From positions 3,100,001 to 3,164,000 of the forward strand of contig NC_089441.1 in assembly GCF_026210795.1 (NCBI RefSeq): a stretch of 64,000 bases of DNA. Reading direction: 5' to 3'. Each line of letters begins with the position of its first letter. The stretch's first letter is position 1. The translations under genes were made by a program, and so were the position numbers. The notes beneath the pieces are model-generated. The model made no database searches and was not told the origin of the DNA. It saw only the letters and a program-made list of their open reading frames with translations. Source of the stretch: Rhizophagus irregularis. Taxonomy: Eukaryota > Glomeromycota > Glomeromycetes > Glomerales > Glomeraceae. This document shows, one piece after another, positions 1 through 64,000 of the stretch.

Positions 1-32
1 TGATTGTATAATCTACTTAACTGTTTTTGAGC

Positions 33-1979
33 TTAAATCGTATTAATATCTTTAATAGCGTAGCCCAATGATGAATGTATAATACTATTAGGAGTAGTAA
101 GTGGCAATGACGCTTTTCTTTTAAACATATATCTACAGGTAGAGTTTAATTTTTTTGTTTGAGAATTTGTCCAAACTAACAATTGTGCTTTATAGTCAAC
201 ATGAGGAATGATCACGTGATTATATATATATTTCATCTGCAAATCTGTTATTTGTTTGAAGCTAATTGTTTTATTATATCTTTTAATAATATCCTTACAC
301 TGATTAAAGACATAATTAGTTTTTAAGTCTAAATTAATCCAGACACCTAAAATTCTCACAGATTCTTTTGATGTTAATGGTTTAACCATTCTTTTTGACG
401 ATTCAAAATTAACTTCAACAATATCTTTATCTAACTTTTTATTCGTTATCATTTCAAACTTATCATAATTTGTTTGTATATTATTCATAATGTTGAATTC
501 ATCTGCAATTTTCAAGATCTGCTCTAACTGAGCTTTATTTTTAGTAATCCACGTGACGTCATTCATGTATGACTGTGATGATATATTGATCCTAAGTTTT
601 TCTTCTTGCTCAGATTGTATATTACTTTTAAAACAATGTTCAATTTCATATCTCATTTTTAATGAATTAATTTCTGCAAGCAATGGATCGTAATAAATTG
701 TCTATAGCAGCAGTGAAATGACCTCACCTTGATCTATTCCTATAATAGACGTATATTGTCTCGTTATTCCATTTTCTTTTATAACACTTTTTTTACTATT
801 CGTAAATAAGTTAATCATCAAACAGATCAAAACCTCTGGGATCTTAATTCTTTGCAATGCTAATCTAAGCATCTTAATATCTACCCTATTGTAAGCTTTA
901 GAGAGGTCCTGAAAAGTCAACCATAACTCTTTATTATTCTTCTTTGCATCTTCGATACAAGTATTAATGATTCTTAGAGGCACCTCTGTAGATCCACCAG
1001 GTAGTCCCGCGTGATTACCTCCCTTTAATATATTACGCTCTGCAATAACTTTAGATAATCTTTTTGTAATAATTTTCATTAACACTTTTCTTAAAGTTTC
1101 TAAAAGTATTATTGGTCTAGTTTTTGTTAATGAGTATTCCCAATCCATTATCTTCAGGATAAGGTATAATAACGCGTGTCTCCATTCTTCAGGGATATCA
1201 CCAACTTGTAAACATAAATTTGCTAATTTTAACGTGACACTTTTCATTGAAATTCCCATATGTTTGAGCATTTCATTCGATATCTGGGAGATTCCTAGTG
1301 CTTTATCATTTGCTAGCTGTCTAATCATATGGTCCCATTCACTCTTACTAATAGGTTGAATGACCTCGTTGTACCAACATTCATTTATATCTTGTTTCGG
1401 ACTATATTGACGAATCCATCTTCCTTTTAACTTTTCATTTGAATTCAACTTTTTTTCCGCAAATGATCTGAAATATTCGATCAACTCATTTTCTATCAAT
1501 TCCTCATCTGAAATTAATTGTTTTACTGAATTTTTTTCTATCACTATTTTATTCAGGACAATTTTACTTCTTTTTCTATTCAACGTAGAATCTAGAAACC
1601 TTTTTTTATTATCTTGTAGATCCTCACACTGTCGTTGGATATAAAACTTCATTTTCTCTTCTTTATATATTTTACTTTTTTCAGCAAAATTCACTTGAAC
1701 TAATTTAAAAACTATCTTGACTATTTCTTTAAACTCTTTTATATTTTTATCAAGCAGTCCATCTATGTCTATTGCAAACTTAAGACATATTTCTGTTATT
1801 GTTTCATAATGCTTTTCTATAAATTTTTTACACTCTCTATAATTAGTTAAATTTAAACTCATAATCTTTTTTTCTGTTAAATTTGTTAAGATATATGATA
1901 GTTTATGTAAAAATCTCTTATAAAACACAATTGTTTTTGGCAACACTTCTTTGTTTGGGTTACCTTTCTTTTTTGGCAA
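33..1979 (-). pseudogene. LINE reverse transcriptase domain (broken ORF2 part)
   Basis: Two open stretches (702-1979 and 33-683) are parts of one reverse transcriptase. The first holds the finger region with RPIILLETLRK, the GGSTE segment and motif A as FQDLSKAYNRVD; it ends near IDQGEVIS (motif B region). The reading then shifts frame and goes on with motif C, seen as YMNDVTW, where the family norm is an aromatic-x-D-D core. The first catalytic Asp is therefore Asn here. Known role of the family: target-primed reverse transcription at the nicked insertion site. Frameshift near 700 and a stop at about 33 show it cannot make an active enzyme. Confidence 0.88.
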
Positions 1980-2212
1980 TTCACTATTAGCTTTTTAAAC
2001 GTATCTCAAATTGTATTCCATATTCTATTTATATTATTGATTGAAATTTCTACGCTATTAATTATATCTTTTTCTTTATCCAATAACTTCTCTATTTTTT
2101 CTGCATATGTTTCCCATAATTGACTATCTATTTTCTTATAATCCACTTTCAAATTTTTATTATTATGTTTTTTCTTTTTGAATAATTGTTTTGTATGAAA
2201 CAGGTCATCTAT

Positions 2213-2998
2213 TTAGAAATATACTGTTACAGCTGAATGATCGGTTTCAAATATGTGAACTTTATTCGTAGACACATAGATAGTATCTGATACTAAATCT
2301 TCTGTAACCCACATATAATCAATTCTAGATTTTTTATCTGATCTATTCCATGTATTCAATGGTCTATCATGATATATTAAATTAATATCAACCATAACAT
2401 TCTTTTTTAATATTTGAAAAATACGATCTTTCCAAAAAATTTTTCGATTTGCTCTTTGTTGAGCTATCGCTGTATCATAGCTTGCATTAAAATCTCCAAC
2501 ACAAATTATTTTAGCTTGTAATTTTTTCTCAACTATTAAAATTTCTTCTAATTTCGTATAAAATTCCAAAATTTCATCTTTATAACTATTATTCAAAAAG
2601 TTATAAATTGCGATTATTGTGAAACAAATCTTTCCCTTCAACAGTAACGTAAGTTTTAAAGCTTGACCTTCAATGATATTTTTTTTTATAACATATTTTG
2701 CATAATCGTTATTCATTATAATCCTGACTCCAGTCGAAAAATGGTTGTCAGCGTCGTATGACCACCAAGTCGTTATATCCTTATAATCTTTATAAATCAT
2801 TTTCGCACTAGCAGTTTGAAGTTTTGTTTCTGTAACTATTAAACAACTAATCTTATTAATTTTCATATAATTTAAAACTTGTTCTTGCTTAAGTATTGTA
2901 TTTAGTCCTGATACATTAATTGTTGTTATCTTAAATGTATTTTTAATGTCTATAATACCATCAATAGATGGTCAAATATCTATAGGTTGTACTATCAT
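2213..2998 (-). pseudogene. LINE APE-type endonuclease domain (N-terminal ORF2)
   Basis: Exonuclease-endonuclease-phosphatase fold protein that in active LINEs nicks the target DNA. Visible landmarks are TETKLQ (metal-binding Glu region), GDFNASYD (Asp/Asn catalytic pair), SRIDYMWV and the C-terminal TDHSAV (catalytic Asp-His). The start at 2998 overlaps the ORF1 stop by ATGA. There is one stop soon after the start (near 2972, DI*PSIDG), then a second after VTVYF at 2213; both are consistent with C-to-T changes. The linker to the RT (2212-1980) is readable as lysine-rich protein but carries another stop and a one-base frameshift just before 1979. Confidence 0.85.
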
Positions 2999-5255
2999 TT
3001 TTGATTATATTGGGGGTTGGTTATTCCGTTATTGAATTCTCTAGCCCTGTTTTCATTGACATATGGTGTTTGATTATTCATATAAAGGTCAAATTTTCCT
3101 GTCATATTTGTTAACATACTAAACGCCTGATCCATTTTGGCTTCAAAATTATCTAATCGTTATGTATTTCCTTCTTGATTTTTTGGGGACGAAGGTGATG
3201 TACCCAGCGCAGTTGATGGTTCATATATGAACTTTTCTGTCTCAACTATTTTATTTACTTCACTATCTTCTTCCATAGGAGATAATGTACGAGTTTGTAC
3301 ATTTGGCAAAACATTTTTTTCAATATATATATCATGTGTTTGTTGAAATTCTTTTACCCTCTTATTATTATTATTCATGAACATATTATCATCTTTAGCA
3401 AACATTAGATCTACTTTTCTATTACTCAACATCTCAGCTTGATTAATATGATTAATTTCTAAATTTGAAACCCTCTCATTCAATTTTTGTATCATATTCA
3501 TGAATTTTTCCATTTGTCGTTCCAATCTATCCAGCCTATCACCCTCATTATTAACTGGTGTAGGATTAATATTCTGTTGATTCCAAGGTTTTCTTACTGG
3601 CTCTTGTGTTTCTTGTTGTTTTTCTTTTCCTTTGTAAGATTGAGATGGACCTTGACTTGAAGTTAAAACATTTGCTCTTACATTGGGTACTGTCTTAATT
3701 TTCTTTGCAGCCTCAGCATAACTTGAAAGACCTTGTAACGGCATTTCTTGTTTGACTTCTTCATCCCAATAGGACCCCGGATATCTAATATAAAGGTCAT
3801 AATGGACTTTTGCCAAAAACACCCTTTTTGCGAAACTCAAAAAATCGTTTTTTGTAAATATCTCAGCATCCAGTAATTCAATTTTAATGAACTTTTTTTT
3901 ATTTGTAGCCCTCATTTAGCTCTACAATTTAAAAAAAAGTTCATCAAAATTGGACCACTGGATGCCGAGATATTTACAAAAAACGATTTTTTGAGCCCTG
4001 AAAAATGGGCCAATCTGCCGAAAGTGTGACTTATGACCTGTTTTGGAGATATCCGGGGTCCTATCCCAATTGTACATACCTTCTGACTTATCAGGTTGAT
4101 ATTGTGAATTTCTAGGGAATAATGGTCTGAACCCCATACTTGGTTTGGATGCTTTTACTCCATATCTACTATAAATCTGTTGATATACTTCATGTGTTGA
4201 TGACATGTTTCTTTTCCTTTGATTTTCTGGACATGTTCTGACTCGATGATAAAGAGAACCACATACATGGCACGTGACTGCATCATAATTAATGAAAACT
4301 AAGCCTCGATTGTTAAAAGAGAATTTCTTTCCTAGGGTATTATTAAGATCGTTCTCATTATCAAAAAAGACAAATGCGAACCTTTCTTTCTCATAATTTT
4401 TTGAAAACCTATTCTTAGGTACGAAACATGATTTTGCCTTTATTTGTATGATAATATCTTTCAAATCTGCAGCATATGTACCTATCATACGGGTAAATTA
4501 GCTAATTTCAACCCATATTTAAACCGTAAATTCCTTTCGTCCTTGGTTAAGTTAGATGGAAAAATCCTAAACGCGTATTTGCAAAATCTCAATGACCATA
4601 AGTCTTTAAATTTTTCTTCCACTTGTTTACCGTTGAATCTAACTACTACTTTATAGTATAAATTTTCAACATTAAATTTGAGGGTTTTAATTGGTCCAAA
4701 ACTTTTCAAATATACTTCTAACATCTGCTTGTCCACATCTAGTGAAACATCCCAGATTTTAATTTCATAATCATTAAGATTATCATGTTGCTGATTGTTG
4801 ATTACTTCCAATTTAGCAAATCTTACATCATTATCATCTGCAATTTTCTTGGCACAAACTTCAGCCGCTTGTGCTTCCATTTCATATGTTGCTCGAATCA
4901 CCTTAATACCTTTAATGGCAGTTGGTGCCAACGAGATTAGCCCAAGCACATCCGAAATTTTCCTATATACGAAATTTTTCTTGGCAATAATATTATCGCC
5001 TGGAAGACTATCTTGCGGAATAAAAATACTAAAACGTTGAGACTTCTTAATAATAGTTCAACCATCATCTTTCTTCGCTTCTTTAGAGGTTGTATTCTGA
5101 CCAGGGTGACTTGCGTTAATTTGAGCATGCATAGAGGCATTTAGCCTTACGTTAGTATTACTATTCGTCTGTATGGGTTATTGAGCTATCGAAGAGCTCG
5201 TCGAAGCAGCCGAAGTGCTACTTCCTGAAGGTTAGGTAAATTCTACCCCTTCCAT
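2995..5255 (-). pseudogene. LINE ORF1 protein, RRM-like/CCHC, interrupted
   Basis: Nucleic-acid-binding ORF1 of copy A. Reading from 5255 (MEGVEFT) one frame runs to 4485 with only three stops: TAA at 5234-5232, TAA at 5180-5178 and TGA at 5060-5058, each one C-to-T change away from Gln or Arg. It covers two RRM-like stretches (about 4485-4800 and 4300-4480). A frameshift at 4485 leads into a CCHC knuckle, CHVCGSLYHRVRTC, near 4225-4275. A MITE then splits the frame at 4062/3771. Beyond it follow a coiled coil (RLERQMEKFMNMIQKLNERV) and a low-complexity tail, with one more TAA at about 3162 before the ORF1 stop at 2995. Confidence 0.82.
3771..4062. mobile_element. Palindromic MITE, AGGACCCCGG ends, 8-bp TSD, inside LINE ORF1
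   Basis: Nearly the whole 292 bp is an inverted repeat with arms of about 145 bp. Ends are AGGACCCCGGATATC and GATATCCGGGGTCCT. The element is flanked by an exact 8-bp direct repeat ATCCCAAT at 3763-3770 and 4063-4070, as expected for a hAT-type insertion. It breaks the LINE ORF1 after the codons for YNW/DEEV, so it came after the LINE. The apparent ORF start at 3915 is inside the MITE and is not a gene. Confidence 0.92.
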
Positions 5256-5434
5256 ATTACTCTTCCCAAATTCTATAACAAAAAAACAATATTTTTTATG
5301 ACTTAAATGATAATAAATGAAAAATATTTCTTCAAACTACTAGTGCGAAATTTGTGACCGAACAATTGGCGGGAAGAGTTTTTCCAGTATTTTAACTCCT
5401 TAAATATTATACATAATAATTAGTATTATATAAT
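5256..5434. other. LINE copy A upstream flank
   Basis: AT-rich sequence directly upstream of the LINE ORF1 start. It may include LINE 5' UTR. The insertion boundary and a target duplication could not be seen. Confidence 0.4.
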
Positions 5435-5917
5435 TATTTTGGCTTCTAGTGATTCAATTTGAACAAACTTTTTTTTGTTTTGTAAAACTAGATTTATAGA
5501 ACTAAATGAGTGCTATAAATTAAAAAAAAGTTTATTAAAATTGGATCACTAGAAGTCAAGATAATTGCATTATAATAATTATTATAATGTAAATACAAAT
5601 ATCTTGGCTTCTAGTGATTCAATTTGGACAATCTTTTTTTTATTTTGTAAAGCTAGATTTATAGAGCTAAATAAGATCTATAAATTAAAAAAAGTTTATT
5701 AAAATTGGATCACTAAAAGTCAAGATAATTGCATTATAATAATTATTATAATGTAAATACAAATATCTTGGCTTCTAGTGATTCAATTTGGACAAACTTT
5801 TTTTTGTTTTGTAAAGCTAGATTTATAGAGCTAAATGAGACCTATAAATTAAAAAAAAGTTTATTAAAATTGGATCACTAGAAGTCAAGATAATTGCATT
5901 ATAATAATTATATAAAA
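5435..5917. repeat. Three tandem copies of a ~165-bp palindromic unit
   Basis: The unit begins GGCTTCTAGTGATTCAATTT at 5441, 5606 and 5770 (spacing 165 and 164). Each unit is itself an inverted repeat: the second half ends AAATTGGATCACTAGAAG. The phrase TTCATCAAAATTGGACCACT of the MITE at 3771-4062 is a relative of the arm. Confidence 0.88.
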
Positions 5918-5959
5918 ATAATTAAATTACTTACATCTATCTTCTATATATTAAAAAAC

Positions 5960-6330
5960 ACTGCAATCACGTGGGCGTTATGTTTAGATTAACCATATAA
6001 ATAAGTCATTTGAATTGTGTAACCCTACTCCTATTCGTCGCCAATGTTACACAAGACCAAAAAAGGAAATTTTTATTTCTGGCAAAAAACTGAAATTTTG
6101 GGTTACACAGAATTCCATAAAAGGAAATTGACAGTTACGCGGATTTCCAAAAAAAGGAAATTTTATCTTCTGTTACTTTTCAGAGAAATTAAAAAATTGT
6201 GTTGCTCAAATTTCCCAAAAAGGATTCTTTGCAGATCTTTTAATTCTGGCCAGAATTATGCCATTTTAATACATATTAACCGTTGTCATAGACAACGGGT
6301 GAACACTAGTTTATATTTAGATATATAAAT
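5960..6330. repeat. Dispersed promoter-like block plus AAAAAGGAAATTTT repeats
   Basis: Begins with ATCACGTGGGCG, then ATGTTTAGATTAACC, ATATAAATAA and TTGTGTAACCCTACTCC. The same order occurs at 48907-48970 (reverse) and 52046-52100. From 6058 several AAAAAGGAAATTTT-type phrases follow at irregular spacing, ending in TTCTGGCCAGAATTATG at 6245. An ORF of 94 codons at 6044-6328 covers these repeats; I do not believe it is a gene. Confidence 0.5.
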
Positions 6331-7739
6331 GTCACGTGATATATATAGACCTAATCTGAAGCCCACCCCTTTTCAAATCAGCTGATTTCTGGCACGCCCC
6401 TTATCATACTAATTTTTATATCTTTTATTGTAAAATACATCTAATAATAATAAATAGTAGCAGTATAGTAAATTTAGCAGAATTTTTAATGAATGTAAAA
6501 AGTAAAAAGCCAAGTACTTTAAAATGAAGCTGAATTAATGACTATTCAGCAGACATCACATATATAACTTACATTTGAGTTTTAGCAAATTCAATCAAAA
6601 TTAATTAAATTCATAATTTTAGATAGCAAATTGATTGAAAATTAATTAATAGTTATAATTATGAGTTTTAGCAAATTGTATTGATTTTACAAAATCATTT
6701 TATATTTAAGCAAATTGGAACTTTTTTTTTTAACTTCTATAGATAATATTTTAAAAATATTAGTTTTGAGGTCCAGTTATATTTTGGCCAAAATTAAGTA
6801 TAATTCCGGCCAAAATTGAACATAATGCAGGCCAAAAACCATCTGATTAGTTTCGCAACATTTTATTTTTTAATAATTATCTATATTTAATTTATTATTT
6901 TTATTATCGCCATTTTCAAAATGATACGACCTTATAACAATCATCAAATAAAAAAAAACCACTGATTTTTATGAATATTTTCAATTTAACAAATGTAAGG
7001 TGCTCTTTCTTTATGATTACTTACAATTTCCCAGCAGTACTTGTGCCGGTAGGCTCACTTGCATCTTTTTTTTAAGTTTTAGAACAAGTTATTATATACT
7101 ATTTAGAGTTTCTTTTGCTTAAAGTTTGCGATTTTTATAGATTATTACCAATTTCTCTGAATTTTCAATTAGAAGTTTTTCTGACAAGATCTTTCAAATT
7201 GCACGTGCTTTTAGTGAAGACCTGAAATGGAGAATAGTTTTTCTTTATTATAATGGACATAATTGTGAAAAAATAGCTATATATTAGTAAGATTATTACT
7301 ATTAAAAAAGTTCTACAGTGCATATAACTTAGTTCCAGCAATTAAATTTGATGAAATTTAAATCACTACTATTCATTCAAAAAAAAAGATAAACATAAAG
7401 TATAAACATACAATGATAAACCAGATTAAGCTTAATAAAACTATGTTTTTAAATTTCCTGTAAAGTATTTTTTAATAAAGTAGTAGCAATTCGAAAGTTG
7501 AAATATTTTACTATTGAATTAAATATTTGGCCATTATATTCTAACCAGAATTACATATAAATCTGGCCAAAATTACTTTCGTTTGCTAAAATTATATATA
7601 ATTCTGGCTAGAATTAAGAATTATGACTTAAATTAAATAAATCTGACCAATAAAATTATAGGGTTAAGTATTACATAATATAAAAAATTTGGCCGCTTAA
7701 AAATTTTTTTGTTGGGACTAGGTTGTATGCACTGTACAA
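6331..7739. other. AT-rich intergenic stretch
   Basis: No gene seen. The phrase GGCCAAAATT/GGCCAGAATT recurs at 6784, 6810, 6828, 7568 and 7603. GATTTT/AAATTG low-complexity sequence fills the rest. Confidence 0.6.
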
Positions 7740-7744
7740 ATTTA

Positions 7745-8792
7745 TATGCGATGGGGTGCAGTAGTAGATCTATAGAAAAAGCCACCAAGACATAATAAAA
7801 TACTAACTCGGGATGATATGAAAATATTTACAAGGCTATATTGAGGATTTCATGTCTTTCATAATATTTTTTTAAAAAAAATACTCACCTTTTATCACAA
7901 TTTAGATATTACAAGAATTAGTTAAAGATAAAATTGATTGGTATTTAGATGAATTAGTTGAAGAACTTGAGTTACGAATAGGTAAACTAGTTTCTATTCC
8001 AACTTTTTGGCAATCATTGGTTTATTGTAGAATTAATAGGAAAAAGGTAAATTTTAGTAATTCAAATACTATATTGCGTGATTTATTTACTATTTTTTTT
8101 TTACTATTTCAGCTAGTACATCGTGCAGCTTATGAGCGAAATAAACTTCTCTGAAGTACATTTATTGCAAAAGTTGACGTAATATATGCTCGAACAGCTT
8201 ATATTTACTACTGTTTCTTCAAAAGATGAGCGTACTTTATCTCGTATATGGGTATTTCCTTAAAAATACATTTGCAACTAAAAAGAATGTATTTATGCGC
8301 AGTATACGATATACTATACTATCTGCTTTATTATTACAAGGCATTTATATTGCAGTAGATATAATGGAAGGCAGTTGTATAAAGGAAAAATTTAGAGAAT
8401 TTGTTATTTCAAATGTAATAGGTAAAATTTTATGATAAAAATTATTTTTTCATAATTTTTATTCAATTGTCTTATCTTCCTTATTTAGGTTCCTCAAATG
8501 AATGCATATTCTTCTGAATACAGTGTTCTTGTACTTGATAATGCACGAATTCATCATGACAAAGATCTTATAGAATATATTGAATCTTTTGGTAGGCGTG
8601 TTGAATTTTTACCCCTTATTCCCTGATTTCAACCCTATAGAATTTAGTTTTTCTGTTATAAAGTCATTTTTACAAAAATATAGAGATTTTGTTAATTCAT
8701 GTAGTAATCCTAGATACCCTCTTCTTATTGCATGCACTCAGATTACTTCAAATATGGTGGCAAAATTTTTTGAAGATTCAATTTATATGTAA
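7745..8792 (+). pseudogene. IS630/Tc1-mariner-like transposase, degenerate
   Basis: Pieces of one DDE transposase can be read in several frames. About 7770: KPPRHNKILTRDDMK, the helix-turn-helix linker. 7902-8045: LQELVKDKIDWYLDELVEEL and then SIPTFWQSLVYCRINRKK, the second DNA-binding region. 8112-8180: LVHRAAYERNKLL, broken by a TGA. 8325-8420: YIAVDIMEG. 8495-8600: SVLVLDNARIHHDKDLIEYI, with the second catalytic Asp (LDNA). After a frameshift, FPDFNPIEFSFSVIKSFLQK holds the third catalytic acidic residue in NPIE. Two short introns seem to remain (8046-8111, 8422-8490). Multiple stops and frame changes show it is dead. Ends of the element were not found. Confidence 0.85.
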
Positions 8793-8989
8793 TATATATA
8801 AATTTTAGATATTTATATAGAAATGTATAAATTCAAATAAAAAAAATTTAATAATTGATAATTGCAAATTGATTTTTTATTATCATTATTGTAAAATTAG
8901 AAAATTAAACTTGAAATATAACATATTACTAATTATTATTATTTATCTATTATAATGTTGTACTGCAGCTCTAATTGCTTTGCGCCACC

Positions 8990-9232
8990 TAAGGTTGCTT
9001 GTCTAAACCTCTTCAAAATCTTACGATTAGTTTCATCAAAATTTTACTATAGATTTATTATAGTTTCGGCAGAGTTTCAGCAGTTTCGGCATTTATAATA
9101 AGTTTCGGCAGTTTCACTTTTCTCCAAAGTTTCGCCAGTTTTTTAATATAACTTTAATATAGTTTCGGCAGAATTTCGCTTTTTGGTGAAATGCCATCTT
9201 GTCTAAACCCTAGATTTCGGCAAGCAACTTTA
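8990..9232. mobile_element. MITE with TAAGGTTGCTTG ends, 8-bp TSD
   Basis: Ends TAAGGTTGCTTG and CAAGCAACTTTA form the terminal inverted repeat. Direct repeat GCGCCACC at 8982-8989 and 9233-9240 is exact. The interior of this 243-bp element is dominated by repeated AGTTTCGGCAG phrases. It splits the terminal exon of the SAM-like pseudogene. Confidence 0.9.
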
Positions 9233-10598
9233 GCGCCACCCAATTTTCTTCACTTCTAATTGGTCAAATTCAGTATCAGTAAGATCATAAATTTGACTCA
9301 CAGAAATACGTTCATCTTCAAATATTTTTTTAAAACTAGCAAATTCTCCAGTACTATCAGATCCATCCAATTTGGCAAAGAATTCATCAAGAGAAGGAGC
9401 TGCTTGTTTTGGAGAAGATAATGGTGAATTTACAGAATTATTTATGTTTGAGTTTTGGTCATTTGTGGTAATATAGTGAAAAAAAAGGGCATCATATTGG
9501 AATTTGGATTGGTAGAGGTTGAAGGTGTTTTAGATTTTTCCTTAATACTATTTGATTGCGTAAAAATTGGTAAATTTGGCATTTTGGTATTGTTAACTGT
9601 ACCTCAAATCTAAAAATAAATAAATAATAATTATTTAAATAATTTGACAGTTAATATAAATTAATAAATAATTACAATTTCCTTGACCTAGCATTGAAGA
9701 TGCATTGCAGTGAGCTTTGTATATCTTTTGTTATCAATAAAGCATGTATCATGTTGATCACATCTGTATTGCTCTTTTAATTCACGAATTACATAACCTT
9801 CTTGTTGTATTACTTCAGAAAAATCAGCCAGTTTTGGAACTGAATTTTTTTTTTATGTACATCCACATTTTCACTTCCAGATTCTTCAGAATCTAACACT
9901 AAACCTCTCTAAAAAAAATACAAAAAATGTAATATCATTTTGACATAAAAATATACAATAACACTAGTAATTTTACCTTTCTTTTTGATTGTTTGTCTAT
10001 CTTCTTTTTCTTCTTTAAAGACACCATAATTGTCATGTTTTTTTTCCCATCTGATAATTTTTTGTAATCTGAAAAAAATTTTTTGTAATCTTGCATATCT
10101 ACTAATTGTGTCCCAAATACTGCAATTTTTTCTGGCTTAAATGTAATCAGATAATCCAAATGTATGATTTCATCATCACCAATTAATTTCTTAACGTAAT
10201 GATGAACATCAACGAGAATATCATCTAATGATAATACTTCTATTTCCATCCATTTTGATGGTAATGCCGCACTATTAAAAGGTTTTATTACAAGATTGAA
10301 TGAAATTGTTTGCACTATTTCTTCTAGATTAATTGTTTCATATTCATTGATTAGTTCATTATTTGCTAAATTATTTTCATTTGAATCAATTTTTTTTAAG
10401 TTAGGAGTGGATTTTTTTCTTTGAAGGCACTATTACATGAAGAATAAAAAGTAAAATTGAATTTTGTATTGGTATCTAAGAAATAATTAAACCGAAAAAT
10501 ACTTTCTTGAATATATTCAAATTGTTTAGATGGTAAGTTAGGTGTTGAAACTCGAGGATATGCAACTTTTACTCTTTCAGTTCAGTTTTTTTTATTTG

Positions 10599-11090
10599 CA
10601 CAGGTCAAAAAGTGAAAAATCAGGCATCAATCAGTCACCAATCGGTCACCAATCAGGTATCTGATTGGTGACCGATTGGTGACCGATTGGCATTTTCGCC
10701 AAATACCATCACCAATCAGGCAGTTTGCTAACTTTTGATCCAGTGATCAGAAAAGAATGAAATATAGCTCATTAAAATCGTCTCAACAAGACGAATCTAA
10801 TGGTAGTAAAATCGCATTTCTAGGATTAATAGTTAATAAAAAATTAAATAAAATATAAATGATACATTTTTATTTTTATATTTTACTTAATTTCTCATCA
10901 AGTATTAATCCTAGAAATACGATTTTACTACCATTAGATTCGTCATGTTCGGACGATTCCAATGAGCTATATTTCATCTTTTTCTAATCACTGGATCAAA
11001 AGTTAGCAAACTGCCTGATTGGTGACGGTATTTGGCGAAAATGCCAATCAGGCACCGATTGGTGCCTGATTTTTCACTTTTCAACCTGTG
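10599..11090. mobile_element. MITE with CACAGGT ends carrying the 33-bp module
   Basis: Ends CACAGGTCAAAAAGTGAAAA and TTTTCACTTTTCAACCTGTG match with few changes. Subterminal CACCAATC/GATTGGTG repeats follow. The interior (10730-10990) is an inverted repeat with the GTCTCAACAAGACGAATCTAA module in both arms. The flanking 8-mers TTTATTTG and TTGGTTTG agree at 6 of 8 positions, so the target duplication is only probable. It splits the 5' part of the SAM-like pseudogene. Confidence 0.82.
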
Positions 11091-11198
11091 TTGGTTTGAT
11101 TGTTTTATTATATAAACACGTTTTTTTTCGAATACTAAGTTCATTTTCACAATAAAGACATTTTTACAATCAAGACAAGTACTAATGAGATATTCCAT

Positions 11199-11604
11199 AA
11201 TATTTATGAAACAAATGAAAAATGTGTTTAAAAAACATAAAAGAAAATTTTAATTTTTTATTTTAAGGGGCTGGTAATCACCCTGGTATTCAGTATTTAA
11301 AATTAGAAATCAGATTTTTATTATATATGTATTAATCGCACTATTTTGAAAACAGTGATTATCTATAATCTACATATTTTTAATTATAAATTATAAAAAT
11401 TGACAGTTTAATTTATATTAATTATTTATTATCAATAAAAAAATGATTGTTAATTTTGATAAATTGACAAATTAAATTTACTTTTTTTTTTTCCCAAGGT
11501 AGTGCAATTTGTGAGTTTATTAATTATATGTAATGATACAAAAGCATCTGTTATATAACTAATTTATTAAAACTCCAAACCAGTTCCCCATCCTTAAGAT
11601 TGCT
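11199..11604. other. AT-rich intergenic stretch
   Basis: No ORF or repeat boundary recognised between the SAM-like pseudogene and the large MITE. Confidence 0.5.
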
Positions 11605-11612
11605 CTTGTGCC

Positions 11613-12989
11613 AGGACCCCGCTTACTTCTAATAGAGGTCTCCGAAAATATAAGGTAAAATTTATATTAAAAAAAAATTTTAGGTCTCTTAATAGATAAA
11701 GGTAAAATTATATATATGACAAATAAAGGTCTCCGGATATGTAAGGTAAAGTTAAAATAGGTTTCCGGTTTTATAAGGTAAAATCAAATATAAGTTTACA
11801 AATGTTTCGGTAAATAATAAGGTAAAATTGTATATAAAATTTAATATTTACCTTATATATACTAATTTGAAATATTGTACAACAATTATTACAATATTTG
11901 GTAATATACGTTTTATAATTTTTTCTCAAAATAAAAAATTTATTCTCTTCTTTATACTTGTAAAAACCATTTTATATTTTTAATTTTATTTGCATTAGCA
12001 CTATCTTTTTGAAAATTATTACAAAAATTAGCTTTTAAAATATAAAAATTCGTACAGCAATTAGCAACTTCAGAATTTAATTTCAGTACTTTGGTTAAAT
12101 CAAATCATATTTTACTATCTAAGAAAGTTGTTTAGTAAGGTCGAACTACTTATATTTGAATTTTTATAGCAGTTGGAGTAATATTTATTGCATACGAGCA
12201 TTTTTTTATTTTAATATTAACTTAAAATTTACGTTTTTTGTTTATTAAATTCGGAGCGTAATTTGGGCATTTTAGTCAAATGAAATCACCTTTTTAAGCT
12301 TAAGTAATATTGTTCGGCGAGATCGAAACTACCTGAATATTAATTTTCATAAGAATCAGTTTAATATTTACGGAATACGAGCAATTTTCGCACTTTTAAT
12401 TTTTTTTTATTTTCCCGATCAGTAATTATAGGGCGTAATTTGGGCACTTTGGTCAAATGAAATCACTTTTTCATGCTTAAGTAAAGTTGTTCGGCAAGGT
12501 CGAAAATATTTAGATAAATATTTTCATAGCAGTTGGATTAATACTTATGGGGTACGAGCATTTTTTCATAATAATACCAATTACGAATTTATTTTTTTTA
12601 AAAAAAATTAATTAGATTTTTTTAAAGAAAGTAAGTGAATAATAGTTTCGAAGTAAAGTTAAAGATGTGTGTCTTTAAGATTTTTTTTATAGTATTTTTG
12701 TAATTCAAAGTACTTTTTTTACTAATAAAAGTTATTTATCTTTAAAGAATAAGAATTAAACTTAGTAAAAATAAAAAATTTTTAAAATTTATTGTAATGA
12801 TTATAAAATATTTTGTTTATTTAATATTTAAAAAAATTTAGGTCTCTGAAAATCTAAGGTAAAATTTAATATAATTTTAAAAGGTCACTATATATATATG
12901 GTAAAATTATGAGATAAGAAAGGTTGGTAAAATTACTAGTAAATCTGAAATTTTGCCCGGAGACCTTTATTAGAAGTAAGCGGGGTCCT
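11613..12989. mobile_element. 1.4-kb non-autonomous element, AGGACCCCGC ends, 8-bp TSD
   Basis: Ends AGGACCCCGCTTACTTCTAA and TTAGAAGTAAGCGGGGTCCT are perfect inverted repeats of at least 20 bp. Flanking direct repeat CTTGTGCC at 11605-11612 and 12990-12997 is exact. The interior has no coding capacity. It holds GGTCTCCG...TAAGGTAAAAT phrases near both ends and three ~180-bp tandem copies between about 12060 and 12560 (CAAATGAAATCAC ... AAGTTGTTCGGCAAGGTCGAA ... ACGAGCATTTTT). Shares end sequence with the elements at 3771, 18953, 23609 and 58430. Confidence 0.93.
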
Positions 12990-13099
12990 CTTGTGCCCTA
13001 CCATCACCCTATAAAATTCATCTATATCCTTCAATAATAGCTATTGAATTATATAAAATCATTATATTGTAAGGCTTAAGTAAATGCTTTCACTACCTT

Positions 13100-13995
13100 C
13101 TAAAAGAAGAAAAAAAAAGAGGTTATGTTGTATTTGTACAATTTTGTGTTATTATATACCTTCCAAAGTACCCTGTTTCCTTCTTTAATAAATTGATTTA
13201 TGTATTGTTTTGTTTTTTCTAATGCTATTGACCACTGTTCATTATGTTTCAAAATTTTCCTTCTTTCCAAATCATATGTACCCTCTTCTGTCTGTAAAGT
13301 TGGAATCCATTTGTATACAATGTGTTGATGTGCTGATGGCCTTTTTCTTAGGTCTTGCTTTTTTATGCCTTTAGTATGTTCCCATTCTGCTACTGCCTTA
13401 CAACGTAGTTGCCAAATAATGTTGTAAAATTCATTAACAAATATTTCTAAAAAAAGGGCTGCAATAGTTAGTGCTATTCTTTTTGATTTAACAATGGTCT
13501 TGAGTTCCCTATATTTTTCTTTTGGAAAGAAACTTTTTAACATTAAGTGAACATAAGAAATAGGCAGATCAAAGTTAACACCAGTTGTATGGGCAAAAAA
13601 ATTATTATTCCATAAAAACAATTGTTGTATGTCTTCTTTATTTAGTTGTATATGTTTTTCTTGTGATAAAAAATTCTTGATTATTTGATTGCCTTTACAT
13701 ATAGTGTTATTTAAAGATGTTAGCCTTAATTATTTTTTAAAAAATTTTGAATTACGGCTATAAGATTTTTATAGCCTTAATTAATTACGGCATATAAAAA
13801 TTTTGTATTACGACACTTTTTTGAATTACGGCTAACATCTTTAGTGTTATCAACTATTATTGTCCACTTGTTACTGAGCTGTTGGCAATATATCATATGA
13901 TCATCATCTTCATTTTCTTCCAGGCAAAATCTACACTTTACATCTCCATATAAGTCATATCTTCTTTCTTTCATAATTTCTAAAGTTGGGAGCAA
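13100..13995 (-). pseudogene. LINE copy B zinc motif and C-terminal domain
   Basis: After RNase H, the frame CRFCLEENEDDDHMIYC (about 13900-13950) gives a C-x2-C ... H-x3-C zinc motif typical of the C-terminal part of these LINEs. A 132-bp MITE (13842-13711) follows. Beyond it, 13621-13100 encodes FLWNNNFFAHTTGVNFD, then the segment WQLRCKAVAEWEHTKGIKK, ending near 13100. This last segment may contact target DNA or RNA; that is inference only. Confidence 0.75.
13711..13842. mobile_element. 132-bp MITE, AAAGATGTTAGCC ends
   Basis: Inverted ends TTAAAGATGTTAGCC and GGCTAACATCTTT. Exact 8-bp direct repeat AGTGTTAT at 13703-13710 and 13843-13850. The interior repeats the words AATTACGGC and TATAGCC. 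Inserted in the C-terminal region of LINE copy B. Confidence 0.88.
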
Positions 13996-14060
13996 ACAAT
14001 TTAAAAGTTTTAAGTGCTTGATAAATCTGTCATTTGTTAGTGATGTTGTGCAATTGAATC

Positions 14061-15060
14061 CTATATTTTTTTTAAATAATGTCCAAGTAACTTTTTTTCT
14101 ATTATGTTAGTTGTATCTAAGAAGACTGATCTGTATGTACGGTTGAGAGACCATGCTGCATCCAATGTAGATTCACATAGGTTGTCTATAAATTTTCTGA
14201 TGTGTCTATCAACTCTTTTACCATCCCAATAAATGTTATATATTAAATCTTTTTGTTGTGAATCTTTAATATTAATGCAAATTGGTTTTTTTGTGTCATT
14301 TTTTGCCACCCTATCTGCTTCTTCATTACCTTTGACTCCTGAATGACCTTTAACTTTTACTAACTTTATCTCTAACTGTTTGCTATCGATAAGGTTAATT
14401 ATACTACTTACTATGCTGTAGTTGTTGCACTTGCACCATGTTCGTGTTTTATCTTTCCCATTTGTTAAATTTGTTCTTATGTAATTAATACTATCTATAG
14501 CGGCTTTGGAGTCTGTAATAATATTTGCTTTCTGTCCTGTCTGTAAAACCAATATGGCTGACAGAATGGCTTCTAGTTCTGCACGTGTAGATGAGGGCCA
14601 GTCTGTGATCGAACTATTACATTCCAGCGTTACTTCATCTTTACTATTCAGTATCACTCAGCCTGTATCCATGTTAGGGTTTCGATCCGGATCTGGTCAA
14701 TCCAGATTCAAATCCGGATTCCCTTGTTTTTTGGACATCCGGATCTTACTTTTTTGTAACGGATGAATCCGTTTTTATTAATTTGAGCCAGCACTATAAA
14801 TTTGGCCAGAGATAGCAAATTTTGCAGACAGTTAATCTTTGACGTTTAATATTAATTACGGTCAAAATTATAATTTTGGTCAGAGTTAAGGTCAAATTTA
14901 GAATCCGGATTCAATCTGGATTTGCAAGAGAAGATCCGGATTCTATCCGAATTGCTTTAAAAAATAGGATCGAAACCCTAATCCATGTACTTTAGAAAGC
15001 TAGAGCTATTGTTAAAACGATTTGTTAAGGCAGCCATCTGCGTATATATTAATTCTATCA
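14061..15060 (-). pseudogene. LINE copy B RNase H domain, split by MITE
   Basis: Type I RNase H, which degrades the RNA strand of the hybrid during retrotransposition. First catalytic Asp is in INIYADG near 15037. The second acidic residue is in RAELEAI (about 14575), the third in ITDSKAAIDS (about 14510) and the last in GNEEADRVAK (about 14320), so all four acidic residues are present. A 306-bp MITE (14980-14675) lies between the first and second, and a stop lies next to it (about 14998). Without the insertion the domain would look well kept, so the insertion may be fairly recent. Confidence 0.85.
14675..14980. mobile_element. 306-bp MITE, TAGGGTTTCGATCC ends
   Basis: Perfect 14-bp inverted ends TAGGGTTTCGATCC and GGATCGAAACCCTA, exact direct repeat ATCCATGT at 14667-14674 and 14981-14988. 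GATCCGGATTC-like subterminal repeats resemble those of the larger elements at 54-63 kb. TAG-first ends and 8-bp duplication fit the hAT superfamily. Sits between catalytic residues of RNase H. Confidence 0.93.
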
Positions 15061-15431
15061 GGTGGAGTAAACTTTGATCTTATTTGTTGTAACAGCGCTA
15101 TATGCTGTGTCACAGCTTCACTATTCAATAATGTGTTCTGGATTAAGGTCGTATCATAGTCTACCACTTGTATACTAAGACTATGTTCTAAAGTTTGTTG
15201 TGCATGCGGGTAGTTTCTATCTTCTATAATGTCCTTGATTATTCTAGTATCTGGATCATTTCAGTATTTAGATACTCTATTTATGCAAGTTAATGATAGT
15301 CGGTCTTTATTGAAACAGCAGCCACGGTTTTCTTTATTGACCCTTTTGTCGTTAAGTGAACAACCTCCACAACGCTTAATTAATTTATATGACATTTCAT
15401 CGTCCATTTTCTGCCCACTATCAGCTGTGAC

Positions 15432-15887
15432 CTAGTGTTGTATTGTATGTCTATTTGTTTGATGTTTTTTATTAATCTGTCCAAATGTTAACGTACAATT
15501 CTGCTGCATATGGACAAATTCTTTTTTTCTATTATCTATAGAAGGAGATTTCTTTGGCATCCTGAATGCCTGTGCGTTATTTAATTTAATTTCATCATTA
15601 TCTATAAAATTTTCTGAATTTAGGGGCACCCTATCCATCATACAGTAATTTTTTAGGCTGGGTGCCTTTCGTATGAGATCCGTTAGCAAATCAAACTATT
15701 TCAGAATTTTTCCCCTGGCTGGTCTTTTATTGACGTCACAAATTTGTTGCCATGTAACTGTATCTGTAGCGTCTTGATTAACCAGTTGTAATGCGCCATA
15801 AATCGACAGGGATACCGCTTTCCTTATAATATATTCTTTATCTTTCCTGGGCATCTCAGGCGCTTGTTGGTATACAAAGTTTCTCAC
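15432..15887 (-). pseudogene. LINE copy B linker region downstream of RT
   Basis: Two open pieces, 15696-15887 (RNFVYQQAPEMPRKDKEYII) and 15432-15689 (LTDLIRKAPSLKNYCMMDRV), are in register across one stop at 15696. A further stop at 15432 separates them from DEMSYKLIKRCGGCSLNDKR, which still reads through to about 15260. This is the connecting region between thumb and RNase H; I do not recognise a catalytic motif in it. Confidence 0.65.
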
Positions 15888-15905
15888 ATTCGGACCTATT
15901 AACGG

Positions 15906-16580
15906 AATACAAATTAAATTTACTAATTTACAAATAATTTTAATAAACTAAAATTATATTTTATTAAGCAAATTTAAACTTATATTATTTAGAATTTTAC
16001 TATAATTCATATTTTGAGTTTTAGCAAATTAATATAGATTTAAAATATGATAATTTGATTTTTAGTAAATTAGATCTATTTTAGTGAGAGCAAAAAGTGC
16101 TAAATTTATGCAGATCAGTTATGAATTATATATGTAATGTCTGGATCCTATTTAGATCTTACTTACTAAATTCAAATCTACTTAACAATATACATGTGAA
16201 GTATTTTAATTATATTTGTATTTTTTTTTTTATAATTTTAATATTTTAGTTTGAATAATAATATTATTATATAGATATTTAATAATAATTTAATATAATA
16301 TAAAATATTATTATTAGTATATTTATACAATAATATATAATTAATATTTTATTATAAATAAATAATTTTAAAAAAGTTAACTAATTAAAATTTTATAATA
16401 ATTAAAAATACAATTAAAATTTCATATATTTTTTAATTAGTTAATTTGGTTTAATAAAAAATAGTAATTATATAAAAAATAGGATTTATTTGATGATTAC
16501 TGGAGGTTAATTTTCAAAAAATTCATCAGACATGATATTCACCAGGTATTTCATTTGGTATACCTTGTGATTGGCATCAT
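15906..16580. other. AT-rich intergenic stretch
   Basis: No gene or clear repeat; dominated by AATTTA and TTAAT runs. Confidence 0.5.
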
Positions 16581-16589
16581 TTAAATTTT

Positions 16590-17090
16590 TAATTACATTG
16601 CAAGGTAAATGCCATTTCACTTCTTTTTCTGCTCTTTTTTGTTTTTCTCTTCAATTGAAACATTATTAATATTTTTTTTTATTTCCCTATTTTTTAAAAT
16701 AGATGAACGGCTCTGGAAATCAACTTGTATTTTAGTTTTACAAGATAAGTGACATTTCATTTCTTTTTCATTTTTCATTTTTTCTTGATTTGGGAACATC
16801 ATTTTTCTTTTTATTTTTTTAAAAATGGCTGAATAACTTTAGAAATTGACCTGTATTTTAGTTTACAAGTAGTCGGTATTATATTTTTTCATTTTTTTTT
16901 ATTTTTTTATTGATTTGGAAATGTCATTAATATTCCTTTTTCTTTTTTTTTTAGGAATATCCAAATTAGAAAATCAACCAAGAATTTAAATTTACAAGAT
17001 GAGTGATATTTCGTTTCCTTTTTATTCTGTTTCATTTTTTGTTTAATTTAAGAATGCTACTAATGTTCCTTCTTTTTTTTATAATCATCT
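16590..17090. repeat. ~130-bp tandem repeat, about four units
   Basis: Each unit holds TTTACAAG, then GTGACATTTCATTTC, a T-rich stretch with TTGATTTGG, then CATCATTTTTC and GAAAT(C/T)(A/G)AC. Units begin near 16605, 16741, 16867 and 16997 and diverge by small indels. The ORF at 16617-16802 (minus) is a run-through of this repeat. Confidence 0.65.
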
Positions 17091-18952
17091 ATCTTTTCAT
17101 TAATCTCTTTCTGATAACTTTGTTTGAGATATAATTACACAAACTATTTTTTCGTTAATTGTTCTTAATTATATTGTTCTTGATGATTTTATTTAAATTT
17201 TATTTCTCTTAAATTTTTTATTTCTGTCAATTCTTCTTAATAGATATAGTTACTTTAATTATTTATTTTGTTAACTTTTGGTATAATGAATTATGAAAAC
17301 AATAAATCAAAAATTTTTATTACATTTAGTGTTCCAATGGGGCTAGAGTGTAATCAAATAAGAGAGTATATTCATTAAGCTGAATTTATTTTAAATAATA
17401 TGTAACTTATTGTATATATCATACATATTTGTTGTAAATAAAATTTAGTAAGTAATTATATGATATAATGAATTTTACTGGTGAAATTCATCCCTTCCTC
17501 CGGTGAATTTCATCTTTGGTGAGTGTTAAAATTGTCCAAAATAATTATAAAGAAATCTAACTATAAATTATTAAATTTTAAATTTTAATTTTTTTTTTTT
17601 TTACAGTACATTTGAATATAATATATAAAGTAATTGATTACATAAAAATCTAATATTATTAATTCATCATACTATTTATAATATTCTATACTATATGTAC
17701 TATTAAATAAATGATTTAGCTTAATAAATAGTATTTATATAAAATAATATATTTTTAACTACTTCTTAACTACAAGAATTTTATATTTTTATTATTATTT
17801 AATTTATTTAATTTATTTTATTAAAAATAATTTTAAATAAAAATAAAAATTTAAAATATTTTTAATTTATTTTTTAATATTTTATTTTATTTTTATTTTT
17901 ATTAAAAGTAATAAGTTTATTAAAATATAAAATTTTATATACATATTATATTAAATATATTTATATTACATTTTATTTGAATATTTCTAAAACAAATCAT
18001 AAATTATACTTTTAAGTTAAATATAATATAGAATTTCCAATATTTTTACCTTTTATAATCTTATGCTATAGGTATCTGATGGTCTTTAGAATATTTTACA
18101 ACTTATCATTTATAATAAAATTTTATCCAAATAAACTTTTTCTATCTTACTAGCAATTAATTATAGCTGCATTACTATTCAATTCCTTTAATTTATAATT
18201 GCAGAAGGATTTTACATTAGGATGAAAGTTTTAATTCAAAAGTTTCTATTTGAAATAGATGTAAAAGCAAATAAAGAATAATCAGATTATTTTTTATAAT
18301 TTTATATTTTTATTTTTACTTAAAAAATTTACAAAAAGTTATAGCATAATGAATATTATAGTATTTTTACATAAAAAGTAAGACATTATATGCTAAGATA
18401 ATATATTTTAAATGCAATTACCTATTAAGCATAATTAACTATATATGTGAGTATTATCTAATATAATAAATAGTTCATTAATTATTTAGTGATATTAAAT
18501 TAGTTATATTTTTTATATATCTTATATGATTTATATAATATAAATGTTTTTATTTTTATTAATATTATACAAATATTTATAATAAAAAAATAAAATAACC
18601 AGTATTAAATTTAGTTTAAAAAGCTTAAACTAATTTGTGAGTCAAATCAAGCTATATAAAAAATATTGCAAAATGTTTAATATTATATTTATTTCTTTAT
18701 TTTATAGTGTAATTTTATTATTTTAGTTAAATATAATAGATTTTGTAGATAATATAAAATTATTTAGAAAGTATAAAATAATTTATTTTTATTAAGTTAT
18801 TTTAAATATTTATAATTTAATTTTATTATTTTAATTAAATAAAACAGATTTTATAAAATTAAGTAAAGTTGTTTAGCAAATATAAAAATATTTAGATATT
18901 AATTTTAATATTGTAAAGATATGATTTTTTTGCATAAAATTAATGTACTGCC
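17091..18952. other. Very AT-rich stretch without genes
   Basis: Poly-A/T, TATA and ATTTT runs; no ORF of note on either strand. At 17470-17530 the phrase GGTGAAATTCATC occurs as an inverted pair. Nothing else supported. Confidence 0.6.
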
Positions 18953-19176
18953 AGGACCCCGCCTACTACTAAGATATGTTACTGGTAGAAATTTCACTTT
19001 CATATGAAATCTTATTTTAGGATTTACTTAAATTCTATTGGTTAATTAACTAAAAAGGAAAAAAATCATAACAATGTAACATAAAATTTCCTTTTATAGT
19101 AGGATCTTCAAAGAGTTTTATATGTAAACCTTACCTTAGGCCACAGGGTAACCTATTTTAGTAGTAGGCGGATCCT
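18953..19176. mobile_element. 224-bp MITE, AGGACCCCGC family, 8-bp TSD
   Basis: Ends AGGACCCCGCCTACTACTAA and TTAGTAGTAGGCGGATCCT; exact direct repeat GTACTGCC at 18945-18952 and 19177-19184. The interior GGTTAATTAACTAAAAAGG also occurs (reversed) in the element at 23609, which has the same length. Confidence 0.93.
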
Positions 19177-19437
19177 GTACTGCCTATTTTTTTTATTTTA
19201 TAATATTTATTATTTTGATTAAATAAACAGGTCTTATAAAATTAAGAAATAAATAAAATTATTTAATAGGTATAGGATTATTCAAATAATAATTTTTATT
19301 AGGTTAACTTTTATTTGTAAATATATAAATTTTTTTGCATAAAATTACTATGCTATACATTATAATATAATTTGCATTTTAGTTAATTAAAACAGAACTT
19401 AAAAGATTAAATAAGTTGTTTATTAGAAAATTACCTA

Positions 19438-19963
19438 CATCAGGAAATTTGTTTAAGCATATATAATTTAGTGTAATATTTCGGAGGTGGTGTAAAATTT
19501 CAAAATATTACACTAAAAACGTAATATTACAAAAGTTTACGCTCTTAAATTTGAATAATTATAGTAATTTAAGAATATCTCGCTATCTACTGATCCAATC
19601 AAGACGATCTATAGCTCATTGGAATCAGCTCATCAAGACGGATCGAATGGTAGTGAATTCGCATTTCTACAGTTGATAGAACGCTCTATAGTATGCAATA
19701 AAGTTTTTAATTAATAGAAAGTCATCTATCAAACATAAAGATATGATTTTACTACCATTCGATTCGTCTTGATGAGCTGATTCCAATGAGCTATAGATCG
19801 TCTTGATTGGATCAGTAGATAGTGAGATATTCTTAAATTACTATAATTATTCAAATTTAAGAGCATAAACTTTTGTAATATTACGTTTTTAGTGTAATAT
19901 TTCGAAATTTTACACCACCTCCAAAATATTACACTAAATTACGCCTAAACAAATTTCCTGATG
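19438..19963. mobile_element. 526-bp near-perfect palindrome, TA target duplication
   Basis: Arms of about 250 bp; ends CATCAGGAAATTTGTTTAAG and the matching AAACAAATTTCCTGATG. TA at 19436-19437 and 19964-19965 fits a Tc1/mariner-type MITE. A smaller inverted block, TTAGTGTAATATTTCGGAGG ... AAATATTACACTAAA, sits just inside each end. The 33-bp module occurs in both arms near 19600-19650 and 19750-19800. As single-stranded RNA or DNA it would fold into a long hairpin. Confidence 0.9.
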
Positions 19964-19965
19964 TA

Positions 19966-20299
19966 TATGTAAATTTTTATTAAGCTAACTCAAATACTTA
20001 TAAAATTATAAATATTTTTTAATAGTATTAATTTTTGTTTTTATACAAAAGATTATATATACATTTAATAACTCATTACATTAACTGTTACATCCAGTTA
20101 CCTTAATTCAAATACCCTCACAAGTTTTTTACAATTGAATACAAAAGAAAATACAAGAATATAATGAAGATTATTATTATTTTTATTTTTAAAAGTTTCT
20201 CCAGTCTATAATAAAGATAGTGAATTTACAAATTACATAGCTAAAGAAACGAAATGTTATGTTTGGGGAATTTAGATTTTGACAAATGACATGTTAGGA
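19966..20299. other. AT-rich stretch without genes
   Basis: Nothing recognised between the palindrome and the intron-like array. Confidence 0.5.
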
Positions 20300-21665
20300 T
20301 GTGTATTAGGAGGACGCTGGCTTGAATACTACGAAATCAGACTTTAAGGTAGTAAGAATGGAAAAGGGGAAGGATTTTTTGTTATTTTTAATTTAAGAAA
20401 CAAAGTAAAGTTTCTTTTCGTTATTTTTTTTTTGTAGGACGCATAATAGGACGCCAGCTTGAATATGAAACTGGACTTTAAGGTAAAAAATGGGGAAAGG
20501 AGAATTTTTTTATTTTAAATATGAGAAACGAACTAACATTTCTTTAATTATTTTTTTTTTTATAGGACGCGTAGAAAGGGGATGGAGGAAGGTGATTTTG
20601 TTAGAACTAAGATTCTTATCTTGGTTTATTTATTTTTTCTTTTATTTTATGGAACGGTTTACTAACCGTTCCTTTCTTTCTTTTATAGGTTCAGGTGGAC
20701 TTCTGACGAATGAAACCAAGATTCGTAAGTATTCTGAATTCTGGTTTATTTTTATTGTTTTTTATTATTATGAACGGTTACTATCCATTCTTTTTTTTTG
20801 ATTTTTATAGGATCGGTGGGCTTTTAAAGAACGGAAAAACCCAAAGATTCGTAAGTATGAGTACGAATCCTTATTTTTTTTTATTTTATTTTTTATTATT
20901 ATTACGAACGGTTTACTAACTGTTTTTTCTTTTTTTTATAGGATCGAGTGGACTTCTGAAGATTAGAAAAAGGAGAACTAAGGCTTATAAGTATTATATT
21001 ACGAACCTTAGATTTTTTTTTTAATATTATGAACGGTTTACTAACCATTTTTCTTTTTTTTTTAGGTCTCGGATGGGTTTCCTAAGAACGGAAAAAGGAA
21101 ACCCTTTATTAAGATTCGTAAGTATTCTATCTTATAAATCTTAGATTCTTTTTTTAATGTTATAGAACAGTTACTAACCATTCTTTTACTTTTTTATAGA
21201 TCTAGGATGGGCTTCTGAATAACAGAAAAGAACTAAGATTCGTAAGTATTCTGAATCTTAGTTTTTTTCTTCTTTTTTTTAATATTATGAACGGTTACTA
21301 ACCATTCCTTTTCTTTTTTTCATAGATTTGGGTGGATTTCCAAAGAACCAAAAGAAAGAACCAAGATTCGTAAGTATATACGAATCTTGTTTTTATTATT
21401 ATTATTTTTTTATTATTATGAACGATTACTAACCGTTCTTTTTCTTTTTTTTAGGTCTCGGGTAGGTTTTCGAAGAATGGAAAAAGAAGGCCAAGATTCG
21501 TAAGTATATACGAATCTTAACAGATTGGTAAGTTTCGAAGTTTCACTTCGAAACTTTTTAATTAAATTAATTTTTTTTTATTAATACTTTTATCTTTTTA
21601 TTGTAGGTTGTATTTCCTGGACACGAAGATTGGTAAGTTTTGAAGAATAACTTCAAAACTTTTTT
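20300..21665 (+). repeat. Tandem array of intron-like units (array A)
   Basis: About ten units of 120-135 bp. Each has a donor GTAAGTAT (20725, 20851, 21118, 21242, 21370, 21500; a variant ATAAGTAT near 20986; later donors at 21528 and 21633), a branch-site match TACTAAC (20660, 20914, 21039, 21172, 21296, 21427; variant TACTATC at 20779), then a pyrimidine tract and TAG. Intron-like parts are about 85-90 nt (20725-20810, 20851-20941). The mini-exons between them are 36-52 nt with a shared core (GGNTGGGCTTCTGAAGAACG-like) and no constant frame. Donor and branch site lie in short hairpins (AAGATTCGTAAGTATATACG; GAACGGTTACTAACCGTTC). Strand given is that of the splice signals. Confidence 0.85.
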
Positions 21666-23608
21666 TTGTTCCAGAGTATTGAGTTAATTTAATAGACTTT
21701 AGTATATAGATTGTTATAGTTTAATTTAATGTATATAGATTGTTATAGTGTAATTTAATAAAATAATTTGTTATTCAATAATAATATAAATAATAGTAAA
21801 ATATTGATATGATGTTTATTATCTTTAAAATAATGTATATCGTAATGTATAGGCAATAAACATTTTGAATTGGTGATGAACATCGAATATTGTAACATCA
21901 GTAGTAAATTGCAGGGTCCGATGTTCAGCGTTTCTTTATGATGTACATCAAGTGGCCAATGTACATTTGATGAATATTTTTTCCGTGACTTCCTGATGAA
22001 ATTTAATAAAAAATTATAAAATTTTATTTTATAGAAGTTTTATTTTTATATTATTCTCATAAAGTTAAATTTTAAGATTTTTGAGCTAATTATTTTGAAT
22101 ACTATACAGTTTTAATTTGTAGAAATTTGTATAATAAAGTACAGTAATTATATTATAGTATTATATTATACTATATAAACTCTTACCATACAGTACAATT
22201 TAACTGATAATTTCAATTATTATAAAGTTATTTACTTTGAAAAATATTATATTTGTTTATTTTTTAGTAATACAGTAATAATGAAAACTGAAAAATAACT
22301 ATAATTAATTTATGTAAAATTTTAATTTTAGATAAATTTATAAAAATAAATTATTACTTCAATATTTTTTTTTTTTATAATATAAATTTTTTATAATATT
22401 TATATATTATTTTATATATAATAATAATTGGTAATTTAAATTTAAAATTCAATGTAGAATTTTTTATATATATTTTAACTTTTGCCAATACTTAAGCTTA
22501 TATATTAATTTTAATTTTTTTTAAAAAATATTGTTTGAACTCAAATAATGAATTTGAAGTATTTTAATATAACTTTTTACTTTATATATATCTAGTTAAA
22601 TATCATGTATTTTGAAGTTAACCATCCTTAATATGATAGTTATTAAAATAGCATTTTCTTATTAAATTTGATTATGGTGAAGTTGCAGATTCAATTTTAT
22701 TAATCATGAAAATTAAAAGAATTTTACTGCAGATGTTACTACTAATAATATGAAGTACAGGGATTAGTGTAAGTTAAACTGCATCATGGTAAATTAATAT
22801 ATACAGTTAGGCTGCATATTTTAACAAAAGGTTATAATATCCTCTTAATGTTTTCTAAAAAAATATTGGAAGTTTCAAAATCCTGTTCTTAAAGTCACTA
22901 CTTGCATATTTTGGGAAAATGGTCTTGTTTTAATGGTTATTCTATAATATTATTAAGGATATAATATGCTTTACTAAGGGGTATAATACGTTAGATAACA
23001 GGATGAACATGCATTATATTACAATATCGATCACTTACCGATCATGATATATGTGATACCACATTAAATTTGAAGCTTTATTCCAAACAATAAATGTTCT
23101 AACAATTTATGTAAATTATTTTATTTAATAGTTTAATTTATCAATAATTTAATATAAAAGTATTGTGGCAAAATAAGATGTGTTTCCAAAGTTAGATTTT
23201 ACATCAATTTTTCAATAATTAATATATATGCTATATATATGCCAATCATCTGCTAATCTGACTTTGAAGCCTCAGGCAAAGCCACAGATCTTTAGACGAA
23301 ACTTGAAACTTTTACAGTATTCAAAAATCAATGGCTAAAATAAATATGGATAATTTTTGATAACTTAAAAGTTATTATTAAATAAATGGTTACAATTATT
23401 GTAAAATTAATATATGTCTGATATTTGGCAAAATCTTTATGAATTATTTTAAGAACCAATAAATAAAATAAAGTGAATAAAATTGAAATTTTATATATTA
23501 TTATGTAAAATTTGTGAAAAAATCAATTCAACGGTATTTTTTTATGTGATAATATTGGACAAGTAATTGGCAAAATAATCAGCAATATCATGATAATATG
23601 GGATATCC
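21666..23608. other. AT-rich stretch without genes
   Basis: No ORF, RNA gene or transposon end recognised. 21890-21990 carries repeated words around GATGTACATC/TGATGAACATC. Slightly less AT-rich at 23220-23300. Confidence 0.5.
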
Positions 23609-23832
23609 AGGATTTCGCTTACTTATAAGATAGGTCACCCAGGTCTAAGGTAAAAATTATATATAAAATTTTTTGCAGATTCTACTATAAAAGGAAATTT
23701 TATGTTATATTGTTATGATTTTTTTCCTTTTTAGCTAATTAACCAATAGAATTTTAAAAAAAAGTAAGGTAAAAACTATTAGTAAAGGGCCAATTTTCTA
23801 CAGTGACCTTTATTATAAATAAGCGAAATCCT
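23609..23832. mobile_element. 224-bp MITE, AGGAYCCC-family relative, decayed
   Basis: Ends AGGATTTCGCTTACTTATAA and TTATAAATAAGCGAAATCCT. Flanking 8-mers GGATATCC (23601-23608) and GGATATTT (23833-23840) differ at the last two bases, both C-to-T. Same length as the 18953 element and shares its TTCCTTTTTAGCTAATTAAC interior in reverse. The CCCC of the family end reads TTTC here, again C-to-T. Confidence 0.85.
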
Positions 23833-23840
23833 GGATATTT

Positions 23841-25295
23841 GTCTTATTACGCTAGATGGTCTATCTAGATGGTAAAATCAAGTGTACAATATCTTTGTAA
23901 TAGTAGACCTTCTGAAATGGATTTTAAATCAACCATAATGTTTCTGAAATGCCAGTTATATTAAGCAGTTTTAATGATTAGTAACCACCTTAAGGGGTGA
24001 GTCTATATTTTCTTAGTACCTTCTGTTCAGATGATTACTTTTATACCACTTGGAGATTTACAACTGTATTATTGGTAATGGCCTTTAAGTGAGACCTTAT
24101 ACCTAACATAATAGTATGGAAATGATAGTCCATTGCAACTGATGAAAGTCCTTATGTTTAGGTGGTCAGGGGTGGATTAATATAAATACTGAGCCATCTT
24201 TACCAAAATATGGATGAAGAATGAGTAGGAGGTTCTATCAGGTCTAGATCCAAACCTATACTTGCATGCAAAAAGTATGGGATGATAGATGGTTCATAAA
24301 TCAGGCTTATTAGTCATGGGATGTCTGGGCTTTGCCTGGTCTTCCTGAGGCCTTCCTGAGTGTTTCTCATCTGCTAACAGCTCTAAGGCCACATAAGTGA
24401 TTGCCTTAGCCCTGAGAAAATACTACAATTAAATATCATTTATTTTCCACAAATACAAAATAATGTTTTCCAAACTTTTCACAGATGTAAAGCTTATAAA
24501 ATTACATCAAAAGCAAATAAATATAATGGTTTTTTTGTTACTGCTACAGTTGATATTTTTAGTCTTGTTAGATAGCACAGTTAAAGCTATATTTTTTTTT
24601 TTGGCACACAATTTTACTACCGCATATCCCTTGAGAGAATATTTCGAAATATGATCATATGTTCATAAAAACGATAAAATCAAATTTAAGGTATTTTCGT
24701 CAACTGGTGATCATCGTTTTCATATTCGAAATTTAATAAAATTTTTTATAAAATTACTGATAAATGATCGGTTTTTAGTTTTTTTTGATATTAAGAGAGA
24801 AACATATTATCTGTTATTGCGAAAGATAGTATTATCTATATAATATAAAATTAATACATAATGACTTGGTGTAGTTCTTGACCCACCACGCGGTGCTAAC
24901 TTATATATTTACAATAAGGGGGTCACTAGGACCGATACTTTTGCTTCAGGGAAAAATTGTTTAGTCTACGGCAAAAAATGCATTTAAATCGTTGTGGGCC
25001 CTAAAATATTTCTGACTCTACATTTAATAAAATTTTAAAAGAAGGCAAAAACGCGTAAAAAAATCTATCTATAGTTGGGAGAAAAAATTGCCGAATACAA
25101 ATTAATCGTAATCGACCAAATATACAAATTGGTTAATCATGAATAATAACCAATAAACAAAGCTTATAATTTGTCTTACCTGAATCAAAGATATTAGTTG
25201 ATTATTTACCTGATTGGGGCCCACATTTAATTTCCGTGGCCTTTTTCTTTCTTTGCCCTTTTTTTTAAATACATTGTATTAATATTTAGAAAAAT
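23841..25295. other. Intergenic stretch, partly of higher GC
   Basis: No gene recognised. 24000-24420 is less AT-rich (CTGGGCTTTGCCTGGTCTTC and similar) and may be a transposon remnant, but no protein or end could be identified. 24860-25240 is the upstream region of the G-beta gene. Confidence 0.45.
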
Positions 25296-25358
25296 TTGTA
25301 CAAACGTTTCTTTCATCCTCGACCATATTTTGTCTTTTCCTTTGACTTCAAGCACAAA

Positions 25359-27007
25359 ATGTCCGAAATTGCAGACAGGATAGCCGCTGCTCGCAAAGAA
25401 GCAGAAACTTTAAAAGAAAAAATTAAGATGAGGAAAGATACATTAGCTGACACGTCTCGTATGTACTTAGAGATTGTTTTTGATTTAACTTTTAGTTGAT
25501 AGTTGAAAATCTTATTTCGAATATATTTATTTATTTGGATTACCTTTATATATACGAGGATATATACGAGGATATTTTTGAATGAAACCTATAGAATAAG
25601 TTTAGCAAAAAAAAACTTGGTGTTGTGATTACACATTATTCAAGATAATTTTATTTCAATTAATTAATCAATAAACAAGGGATAAATAAGAAGGATTAAA
25701 AAGTAATTGATATCCAATAATATGAATTGAAATAAATTAGTGAATTGCGGAATCTTAAAATATTAGTTTAATAATAATTCTTTAAATTTCAAAATATATG
25801 ACAAGTTCTTTGTTCTCATATTTCTTTTTTCCTTTATTGAATTTATAGTGAGAACAATGGCCGCTGAAATCGAACCTTTACCAAGAATTGTAATGAAAGT
25901 TCGTCGTACCCTTAAAGGTCATCTCGCGAAAATCTATGCAATGCACTGGGCTTCGGATAAGCGTCATCTTGTATCTGCTTCACAAGACGGTAAACTCATC
26001 GTATGGGATGCTCCAACAACCAATAAAGTTCACGCTATTCCCCTTAGATCCTCATGGGTTATGACATGTGCTTACGCACCATCTGGTGCTTTTGTTGCTT
26101 GTGGTGGTTTGGATAATATTTGTTCTATCTATAACCTAAAGACAAAAGAAGGTTCCGTTAAAGTTGCTCGAGAATTGGGTTCTCATACTGGCTACCTTTC
26201 TTGCTGTCGGTTTCTTAATGATAGACAAATTTTGACATCGTCAGGTGACATGTCTTGTATTCTTTGGGATATTGATGCTGGAATGAAAATATTAGAGTTT
26301 AATGACCATACTGGTGATGTAATGAGGTATTTAAATTTACAAATATTTGAACCCAATCAGATTATTTCTTATAATGAATCGACGCTAAACAGTGAAATTT
26401 TTTAGTTTGTCTCTTGCACCTAATCAGCAAATATTTGTATCTGGAGCTTGTGATGCTGCGGCTAAAGTTTGGGATATCCGAAATGGTCGCTGTGTACAAA
26501 CATTCACAGGTCATGAATCAGATATTAATGCTGTACAGTAAGTAACTTTTTTTTTGGATTGTGCTTTAACAATAAAATGGGTCAAAAAAAATTTTTTATT
26601 TCTTAGATTTTTCCCTAATGGAGATGCATTTGGAACTGGTTCGGACGATGCATCTTGTCGATTATTTGATTTACGTGCCGATCGAGAATTAAATCAATAT
26701 ACGCATGATAATATTCTCTGTGGTATCACTTCTGTTGCCTTTTCGATTTCTGGTCGTCTTCTATTTGCGGGTTATGATGATTTCAATTGTAATGTTTGGG
26801 ATACATTAAAAGGTGAACGTGTGGGTGTTTTGGCGGCACACGAAAATCGTGTTAGCTGCTTAGGTGTATCAAGTGACGGTATGGCTTTGTGTACGGGTAG
26901 TTGGGATTCATTATTAAAGGTAAATTATATTTAATTTTTTTTTATTATTATTTGATAATATTATTCATTTCAAATATTTAACTATGTTGATATAGGTTTG
27001 GGCTTGA
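25359..27007 (+). CDS. Heterotrimeric G-protein beta subunit (WD40)
   Basis: G-beta forms the membrane-bound G-beta-gamma dimer that relays pheromone, nutrient or host signals. Five exons: 25359-25458, 25849-26326, 26406-26537, 26607-26919, 26996-27007; all introns are GT-AG and the sum is 1035 nt, so 344 aa, the usual family length. The N-terminus ([20 protein letters not shown]) is the coiled coil that pairs with G-gamma. Seven WD repeats follow, with [44 protein letters not shown] and a final VWA at the C-terminus, as is typical. The start at 25359 is chosen over an in-frame upstream TTG because it gives the standard N-terminus. Downstream neighbour is convergent. Confidence 0.95.
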
Positions 27008-27857
27008 ACAATAAGTTTACGTATAATTAAACGATAATCTAAATAATCTTGATATCGAGTAAATTGCTTTCACTTAATGGGAGAGGCCATTTTTCATCAA
27101 CGGAAGGGGAAACATTCACTTTTTTATTTGTTGATAATCGACAGCATTCACGTTTGTTCATTTTCTATATATTATATCATAATTTTGGGATTGAATCATT
27201 TTTTTTAAAAAAGAAAAAAAAAATTTTTATTATAAATTTGTTATTATATAACTTTATTGTATTATTGCTATTGTTTTTTTTTCATTTATTGTTATTTTCT
27301 CTTCCTAACTAATACACATCTGGCAACATTATTCAAATTTCAAAATTGTTACTTTATATTAGAATATATTTTATTTTATTATTTAAATACCTTTTTTTTT
27401 TATTTTGATAATGAAAAACTTACCTATTAAAAACAAAATAATAAAAATAATGTTATTTCTGTATTATTACTATATAAAAAGGAATTGTAATAATAAATGG
27501 ACGATTCAATAATTACAATATTTTTTTTTTAATAATCGGTAATATAAAAATTAAAATAATCACAATTAGATTTTTAGCTAGCCTTACTTTAATATGCATT
27601 AATCAAAGCGATTTAAATGATACAATACTTACGAATTATTACCAATCTATAATTATAAATTGCTCCTAAATATTAAAAGATTATTTCTTTTAAAATGAAT
27701 GAAAATTTGCGAACGTGCAGATATGGAACAGCAAATAAATTGAAGAGATGATCTTGTACAATTATGTCTAAGGTTATTTACAGCAAACACTCTCAAATGT
27801 CCAAACGAAACAGCCTTTGATTCGTTCTTATGATTTTATGAAGAAAAATTTGATATT
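27008..27857. other. Convergent intergenic region
   Basis: 3' flanks of the G-beta gene (plus) and the Nur1-like gene (minus). T-rich; an ORF at 27049-27312 is low-complexity read-through. Confidence 0.55.
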
Positions 27858-29184
27858 TTAAATATTTTTATCCATTATCTCCTTTTTGCTCTTTTGTTTC
27901 TGTTTTAATCTAGGATTAATATTAATTTTATCCCACGGCCTGTTAACATCGGTTTGTATTCCGACTTCGTATTTGTGAACGAAACAATTTGGGTTGACAA
28001 ATTTCTCCGTATATTCATTATAAACTTCATCGAATATTATTTGTCTGTCTTTGATAAGAGACTGATATAGCTTGACGAGAACCTTCAACTGTATAAAAAA
28101 ATTAGTATAGGAATAACAAGTTGACATAGAATAGCTTATAATTAACTTATATTTACTTGAATTCCAATGATTACTGCCGCTGGCAAAAGATAAAAGTAAT
28201 TTTCTCCGGTCAAATAATTAAGAATCAAAACTTGAGCTGGAGAATAATAACTAAATAGAAGTTGTAGATTTAATTTAACTCCAAAATATAAACAAAAATA
28301 ATACTGCATTCATAATTACCAGAAAAGATCTAAACAAAAACTAGAAGGACACCACATAGTTATCACCCAAACACACTCACTGTTAGGGTCAAATCCGGGA
28401 TGTTCAAAAATAACTTGTAATAAAGGGTAGCTAAAAATTCGTCCTCTTAATTAAAATGAAAAATCATCTATCAAAAAAAAAAAATCATTCAAAATAACTT
28501 ACAAAAATTTACCAGGGTATCTTTCTGCCCATGCTGGTATAGGTTCACCCACTTCTTGCATTTGAACATTATTACTTTTTGGTCGGTCCTAATAAGAAAA
28601 ATTAATGAGTCACAAAAAATATAAAGAATAAACAATATCCTTAAACTATTGAATTTCATACATTTAAGCGATGCTCAAAGAGATGATAATTTTTTGTGGA
28701 TAAATAAACATAAATAGCGTTGACCATGCTTAATGAAAATAACGTCCATTCACAAAAAGAAAGCTGTAAATCAAAGTGAAATTATGAATTGACGATTCAG
28801 CCTAAACAAATATTTTTAGAAAGAATTCATACACACCCAAACTGCTAAAGAACTGCGAAATGGGTTAAGTATAGGATCATATTTTGGTCCATCAAACCAA
28901 TGTCCAATCCGCAACACAATAGATAAAGTATTTAGGCCAATAGCTGCAAACCAGCTATAATAGCACAATGTGTTATTAGTGAAATCGTTCTAGTCGCGTA
29001 AATAACGTTAAGTCAAGCGAATTAAAAAAGCACACCTAGAAGCCTGACTCCATTCATCCCAATCTTTCGTATTAAAGTCCTCCTCAAATCTATTAATACG
29101 ATCCATCGGCCAACTTTTAATTCGTTCCCATATTGTACGTGATCGAATTATTCTTGTTCCTCCAGTTCCTGACTGCTCTGGCAT
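27858..29184 (-). CDS. Nur1/DUF2418-like nuclear rim membrane protein
   Basis: About eight short exons from ATG at 29184 to TAA at 27858. Readable protein: MPEQSGTGGTRIIRSR, then WPMDRINRFEEDFNTKDWDE; then WFAAIGLNTLSIVLRIGHWF (hydrophobic segment); LSFCEWTLFSLSMVNAIYVY (hydrophobic, near 28760); EPIPAWAERYPGRIFSYPLL; SPAQVLILNYLTGENYFYLL (hydrophobic, near 28230); the last exon (from 28088) has IFDEVYNEYTEKFVNP and VGIQTD. This order of membrane segments followed by EVYNEYxxKFVxP...QTD fits fungal Nur1/Mug154 (DUF2418), which tethers chromatin at the inner nuclear membrane. The acceptor before LFCYYSPAQ is not certain. Family call rests on motif memory, not on a search. Confidence 0.62.
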
Positions 29185-30179
29185 AATAAAAATTTATGAA
29201 ATTATATAAATGAAGGATTATGAGGTAATATCGTAATTAATATGTAATTCCACTCTGTTGTTATGAGTGTTCAGAGTAGCGTTAACCGAAAAATTCTGCC
29301 AACTATATCAACTAGTAAATTAGTTTCTGTGAACTAATGACTAAACTTGAGATATTCGGGAGAATATAAAATAAAGTGGTCGGGAAAATGCTTGTGTAAA
29401 AACTAAATTTAAAATAAAGAAGGAAAGAAAATAACCAATGAAAAAAAACTAGTATTGGAAGAAAACAAATAAAAAATGTACAGTTAATTTATAAAAAAAG
29501 TTGCTGACGTCAGTTGATCTTGATAAAAATCGCGCCTTTTTTTATCACATATTTTTTTGTATGTATTACAAACTTTTTGTTTTTTTCGCGTACTTTGACG
29601 CAAAATTTACCTTCTTGATTCTCCTCGTGTGACTAACCTGACTCGCATAATTGCACATGCACATGCACTATGAGTGCACTATGCAGATAAAGAAAGTAAG
29701 GTGATACAATCCAAGAAGGTTTTTACGAGATGTTTTTTTACCTTGTCTTTATCCCATTAATGGTGAGATGTAAAATTACCTTCTTGCGTTATTATCTTGA
29801 CCAAATTTACTATGATAGTTACAATTTAATTTATACTTGTCAAGAAAGTTGAGATGATTCAGATCAAGTAACTTTGCCGGTGAGATTCGTAATCAAAGTA
29901 GACTTCAAAATCATATAAAGGATAGGTAATTTGTAATTTATTTACTTTTATACAAAGAAGAAAAAAATTTTTTCTGTTTGAGCATGTAGTAACGATTAGC
30001 CCACAAAGTTAATTTTTTCATGGTCTTCAAGTCTTCGGTGAATGATCTTTTTTTAGAGTATATCTAAGAAAAAAGTTCGGAAATATTTAATGTACAGTGA
30101 AAATATATCGGGTATAACATTTTGCAGAATTGACAAATGACAAATTGTTTCGCATTTTTTGTAGATTAAAAATTTTAAA
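29185..30179. promoter_or_regulatory. Divergent promoter region, Nur1-like gene / kanadaptin
   Basis: About 1 kb between two divergent starts (29184 minus, 30180 plus). No TATA box is convincing. TACCTTCTTG-type words occur at 29609 and 29778, and GCACATGCACATGCACT at 29653. An ORF at 30053-30271 on the minus strand is a shadow. Confidence 0.4.
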
Positions 30180-33100
30180 ATGGAAAATAATAATGAGACA
30201 GAACAACGAGCTGATGCTACGAGTTCTGATAACAAACAAACTGAGATTTCAAATTCTTTTCCAGTATTCAAAGCTCCATTACCAGTAAATTGTAATTAAC
30301 CCCAATTGGATTCAATCTTCGCAGTAACTCACTTTTATCAAAATTAATCGGCTTTGATTTGGTTCAATTATTAGTAAAAGAACGACAACTAAAGCAGCAG
30401 CAGCAACAACAGCAGCATCTACCAATTCCTCCACCGGTTCCGTATGAAAAACCAGAATGGAGTGATTTACCAAAAATCAACTGTTCTTTTGAAATAATTA
30501 AGAATGGTATTAGTTTAGAATTTATAGACTTTCCGTCAAAAGAATTTCTTGTACTCGGTACGTTAATTGTCTTGGATTTGTTCAAATGTGAATTTGAAAA
30601 AAAAACATCCGGCATTTGTAATAATTCGAATTTAAAACATGCAGGGCGCTTGCCAATTTGTGATATTGCAATGGAGCATCCGGTACACTATAATTTATTG
30701 ATTTTTTGTTTAAAACATAATTATAATAATTTGTGTATTTACAGTCTATTTCTAGATATCATGCTATTATTCAGTTTAATAGTAAAGGTAAAAATTCTTT
30801 ATTGAAAAATTAAATTTTTCGTAAATTGATGGAATTTGTTGTATAATAATGAAAATCGAATAGGCGAGATTTTCTTATATGATTTGGATAGTGCACATGG
30901 AACTATAATAAACAAACAGAGAGTACCATCTCGACATTTTACAAAACTTCGTGTTGGTGATCAGTTGAAGTTTGGAGAAAGCACTCGGACATATGTTTTA
31001 TTAGGACCCGAAGAACCACAACCGGAACCTATACAAATTTCTAAGCCTATATTAAAATCTGTAGGAGAAAATAGCAGTGTTACTTGGTTAGTAAGAATTA
31101 TAAACGTTCATGATAAATATTATTTAGACCTTAGATTTACTTTGTGTTGGATTCTACCTTAGGGGTTTTGCAGAGGATGCAGAAGACGAAAATGAGATGA
31201 ATGTAGCAGCCACTAAAGAATTATGGAAACGCGACGAAAATGCCTATTATTACAAAGATCCAAAAAAGGCTTTAAGAAATTGGCTTGAGGTATTTACAAA
31301 TTTAGTACATGGCACACAAAAAAACGTGAATAATGTGAAAATAGATTTTACAAGGGCAAATTTATTCTGAATCGGGTTTAATCCTAGACCCTTAATTTGT
31401 TTAAGTATTCGTCTATGAGCCTGAATCCCGGTCTATTTTAAGGACACACTTACGAAAATGTCTAAAGTCACGTGAAGTGAGAAATATAATTTACTTATAT
31501 TTTTTTATTTAGAATCGTGGTTATGATATGGAATTCGAAATTGAGCAAGAAGGACCAGGACACTCACGTACCTTTACTGCCAGGTTTATATTGATAAAAA
31601 TCATGTTTTCCATTTTCATTGTTCTCATTCTAACAAGTTATAATTACTAAAGAATCCGGTTACCAGATGTTGAAGATGCATATGGCCCTGTTTATGGTTT
31701 GGGAAGTGGTTCAAAGAGAAAGTTAGTGATAGTTTATAGTATAATTTGCTTCTTTGAGGAAAATGATTAGTTGACAAAACAAAATTTTTTTAGGGATGCT
31801 GAAAGACAAGCAGCCATAGATTCTTGTGAGAAACTTGATATGCTTGGCCTTTTGCGAGCAAGCCATGATGAAGCTTGTATGTACCAGTGGTGTTACTCTC
31901 GCCTCTTTAATTAAATTTATTATTATTAAAACCTTTTTTTAAATAGCTGCCAGGAAGAAAAGAATGCGCGAATTGTTAGGCGATGATGACAATGATGATG
32001 ATTATGATAGTTTTTATGATCGAACAGGACAAGGTAATTGAAAAATTTTCTATATCGTATTCAGAAAAAGTTATTAATACGGGTTTTTTTTGTAAATTTT
32101 AATTATAGCTGAACGTGCAAAGTTACGTAAAATACAACCACAAAAAATAGAAACATATGAATCATTGACAAGGCAACGAGAGGAACTTACAATTAAAATC
32201 AAAGAAATTCAAAGCAAAATATCTAATGCTAAAGAATTTGGTATTTTTGTTAAACTAAAATTACAGCTTATTATAATATTATACCTCTTATTTTTTTTTA
32301 TATTTACTAATATTTTTAATAATAGAAAAGTCATCCCCCATAATTACAGCTGAAGATGATTTAGATTCTTACATGAATACAATAAATAAAGATTTAAATA
32401 ACGAATCAGTAACAAACTTGGAAGCTACACTACGGGACTTATTAAAAGTATATACAAAAAAAATAGTAATTATTCATTAATTAGTTGTTAATAAGTAAAA
32501 TTTTGTCTCTTATTAGCAAGATTTAAGGCTCGCTAAACTCATCGAAATTACGAAACCTCTTGATATCATGCAAAGTATTTCGATGACGCCATCCCCTTCA
32601 AAATCAAATATTGCAAACAGGTATGTTTTTACAAGTATCTTTCGAATGATACCAAACATTCTAATAATATGGTAATTTTTCAAGTAATGCGACTATTGTT
32701 GAGCCAAAAATTAAAGTGAATGTGGTACGTATGCATAAATAAATTGCTTTCTTTAAAAATCAAGTAATGAATTCCATTATACATTTCTTAGGAAAAAACA
32801 CAACAGGACACACCAATTTCATCATCAAATGAATTTAAAATTCCGGTGTCAATTAATGTTGAACATATTGATGATGATGATCAATCTCTAATTGTACTAC
32901 CATCGAAGAAGTCCTTAAACAATGAAATCTCACAAAAAAGAGAAAATTTTCCAGATAAGGAAGAAATTAATGATGAAAAGGAAAAGAGGATTAAAACTAT
33001 GATACCGATGACACCTCAAGAATATGAAAGAAAACAAAGAAAAGCCGAAGAATTAAATGAACTTGAAATTGAAGAGGCCATGGCTTGGGAACCACCTAAG

Positions 33101-33226
33101 GATCAAACAGGTACAAATTATTAACAAAGCTTTCATCGTTACATTTAATAATAATTTTTTGATTTTTTTCGTTTACATCTACAAGGTGATGGCAGGACAG
33201 CTTTGAATGATAAGTATGGATACTAA
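30180..33226 (+). CDS. Kanadaptin-like FHA protein (SLC4A1AP homolog)
   Basis: Split into about 16 small exons joined by GT-AG introns. Order: acidic N-terminus (MENNNETEQRADATSS); a Gln run from CAG/CAA codons (about 30394-30417); PPPVPYEKPEWSDLP; FHA domain with GRLPICDIAMEHP, SISRYHAIIQF and DLDSAHGTIINK (Ser, His and Asn of the phosphothreonine pocket present); GFAEDAEDENE; DPKKALRNWLE with a dsRBD-like segment (RIRLPDVEDAYGPV ... KDAERQAAIDSCEKLDMLG); DDDYDSFYDRTG; a coiled coil; and the conserved C-terminus GDGRTALNDKYGY ending in TAA at 33226. Kanadaptin is nuclear and linked to RNA processing in animals and fungi. The exon 1/2 junction (30289/about 30394) is set by phase: other acceptors give stops. 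Confidence 0.9.
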
Positions 33227-33631
33227 TGACTAGTCAAATATGAAAGTGTACTTGGTGATTTATATTACTGCAAGAATACAGCAGTATTAGCAATATTAGG
33301 ACCTGTTTGCGCTGCATTGTATATAAAAAAATTTTATAATTAAAGATTGTCTCAGTTGGTTTGATTTAGAAATAATATATGTCAAGGAATAATATTTTAA
33401 GAGCTTAATCTTAAAAAACAATCAAGTAAACTATATCCAATAAAGCAAGAATGAAATATATATATAATAAGGAACAATGTCAAATAAATCAATCTAAAAA
33501 AAAATGAAACTTATTATAATTGTTGAAAATATAACAAGAAAAATCAAGAGAAAGTAAAAAAAAAAAGAAAATAAAAAACTCAAATCAAAGTTCACTCTAC
33601 AATTACGACTGTCGTATCAAAGAAAAGTTCA
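33227..33631. other. Convergent intergenic region
   Basis: 3' flanks of kanadaptin (plus) and Rab5 (minus); A-rich, nothing else seen. Confidence 0.55.
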
Positions 33632-35143
33632 TTAACATGAGCAGTTATTAGCTGGTGTAGGACTTGTCAAATCGACTCCTCTTTGTTTCAAGCCAGAACC
33701 TCGTCCGCGTGAATTAGCAGCTAATTGTTCAAGTGGCATTTTCTTCGCTTTAAAGAAGCATAAAAGAAAAAAAAATCGTACACATGAAACAAAGCTTAGA
33801 GAAATATCTAAAATCAAATAAAAATTTAATATTCATACCTATTGATGTAAATAATTCGTTGACATTAACAGCTGTCTTTGCGGATGTTTCAAAAAACAAA
33901 AGACCGGTATCTGTCGCATAAGCCTGAGCCTCCTTTTTAAGGTAAAAATGATTAGTAAATTAAAATCATTAATATATTTATTACCAAGTTAAATATATAG
34001 TTACCTCAGAATCAATGGCCCGGCGAGCATTCAAATCACTCTTATTACCAGCAAGTGCAATGACAATATTCGGATCAGCTTGTCTTTGCAATTCTTTTAC
34101 CCATGATTTCGCTTTATCCAGAGAAGACTGAACAATAATTTATATAATACGGATTAATCGTATACATTATGATTAATAATAAGTGAAATTTAATAATACA
34201 TACAGGTTGAGTTATATCATATACAACTACCGCACAATTTGCATTTCTGTAATACATTGGCGCCAAGCTCTATAACGCGTATGAGAATATTTCTGGTTAA
34301 ATTACTTATACTGTAACATTTTATACACGTAAAAACACGAAATCTCGTTTCTCCAAAAATGACACCTTATAACGTTCTTGACCTGCCGTATCCCTAAAAG
34401 GAAATTCGATACGTGTAAACGTTTTGATTAGCGTTTGCAACAAATCACATGAGTATGAGATATAAATACAGATATTAAAATTACCAGATTTCAAATTTTA
34501 CCGTTGTATTATCATCTAAACTAATTGTCTGCGTGAGAAACGCAGCTTTCGGCACAAATAAAATAAGACAATAAATAAAACCTTTTTAAAAAAATAAAGA
34601 ATATGTCATTATAAATCTTACCTCCAATAGTACTTTCCCTGTAGTCATCGAATTGGTCTTTAACAAAACGTAATACCAAGCTAATTGAAACATGAAAAAG
34701 AACACAAATGATTAATATTATTAACTTTGTATTTTCCGATTACATCTTAGCTTGAAATGCTATATCGTCCAAATCTCCAATATAAAGTGTATGAATATAA
34801 ACGGTATAAAAACTGGGTATATAAAGAAAATGAGATAATTTCTATCGTGTTGAAGTTCATTCAACGAAAATACTCGCGTGAATATCCCTAATACAAAAAC
34901 CAACCTTGATTTACCGACTGCTGATTCGCCTATAGAGTTACAGAGTAAAATCAAAAAAAAAGAAAGTACGTCAATATAGGCCAAAAAGCCAAAAACAAAA
35001 AAAACTGCGAAGGTTTGGTAATTGATGCTTACGATCGTAAGCTACTGTGTCTGCTGAAAATTTGCCATACCTAATAAAACAAGCTTGAATTGGTACAATT
35101 TGCCAGAAGCCTGAGCGTTTTGTCTGTTGTTTGTGGTTGACAT
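33632..35143 (-). CDS. Rab5-type small GTPase
   Basis: Rab5/Ypt5 controls early endosome fusion. Roughly 210 aa in about nine exons from ATG at 35143. Motifs: [18 protein letters not shown] (P-loop), [15 protein letters not shown] (switch I, with the Rab5-type IGAAF), [18 protein letters not shown] (switch II, Gln present), [27 protein letters not shown] (guanine specificity), [17 protein letters not shown], and a C-terminus NNCSC whose C-x-C is the geranylgeranylation site. Stop TAA is at 33632-33634. All catalytic residues are kept and exon phases join cleanly. Divergent from the PTC7-like gene with 491 bp between the starts. Confidence 0.95.
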
Positions 35144-35518
35144 CACAAATTATTTTATCAAATGTAAAAGAATACTGTCAGGTATTATATAAAGAATAAA
35201 TAATATATAAAAAACAAGTGTACTATGATATTTCCAATAGTCATTTGGTGGTTATACAATGTAGATTATATTGAATAATAGAATTATATTGAATCGGCGG
35301 CATTCGGCATCAATACATGTGCGCTAAAACCAATATCTATCGTCATTAGTCATTTCATCTTCTTTTATCTGAAAAAACATAAATGCCTTTGGGGCTAAAA
35401 CGTCGCAAAGAATTTTTATAACCATTTTTTGTTTTGCTCGATCTAAAAAAACTACAAAAAAAAAAAGGTTAACTAATATCATATTTATTCAATAAATAAT
35501 AACAGTTCGAGCAAACTC

Positions 35519-35526
35519 CTTATATA
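35519..35526 (+). promoter_or_regulatory. Possible TATA box for the PTC7-type gene
   Basis: TATATATAG about 115 bp upstream of the ATG at 35635, in a promoter shared with the divergent Rab5 gene. Position and sequence only. Confidence 0.35.
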
Positions 35527-35634
35527 TAGAAACCAACCCTCCTGAAAAAAATTGCAATCGCAGCACCAACCACTTTTTCTTTTTCTTTTTTCTTTACCCC
35601 AAATAATTTCTACTCAACAAATTTTTTGTTTATA

Positions 35635-37364
35635 ATGTCGTCTTCTATATCACCTTTTTATCGTCCCGGAGTTTTTCCTGCGCTTTCCAACCGCCTCCTT
35701 TCAAGTGCTTCCCAAACCCTCCGACTTGCTATTAACCAGCAAATTTATATAAAGACTGTTTATAGTAATCCTTTACGGGTTACTGGTCTACCCTTGACCA
35801 CTACAAAAGGTTTCACTTATTTGATAGCTGCGTCTTGGCATCCCAAAAGAAAACGACAGACTGTAAATTCTATATCAGGTGGTGGTCACCCATGGTGGAA
35901 AGAACGTATGAGAGCGGGTAAAGTTGATGCGGGAGAGGACGCTTTTTTCTATGTTGGGACAAATAACGGTGTAGCCTTAGGAGTAGCCGATGGCGTTGGT
36001 GGATGGTCTCAGGTATATTATATTTGTTTTATTGTACCTCAAAAGTTCTATAGTACTTTTTTTTTTTTATTGATGTTTACGTAAACCTAACAATAAATAT
36101 AAAAGATGGGTGTAGATCCAGCAAATTTTTCTTGGGCATTAATGGATAACGCTGCAAGTGTAGCAAAAGATAATGCGCCAGATCTATCACCTTTTATTGC
36201 TCCATCTGGTTATGATGACATATTAGATGCTAAACAGATACTAAGTGGAGCGTTCGAAAATTTGATCAAGAGTGGAAAAGTCAAAGCAGGTGATGTGGCT
36301 TTATTTGTTAATTTTATTATGAATTTAAATATTTAATTGTATTTCTTAATTTTAGGAAGTTCAACGGCCTGTATTCTTTCACTATCCAAATCTTCAGGAA
36401 TCCTTAATGCAGCTACTTTGGGCGATTCAGCTTATATTTTAATTCGTAATGGTGCACTATTATACGAATCTCCATCACAACAACATTTCTTTAATTGTCC
36501 ATTTCAATTAACCATTGTACCTGAATCGTACCCTAACCAAAAGCTCTATTTTAAAGACAAGCCAAGTGATGCTCAACAAACTAGCCATCAGCTTCAGGAT
36601 GGTGATGTTATCCTGCTAGCTACTGATGGCTTTTTCGATAATGTATTTGCTGATGAAGCAGTTGAAATTGTGAATAGAGAGCTTCATGATGTTATGGGTC
36701 ATGATGGTATGGTTCGTGAAAAGGACCTTGAAAATCTTCGAACTCACGTTAGAAGACTTTCAAGAAGATTGACGGATACAGCGAGACGATTTTCCTTAGA
36801 TCCAAGAAGAATTAGTCCTTTTTCACAAAGCGCAAAACAAAATGGAGAAATTAGAATCGGAGGGTAAGATTTTGTTATAGTAGATTTTTTGGTTGGTGTT
36901 GGGCTTGCATATTTTGTGATTCTTTTTGTAGGTTTACTGGTTTGGCGGGTAATATTTCTTAGAGGTTGCCTCGGGAAGCTACAATTTACCAACATAGTCA
37001 AAACGTCTTCTTACTTCTGAATACAAAAAAAAAAATTATTCAAGAAAGAAGTTGGAACTATGAAGAAGAGTATAAATATTTTTTTGTGGTAAATTGCGTA
37101 CGTAGGTTTGTTTAAAAATAATGTGAAATTTGTTATTTAATTCATCGTAGCTTTCCGAGGCATCTTTCTGCTAGCCAATTAATGTTTGTTGTATTGGAAT
37201 CTTCATTTGTAATATTCTTTTCGAACGATTTCATTTACGATAATTATTTGTGTTAAATTAGGTGTCTTAATTCTATCAAGTTCTAATCCCTCACTTTATT
37301 TTCAATTTATAGTAAAGTAGACGACATTACCGTACTAGTGACGTTAGTACACGCAAATTCATGA
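35635..37364 (+). CDS. PTC7-type mitochondrial PPM protein phosphatase
   Basis: PPM-family metal-dependent Ser/Thr phosphatase. In yeast, Ptc7 acts in mitochondria and activates coenzyme Q synthesis by dephosphorylating Coq7. Exons 35635-36012, 36106-36289, 36356-36863 and 37313-37364 total 1122 nt, giving 373 aa. Motifs: basic, Ser-rich N-terminus like a mitochondrial presequence (SNRLLSSASQTLRLAINQQI), GEDAFFYVGTNNGVALGVAD (first metal Asp), ADGVGGWS, ATLGDSAYILIRNG, GDVILLATDGFFDNVF (metal Asp) and GKVDDITVLVTLV (last metal Asp in DD). Intron 3 (36864-37312, 449 nt) is unusually long for this window. The first in-frame ATG is taken as start. Confidence 0.93.
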
Positions 37365-37927
37365 TCATTGTTTTCATCAAAGGTAAAGAAAAAAACAAAA
37401 TTACAATTTAAGAAAAAATTTCAATGCATTAAAGAAAGTCAATTAGCGTATAAGAAACAAAAGTATTATATCATACCCTTTTCAATACAATGTGTTTTAT
37501 GAGAAACGTAAAAAAGAAACAAAAAAAAATTAATTTCACTTAGTATTTGTATTTATTACAACAATTTATTAAAAAATTTTCATAAATTCAAGGACAATTT
37601 TTATTTTTCTCTTTCATCTTTAATACTTTTATTCAAGATCCTTTATTAAAATTATTAAAATTTACAAATAACTTACTATAGTACATATTAATATTTAAGC
37701 TTGCATTAAAAAAGAGCAGTTCTTTTTTTGCTATTTAATATTAGTATTTTTAACTGTTATGAATAAATGTATTTACTGTATTATTTAAAATAAGTTCATT
37801 TTGCAATAAAATAAAATAATAATTATAGATATTTGGCAGGAATTCATAATCACCTCAATAAAATTTAACTGCTAACTAAATAAAGCTTTTCATAAATTCA
37901 AAAAGGAAAAAATACTATTACTCGAAC
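37365..37927. other. Intergenic region downstream of the phosphatase gene
   Basis: AT-rich, no gene seen; leads to the tRNA. Confidence 0.55.
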
Positions 37928-38011
37928 TGCTGACGGTGGGGTTTGAACCCACGCATGCTTTCGCATACCAGATCTTAAGTCTGGCTCCTTGGACCACTCG
38001 GACACGTCAGC
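37928..38011 (-). tRNA. tRNA-Leu (anticodon UAA)
   Basis: 84-nt type II tRNA on the minus strand. The acceptor stem is GCTGACG paired with CGTCAGC, with discriminator A. The anticodon stem CCAGA/TCTGG closes the loop CTTAAGA, anticodon TAA. The long variable arm ATGCGAAAGCATGC, typical of tRNA-Leu, follows. T-arm GTGGGTTCAAACCCCAC is intact. No intron. Box A (TGTCCGAGTGG) and box B (GGTTCAAACCC) promoter elements are present. Confidence 0.96.
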
Positions 38012-38329
38012 TTGTGAACGGATATACTTCAAAATTATTTTAATTTGAATAAATTTTTATAAGAATTTGATTGGACAATCATACTATCCCAGTTAATCAC
38101 TAAACAAAACGGCTTATGGTCTAATAAAGTTGGGAAGGACCCGCAGAAATTAGCAAGTTTTTAAGAAGAAATTTTTTTGTTCCTTCTTATTTCCTTTAGC
38201 TCAAGTACATTATCTGTTATATCCATCCATCCGACTTTCAGATACCGTACTTTGCTTCTTAAATTATCAATATTTTAGTTTCTCAAGAACTCACCTTTGT
38301 GAACTTGAGAAATAGCTGTATACTTAATC
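38012..38329. other. Upstream region of the RBM26/27-like gene
   Basis: No gene seen. A short hairpin TTCTCAAG...CTTGAGAA surrounds 38280-38312, close to the start codon at 38330, and may lie in the 5' UTR. Confidence 0.4.
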
Positions 38330-41300
38330 ATGTTACTTGACGACACATCTTCAAAAGCTTTAAAGAAATATCTTAGCCACCACTTGGAACCAATGTACGA
38401 CTGATCTTCCTTTGTTTGCTTTTTAATGTTTCATTTCGTATTTGTTAAATACTTTGTAAAAGGATCAGCTTGGGAGTTCAACTCAATTGTGCTTACTTTA
38501 ATAAACTTTACTTTCTTTTTTTATAAAGTTGCGACGCAGATCCAAAGGTTTTGGCCGACTATGTTATTGCTCTTTTAAAACATGACAAACCTGATCAAGA
38601 TCTAAAACAACTATGTATAGACCAGCTTGACGACTTTCTAAGAGGAGGTTTGTTAATCAATTTTACCAATTTCTTTTAATTAGTTCGGGTGCGCTAGTAT
38701 TTTTACGCCTGCGTAGTCGAGTTTGTCTGTTGATTCACTTATTCATTATTTATATTCATTCCTTTCTTAATTATTTGAAATTTATTATTTAATTGATAGA
38801 AACCGGACCTTTCGTTGACAAATTGTTTGATGCTTTAGGTTCACAAGAATATCTCAGTGATGCATTAACCACAGTCCAATCACAACAGGAACCAATTATA
38901 AATGCAAGCGCATCATCAAATAATTCAATTGAAGGTAAGCCAACAAAATCTCAGGATTTGACACCAGAAAAAGTTGATAGTCAACCATCAAAGATTGGGG
39001 TCCGGAAAAGAGAAGATAGCGAAGCATCGGATGATGACGACGATAGAAATTACAAGCACAGGGAGAGAAGTGGCGAAATTCGAGATGATTATCGTCGTTA
39101 TACCGATCGATCTTCCAATTTCACGAATCGAGAGGACGATAGAGACTCAAAAAATAAAAGATTTCGTAGTAGCGAAGGTATTCCCACTGGTCCCGCATCA
39201 GGAGGATCTCAGTATAATAATAATTTTCAAGATGATCGGTCTTTCAAAAGACGACGTGATGAAACTGAAGAGGAATTTCGTTCAAATAAAATTCCTCGTA
39301 ATAATTCATTAGGAACTAGTCAACCTATATCTGGTAGTGGAAACGGTTACGTTTCTAACAATGGAATGGGAAGCGTTCGACGTCCTGATTTTGAAAGAGA
39401 AAATCGGCTAAATAGAAACTTTCCTTCTATATCGTCTGGTTCTCCGGGTTCAAGCATAAGTTCTGGTCGGTGGGGTAATGAGTGGGGCAATAATGGAATG
39501 AATACTCCAGTTAATGATCGTTTTGACGATAGGAGAAGGAGGTTGAACGAACGTGGAGGTGGTAGAAGTGGCCCTATGGTTGTGAACCGTGGTTCCGGGT
39601 ATTCTGATGTTAGGCCTGGAAGACGTCAACGTTGTCGTGATTATGATGGTTAGTACTTATGATATTTCGGTTTATATCTGAAGTAATTTTACTTATTATT
39701 TTTAATTCAAACAAAGAAAAAGGATATTGTATGCGTGGCGATCTTTGTCCTTTCGACCACGGTGTAGATAGAATTGTTGTTGATGACGTTCCATTGAATA
39801 GGCCATTCGATATTATATCGCCAATGGCTGGTAATCCATTAACAGGACCAGTTGGTATAATGAATGCTGGTGTTCCTTCGAGACCACCATATTTTATGAG
39901 TACTGCTGGCGTTCGAAATCAATATGATCTTGATCCAGGATATTGTAAATAAATATTTTTTTCTTTTCTTTTTTTCTTTTTGATTTATATATTTCATTTT
40001 TAATAATCTTCTTGAAATAATTTAGCCGGTCAAACATCAAGATCAATGACCCCAACTGCAGATGCTTATGATCCAGAACGTGCCACATTATCTCGTCCTG
40101 AAGATTTGATTTCAGTGATCGAGCCAAAGGAAAATGAAATAACACAATCATCTCCCGAGACTGTTGTAACTGAACCAACTCTCTCATTAACATCGGCACC
40201 CAGCGTTCCACAATTCTTAGATTCGAGTGTTGGTTCCTCTGCTACGAGAGGTACTACATTTAGAGGGCGCGGTCGTTCTCGTGGAAGTCGTGGTGGATTT
40301 AATACTAATAATAGATATGGTACTAGTGCAAACAAAAATGCGACGTTGGTTGTTGAAAATATACCGAAAGAATTCTGTAATCTTGACAAAGTGAATGAAT
40401 TCTTTAAAAAATTCGGTACCATTACAAATATCAATATTGATATCAATTATCTAAAAGCTATTATTCAGTTCAGTAATAGTTCTGAGGCTTATAAGGCTTA
40501 TAATTCTCCAGAACCAATTTTTGATTATCGATTTGTCAAAGTATATTGGCATAAAGAGAAAGAAGAACCACAGACTTCAACTTCTACGGTAACAAAACAA
40601 CCTGCTTCTCCCGTAAAATCAGAACTTCCTGCTATTACTCAAACGGATCTTTCACCTACAATTAGTGCAGCTGAAAAGAAAGAAGCTGAAGAAAAAGTCA
40701 AAAAACAAAAAGAAAGTCTCAAAGCAATGCTAGAGATTCAAAAACAAAGAGAGCAATTGATCAACAGGCAGATTGAAGAGCAAAAAAAATTGATGGAACT
40801 TGCAAAAAAGAAAAATGTAAATTCTAAAAATCGGGAGGAAGTTCTTAAAAGTTTGAGCAAAGTTTCTGAAGATATTAAGAAAGACACGAATGTAGCCGTC
40901 CGAAAACCTTCTTTGACTGGGAACATTCATCCAAAAAGTCTATTGGAAGAAAAAGAAAGGGAACAGTTAGATAGGGAACTTGATATTCTGAGCAAAATAA
41001 ATGAAAATAGTGCTGCAAATGAGCCATTAACTTCAGCAGCAACAGTGACAGCAACATCATCATCCACAAACACACAAGCAAGCACTGAAACTACTAATCT
41101 TGAGGTAAGTAAGAGTGTTCATATGGACTTGCTTAATAGTATTTAGATTTGCTAATAGCAATGTAACTATTTAGACGAATACATCGACTGCTAGCTTAAA
41201 TAGTTTTGCCGAATCTGCTATGTACCGTGGACGCGGGCGCGCTGTCTTTTATCGTGGTAGAGCTCGTGGGCTTTGGCCTCGAGTTCGTGGTGGTGGTGTC

Positions 41301-41893
41301 ATGCGTTCCTACAAACTAGATAATCGTACCACAAAACTTTTACTAAAAGAGGTCCCGACGGGATCTACTGATAATCTTCGAAATTATTTTCAAGTAAGCT
41401 GCTTTTTTAAATAAATAAACTTTAGTTTTGAATTACAATTTAATCGTTTTTTATAAATATTTTTAGCAATTTGGGGAAATTGAAACTTTTACAACTGCAG
41501 AAGAAACACGAACAGCAATTGTACAATTTAAAAATAGAAAAGATGCTGAACAGGTAATTAATTAATCTTGTATGTGTTTTCTTATATTGTTATTAGAGGA
41601 TTAACTAATTGTTACACTACACTATTCAGGCACTTGTAAAAGGTTCCAATATTCCTGATGTTGGCCAAGTACAACTGACGTGGCATACGGAAATAAGCCC
41701 TGTTACTCGTCCTGTAGAGGTGACAACAACAACGGCTTCTGCTTCTGATAATGTTGCTGAAGCAGCTGTTGCTGTAACAGAATCTCAAACAGTCGATACT
41801 GAATCTGCATCAGCATCGCGTACTAATGTTACAACAGATTTTCAAGCTGGCGATGATGAAGATGATGAACGAGAGCGTTCTTGGAAACGATAA
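38330..41893 (+). CDS. RBM26/27-type RNA-binding protein (PWI-like, CCCH, RRMs)
   Basis: Homolog of animal RBM26/27 and fission yeast Rmn1, which act with the nuclear exosome adaptor (MTREC/PAXT-type) on RNA turnover. Eight exons: 38330-38394, 38529-38647, 38800-39648, 39717-39944, 40026-41104, 41175-41393, 41467-41553, 41630-41893; 2910 nt, 969 aa. Domains: PWI-like N-terminus (KKYLSHHLEPICDADPKVLA ... LCIDQLDDFLRGETGPFVDK); Arg/Asp/Ser-rich region; CCCH finger C-x8-C-x5-C-x3-H with CMRGDLCPFDH (exon 4); RRM1 (ATLVVENIPKEFCNLDKVNE, about 40340-40550); Lys/Glu coiled coil (about 40670-41000); RGG-like RGRGRAVFYRGRARG (41223); RRM2 (TDNLRNYFQQFGEIETF). Exon phases all agree. Confidence 0.92.
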
Positions 41894-42678
41894 TAATTGT
41901 ATACATAACTCTTAAACTTTGTTTTTAGAAATTTAAAATAACGTGCGTAATCTTTATACTATGATAATTCAAATATTCATTTCAAAAGATCTAGAGTTAG
42001 TTCAATTTATTTCTCGTTACTTTTTTTATCTCACAGTACGATATCCTTTTTATTTTTTTTTCTCTGATTTGTATATATCCGTGAATTTTTGTAATTTGAA
42101 ATTTTAAAATATTGCAGTTTGTTATTGCGAAAACGCTCTCTAAAAGTATTTATCAAATATTAGTAAATTATCTTTGTGATTAATATTTGTAAAATCATTA
42201 GTTTATATTATTAATCTACTTTCTATATTAATAGATATAAAGTGTAAAGTTTACAAGATTCGGAAGATCAGAATCTGCAGCCATTCTTACCAATATCATA
42301 ATTAAACAATTAGTTAAAGCCATTATAAACAATTAAGGTTACCTAAACACATCTGGTGTGTATTTTTAAAACTGAAACAATGTTCCCTGATACACAACGT
42401 TGTGATGTCCTAGTTCGATTGAACTTTTCGAAAAACGTTTTCTAGTTCGTGCTACTGTACAGATAGGTTAAGCTTGAAAAATTATCATAAGTGCTAAATC
42501 GGATTTATAAAGCAAAATGGATCTTGCATTATTAGCGAATCAAAAGATTTAGTGCGACCATCGGCTTTTATTTTTATTTTTATTTATTTATAGTCATTGC
42601 CAAGTAAAAAATAGTAGAATAAAGAGTATTGTCGAAGATTTCTTGAATTTCAATCGTTAAATCATAACATATTTCATA
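41894..42678. other. Intergenic region, RBM26/27-like to kinase gene
   Basis: AT-rich 3' flank then the upstream region of the kinase, both on the plus strand. An undetected first exon of the kinase probably lies here. An ORF at 42580-42780 (minus) is a shadow. Confidence 0.45.
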
Positions 42679-45600
42679 TTGGATTTCCTCAAGGGAAAGC
42701 TTGGCAAGCTGGGTAACCAAGTGTCGACGAACGGAGGTGCCGTACAGTCTGAGGAGAGGAGGTCTAGTGATAGTTATCATAATGTCACAAATAATGAGAG
42801 ACCAATCTCAACAAAGTTTGAAGGAAAGAAATCTGATGCTTCATATTACAATCAAAACAATAGTTCAATGTCAAGTTTACATAGAAAGAAAAAGGGTTTC
42901 GGAAATAAGATTATTGAAATAAGTAAACCTACTGAGTTTGAACATGGAATTCATGTGGAGTATAATACTGAAAGTGGTAAATTTTTGGTCAGTATTAATT
43001 ATTATAGAGTTTTATTAGGTTAAAGTGATCGATAAAGCTTTGTCTTAAGTAAAGCTACAGTTGTTTCTACTATAAGTTTTAGCGAATGAATTATAAGTTA
43101 GTCGAACAATATTGAAATTGATTGTTTTAATATACAATATATTTTTAGGGTATGCCTGATGTATGGTCTAGCACAGTACCAAGCGATGAAATATTAAATA
43201 CAAAATATATCAATCCTAACCTTGTCCCAAGTCCAGGTTCTCCTGGTAAGTTTATTTACTAAATTTAGTATTAAATTTCAAAGGTTAGTTTTGAATTAAT
43301 TATCCACTTATTTTTTAGATACAACTGAGATCACTGGTAAAAAAATTGGACAGCCTTATAATTTTAAACATAATATTCATGTAGATATTGATGAAAATGG
43401 TTATTTGGTATGTAAATAAGTAAATTTAAAATTTAATTTCCAGATTAAATATTAAAATTCGAGCATTAAAGTGACTATTCGACATAGGGCCTTCCTCCAG
43501 AATGGAAAGCTATGCTTGACTCAGCCGGTATAACTGAAAATGAAGTACGGCAACACCCAGAAGCAGTTCGAAAAATCATGCAATTAAGAGTAGCGGAGGA
43601 ACAAAAAAGGTTAAATAATTCGATTACACATCAACGATCTGTTTCTCTTGGTTCTCCTCATAATATACAATCAAATGGAGAAAGTTTTCGACCGGCATCA
43701 ACAACACTAGCTAGTTTACCTCCACGGAAATCTTCCATTAGAAAATTTTCAAGTCCTTCCTTAAATGGACAATCAAATGGGTCAAATGAAAATTTTAGTG
43801 GATCAAAGCATACTATAATTCCTCCTCAACGAACAAGTTCAAGTGGATCTCAAAAATTTGCGAAGGTATATTATCATCCACATAAGTGCGGACAATCTTC
43901 TGAATCTCTAGATGTATCAAAAAGTTGGGATATAATACCTAAAAGGAAAGGTTCTGATGGGTCACAAAAATCAGGAAAAGAGTCAATTATTTCTATAGAT
44001 TCAGTAAATTCATCATCTATAAATGTTAATCTCTCTTACAAGGATCCTTTATATACGAATGCTGCAACTTCCCCATCATCATCAAGAGCACTTACTAATT
44101 CTTCATCAGCAAGAAACAATCCTGTACCAGTTCCGCCAAGAAGAGGATCAAATGTTGCAGTTACATCTCCACCTCCAAAAGATTCAATACAAGGAGACAG
44201 ACCTTCATCGTCCAGACCTTCGTCTCCTAGGCCTTCATCACGTGAAAGACCTACTTCTCCCATACCATCATCACGGGGAAGGCCTACGTCGCCTGTTCCA
44301 TCCTGGGATCGTGCGACTTCACCAATTCCACCACCGAGAGAACAACGAAAAATGTCAAATGGGAACATATATAATACAAATTCTTTAATATCAATAAATA
44401 ATGATGAAATAGTTTCTGCACAAATACTTAATGTTTCATTTTTGCCAAGAGATAAACCCACATCTAAATTTATACCGCCCAGACCTACATCCCCTAAACC
44501 ACCACCACCACGTAAACTTTCTGGAACTCCCGTTACACCACTTCCGTCAATCCATAAAGTAGGGCCTCAACCACCACGACCTGATCGGCCTGATCGACCT
44601 AATAGCCAACGAGTAGAATCGAATAATAATCCTCCTATATCTACTAAAAAAACATCGAGCGTTACGTCGATACCTCCAATATACTTAAATAGTCCAGGTT
44701 CACCTCCCACACAATCTTCACAATCTTATGATAATTATTCATCAACAAGGCGAAATTCAGACAATTCTGGAACTGTTGTGTACAATAGTCAAGACATTTC
44801 CAATAAATTAACTTCAGATCCTTCTAACAGTTCATCTAGTTCTATAATTAGTACTAATTCATCAAAAGAGTCGATCAATTCTAATAAAGAACAAATTATT
44901 TCAGACAATTCAACGCTAAATAAACATTTAAGTGATACGTATAGCGTAGATGGATCTACAAATGATGCGACTTTAAGTAAAAAACTAAAATCAGCTTCAG
45001 ATATAACTTTAGAACCATTGGGAATAACGGACACTTTTTCAAAACCTGACAAGCGATCAACACAGAATGATAATGGTTCGACACAAATATATTCTTCTTC
45101 TTTACTACTACTTTTCTCCTTTTTACAAACATTTCTTCATTGTATTATTAAATGCAGAGAAATCACGATCATCAAAATATTCTGAAGTAATACGGAAATG
45201 TTCATCACTTTCAGATATAAATCGGTTATCAAATCTGTCTAATGATTCCAATATGGAAAATGAATTTCCTGAACAGAAGTCTGTTGTTAATCCCGAAACA
45301 TTGCCACGGGAAATTAGACATCTTGGTATTGTATTTTTTTTTCCTTAAATTGTTTTTTTTTAGTACTTAAATATATATATATTTTTTTATTGACTAGCTG
45401 ATATATTGGAAACGGGCGATCCGGGTCAGATTTTTACTAATTTAAATATGATAGCTGAAGGTGAATCTGGTAACATATATGCGGCAAACCAAAATAATTT
45501 GAAAAATATGGTAAGTATCTTAATTTCCTAAATTTTTTTATAATTCTTGAACTAAATTTAATGATATTATTTAAATTAATTTATTAGGTTGCTATCAAAG

Positions 45601-45767
45601 TCATACCACTTATTAACACTAATAAATTAGAAATATTAAAGAACGAATTGTCTATGATGAAAAAAAGCAAACATTCAAATATCGTTGAATATATTGGATG
45701 TTATTATAAATCTGATTCTATATGGGTCAGTAGACTAATTAGAGTTATACACATTTATTTATTTAAT

Positions 45768-45798
<31 letters not shown>

Positions 45799-46872
45799 TA
45801 TAGGTGGTTATGGAGTGTATGGAAGTATCACTTGCAGATATTATATCAATGCATTCTGACGGACCCAGGATTAATGAGTTTCAGATAGCTCGAGTTGCTC
45901 GAGAGATATTAAAAGCTCTCACGTACCTACATAGTTTAAATCGTATTCATAGAGATGTTCGTAGCGATAATATCTTATTGAATGCTAAAGGAGATATTAA
46001 ACTTGGTAAGAACAACCTAACTCTTGAAAAACAAATTAAAATATATTGATTTTGTTAATATTTTATAAAATACTTTAGCGGATTTTGTACACTCTGTGCA
46101 ATTGACGGAAGAACAACCTTATAGAAACTCATTAATAGGTACACCTTTTTGGATGGCTCCCGAAGTCATAAAGTGCAATAACTATGATACGAAGGTTTGT
46201 GACTTTATATGTTTAAGTAGAGTATAATATCCGTGATTATTATTAAATATGTTACCTTTTTACAGGTTGATATTTGGAGTCTTGGCATATTGTTAAGAGA
46301 AATGGCAGAGGGAAGTCCTCCATATATGGAAGAACATCCACCATTAAAGGTAAAATAAATATTTTAAGAATTGTGATTAATCTATTATACAAAATTAAGT
46401 TACAATTATAAATAGGCCATAGAACTTATTGCTCGATACGGAGTTCCAGAATTAAACAATCCTGAAAAGTGGTCCGATACATTTAAAGAATTTCTTGCAG
46501 AATGTACAGAAATTGATGCTGAAAAACGAAAATCAGGGGAAGAATTGCTTAAGGTATTCGACATTTGAATAAAAAGGTTTCGTTATAATAAATTTCTAAT
46601 ACGTACTTATTTTTCTTTATCAGCACCCTTTCTTAGAACATGTATCTACAAGTGGAGATTTTGAACGTATGATAAAAGAATTTCGGCTTATTGAAGAACA
46701 AGATGCTGAAGAAATGGATGATGGCAAAGGAGAAAATGAGGAGGATGAATCTACACTAGTTATAACAAATGAACAATCAAATCAACAAAATAAAATAAAT
46801 TCAGAAGAATATGAAGATGATGTTGAAGATTATTATGCGGACTTTTATATTAATAGCATGACAAATTTTTAG
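42679..46872 (+). CDS. PAK/STE20-like kinase with two CRIB motifs, atypical DFG
   Basis: p21-activated kinase family, normally switched on by Cdc42/Rac. The first coding stretch (DFLKGKLGKLGNQV) opens with no ATG, so exon 1 is unresolved and 42679 is approximate. CRIB 1: EISKPTEFEHGIHVEYN...GMPDVW (42910-43167). CRIB 2: KKIGQPYNFKHNIHVDIDEN, GLPPEW (43340-43505). A Ser/Pro-rich linker of about 530 residues (PPRRGSN, RPTSPIPSSRGRPTSP) follows. Kinase domain from about 45405: EGESGNIYAA (Gly loop), VAIKVIPL (Lys), ILKNELSMM (Glu), HRDVRSDN (45948-45971; Arg where Ser/Thr kinases have Lys), LADFVHS (DFG replaced by DFV at 46081-46089), GTPFWMAPE and KVDIWSLGILL. A Glu/Asp-rich tail ends at TAG 46872. 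The donor at about 45076 is weak (GTTCG). Confidence 0.88.
45746..45801. repeat. (ATTT)n microsatellite in a kinase intron
   Basis: About twelve ATTT copies directly before the 3' splice site of a kinase intron, serving as its pyrimidine tract. Confidence 0.85.
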
Positions 46873-47387
46873 AGATTATATTTATTTAACAGAAACATTT
46901 TTTCAGTGTCATATTTCTTTTATAGTTCATTCTTTTATTTATTTAAATTATTTTGAGGATTGTATTTTTTAAAAATAGTTTCTTTAATTACCCAGACGTG
47001 ATATTGTGTGTGCAATAAATCACTTTTTTTTTTTTTTTTGGCGAATATTATATATTAGTAATTGTAAAAATTATTGTACTAATATATATTATTCCTTTGG
47101 TAAATATATACGAATTAATTAATTATTAGTAGGAGGATTAGGCTTATTCCAGTAATGTAAAATTTGAATTGACAAACAAAAAATAATTCTTATTGTAACA
47201 ATCATACCAGCAAATTATTTTATTTATATTAACAACAATAAATATAGTATGTGTAAAATCTGGATGCATTTGATATTTGAAACAAAGCCTATCTACCTTA
47301 AATTGAATATATACAAATTAAAAAAAAGGTTAACTTTTTTTTATTAGAAAGACTCCCTAAATTTATTATCTTTAATCTTTATACAAC
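46873..47387. other. Convergent intergenic region
   Basis: 3' flanks of the kinase (plus) and the ILV6-like gene (minus); T-rich, no other feature. Confidence 0.55.
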
Positions 47388-48709
47388 TTAACCAGGAGGT
47401 AACATGCTTGCATCTATAAGATTATCTCCACTGTCCTCCTCTGCGACTTTCTCTTCATGACCAAGAAGTGGAGTTCGTGGAAGTGCCATCGTACCTATCA
47501 ATAATCCGAGCGTCAGATAAATAGGATAGATAACAAATGTAAAAGTTTAATTAATTATAATTACCACTTCTTGCTGCTTCTAAGATACCAAAAGGTTTAA
47601 CCAACTTAATAAATGCATCAAGTCTGGTAGGTTTAGCGGTCAATTCCATTATAACGTTGTCGCTTGCAACATCTACCACATGAGCTCCAAAAAGTTTTGC
47701 TAAATCAGTCAATGCGCGCAAATGAGAAAACTTTTGTCTTAGCAAGGATGATGGGGTAAGCTTTGTTTGATTGTCCATAAAAATAGAATCGGAATCATGA
47801 CTCTAAAAAAAAAGAAAATTAGAATTTATCAAATTTTTTTTTTATTAAAAATTTTAAAAATTATAAATACCTCTGCTCTTAAATCTGCCTCGGGCATAAA
47901 TTCGTTATTATACTCTTCATATTTAATAGCTTTTAATTGTTCATGTAAATATTCAGGTCCCAAAATTGATACCTTAACCAATAACAATTCCCGTTCAACA
48001 ACCATTGTATTAGTATAATCAAGAACAGCCCATACCGGAACCTATAAAATAAAGGATATTTCGTTAAAAATGACATTTTATTATCTTATTAGAGATAAAT
48101 ATTTACCAAATCTTCTAATTGTCTTCTAGCTTGCTCAATTACATCATCGCGTCCTCGTAAAACAATTGTCATCCTACTTAGATCAGCCGCTTCTGTACTA
48201 GCTACAACTAATGAATCGATATTGAACCCCCTTGCGGCCAAGATACCGCTCACTCTACTAAGCACACCAGGTTCATTTTGTACAAGACAATTAAACATAT
48301 GTCTTTTTGGAGGCGAAGGTGATGGTGCAGGAGTATTATATAAAATATTTGTGACAGCTTCCTCAGCCGAAGGTGCTGGTATATCAATTTTTGGTAGGGG
48401 TGGTGGTTTTCTACGAGGATGTGTAAGTTTATATTCAATAGCTGAAGTTGAAGATAATGTAGATTGATATCGATTAAGTACTTTTTTAGGAAACACAAGA
48501 GCAGTACTTTGTGAACTATTTAGTCTACGGAAAACATCAATTGTTCTTGCATCAATTTTCAAATGTTTTTTCGTTGTAATAGTTCGAGACTGAAAAATAA
48601 ATATATTTTGAATCAATGTTTCTTTACTATGTTTAAGATATTTAACTTTACATACCAAGACAATTTTTCTTCCCCATGGTATTACTCTCCGGGTAAAACC
48701 CGAACACAT
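47388..48709 (-). CDS. ILV6: Acetolactate synthase regulatory (small) subunit
   Basis: Mitochondrial regulatory subunit that stimulates acetolactate synthase (Ilv2) and gives valine feedback control in branched-chain amino acid synthesis. About six exons from ATG at 48709 to TAA at 47388. Basic N-terminal presequence (CSGFTRRVIPWGRKIVL); ACT domain from HMFNCLVQNEPGVLSRVSG, ILAARGFNIDSLVVASTEA, MTIVLRGRDDVIEQARRQLE; then PVWAVLDY, ERELLLVKVSILGPEYL; second half FSHLRALTDLAKLFGAHVVD, DNVIMELTAKPTRLDAFIKL, VKPFGILEAARSGTMALPR; a short acidic tail ending MLPPG. Length (over 300 aa) fits fungal Ilv6, larger than bacterial IlvH because of the presequence and linker. Confidence 0.95.
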
Positions 48710-48906
48710 TTTATTTTATAATTCTTGAAAGCTGTGTAAAAAAAAATTGAGATAATCAGATCGCATTTTAAACAAGTATTTGGCTGATCTTTAATTCATC
48801 GGCCCGGATAATTTTTTAAAAGATAAATTAGGATTAGCTGTAATGCTAGCCAGAATTATATGATCGCCATATCCTTTTTGAATTTTGTTTAACGTCACGT
48901 AATAAA

Positions 48907-48970
48907 CTGGCCAACGGGAAGTAAGGTTACATAATTTAGAATTTATTTATACGGGTAATCTAAACATTAC
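48907..48970 (-). promoter_or_regulatory. Promoter-like conserved block upstream of ILV6-like gene
   Basis: On the minus strand: TTTAGATTACCCGTATAAAT, then AATTATGTAACCTTACTTCC and GGCCAGTTTATTACGTGACG. TATAAATA (48944-48951) lies about 235 bp upstream of the ATG and points the same way. The same ordered words occur at 5979 and 52046. Confidence 0.5.
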
Positions 48971-49017
48971 GATACACAAATTTTTTTTCCTGTTCTGCGT
49001 TTACTTTAAAAAGTCAA

Positions 49018-49240
49018 AGATGGTTTCAAACGACACTGATCTCATATCGAACGGACATCTTCAATCTCAAAACAAAAGAAGAAGAAAGCATTACGTGTTG
49101 ACAGGCTATTTTCGTATGCAACGAAAGATCAGATGATTGCAGATGAAATTCATCGAAAACAATCAAGTGAACAGAAAAACGCAAAAGACAACAAGGATAA
49201 GTTTCAACTACGATTGATTTCAAAAGCAGAGGAGATGTAA
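49018..49240 (+). pseudogene. Possible small hypothetical gene, frame-shifted
   Basis: ATG at 49020 opens MVSNDTDLISNGHLQSQNKR. In a second frame over the same bases KKKALRVDRLFSYATKDQMI and EIHRKQSSEQKNAKDNKDKF reads to ISKAEEM and TAA near 49240. The two frames overlap in an AAG/AGA run (about 49075-49087), so either a small intron or a frameshift (or sequencing error in the run) joins them. The product would be a basic helical protein of about 73 aa. No family recognised. Confidence 0.35.
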
Positions 49241-49794
49241 TAATTCAAAATAAGGCTTACACATCAAAGACGTGTAATTGTGTGGAAAAGTTCAGAATAT
49301 TGGAGGATCAGAAACGTACAAATGCAAGAATTATTATATAGAAATAGGTAGAGATGGTAGAGATATCAATGGCGCCCGAGGGATATTCCTTCGGGCTTTG
49401 CTTGATGAAGCATGATCTTGTCATAAGACATCTTTTCATGCGGGAAATAGTAACTTTACTTAGTAATACTTAGTATTGATTATTATTGATATGTTACAAT
49501 CCATCCGTAATCCTAATTAATCAAATTAATCAAATTAATCAAATTAAAATAGTTTCATCGTTACTGAACTGGAAACTTCATTTGTTAAAAGTCCATTTTT
49601 TACCAAAGATGAAGTAGTTACCTTTTTTAAAAGTAATATTTTACTCACTAAACAGCTTTAATTCAGGGAACTTATGATGCCAATTGCAAGGTATAAATTT
49701 TATATCTAAAATATTATTTGATAAATAATGGTAACTAATCATTGTTTATGATAAAAAGTAATTAAATACAGTAAATAAAACTGTTGGAATATAA
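49241..49794. other. Intergenic region
   Basis: No gene. A strong short hairpin GCCCGAGGGATATTCCTTCG (about 49375-49399) and an AATCAAATT run (49516-49545) are the only marked items. Confidence 0.45.
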
Positions 49795-50877
49795 TTAAAT
49801 TTTATTAAATTCAACACCTTCCATCAACTCTTGATATGGTACTTTCTCTCTAGATTTCTTTGATTTTTTTTGTTGTGTTGAATTAGAATTATATCCTTCA
49901 ATACGGCGAACATTTCCAAACCATCCCTTATTATTTGTTCCTCGCCCAAAAGTAATAGTTTTAGGCGTTCTCGGTAATTTTAGATTTGACATAGATCCAA
50001 CAAGAGAGTCAACATCCATGTTATTAGGATCAGCGCTATTAGATTTTGACAATTCTACATTCAAAGAACTTATTTGTTTTGTTGATAGCGTTGACGGTTT
50101 TGAATTTCTACAATTTCAGGATTATTAAGAAAAATGTTATTTATATATTAAAACTGTTATATACAAGTTAAACAATAACCTGTTTTCGTTCTTATGTTTC
50201 CTTATTCGTTCAGCATTGCGTACGCTAAATGGAATCAATCCATTCATAAGTATACCAAAGTTAAAAGTTTTTGGATATTTATGATAATCTATCAAATGAA
50301 GTCGCCGCTTCTTTGGGCTCCAAAAATATTTATTACAACCTTGGACATAACATTCATGCTAAAATAAAGAGTCAAATTCGTGTTATAAAACATAAGAAAT
50401 AAAAATAAAAGGGACGTAAACATATAATTACTATTTTTTCGCCTTTTTCTTTCCTCATTTGGGCCATTATATCATGAAACTCTGCGAAATGAAGATTCAA
50501 CCAACGTTCCGAAGGAAATAATTTGCCACATTCTTGACAGATATGACGGTGAGACGTATTATAATGAATTTCATAGTCTAAAGTTGAGTAAAATGTTAAT
50601 GGTCTTCTGCTACACCAAGGAGGTAAACAACAAACAATTGGGTTTGCACTATAAAAGGAAACAATTAATGGCTTTTTCAAACTTAAAAATATTTGGATTG
50701 CGTTTCTACTTACTTTGTTAATGAATTTAGTTCCTCATTAAAAACTTTCTGTGCATTATCAATTTGTATACGCGAATGTTTTTTTAGCCAATCGAAACGA
50801 AGTTCCAAGTTTCCTAACGTAAAAAAAGAATCTTCTGGTGAAAATCTTCGTTTGAAAGGTTGATAAACTTCTGACAT
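49795..50877 (-). CDS. ZNF511-like C2H2 zinc-finger protein
   Basis: About four exons from ATG at 50877: MSEVYQPFKRRFSPEDSFFT; NANPIVCCLPPWCSRRPLTF; HRHICQECGKLFPSERWLNL; HECYVQGCNKYFWSPKKRRL; YPKTFNFGILMNGLIPFSVR; a basic/Ser-rich tail with ITFGRGTNNKGWFG; TAA at 49795. Three fingers: C-x4-C...H-x4-H (first), C-x2-C-x12-H-x4-H (second), C-x4-C-x12-H-x4-H (third). The order and the HYNTSHRHxCxxCGKxFPS stretch match ZNF511 family proteins, thought to be nuclear; their function is poorly known. Exon 1/2 join at AA|T gives Asn and keeps frame. Confidence 0.85.
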
Positions 50878-51145
50878 ATTTATAAGTAGAAAAGAAATTA
50901 ATCGGGTGATATCAAAAAATGATCTACCGTCACTTTAAAAAATTTTGCTGATCATTTCCAAAATGGATTTAGTGAACGTCAAATAAGTTGCCTTCAGCCA
51001 AAAATTACAAAAATATTTTTTTTTTATTTGGCTCTTTTATTATTTAACTTTTAGTTATCATATTTCTTTTATTTCCTACACTTTATAAAAAGCAAAAGAG
51101 TGATCTTAATGAAAGAGTTTTTTACCGTATCGCATGATATCTATA

Positions 51146-52028
51146 CACCCACCTGCCAAAAGTATCCGGACACTTCTAAAAAATGACCATTAAATCACAT
51201 TATTTCGACGTCTAGTGATCAGAATTTAACGATTTATGATTCATTGGATTCGTCTAATTGAGACGCATCTAACCACAGTATTTTCAAGTCTGTAAGTTCA
51301 ATAGATCAGAAGTTATTGCTGAATGTCTAAAAACAGTAAAATGCAAATAACTTTTGATCCATCAATTCTAGAGACATGAAAATAATAGATACAATGTACC
51401 TTAACAAGATAAATCTAATGAATCATATTTCATCATTCTAAGTTTAATAGGGAAGAAAACATTGTGAAATTTGTATTTGCTAAAGTTTTAAAGATAAAAA
51501 ATGAATTACTTCATAAAGTTAAATCACATTATTTCAATAACCAGTGAACAGAATCTAATTATTTATGATTCAATGAATTCATATTATCAAGATACATCTA
51601 ATTACAGTGTTTTTATGTCTCTAAATTTGATGGGTCAGATGTTATTCTCAACAGTAAAATGCAAATAATTCATTATTCACTTTTAAAAATTTGACATATA
51701 CAAATTTCAAAACGTTTTCTTCTCTATTGAACTTAGAAAGATGAAATATGATTCATTAGATTTGTCTTGTTAAGATACATGGTATCTATTATTTTCACGT
51801 CTCTAGAATTGATAGATCAAAAGTTATTTGCATTTTACTATTTTTAGACATTCAGCAATAACTTCTGATCTATTGAACTTACAGACTTGAAAATACTGCG
51901 GTTAGATGCGTCTCAATTAGACGAATCCAATGAATCATAAATCATTAAATTCTGATCACTGGATGTCGAAATAATGTGATTTAATGGTCATTTTTTAGAG
52001 GTGTCCAGATACTTTTGGCAGGTGGGTG
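51146..52028. mobile_element. 883-bp palindromic Tc1/mariner-type MITE, TA duplication
   Basis: Ends CACCCACCTGCCAAAAGTAT and ATACTTTTGGCAGGTGGGTG, flanked by TA at 51144-51145 and 52029-52030. Almost the whole element is two inverted arms. Inside each arm the module (GATTCGTCTAATTGAGACGC) recurs, giving five imperfect copies, each next to AATTGATAGATCAAAAGTTA-like words. No ORF. Confidence 0.92.
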
Positions 52029-52045
52029 TATATTAAAAAATTTGT

Positions 52046-52125
52046 AACGTTTAGATTACCTGTATAAATAAATTTTAATTGTGTAACCTTACTTCCATTG
52101 TAATTCTGGCCAGTATTATAGCCAA
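52046..52125 (+). repeat. Copy of the dispersed promoter-like block
   Basis: GTTTAGATTACCTGTATAAA, then AATTGTGTAACCTTACTTCC and GTAATTCTGGCCAG. Very similar to 48907-48970 (reverse) and 5979-6035. No gene follows, so this copy is probably a fossil. Confidence 0.55.
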
Positions 52126-52397
52126 TTACAGTGCATTACCTAATAATAATTGACCAACTTCAAATTCCTAAAAAAAAATTTTTTATTAAATATTTAAAAA
52201 AGTTAACCAATAATTTTTAAAGTTTATAACTTAAGCTTTAAGAATTATTGGTTAATTTTCATTAAAAATAAATATTGGCTCACTTAGCATTTTATAAATC
52301 AATAATTTAATTATGCAGCCTAAATTTGAGAATTAAGACTATATATTTTTGCATAACTAATTTTAAATTGATGCAAATACAGAAGACAATCAATGAT

Positions 52398-53690
52398 AAA
52401 GCTCTGAACAGTTTAGGCTAAACTGGAAAACTGATCTGAAACTGGCTCAAAATTCGGTTCAGTTCAGTTTGAGTATTAAAACCGAAAAACTGGCGGTTCG
52501 GTTTATACATGCTGCCCAAATTATTTTGGGATGCCATAATTCATTCGGTTTATATATAATTTACTATGTAAAGTGCCAAAATAATTTGGGATGCTATAAT
52601 TGAATTTGGGATTTTACTTATAATTACGGCAGTCCAAAATAATTTGGGTGGCATGTATAGTTCGGTTCAGTTTAATCCAATTTTTTTAAAAATGCAAAAA
52701 ATCAAATAGCCATCCATCTAATGATTATACAAGTTGAGCCATATATCATTAGTTTCGTCTTAATAAGACGCATCGAATGGCGGTAAGATCATATTTCTAG
52801 CATCGATAGATCACATGTTAACCTACGCTAAATGATTTATAAATAATTGGAATTAGCAAGCTATCTATCAGTGTTAGAGATATAATCTTAGCACCATTTG
52901 ACGCGTCTCAGTGACGAATCTAATGAATATAAATTCATCTCGATGTTATCCACTAGATAGCGAATAATGTCAAGTTTCGTATTTTTTAAAATTTTTAAGC
53001 GTTAAAAATTAAAAATTCTGATATATGAATTTATTCATCATCCAATAATAGTACAAATATGAATTAGGACTCATTTGATTCGTCTCGATGAGATGAGTTG
53101 AATGGTGGTGAGATCATGTCTCTAGCATCAATAGATCGTAAGTTAATTTATGCTAAATGATTTATAAAAAATTAGCATTAGCAAGCTATCTATCGATGTT
53201 AGAGACATGATCTTACCACCATTCAACTCGTCTCATCAAGACGAATCCAATGAGTCCTAATTCATATTTGTACGACAATTGGATGACAAATAAATTCATG
53301 TATCAGAATTTTAATTTTTAACGCTTGAAAATTTTAAAAAAATGCGAAACTTGATATTATTCGCCATCCAGTAGTTGTACACAAACGAATTTATATTCAT
53401 CTCACTGAGATGCGTCGAATGGTGGTGTAATCATGTCTCTAGCACTGATAGATAGCTTATGCTAAAGACATGATCTTACCACTATTCGACACGTCTTATC
53501 GAGGCGAATCTAATAATATATGACTTGACTTTATATGATCACGAGATAGATGGCTATTCAATTTTTCACATTTTTATAAAAATTGGATTAAACTGAACTG
53601 AACCACCAGTTTTTTAGTTCAGTTCTTATGGATTTAGACTCTAATCCAAACCATTTATAATCCAGACTAAACTGACCCATTTGGAGCTTT
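52398..53690. mobile_element. 1.3-kb palindromic element with 10-bp direct repeat
   Basis: Ends begin AAAGCTCTGAACAGTTTAGG and finish AAACTGACCCATTTGGAGCT+TT. Subterminal GGTTCAGTTCAGTTT / AACTGAACTGAACC repeats pair. Flanking AATCAATGAT is identical at 52388-52397 and 53691-53700, a length closer to MULE-type duplications. The interior (52740-53560) is a set of nested palindromes with six copies of the module. A smaller element is inserted at 52506-52657. Confidence 0.82.
52506..52657. mobile_element. 152-bp TA-flanked MITE nested in the 52398 element
   Basis: Ends TACATGCTGCCCAAATTATT and AATAATTTGGGTGGCATGTA; TA at 52504-52505 and 52658-52659. It interrupts the GGTTCGGTTTA / TAGTTCGGTTCAG repeat of the outer element, so it came later. 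CAAAATAATTTGGG occurs a third time in the middle. Confidence 0.88.
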
Positions 53691-53700
53691 AATCAATGAT

Positions 53701-54001
53701 ATGCTGACATTTTTCAAAGTGAAAAAAATTATATACATATTAATAAAATGAAAGTAAAAATTTAAGTACAATACATTTATTGCATCTTTAGTCATTAATA
53801 TTCTATTTTTATTTGCTACAATAATAGCTTTAATTCCATGAAATAAGCAATTGATTTACATCTTATAATATTCCAGAGAAATATCTTTTACGTATTTTAA
53901 TGTACTTTTTTTAAGGTATTTCAAAGATGATATGAATATTATTATATTGATCAGTTTCTCCATAAAATCAGATTTTCTTTTAAGCGCTATTACTAGGCCA
54001 G
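53701..54001. other. AT-rich spacer between elements
   Basis: No gene or repeat boundary recognised. Confidence 0.5.
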
Positions 54002-55701
54002 TAGTGCTCTGAAAAAAATCTGATTTGATCTGGATTCGCAGATTTGATCTGAGTCAGATCCAGTTCAGTTTTCAAAATTTTGATCTGTAAATCAGATCGG
54101 ATTTAAAAAAATCTGATCCGATCAGTTTCAGATCGGATCAGATCATAACACAAGAAAATCTGATCTGATCTGAACAGATTCGGATCAGATTTTTTTTTTA
54201 AAAAAAAAAAATTTATTTTTTTATTTTTTTTAAAAACCCTTTCCTGGACGAACAGACGCCAGACGACCAAGATTTAAAAGAATGAACTAGATAAGTTTGT
54301 TTCTTTTTTTTTGTTATTTTTACTTGAGGAAACGTAATTAACGTTCCCTTTCTTTTTTTTTTAGGAAATCTGAACATGGACGAAGTCTACTGACCAGGAT
54401 TTAAAAAAAAATGAACTATGGTAAGTTCATTTCTTTTTTTTTAGTTTTTTTTTTATTTTACTTAAAGGAACACAATTAACATTCCCTTTCTTTTTTTTTA
54501 GGAAACCTGAACATGGATGAAGCCTAATGACCAGAATTTAAAAAAAGAACGAACTATGTAAGTTCATTTCTTTTTTTTGTTATTTTTACTTGAGAGAACA
54601 TAATTAACAGTTCTCTTTCTTTTTTTTAGAAAACCTGGATGTGAACGAAACCTAATGACCAGGATTTAAAAAAAGAACAAATATGGTAAGTTCGTTGCTT
54701 TTTTTTAAGTTTTTTTTTTTATTTTACTTAAGGAACCGTAATTAACGTTCCCTTTCTTTTTTATTTTTTAAACCTGAACGTAATAAGCCTAACAACCAGA
54801 ATTTAAAAAAAGAATGAACTATGGTAAGTTCATTTTTTTTTTAAAGTTTTTTTTTTATTTTACTTAAGAGCATCAAGTAATTAATGTTCCCTTTCTTTTT
54901 TTAAAAACCTGAATGGGAACGTAACGACAGATTTAAAAAAGAACGAATCCACAAGCATTTTTTTTTCCCTTATACTTAATGTTTAACGAACCAGGTTTCT
55001 TTTTTTCCTGGATGCGAACGTTTTTTTAAGCTATTTTCAACTAGGATTTAAAAAAGAACGTAATTATGTTCCCTTTCTTTTTTTTTTAAGTTTTTTTTAT
55101 TTTATTCTTAGCGAACGAAGTCAATTAACGTTCCTTTAATTGTGGATTTAAAAAAGAATGAACTATGGTAAGTTCGTTTCTTTTTTTAAGTTTTTTTTTT
55201 ATTTTTACTTGAGGGAACTGAATTAATAGTTCCCTTTCTTTTATTTTAGAAAACCTGGATGTGAGACGAAGCTGAACGACTAGGATTTAAAAGAACGAAC
55301 TATGGTAAGTTCATTTTTTTATTTTTATTTTTTATTTTTATTTAAGGAACGTAATTAACGTTCTCTTTCCTTTTATTTTTAGGAAACCTGGACGTGAGAT
55401 GAAGCTAAACAACCAGGATTTAAAAAAATGAACTATGGTAAGTTCGTTTTTTTATTTTTATTTTTATTTTTTTACTTTAAGGAATGTAATTAATGTTCCC
55501 TTTCCTTTTTTTAGTACAAGGACCAGATTCAAACCAGATTCAGATTAGATTCAAATCGAATTTAAATGGATTCGAATTAGATTCAGATTAAATTGAACCA
55601 GATCAGATCAGATTCAGATCAGATCAGATCTATTAAAATAAAAATCAGATCAAATCAGATTTAAGCTGAATCCGGTCTGAACTGATCTGTTAGTAACACT
55701 A
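54002..55701. mobile_element. hAT-like element E1, AGATCAGATC ends, carrying array B
   Basis: Starts TAGTGCTCTGAAAAAAATCT and ends GATCTGTTAGTAACACTA. 54020-54190 and 55510-55690 are dense AGATCAGATC/GATTCGGATCAG repeats in opposite arms. The interior is the intron-like array B and no transposase. Flanking 8-mers (TAGGCCAG, GTTCAAGT) do not match, so boundaries are from the ends only. The right flank is array A-like sequence. Confidence 0.75.
54235..55515 (+). repeat. Tandem array of intron-like units (array B)
   Basis: About ten units of 130-137 bp. Donor GTAAGTTC at 54421, 54558, 54686, 55305 and 55438 among others; a TTTACTTAAGGAACGTAATT stretch with branch-like TAATTAAC; pyrimidine tract; TAG. 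Measured intron-like parts: 54421-54501 (81 nt), 54558-54629 (72 nt), 55305-55382 (78 nt). Mini-exons: 54365-54420, 54502-54557 and 54630-54685 are each 56 nt, 55250-55304 and 55383-55437 are 55 nt, with shared GAAACCTGGACGTGAACGAA-like sequence and in-frame stops. Donor sits in GAACTATGGTAAGTTC and branch site in GGAACGTAATTAACGTTCC, both hairpins. The middle units (54760-55150) have lost some signals. Confidence 0.85.
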
Positions 55702-55995
55702 GTTCAAGTGGGCTTCCAAAAAACAGAAAACCAAGATTCGTAAATACGAATCTTGGTTTATTTTTTTTCTTTTTTTTAATATTATTATAAACAGTTACTA
55801 ATAACTGTTCCTTTCTTTTTTTAGGTTTTGGGTTGGCTTCTGATCTTCAGAAAAGTAGAACCAAAATTTGTAAATACGAATCTTAGTTTTTTTTCTTATT
55901 TTTTTAATATTATGAACAGTTACTAACCATTCTTCTCTTTCTTTTATAGGTTCAGATGGATTGCCAAAGAACGATTAAAGATTCATATATACGAA
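55702..55995 (+). repeat. Array A-type units next to element E1
   Basis: Two to three units close to those at 20.3-21.7 kb: GTGGGCTTCC...CCAAGATTCGTAAATACGAA (donor changed from GTAAGT to GTAAAT), AACAGTTACTAATAACTGTT, then TTTAGGTTTTGGGTTGGCTT, and TACTAAC at 55921-55927. The ORF at 55956-56153 is a run-on from this repeat. Confidence 0.8.
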
Positions 55996-56833
55996 TACAT
56001 GAATCATGTAATTGTAAAATTGTATTTGAATTAACAATATTTATTTGTAAATTAGATAGATGCAATAATAATAATATAATTATAAAGTATTTAAGCATTA
56101 ATAAATACATTTATTTAATAAATTTGATAAAAAAAATTGAAATAAATTCATAAATAAATGGGTTGTTGTTAGACCATAATTTGGCTTAAAATTTTAATAT
56201 TGAATATTAGTCAATTTAAGCCTAAATAATGGTTGAATAATTAGTTCAAATTTGGGACGATTGGCACCCTAAATGAGCCTAAAAATTCAACCTCAATTTG
56301 ATACAGGTTAGATCATCATTTGAACTATATTTGACTTGATCAAATTTAGGCTGAATTGTCCTATTTTAACTAGTGTGGGTTAATCTGAAATTTTTCAGGT
56401 TTCAGGTCAGGTTAGGTCAAGCAGATAACCTGATATAACTTGACTTAATCTGACCCAAAAAAAATTTCAGGTCAGATTTATCAATTAATTTGACCTGACC
56501 AAACTAATTTAGAACTCTAACTGCAATGCGTCTATTTTTTAATATAATATAATCTATTAATAAACCTTAAGAAAAAGATGTATTGGCTATAACATATTCA
56601 TCATATATATTAGTTCTGGCATTATGCAATTTATAAAAAAACATATGTCATACACTCGCCTATCATGATTAAATTAATAAAACTAATATTAGTTTTAGTT
56701 CAGTTAGCTTCTTAAAACATATCATTATGATTTTAATTGATTTTTCACTATAGATGTCCTATAATAAAATGGATATATTGTTATATATCGGCATTTTGAT
56801 CTTTACCAAAAAATCACTGACCATCATCATGTG
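55996..56833. other. Repeat-derived stretch without genes
   Basis: 56175-56520 holds GGTCAGGTTAGGTCAAG and TTTGACCTGACC words that pair as a weak inverted repeat, perhaps an old MITE; ends not certain. Nothing coding. Confidence 0.4.
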
Positions 56834-58270
56834 TAGTGTTCTGAAAAAAACCGATCCGATTCGTATCCACAGATCTGATCCGTAACAGATCAGATCAGAC
56901 CATATATTTTATGATCTGTGATCTGATCCGAATCAAAAAAATTTGATCCATTTTGGATCAAATCAGATCAGATCAACAATTCATTAAAATCAGATCAGAT
57001 CGGATTGATTTGAACGGATCTAATTCAAAACCATTGCAAAATGGTAAATAAAAAACATTTCACAATGTTTTTTATTAAAATCGTTAAAAAAATGTTGCAA
57101 AATGTTTTTTTTGATAAATTAATAATAAAAAATGTTTCGCAACATTTTTTATTAAATAGTTAAAAAAAACCATTGCAAAATGGTATTTTTTTCTTTAAAT
57201 TGAAAGTAAAAAACGTTTTACAACGTTTTTTATTAAAATCGTTAAAAAAATGTTGCGAAATATTTTTTCGATAAATTAATAATAAAAAACGTTTTGCAAC
57301 GTTTTTTATTAAAATAGTTAAAAAATCGTTGTAAAACAGTTTTTTTCCTTTAAATTAATAATAAAAAACATTTCGCAACATTTTTTATTAAAATATTTAA
57401 AAAAACTGTTGTGAAATGGTATTTTTTCTTTTAAATTAAAAATAAAAAACATTTCGCAACATTTTTTATAAAATCGTTAAAAAAATATTGCAAAACATTT
57501 TTTTTTCGATAAATTAATAATAAAAAATGTTTCGCAATGTTTTTTATTAAAATAGTTAAAAAACCGTTGCAAACCAGTTTTTTTCTTTTAAATTGAAAGT
57601 AAAAAACGTTTTGCAACATTTTTTATTAAAATAGTTAAAAAAACCATTGCGAAATGGTATTTTTTATTTTAAATTAAAAATAAAAAACTTTTCGCAACAT
57701 TTTTTATTAAAATCGTTAAAAAACTGTTGCAAAACATTTTTTTTAATAAATTAATAATAAAAAATTTTTATAATGTTTTTTATTAAATAGTTAAAAAAAC
57801 TGTTGCGAAATGGTATTTTTTTTTTTAAATTGAAAGTAAAAAATATTTCACAACGTTTTTTATATTAAAATAGTTAAAAAACTATTGCGAAATAGTTTTT
57901 TTCTTTTAAATTAATAATAAAAAATGTTTTGCAACATTTTTTATTAAAATAGTTAAAAAAAATCGTTGCGAAATGGTATTTTTATTTTAAATTAAAAATA
58001 AAAAACGTTTCACAACATTTTTTATTAAAATCATTAAAAAAACATTGCGAAATGTTTTTTTTCAATAAATTAATAATAAAAAATGTTTCGCAACATTTTT
58101 TAAATTTTGGATTCAAATCGAATCAGATGATAAATCTGAATTGAATTCAGATCAAATCGAATTAAGTCTGTTTCAGATTCGGATCAGATTAGATCCATTT
58201 TTTTTATCCGAATTTGGATCAGATCAGATTCATTTCAAATCTGATCTGATTCGATCCGTTTAGAATACTA
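56834..58270. mobile_element. hAT-like element E2, AGATCAGATC ends, GTTGCGAAAC array
   Basis: Starts TAGTGTTCTGAAAAAAACCG and ends GATCCGTTTAGAATACTA. Flanking 8-mers ATCATGTG and ATTACGTG match at 6 of 8. Subterminal AGATCAGATC repeats in both arms (56850-57020, 58110-58260). The interior is a hairpin array, no transposase. Confidence 0.78.
57030..58105. repeat. Hairpin minisatellite inside E2
   Basis: About 27 short hairpins such as AAAACGTTTTGCAACGTTTT and AAACCGTTGCGAAATGGTTT, joined by TATTAAAATCGTTAAAA and TAAATTAATAATAAA spacers. GTTTCGCAAC and its reverse GTTGCGAAAC alternate. Confidence 0.88.
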
Positions 58271-58429
58271 ATTACGTGTACAATAAATGTAGTGAAATTA
58301 TTTATATGAATCTCGTTACATGCAACAGCATAGCAAAAGTCTGGTACAGTGCACCAAAAAATTTATCTTATATAAGCATTTTCACATGTTAAATTCTTAA
58401 AACTTATACAGTATTGTACTAGTGATAAT

Positions 58430-58736
58430 AGGATCCCGAATAATACTAATATAACTCACAAGTAAACTTTAAGTACCAAAGTAAAAATATATTTTATGGC
58501 ATAACTCTGTCAATATTGAAGCTAGGAAATCGATTTTACTATCATTAGAATCCTCTCATCGAGACGAATCTAATGATATAGATTTTATTAAAATCGAATT
58601 ACTGGTTGTGTTAAAAACAGGGGTATGTAGGATAATAAAATTTTGAAAATACCTTATAATATGCAACTTTTGAAAATTTTAATATAAACTTTATGCAAAC
58701 TCAAATGTGAATTGTATCAGTATTATTTGGGGTCCT
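58430..58736. mobile_element. 307-bp MITE, AGGATCCC ends, near-exact 8-bp TSD
   Basis: Ends AGGATCCCGAATAATACTAA and CAGTATTATTTGGGGTCCT; flanks GTGATAAT (58422-58429) and GCGATAAT (58737-58744), one C/T difference. The module copy CTCTCATCGAGACGAATCTA is at 58552-58575. Confidence 0.87.
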
Positions 58737-58744
58737 GCGATAAT

Positions 58745-58820
58745 GCAGAAAAAATTTAGCAATAAATATTTTGTGTATAAAGCGGAATGGAATTATGTGA
58801 AAATAAATTGTGATGGTAAG
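58745..58820 (+). pseudogene. Possible exon remnant of an unknown gene
   Basis: Reads MQKKFSNKYFVYKAEWNYVK then INCD directly before a GTAAGTGT donor. Frame and donor suggest a leftover coding exon. No downstream exon was found and no family recognised. Confidence 0.3.
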
Positions 58821-59880
58821 TGTAAATCATTATTGTATTATTTTTTTTTTACCTTAGTTGCTAATACTTCTGTAATTATACTATAGATTCAAAATTTCTT
58901 AATCTCAGAGAAGTTCTTTTTCAAGTAGTATTGCAATCTGGATGAATCTGTGATCCATCAATTTGATTCAAAATGATTCAAATATTCGTAATAAATCTGC
59001 AAATTCATTCATTACCCATTTGGATATCCGCCAAATGCATCTGGATTATACATGAAACTGAAATTGGTTAATTTTGACCTCCGAAATGGTCGAAATGGTT
59101 GAAATGATTTCAACTTGGTACCCCTCTAAAAGTCGAAATAGTAAATTACATCATACAAACAAGTAGCACTTCTATAACTGATCCAATTTTATAGTCATAA
59201 TGCGACATTTTCAAAAAGATATCACATTAGCAAAAAATAATATTTTAAAATTCTAACCGATAATTTTAATAAAGCATATCAAGAGCTTTTAAACTTATCG
59301 GCTAGATTAAAAAATAATGAATTTTCGCTAGCTTATAAGTTTGAAGTTTGGGTAATTTATTATGATGGGAAAATTTTAAGAATAAGTGATTTTTGTGTAA
59401 TATAAAAAAAAACAATCATTTGATAGTGCTTATTAAAATAAATCATTTTAGCTTATAAACTTACCCATGCTTTGTTAAAAAAATTTTGAAAAAAATTAAA
59501 AAAAATTTTGGTAGTTTTTATTTATTACAAATTATATTATGCCTATTTCTCAAAAAGGAATTACAGGAAAACTTGCTAAAAAAAATATAAATTCTATAGA
59601 AAAGTTCCTGATGATATACTTGATCAAATTACAAATTATATATAAAAAATTATGTATAATTCTAATTAACATTAAGTATTGCATTAGCCAATCAAATTTA
59701 TTTTAAGTCATGTGATTTTGTATTATGTCAGCAAAAAAAATTGAGAAAATTTTTTTATTTGCTTAATGTATTTATCTTTTTAAAGGCTATCTAATTTTAA
59801 AATTTTATAAAATTCTGACCATTAGATCACAAGATATAAGGGGTACCTATTATAGAGGTACCGCACTGTATTCATATGAT
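58821..59880. other. Intergenic stretch with one degraded coding trace
   Basis: 59540-59645 can be read as PISQKGITGKLAKK and, after a shift, FYRKVPDDILDQITNYI, perhaps a degraded transposon or gene-family fragment. Otherwise AT-rich. Confidence 0.3.
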
Positions 59881-60250
59881 TTTATAGTAAACAATAATAT
59901 TAAAATTCAAAGTTAACGAACTCCACATCCAGTGATTCGATTTTTATGATATTACACAGTTGGATTCAGCTCATCGAAAGGATTCCAATGATATGTATTT
60001 CATAATTGTAACATCAATATTGACAGAGTTATTCACGTTTAAAATTTGATATTAAATAGTCTTATAATTTTTATAGTAAACAATAATTTTAAAATTCAAA
60101 GTTAATGATCTCTGCATTCAGTGATTCGATTTTTATGATCTTTATGTGGTTGGTTTCAGCTCATCGAGAGGATTCCAATAATATGTATTTCATATCTGTA
60201 GCATCAATATTGATGGAGTTATTCACGTTTAAAATTTTATATTAAATTAT
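59881..60250. repeat. Two tandem ~189-bp copies with the module
   Basis: Copies begin TTTATAGTAAACAATAAT at 59881 and 60070. Each holds CCAGTGATTCGATTTTTATG, CAGCTCATCGAAAGGATTCC and CATCAATATTGA.GGAGTTATT-like words. Good identity, so a fairly recent duplication. Confidence 0.85.
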
Positions 60251-60689
60251 AATTATAAAAATCACATGACTATGATGTAATTTTGACCATTTTGACTTTA
60301 ATTTTGACTTTTGACATTTCCAAGTCAAAATATTTCTACTTTTAGGTTTTAATTTTGACTTCATATATAATCCGGATGTACAGATGAATATTTTCTTTAG
60401 CATTTTTGTTTCATAATTTTGGCCAGAATATTAAAATTACCATATTTAATATTTGCATAACTACTGGTTTCCTTTTTTGATGATACCCATTTCACAAAAA
60501 TTTGTTTTCTATTTTTAAGCATTACTAAACTTGAAATATTGTGTAATAATGATCACCAAAAAAGGAAATTTTTACCGTAATTCTGGCTAGAATTATGATT
60601 GATAGTTTATACAGATTATTCGAATAATCCATTTTTCCTATCCAGATCTATACTTGCCGCTCATTTAAAATCCCTTCCCATCCTATATC
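60251..60689. other. AT-rich stretch with AAAAAAGGAAATTTTTACCG block
   Basis: 60555-60600 has AAAAAAGGAAATTTTTACCG followed by TAATTCTGGCTAGAATTATG, the same pair of words as at 6060-6260 and 63390-63480. No gene. Confidence 0.5.
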
Positions 60690-63308
60690 TAATGTTCCGA
60701 AAAAAATCCGATCCGATTCGTATTCGTGGATCTGATCTGAGACAGATCAGATCGAATCATAGATTTTATGATCCGTGATCTGATCCGGATCAAAAAAATT
60801 TGATCCGATTCAGATTGAATCAAATCAGATCAACAATTCATTCAAATCGAATCGGATCAGATTTGATTCGAGCAGATTCAGATCAGATCTGGATCAGATC
60901 AGATCAAAGCGCACTGTTACATTGCGAAATGTTAAGTTAAAAAACGTTTCGCAACATTTTTATTAAAATGATTAAAAAACGTTGCGAAACGGTTTTTTTA
61001 TTCATTAAATTGAAATAAAAAAACGTTTCACAACATTTTTTTATTAAAATGATTAAAAACCGTTGCGAAATGGTTTTTATTCGTTAAAATGAAATAAAAA
61101 AATGTTTCGCAACGTTTTTTTATTAAATAATTAAAAACCGTTGCGAAACAGTTTTTTTTCATAAAATAATACGAAAAGATGCCATTTCGGCATCTTTTTT
61201 GATAAAAAAATGAAAAAGATGCCGAAACGGCATCTTTTTTATAAAATAATACGAAAGATGCCGTTTCAGCATCTTTTTTTCATAAAATAATACGAAAAGA
61301 TGCTGAAACAGCATTTTTTTTGATAAAAAAGTGAAAAAGCATCTTTTTTTCATAAAATAATATTAAAAGATGCCATTTCGGCATCTTTTTTGATAAAAAA
61401 AAAATGAAAAAGATGCTGAAGCATCTTTTTTGATAAAATAATATTAAAAGATATGTTTCGCATCTTTTTTCTAAAATAATATAAAAGATGCGAAACAAAG
61501 CATCTTTTGATAAAAAATGAGAAGATGCCGAACAGCATCTTTTTTATAAATAATATTAAAAGATGCCGTTTTCAGCATCTTTTCGATAAAATAATATTAA
61601 AGATGCAAGTTTCCAGCATCTTTTTCATAAAATAATACGAAAAGACAGCGCAGATCTTTTATGATAAAAACCCCGAAAAAAGACTGCCAAGATCTTTTTC
61701 GATAAAATAATATTAAAAGATGAAAACATTTTTTTTTCGCATCTTTTTTATAAATACTTAAAAGATGCCGTTCTGGCATCTTTTTACAAAAAAATGAAAA
61801 GATGCCGAAACAGCATTCTTTTTGATAAAAATTCTTTTTCGATAAATGAAAAAGACAGCAAGATCTTTTCGATAAAATAATATAAAAGAAAAGCACCGCC
61901 TTAAGCATCTTTTTTGATAAAAACGTAAAGATGCCGAAACAGCATCTTTTTATAAAATAATACTAAAGATGTTATTTCAGCATCTTTTTTATAAAATAAT
62001 ACGAAAGATGCTGTTTCAAGCATCTTTTTCTCGTAAAATAATACGAAAGATGCCGTTTCTATCTTTTTTGATAAAAAATGAAAAAGATCGAAACGTATCT
62101 TTTTTTTTTCATAAAATAATATTAAAGATGCCGAAGCGTCTTTTTTGATAAAATAATATTAAAAGATGCCGAAGCATCTTTTTTGATAAAATAATATTAA
62201 AAGATGCGTTTCACATTTTTTATAAAATAATACGAAAAGATGCATTTCGGCATCTTTATAAAATAATACGAAAGATGCAATTTCGTATATCTTTTCTCGT
62301 AAAATAATATGAAAGATGCGAAATGGCATCTTTTTTGATAAAAAAAATGAGTAAGATGCCGAAATGGCATTTTTTTTCATAAAATAATACAAAAGATGCC
62401 ATTTCGGCATTTTTTTTGATAAAAAAATGAAAAAGATGCCGAACAGCATCTTTTTTCATAAAATAATATTAAAAAGATTATCCGCTTTTGGCATCTTTTG
62501 ATAAAAAATGAAAAAGACCAAAGCATCTTTTTTGATAAAATAATATTAAAAGATGCGTTTTGGCATCTTTTTTTCATAAAATAATACAAAAAGATGCCGT
62601 TTTGGCATTTTTTTTTGATAAAATAATACGAAAAGATGCCGTTTTGGCATCTTTTTTACATAAAATATTATGAAAAGATGCCGTTTTGATATCTTTTTTG
62701 ATAAAATAATACGAAAGATACCAAAACGGCACTTTATTTGATAAAAAATGAAAAAGATGCCGAAACGGCATCTTTTTCTTTTTTAAATAAAATAACGCCG
62801 TTTAACATTTCTATTTATGCATTTAACAAAAAAAACGTCTTTCGCAATGTTTTTTAATTGTATTAATGAGAAACGTTGCGAAACATTTTTTATTTGATAA
62901 TTTAATGAAATAAAAGCGTTTTTCGCAGCGGGTTTTAACTATATAAATAAAAAACGTTGCGAAAACGTTTTTATTTAATAATTTTACCGATAAAAAATCA
63001 TTTTCGCAATTGTTTAATAAAAACGTTGCGAAACGTTTTGTTTGATAATTTGCTATAAAAAGTTGTTTAAGCAACGTCTTTTAACAATATTAATAAAAAA
63101 ACGTTGCGAAAAACGTTTTTAATTACGAAAAATTGATTCGTATCCGGACGTATCCGATCAAATCAGTTAATCAATCGTTGATTCGACGGATCGATCGAAT
63201 CTAATTTGGATCCGAACCTGGATCAGATCGAATCATTTGATTTAATTTGATTGATCGGATCCGATCATTTAATTCAAATCCGTTTCGATCCGATCCGTTC
63301 GAACGCTA
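60690..63308. mobile_element. hAT-like element E3, AGATCAGATC ends, two hairpin arrays
   Basis: Starts TAATGTTCCGAAAAAAATCC and ends GATCCGTTCGAACGCTA. Subterminal AGATCAGATC-type repeats at 60700-60905 and 63130-63295. No clean target duplication seen. Internal arrays: GTTGCGAAAC hairpins (60920-61160, 62825-63120) flank a longer array of GATGCC...GGCATC hairpins (61165-62790). No transposase. Confidence 0.75.
60920..63120. repeat. Hairpin minisatellites inside E3
   Basis: Outer blocks resemble the array of E2 (AAAACGTTGCGAAACGGTTT). The central block has about 45 hairpins like AAAAGATGCCGTTTCGGCAT joined by TTTTTTGATAAAATAATACG spacers of about 20-25 nt. Several ORFs on the minus strand here are read-through of the spacers (FYQKKC/FIIL words) and not genes. 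Confidence 0.88.
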
Positions 63309-64000
63309 CATATCCCATCCCATACAAATTCCAAATACTTGTATAACATTTCTCCCATGGCCAATTATCATACGACATTACACAAATTTTCAAAAAAGGA
63401 AATTTTGCCTCCCGCAGGATTTGGTTTTACAAGTATTCCAAAAAAGGAAATTTCTATACCGATCACATAATTCTGGCCGTAATATTTTAGTTTTCGAAGT
63501 CTAATATTAATTCCGGTCAAAATTTAGTTTAAATCCTTATCCTACATACTCCAATTTTTAAGAGATTTACCGATCAGATTTTAATGAAATTTATATCATT
63601 GGATTTGTCTTGATGCAAGAAATTTAATGGCAGTGAAATTATATTCCCAACATTAATATTGACCAAGTTATTATAAAAAATGTATTTTATAATATATATT
63701 ATTAAATAACATGTATAAAGCAAGCAATAATTGGTTACTTTTAATATAAAAAGATATATTTATTCAATTTATTATTTTATATTTTTATTATAATTTATAT
63801 AATTTAACTTTGAATTAACTTAAACCTATCTATTAATTCATTAAAAAAAGGTTGATTGTTTATTTCTAATATATAATTTGATAGATATTATTATTATTGC
63901 ATAAATATTTAATAAAATAATATTTACAAACCAGGAATTAATTAACTGTTAATCTAAAAAACAATATCAGATATCATCAAAATTATTAATTCAATTAAAA
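63309..64000. other. Right-edge AT-rich region with dispersed words
   Basis: 63390-63480 repeats AAAAAAGGAAATTTTGCCTC and ATAATTCTGGCCGTAAT. 63565-63670 holds a divergent module copy (GGATTTGTCTTGATGCAAGA). After 63700 only AT-rich sequence. Confidence 0.5.

Follow-up and report, generated by a model that had tools for sequence, protein, structure and literature searches.

What is a tandem row of intron-like units, each with donor, branch site and acceptor in the right order, doing in a fungal genome? Such a row, which we call array A, lies in a 64,000-nucleotide stretch of the Rhizophagus irregularis genome (assembly GCF_026210795.1, contig NC_089441.1, positions 3,100,001 to 3,164,000; hereafter the window, in whose own coordinates positions are given). 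The original prediction described it as a satellite and suggested selection or propagation through splicing, as with introner-type elements, or an RNA that splicing hides inside genes. Exact-word searches of the window place the donor GTAAGTAT at 20725, 20851, 21118, 21242, 21370 and 21500 and the branch word TACTAAC at 20660, 20914, 21039, 21172, 21296 and 21427, with acceptors ending at 20688, 20810, 20941, 21065, 21199, 21325, 21454 and 21606. Array A holds six of the eight GTAAGTAT in the window (whole-window expectation 2.7, with eight reached in 1 of 100 shuffles) and six of the 14 TACTAAC (expectation 7.8, with 14 reached in 3 of 100 shuffles). The six donors, six branch words and pyrimidine-YAG acceptors, which had been predicted with TAG, are thus present at 20.6-21.6 kb as an ordered repeat, above chance. 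We defined a grammar of GTAAGT, YTAAY, a Y-tract and YAG at intron-like spacing, which occurs in full six times in 20281-21720 (two of the six share acceptor 21606), whereas 500 dinucleotide shuffles average 0.03 and never exceed 1. A second array in the window, array B, has it five times (mean 0.04 and maximum 1 in 500 shuffles). Over the whole window the grammar is found 15 times on the + strand, 11 of these within arrays A and B, and four times on the - strand.

Some units depart from the pattern: one has a damaged donor and one a variant branch word, both marked in Table 1, and a unit at 20566 has no donor. Array A introns are 79-91 nt long, or 107 nt when donor 21500 is used, and array B introns 72-82 nt. 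They had been thought to match the introns of neighbouring host genes in length; however, six presumed host introns in the window, which were picked by reading frame and composition rather than by transcripts, measure 65-73 nt and are shorter than those of array A. The interval first assigned to the array was 20300-21665; the element that contains it extends to 21998.

A protein-coding repeat gene was considered and rejected, because the exon lengths break the frame and the mini-exons contain many stops: 64 mini-exons have 121 stops over three frames, fewer than the 192 that shuffles predict but still many. Five of 61 A-like exons are open in all three frames. The mini-exons, which vary in length, as the original prediction stated, and have stops inside, are taken as non-coding. 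An Rfam search of the window returned nothing but one tRNA, a plasmid collection gave no match, and bacterial and archaeal contigs gave no match to one donor-hairpin pattern. Viral contigs gave fifteen 15-mer matches, with BLAST matches of 22-29 bases in L003 among the matches listed.

Table 1. Features of the window and of one related copy (L078).
Feature	Position	Strand	Remarks
Decayed relic of a related array	16540-17085	+	Extent by eye; sequence similarity ~16882-17083
5'-truncated CATCAGG-TIR transposon copy carrying array A	20295-21998	+	Similarity to fetched copies starts near 20295
Two D-type units	20303-20565	+	Exon GACGC..GGCTTGAATAC..ACTTTAAG; weak donors; acceptors 20437 and 20565
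Intron-like unit	20725-20810	+	Donor GTAAGTAT; branch word TACTATC at 20779
Intron-like unit	20851-20941	+	GTAAGTAT / TACTAAC / TAG
Intron-like unit	20987-21065	+	Damaged donor ATAAGTAT (20987)
Intron-like unit	21118-21199	+	
Intron-like unit	21242-21325	+	
Intron-like unit	21370-21454	+	
Last full unit	21500-21606	+	Alternative donors 21500 GTAAGTAT / 21528 GTAAGTTT, one acceptor
Non-array 3' part of array A element	21675-21971	+	Common to copies
3' terminal inverted repeat of array A element	21972-21998	-	Pattern match C13:3121972-3121998, 2 mismatches
hAT-like element carrying array B	54002-55701	+	TAGTGCTC end; GATC-rich subterminal parts; right end by eye
Array B	54276-55514	+	Units GGTAAGTTC / AATTAAC / T-tract TAG
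A-type array fragment	55702-56000	+	Donors GTAAATAC
hAT-like element, hairpin array without splice grammar	56834-58270	+	6/8 target-duplication letters match
ISAzo13-like DDE transposase ORF set inside L078	L078:1657-3925		

The named sequence closest to a window protein is from Funneliformis caledonium (87%), and two other matches reach 90-91%, pointing to a related arbuscular mycorrhizal fungus as the probable source. The assembly searched genome-wide comprises 32 contigs with a total of 146.7 Mb. With array A as the query, a DNA search found at least 138 matches in at least 39 separate places including the window, where main matches within 3 kb were joined into one place and the counts are lower bounds because 40 of 504 candidates were scored. 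Fifteen of 20 fetched copies reach a common 3' end, CTTCCTGATG; three further copies (L064, L067 and L069) match near it without its last letters, and two have no match there. The flanks diverge directly beyond this end, except in L062-L069, which are located within one larger repeated stretch. In full-length copies the 5' end is the inverted complement of the 3' end and begins CATCAGGAAGTCACGG. This 27-base terminal inverted repeat (TIR), CATCAGGAAGTCACGGGAAAAATGTTC, has 40+39 matches in the genome compared with 0 for a control, and is found within 3 kb at 23 of the at least 39 array-A-like places (the window and 22 others). No TIR match lies within 3 kb of the other 16, three of which belong to the L062-L069 group, while the rest may be decayed or have another carrier. 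Among 24 sequences scored with up to five mismatches, 10 have both TIRs, nine the 3' TIR alone (these include L059, in which a diverged 5' TIR can nevertheless be seen) and five neither (L060, L064, L066, L067 and L069). The window copy retains the 3' TIR only, its 5' part being lost. A 2-bp target duplication consisting of A/T only flanks all 10 copies with both TIRs and also L059, making 11 in total. Comparison of the copies shows array A to be, as judged from sequence, the interior of a dispersed TIR DNA transposon and not the free satellite that had been proposed.

Just upstream of the array A element there is a large imperfect palindrome (19438-19970, by eye), perhaps another foldback-type element. 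The A-type arrays of L062-L069 are part of a larger repeat; L063, L074 and L075 are at C8:567-577 kb, in a stretch with long ORFs, of which one is transposase-like and one ZZ-zinc-finger-like (by eye).

Seven of the 11 two-ended copies are 2.4-2.8 kb long, and the others measure 3.2, 3.8, 4.3 and 6.7 kb, the 4.3 kb copy holding a nested element. ORFs were listed for two copies (L061 and L073), in which the longest, of 125 aa, is array-derived and there is no long gene-like ORF; the transposon is apparently non-autonomous. The 6.7 kb copy (L078), which has the same TIRs, contains an ISAzo13-like DDE ORF (PF07592, E 0.005, below cut-off) belonging to a large transposase family with 136 matches, and this ORF may be an autonomous partner or a nested insert. 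L078 aside, no transposase match was seen by eye near the CATCAGG TIR places. The anatomy of L061 and L073, read by eye, runs from the TIR through approximately 300 nt of repeat-free sequence, a CT-rich leader and the first donor to D-type units, A-type units and hairpin-bearing last units, followed by approximately 300 nt and the second TIR. In the seven full-length copies measured, the element runs for 416-478 nt before the first GTAAGT and continues for 371-561 nt beyond the last grammar acceptor. All 12 copies scored for the grammar have 5-13 non-overlapping introns on the + strand (6-14 when alternative donors are counted) and none on the reverse strand.

These positions bear on whether the array acts as camouflage, in the sense that a row of introns would let the transposon leave the host mRNA after landing in a gene, much as introners do. 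Some insertions do fall within frames that read through the reconstructed empty site, those of L071 (171 aa) and L072 (313 aa) being in the sense orientation; by eye, the L072 frame resembles a retro-aspartic protease and L073 interrupts a kinase-like ORF. However, splicing between the outermost sites would leave hundreds of transposon bases in the message, and orientation shows no bias: of the longest frames across the junction in 11 copies, 6 are sense and 5 antisense, several of them too short to be informative. Nor was any lone unit found as an intron of a coding host gene in the 28 loci described below, and the ends of the element are not splice sites. We consider camouflage quite unlikely, and the introner-type origin of the original prediction is not supported rather than excluded, since four loci with lone introns (L096-L099) have an unclear context.

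The same kind of intron cargo is present in unrelated elements. Array B is carried by a hAT-like element with the end TAGTGCTC. An 8-bp target duplication, for which right ends were chosen for matching flanks, is perfect in L077, L107, L108, L109 and L110 and matches at 7/8 letters in L104, and was not found in 5 of 12 hAT-like sequences, the window array B copy among them. Eight further copies with the TAGTGCTC end were fetched; five have arrays made up of 4-10 grammar introns, and the others (L103, L106 and L109) have no intron array. Within the window, hAT-like ends at 56834-58270 and 60690-63310 (the second right end by eye) enclose hairpin arrays that lack the splice grammar, which indicates that one element family carries different tandem cargoes. 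A third, TTAAGG-ended family has ends TTAAGGTT and subterminal repeats TGCCGAAAC, its ends being read by eye. In L080, where the element is the reverse complement of 826-2440, it contains a row of about six near-identical intron units, and L081 and L082 are similar. The L080 end word TTAAGGTTGCTTGCCGAAAC has 702+738 matches genome-wide with up to two mismatches, so this intron carrier probably represents the longer version of a short element that is abundant in the genome. The window also contains, on the minus strand at 33-5057, the remains of a LINE-like retroelement with reverse transcriptase (PF00078) and endonuclease (PF03372) ORFs, and an RNase H ORF at 14061-14657.

We then opened 28 loci matching GTAAGTAT-N-TACTAAC, 20 of which were hand-picked from the list of matches. 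Two or more grammar introns in a row occur in 6 of the 8 and in 12 of the 20, so that 18 of the 28 hold arrays. The remaining loci are L018 and nine others (L019, L089 and L096-L102). L018 is a presumed host intron in a kinase-like gene (by eye), which has the same GTAAGTAT and TACTAAC words in otherwise unrelated sequence. L096-L099 each have one lone cassette-like intron that includes a branch hairpin and lies in a frame interrupted by stop codons; they could be non-coding exons of the host, remnants of arrays or introns gained singly. L100 and L102 represent another repeated family, tandem by eye, with donor and branch words and no branch hairpin.

The branch hairpin itself recurs more widely: GGAACG-n-TACTAAC-n-GTTCC has 75+57 matches in the genome compared with 0 in a control, with several spacers, and a stem of at least five pairs is present at 20 of 26 exact matches. 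The module recurs in arrays with different exons, and 16 array-A-like places have no CATCAGG TIR nearby. Both observations favour a selfish intron cassette able to pass from one transposon family to another, by gene conversion or reverse splicing for instance, before multiplying in tandem. Because the exons and donor halves differ between the families (by eye), common descent is not proven, and we regard such a cassette as rather improbable. A wider reading, to which we would give similarly little weight on the sequences at hand, is that rows of optimal introns may be a shared strategy of unrelated fungal DNA transposons, an anti-silencing shield whose cassette possibly moves between families. 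The non-coding transcripts of such elements would be spliced many times, and rapid, complete splicing would protect them from spliceosome-coupled RNA silencing.

The donor and branch words occur mostly within the loops of hairpins. A hairpin encloses 122 of 132 branch words and 67 of 84 GTAAGT donors, whereas for randomly chosen positions of these elements the corresponding counts are 79 of 298 and 134 of 300; in the six host introns the figures are 2/6 for the branch and 1/6 for the donor. Acceptors and Y-tracts are outside the hairpins (by inspection). RNA hairpins as a selected feature were considered and are not supported by the stems. G-U pairs number 63 against 43 A-C, compared with 83 and 49 at random positions of the same elements (35 and 31 in the window stems alone), and the variable donor-stem pair of family B is CG 11, TA 7, CA 13 and TG 7 times, as expected of random combination, implying that RNA pairing is not what is kept there. 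Taken together, the copies show the cargo to be a row of complete introns, predicted to be U2-type cassettes, with non-coding mini-exons, the splice words standing mostly in hairpin loops.

The frequency of hairpins raises the possibility that the arrays are a by-product, namely hairpin minisatellites that arise by amplification of palindromes, with donor and branch words present in the loops by chance and without a role. The arrays without splice grammar in sister elements and the random combination of the family B stem pair fit this reading, as does the conservation of family A, where the arms of the hairpins come close to the donor in rank and are almost as well conserved. It does not account for the acceptors and Y-tracts, which are outside the hairpins, nor for the correct order, spacing and strand of the signals in three unrelated elements. 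Genome-wide, the correct word order has 116+118 matches (control 23+23) and the reversed order 13+34 (control 13+14), part of the latter being arrays with short exons. In six array A units chosen by landmarks the donor word is 0.96 identical, compared with 0.71 and 0.58 for the arms. We consider an accidental by-product unlikely.

Conservation of the splice words was compared further between copies. Two subfamilies, represented by the majority letters of four and three copies in the last array part with words marked on one subfamily, differ at 1 of 60 donor and branch columns and at 49 of 403 other non-T columns (Fisher p=0.012), a pattern suggesting that donor and branch words were under selection during the active period of the transposon, again in disagreement with chance loops. 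Acceptor columns differ at 2 of 42. Across 42 ordered comparisons of seven full-length copies, which are not independent of each other, GTAAGT is the best kept of 30 common 6-mers (69% fully kept, compared with 39.5% for non-T-run 6-mers), and TACTAAC is kept in 56% compared with 36%. Acceptors are kept in 58% of 226 comparisons of these copies, which goes against a reading of constraint and is perhaps due to misalignment within T-tracts. For 30 family B units, the GTAAGT columns average 0.98 and the AATTAA columns 1.0, compared with a mean of 0.89 for non-T columns, while the acceptor value is uninformative since these units were cut at acceptors. The branch word of family A ranks 32 of 120 and is missing from two truncated units. 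Within copies, branch (0.58) and acceptor (0.69) vary like the rest (0.63), and many units have lost a donor. The concern raised with the original prediction, that the signal words might be no better kept than the rest of the unit, thus does not apply to donor and branch, and for the acceptors the outcome is mixed (58%; 2/42). The claim that the repeat keeps splice signals rather than a frame stands, in that donor and branch words are better kept in the genome copies. The comparisons give moderate support, from small numbers, to constraint on donor and branch in the transposing lineage followed by decay after insertion; for the acceptors they point both ways.

As an explanation, we tentatively suggest that array A is the cargo of a TIR transposon that makes a spliced non-coding transcript, and that splicing keeps the element unsilenced; we hold this to be possible, though we would stop just short of calling it probable. 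The element would be transcribed from its own 5' leader, the CT-rich stretch that precedes the first donor of full-length copies, and the resulting RNA would be spliced many times over. Efficient splicing might then keep transcription from being silenced, for example by RNAi triggered by stalled spliceosomes, and this step is a guess and the weakest of the three. In Cryptococcus, transposon transcripts that are poorly spliced give rise to small RNA via a spliceosome-coupled complex, as described in PMC5851062; fast and complete splicing would avoid RNAi of this type. Against this explanation, it is not obvious why a gene-less DNA transposon should need a transcript, the same hAT-like family includes hairpin arrays that lack the splice grammar, and the 16 places with no TIR within 3 kb mean that part of the array-A-like sequence may have another carrier. 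The CT-rich leader would also suit a captured host gene for a multi-exon non-coding RNA that serves the host, which we think very improbable given that unrelated elements share the design. As raised in the original prediction, selection or propagation through splicing is possible. Its observation of a real and unusual feature is correct, and its interpretation is partly correct.

If the proposed explanation holds, these transposons exploit the spliceosome through a repeated functional cargo and not, as introners do, for hiding in genes. The arrays would then provide a natural test of whether splicing quality decides the silencing of transcripts, and possibly a nursery for new introns. They may explain part of the unclassified repeats in such genomes: according to the abstract of PMC11075540, two-thirds of the transposable elements of R. 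irregularis are unclassified, and 'intron', 'splic' and 'tandem' are absent from its main text. We recognised no description of intron-array transposons among the open-licence papers listed by our searches.

Several known systems resemble these elements. MITEs and other non-autonomous TIR elements have TIRs, short target duplications and an internal core of tandem repeats, whereas in the array A element a spliceosomal intron cassette forms the core repeat. hAT transposons have an 8-bp target duplication and short TAGTG.. ends, both of which are shared by the carrier of array B, which differs in its core of intron arrays or hairpin arrays. Introners, which are found in Pezizomycotina, algae and others, are dispersed transposon-like sequences bearing spliceosomal splice sites, and some known families have TIRs and target duplications like the array A element, as described in PMC9860276, whose main text has 0 occurrences of 'Glomero' and 'tandem'. 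They differ from the present elements, in which a tandem row of 5-13 introns with mini-exons occupies one element, the array A element does not end at splice sites, and the inspected loci include no intron of a coding gene with this sequence. The sister stwintrons of Hypoxylaceae, described in PMC8469720, are also repeated fungal introns with internal symmetry; however, they are nested introns in host genes, whereas here the hairpins enclose donor and branch separately, inside transposons.
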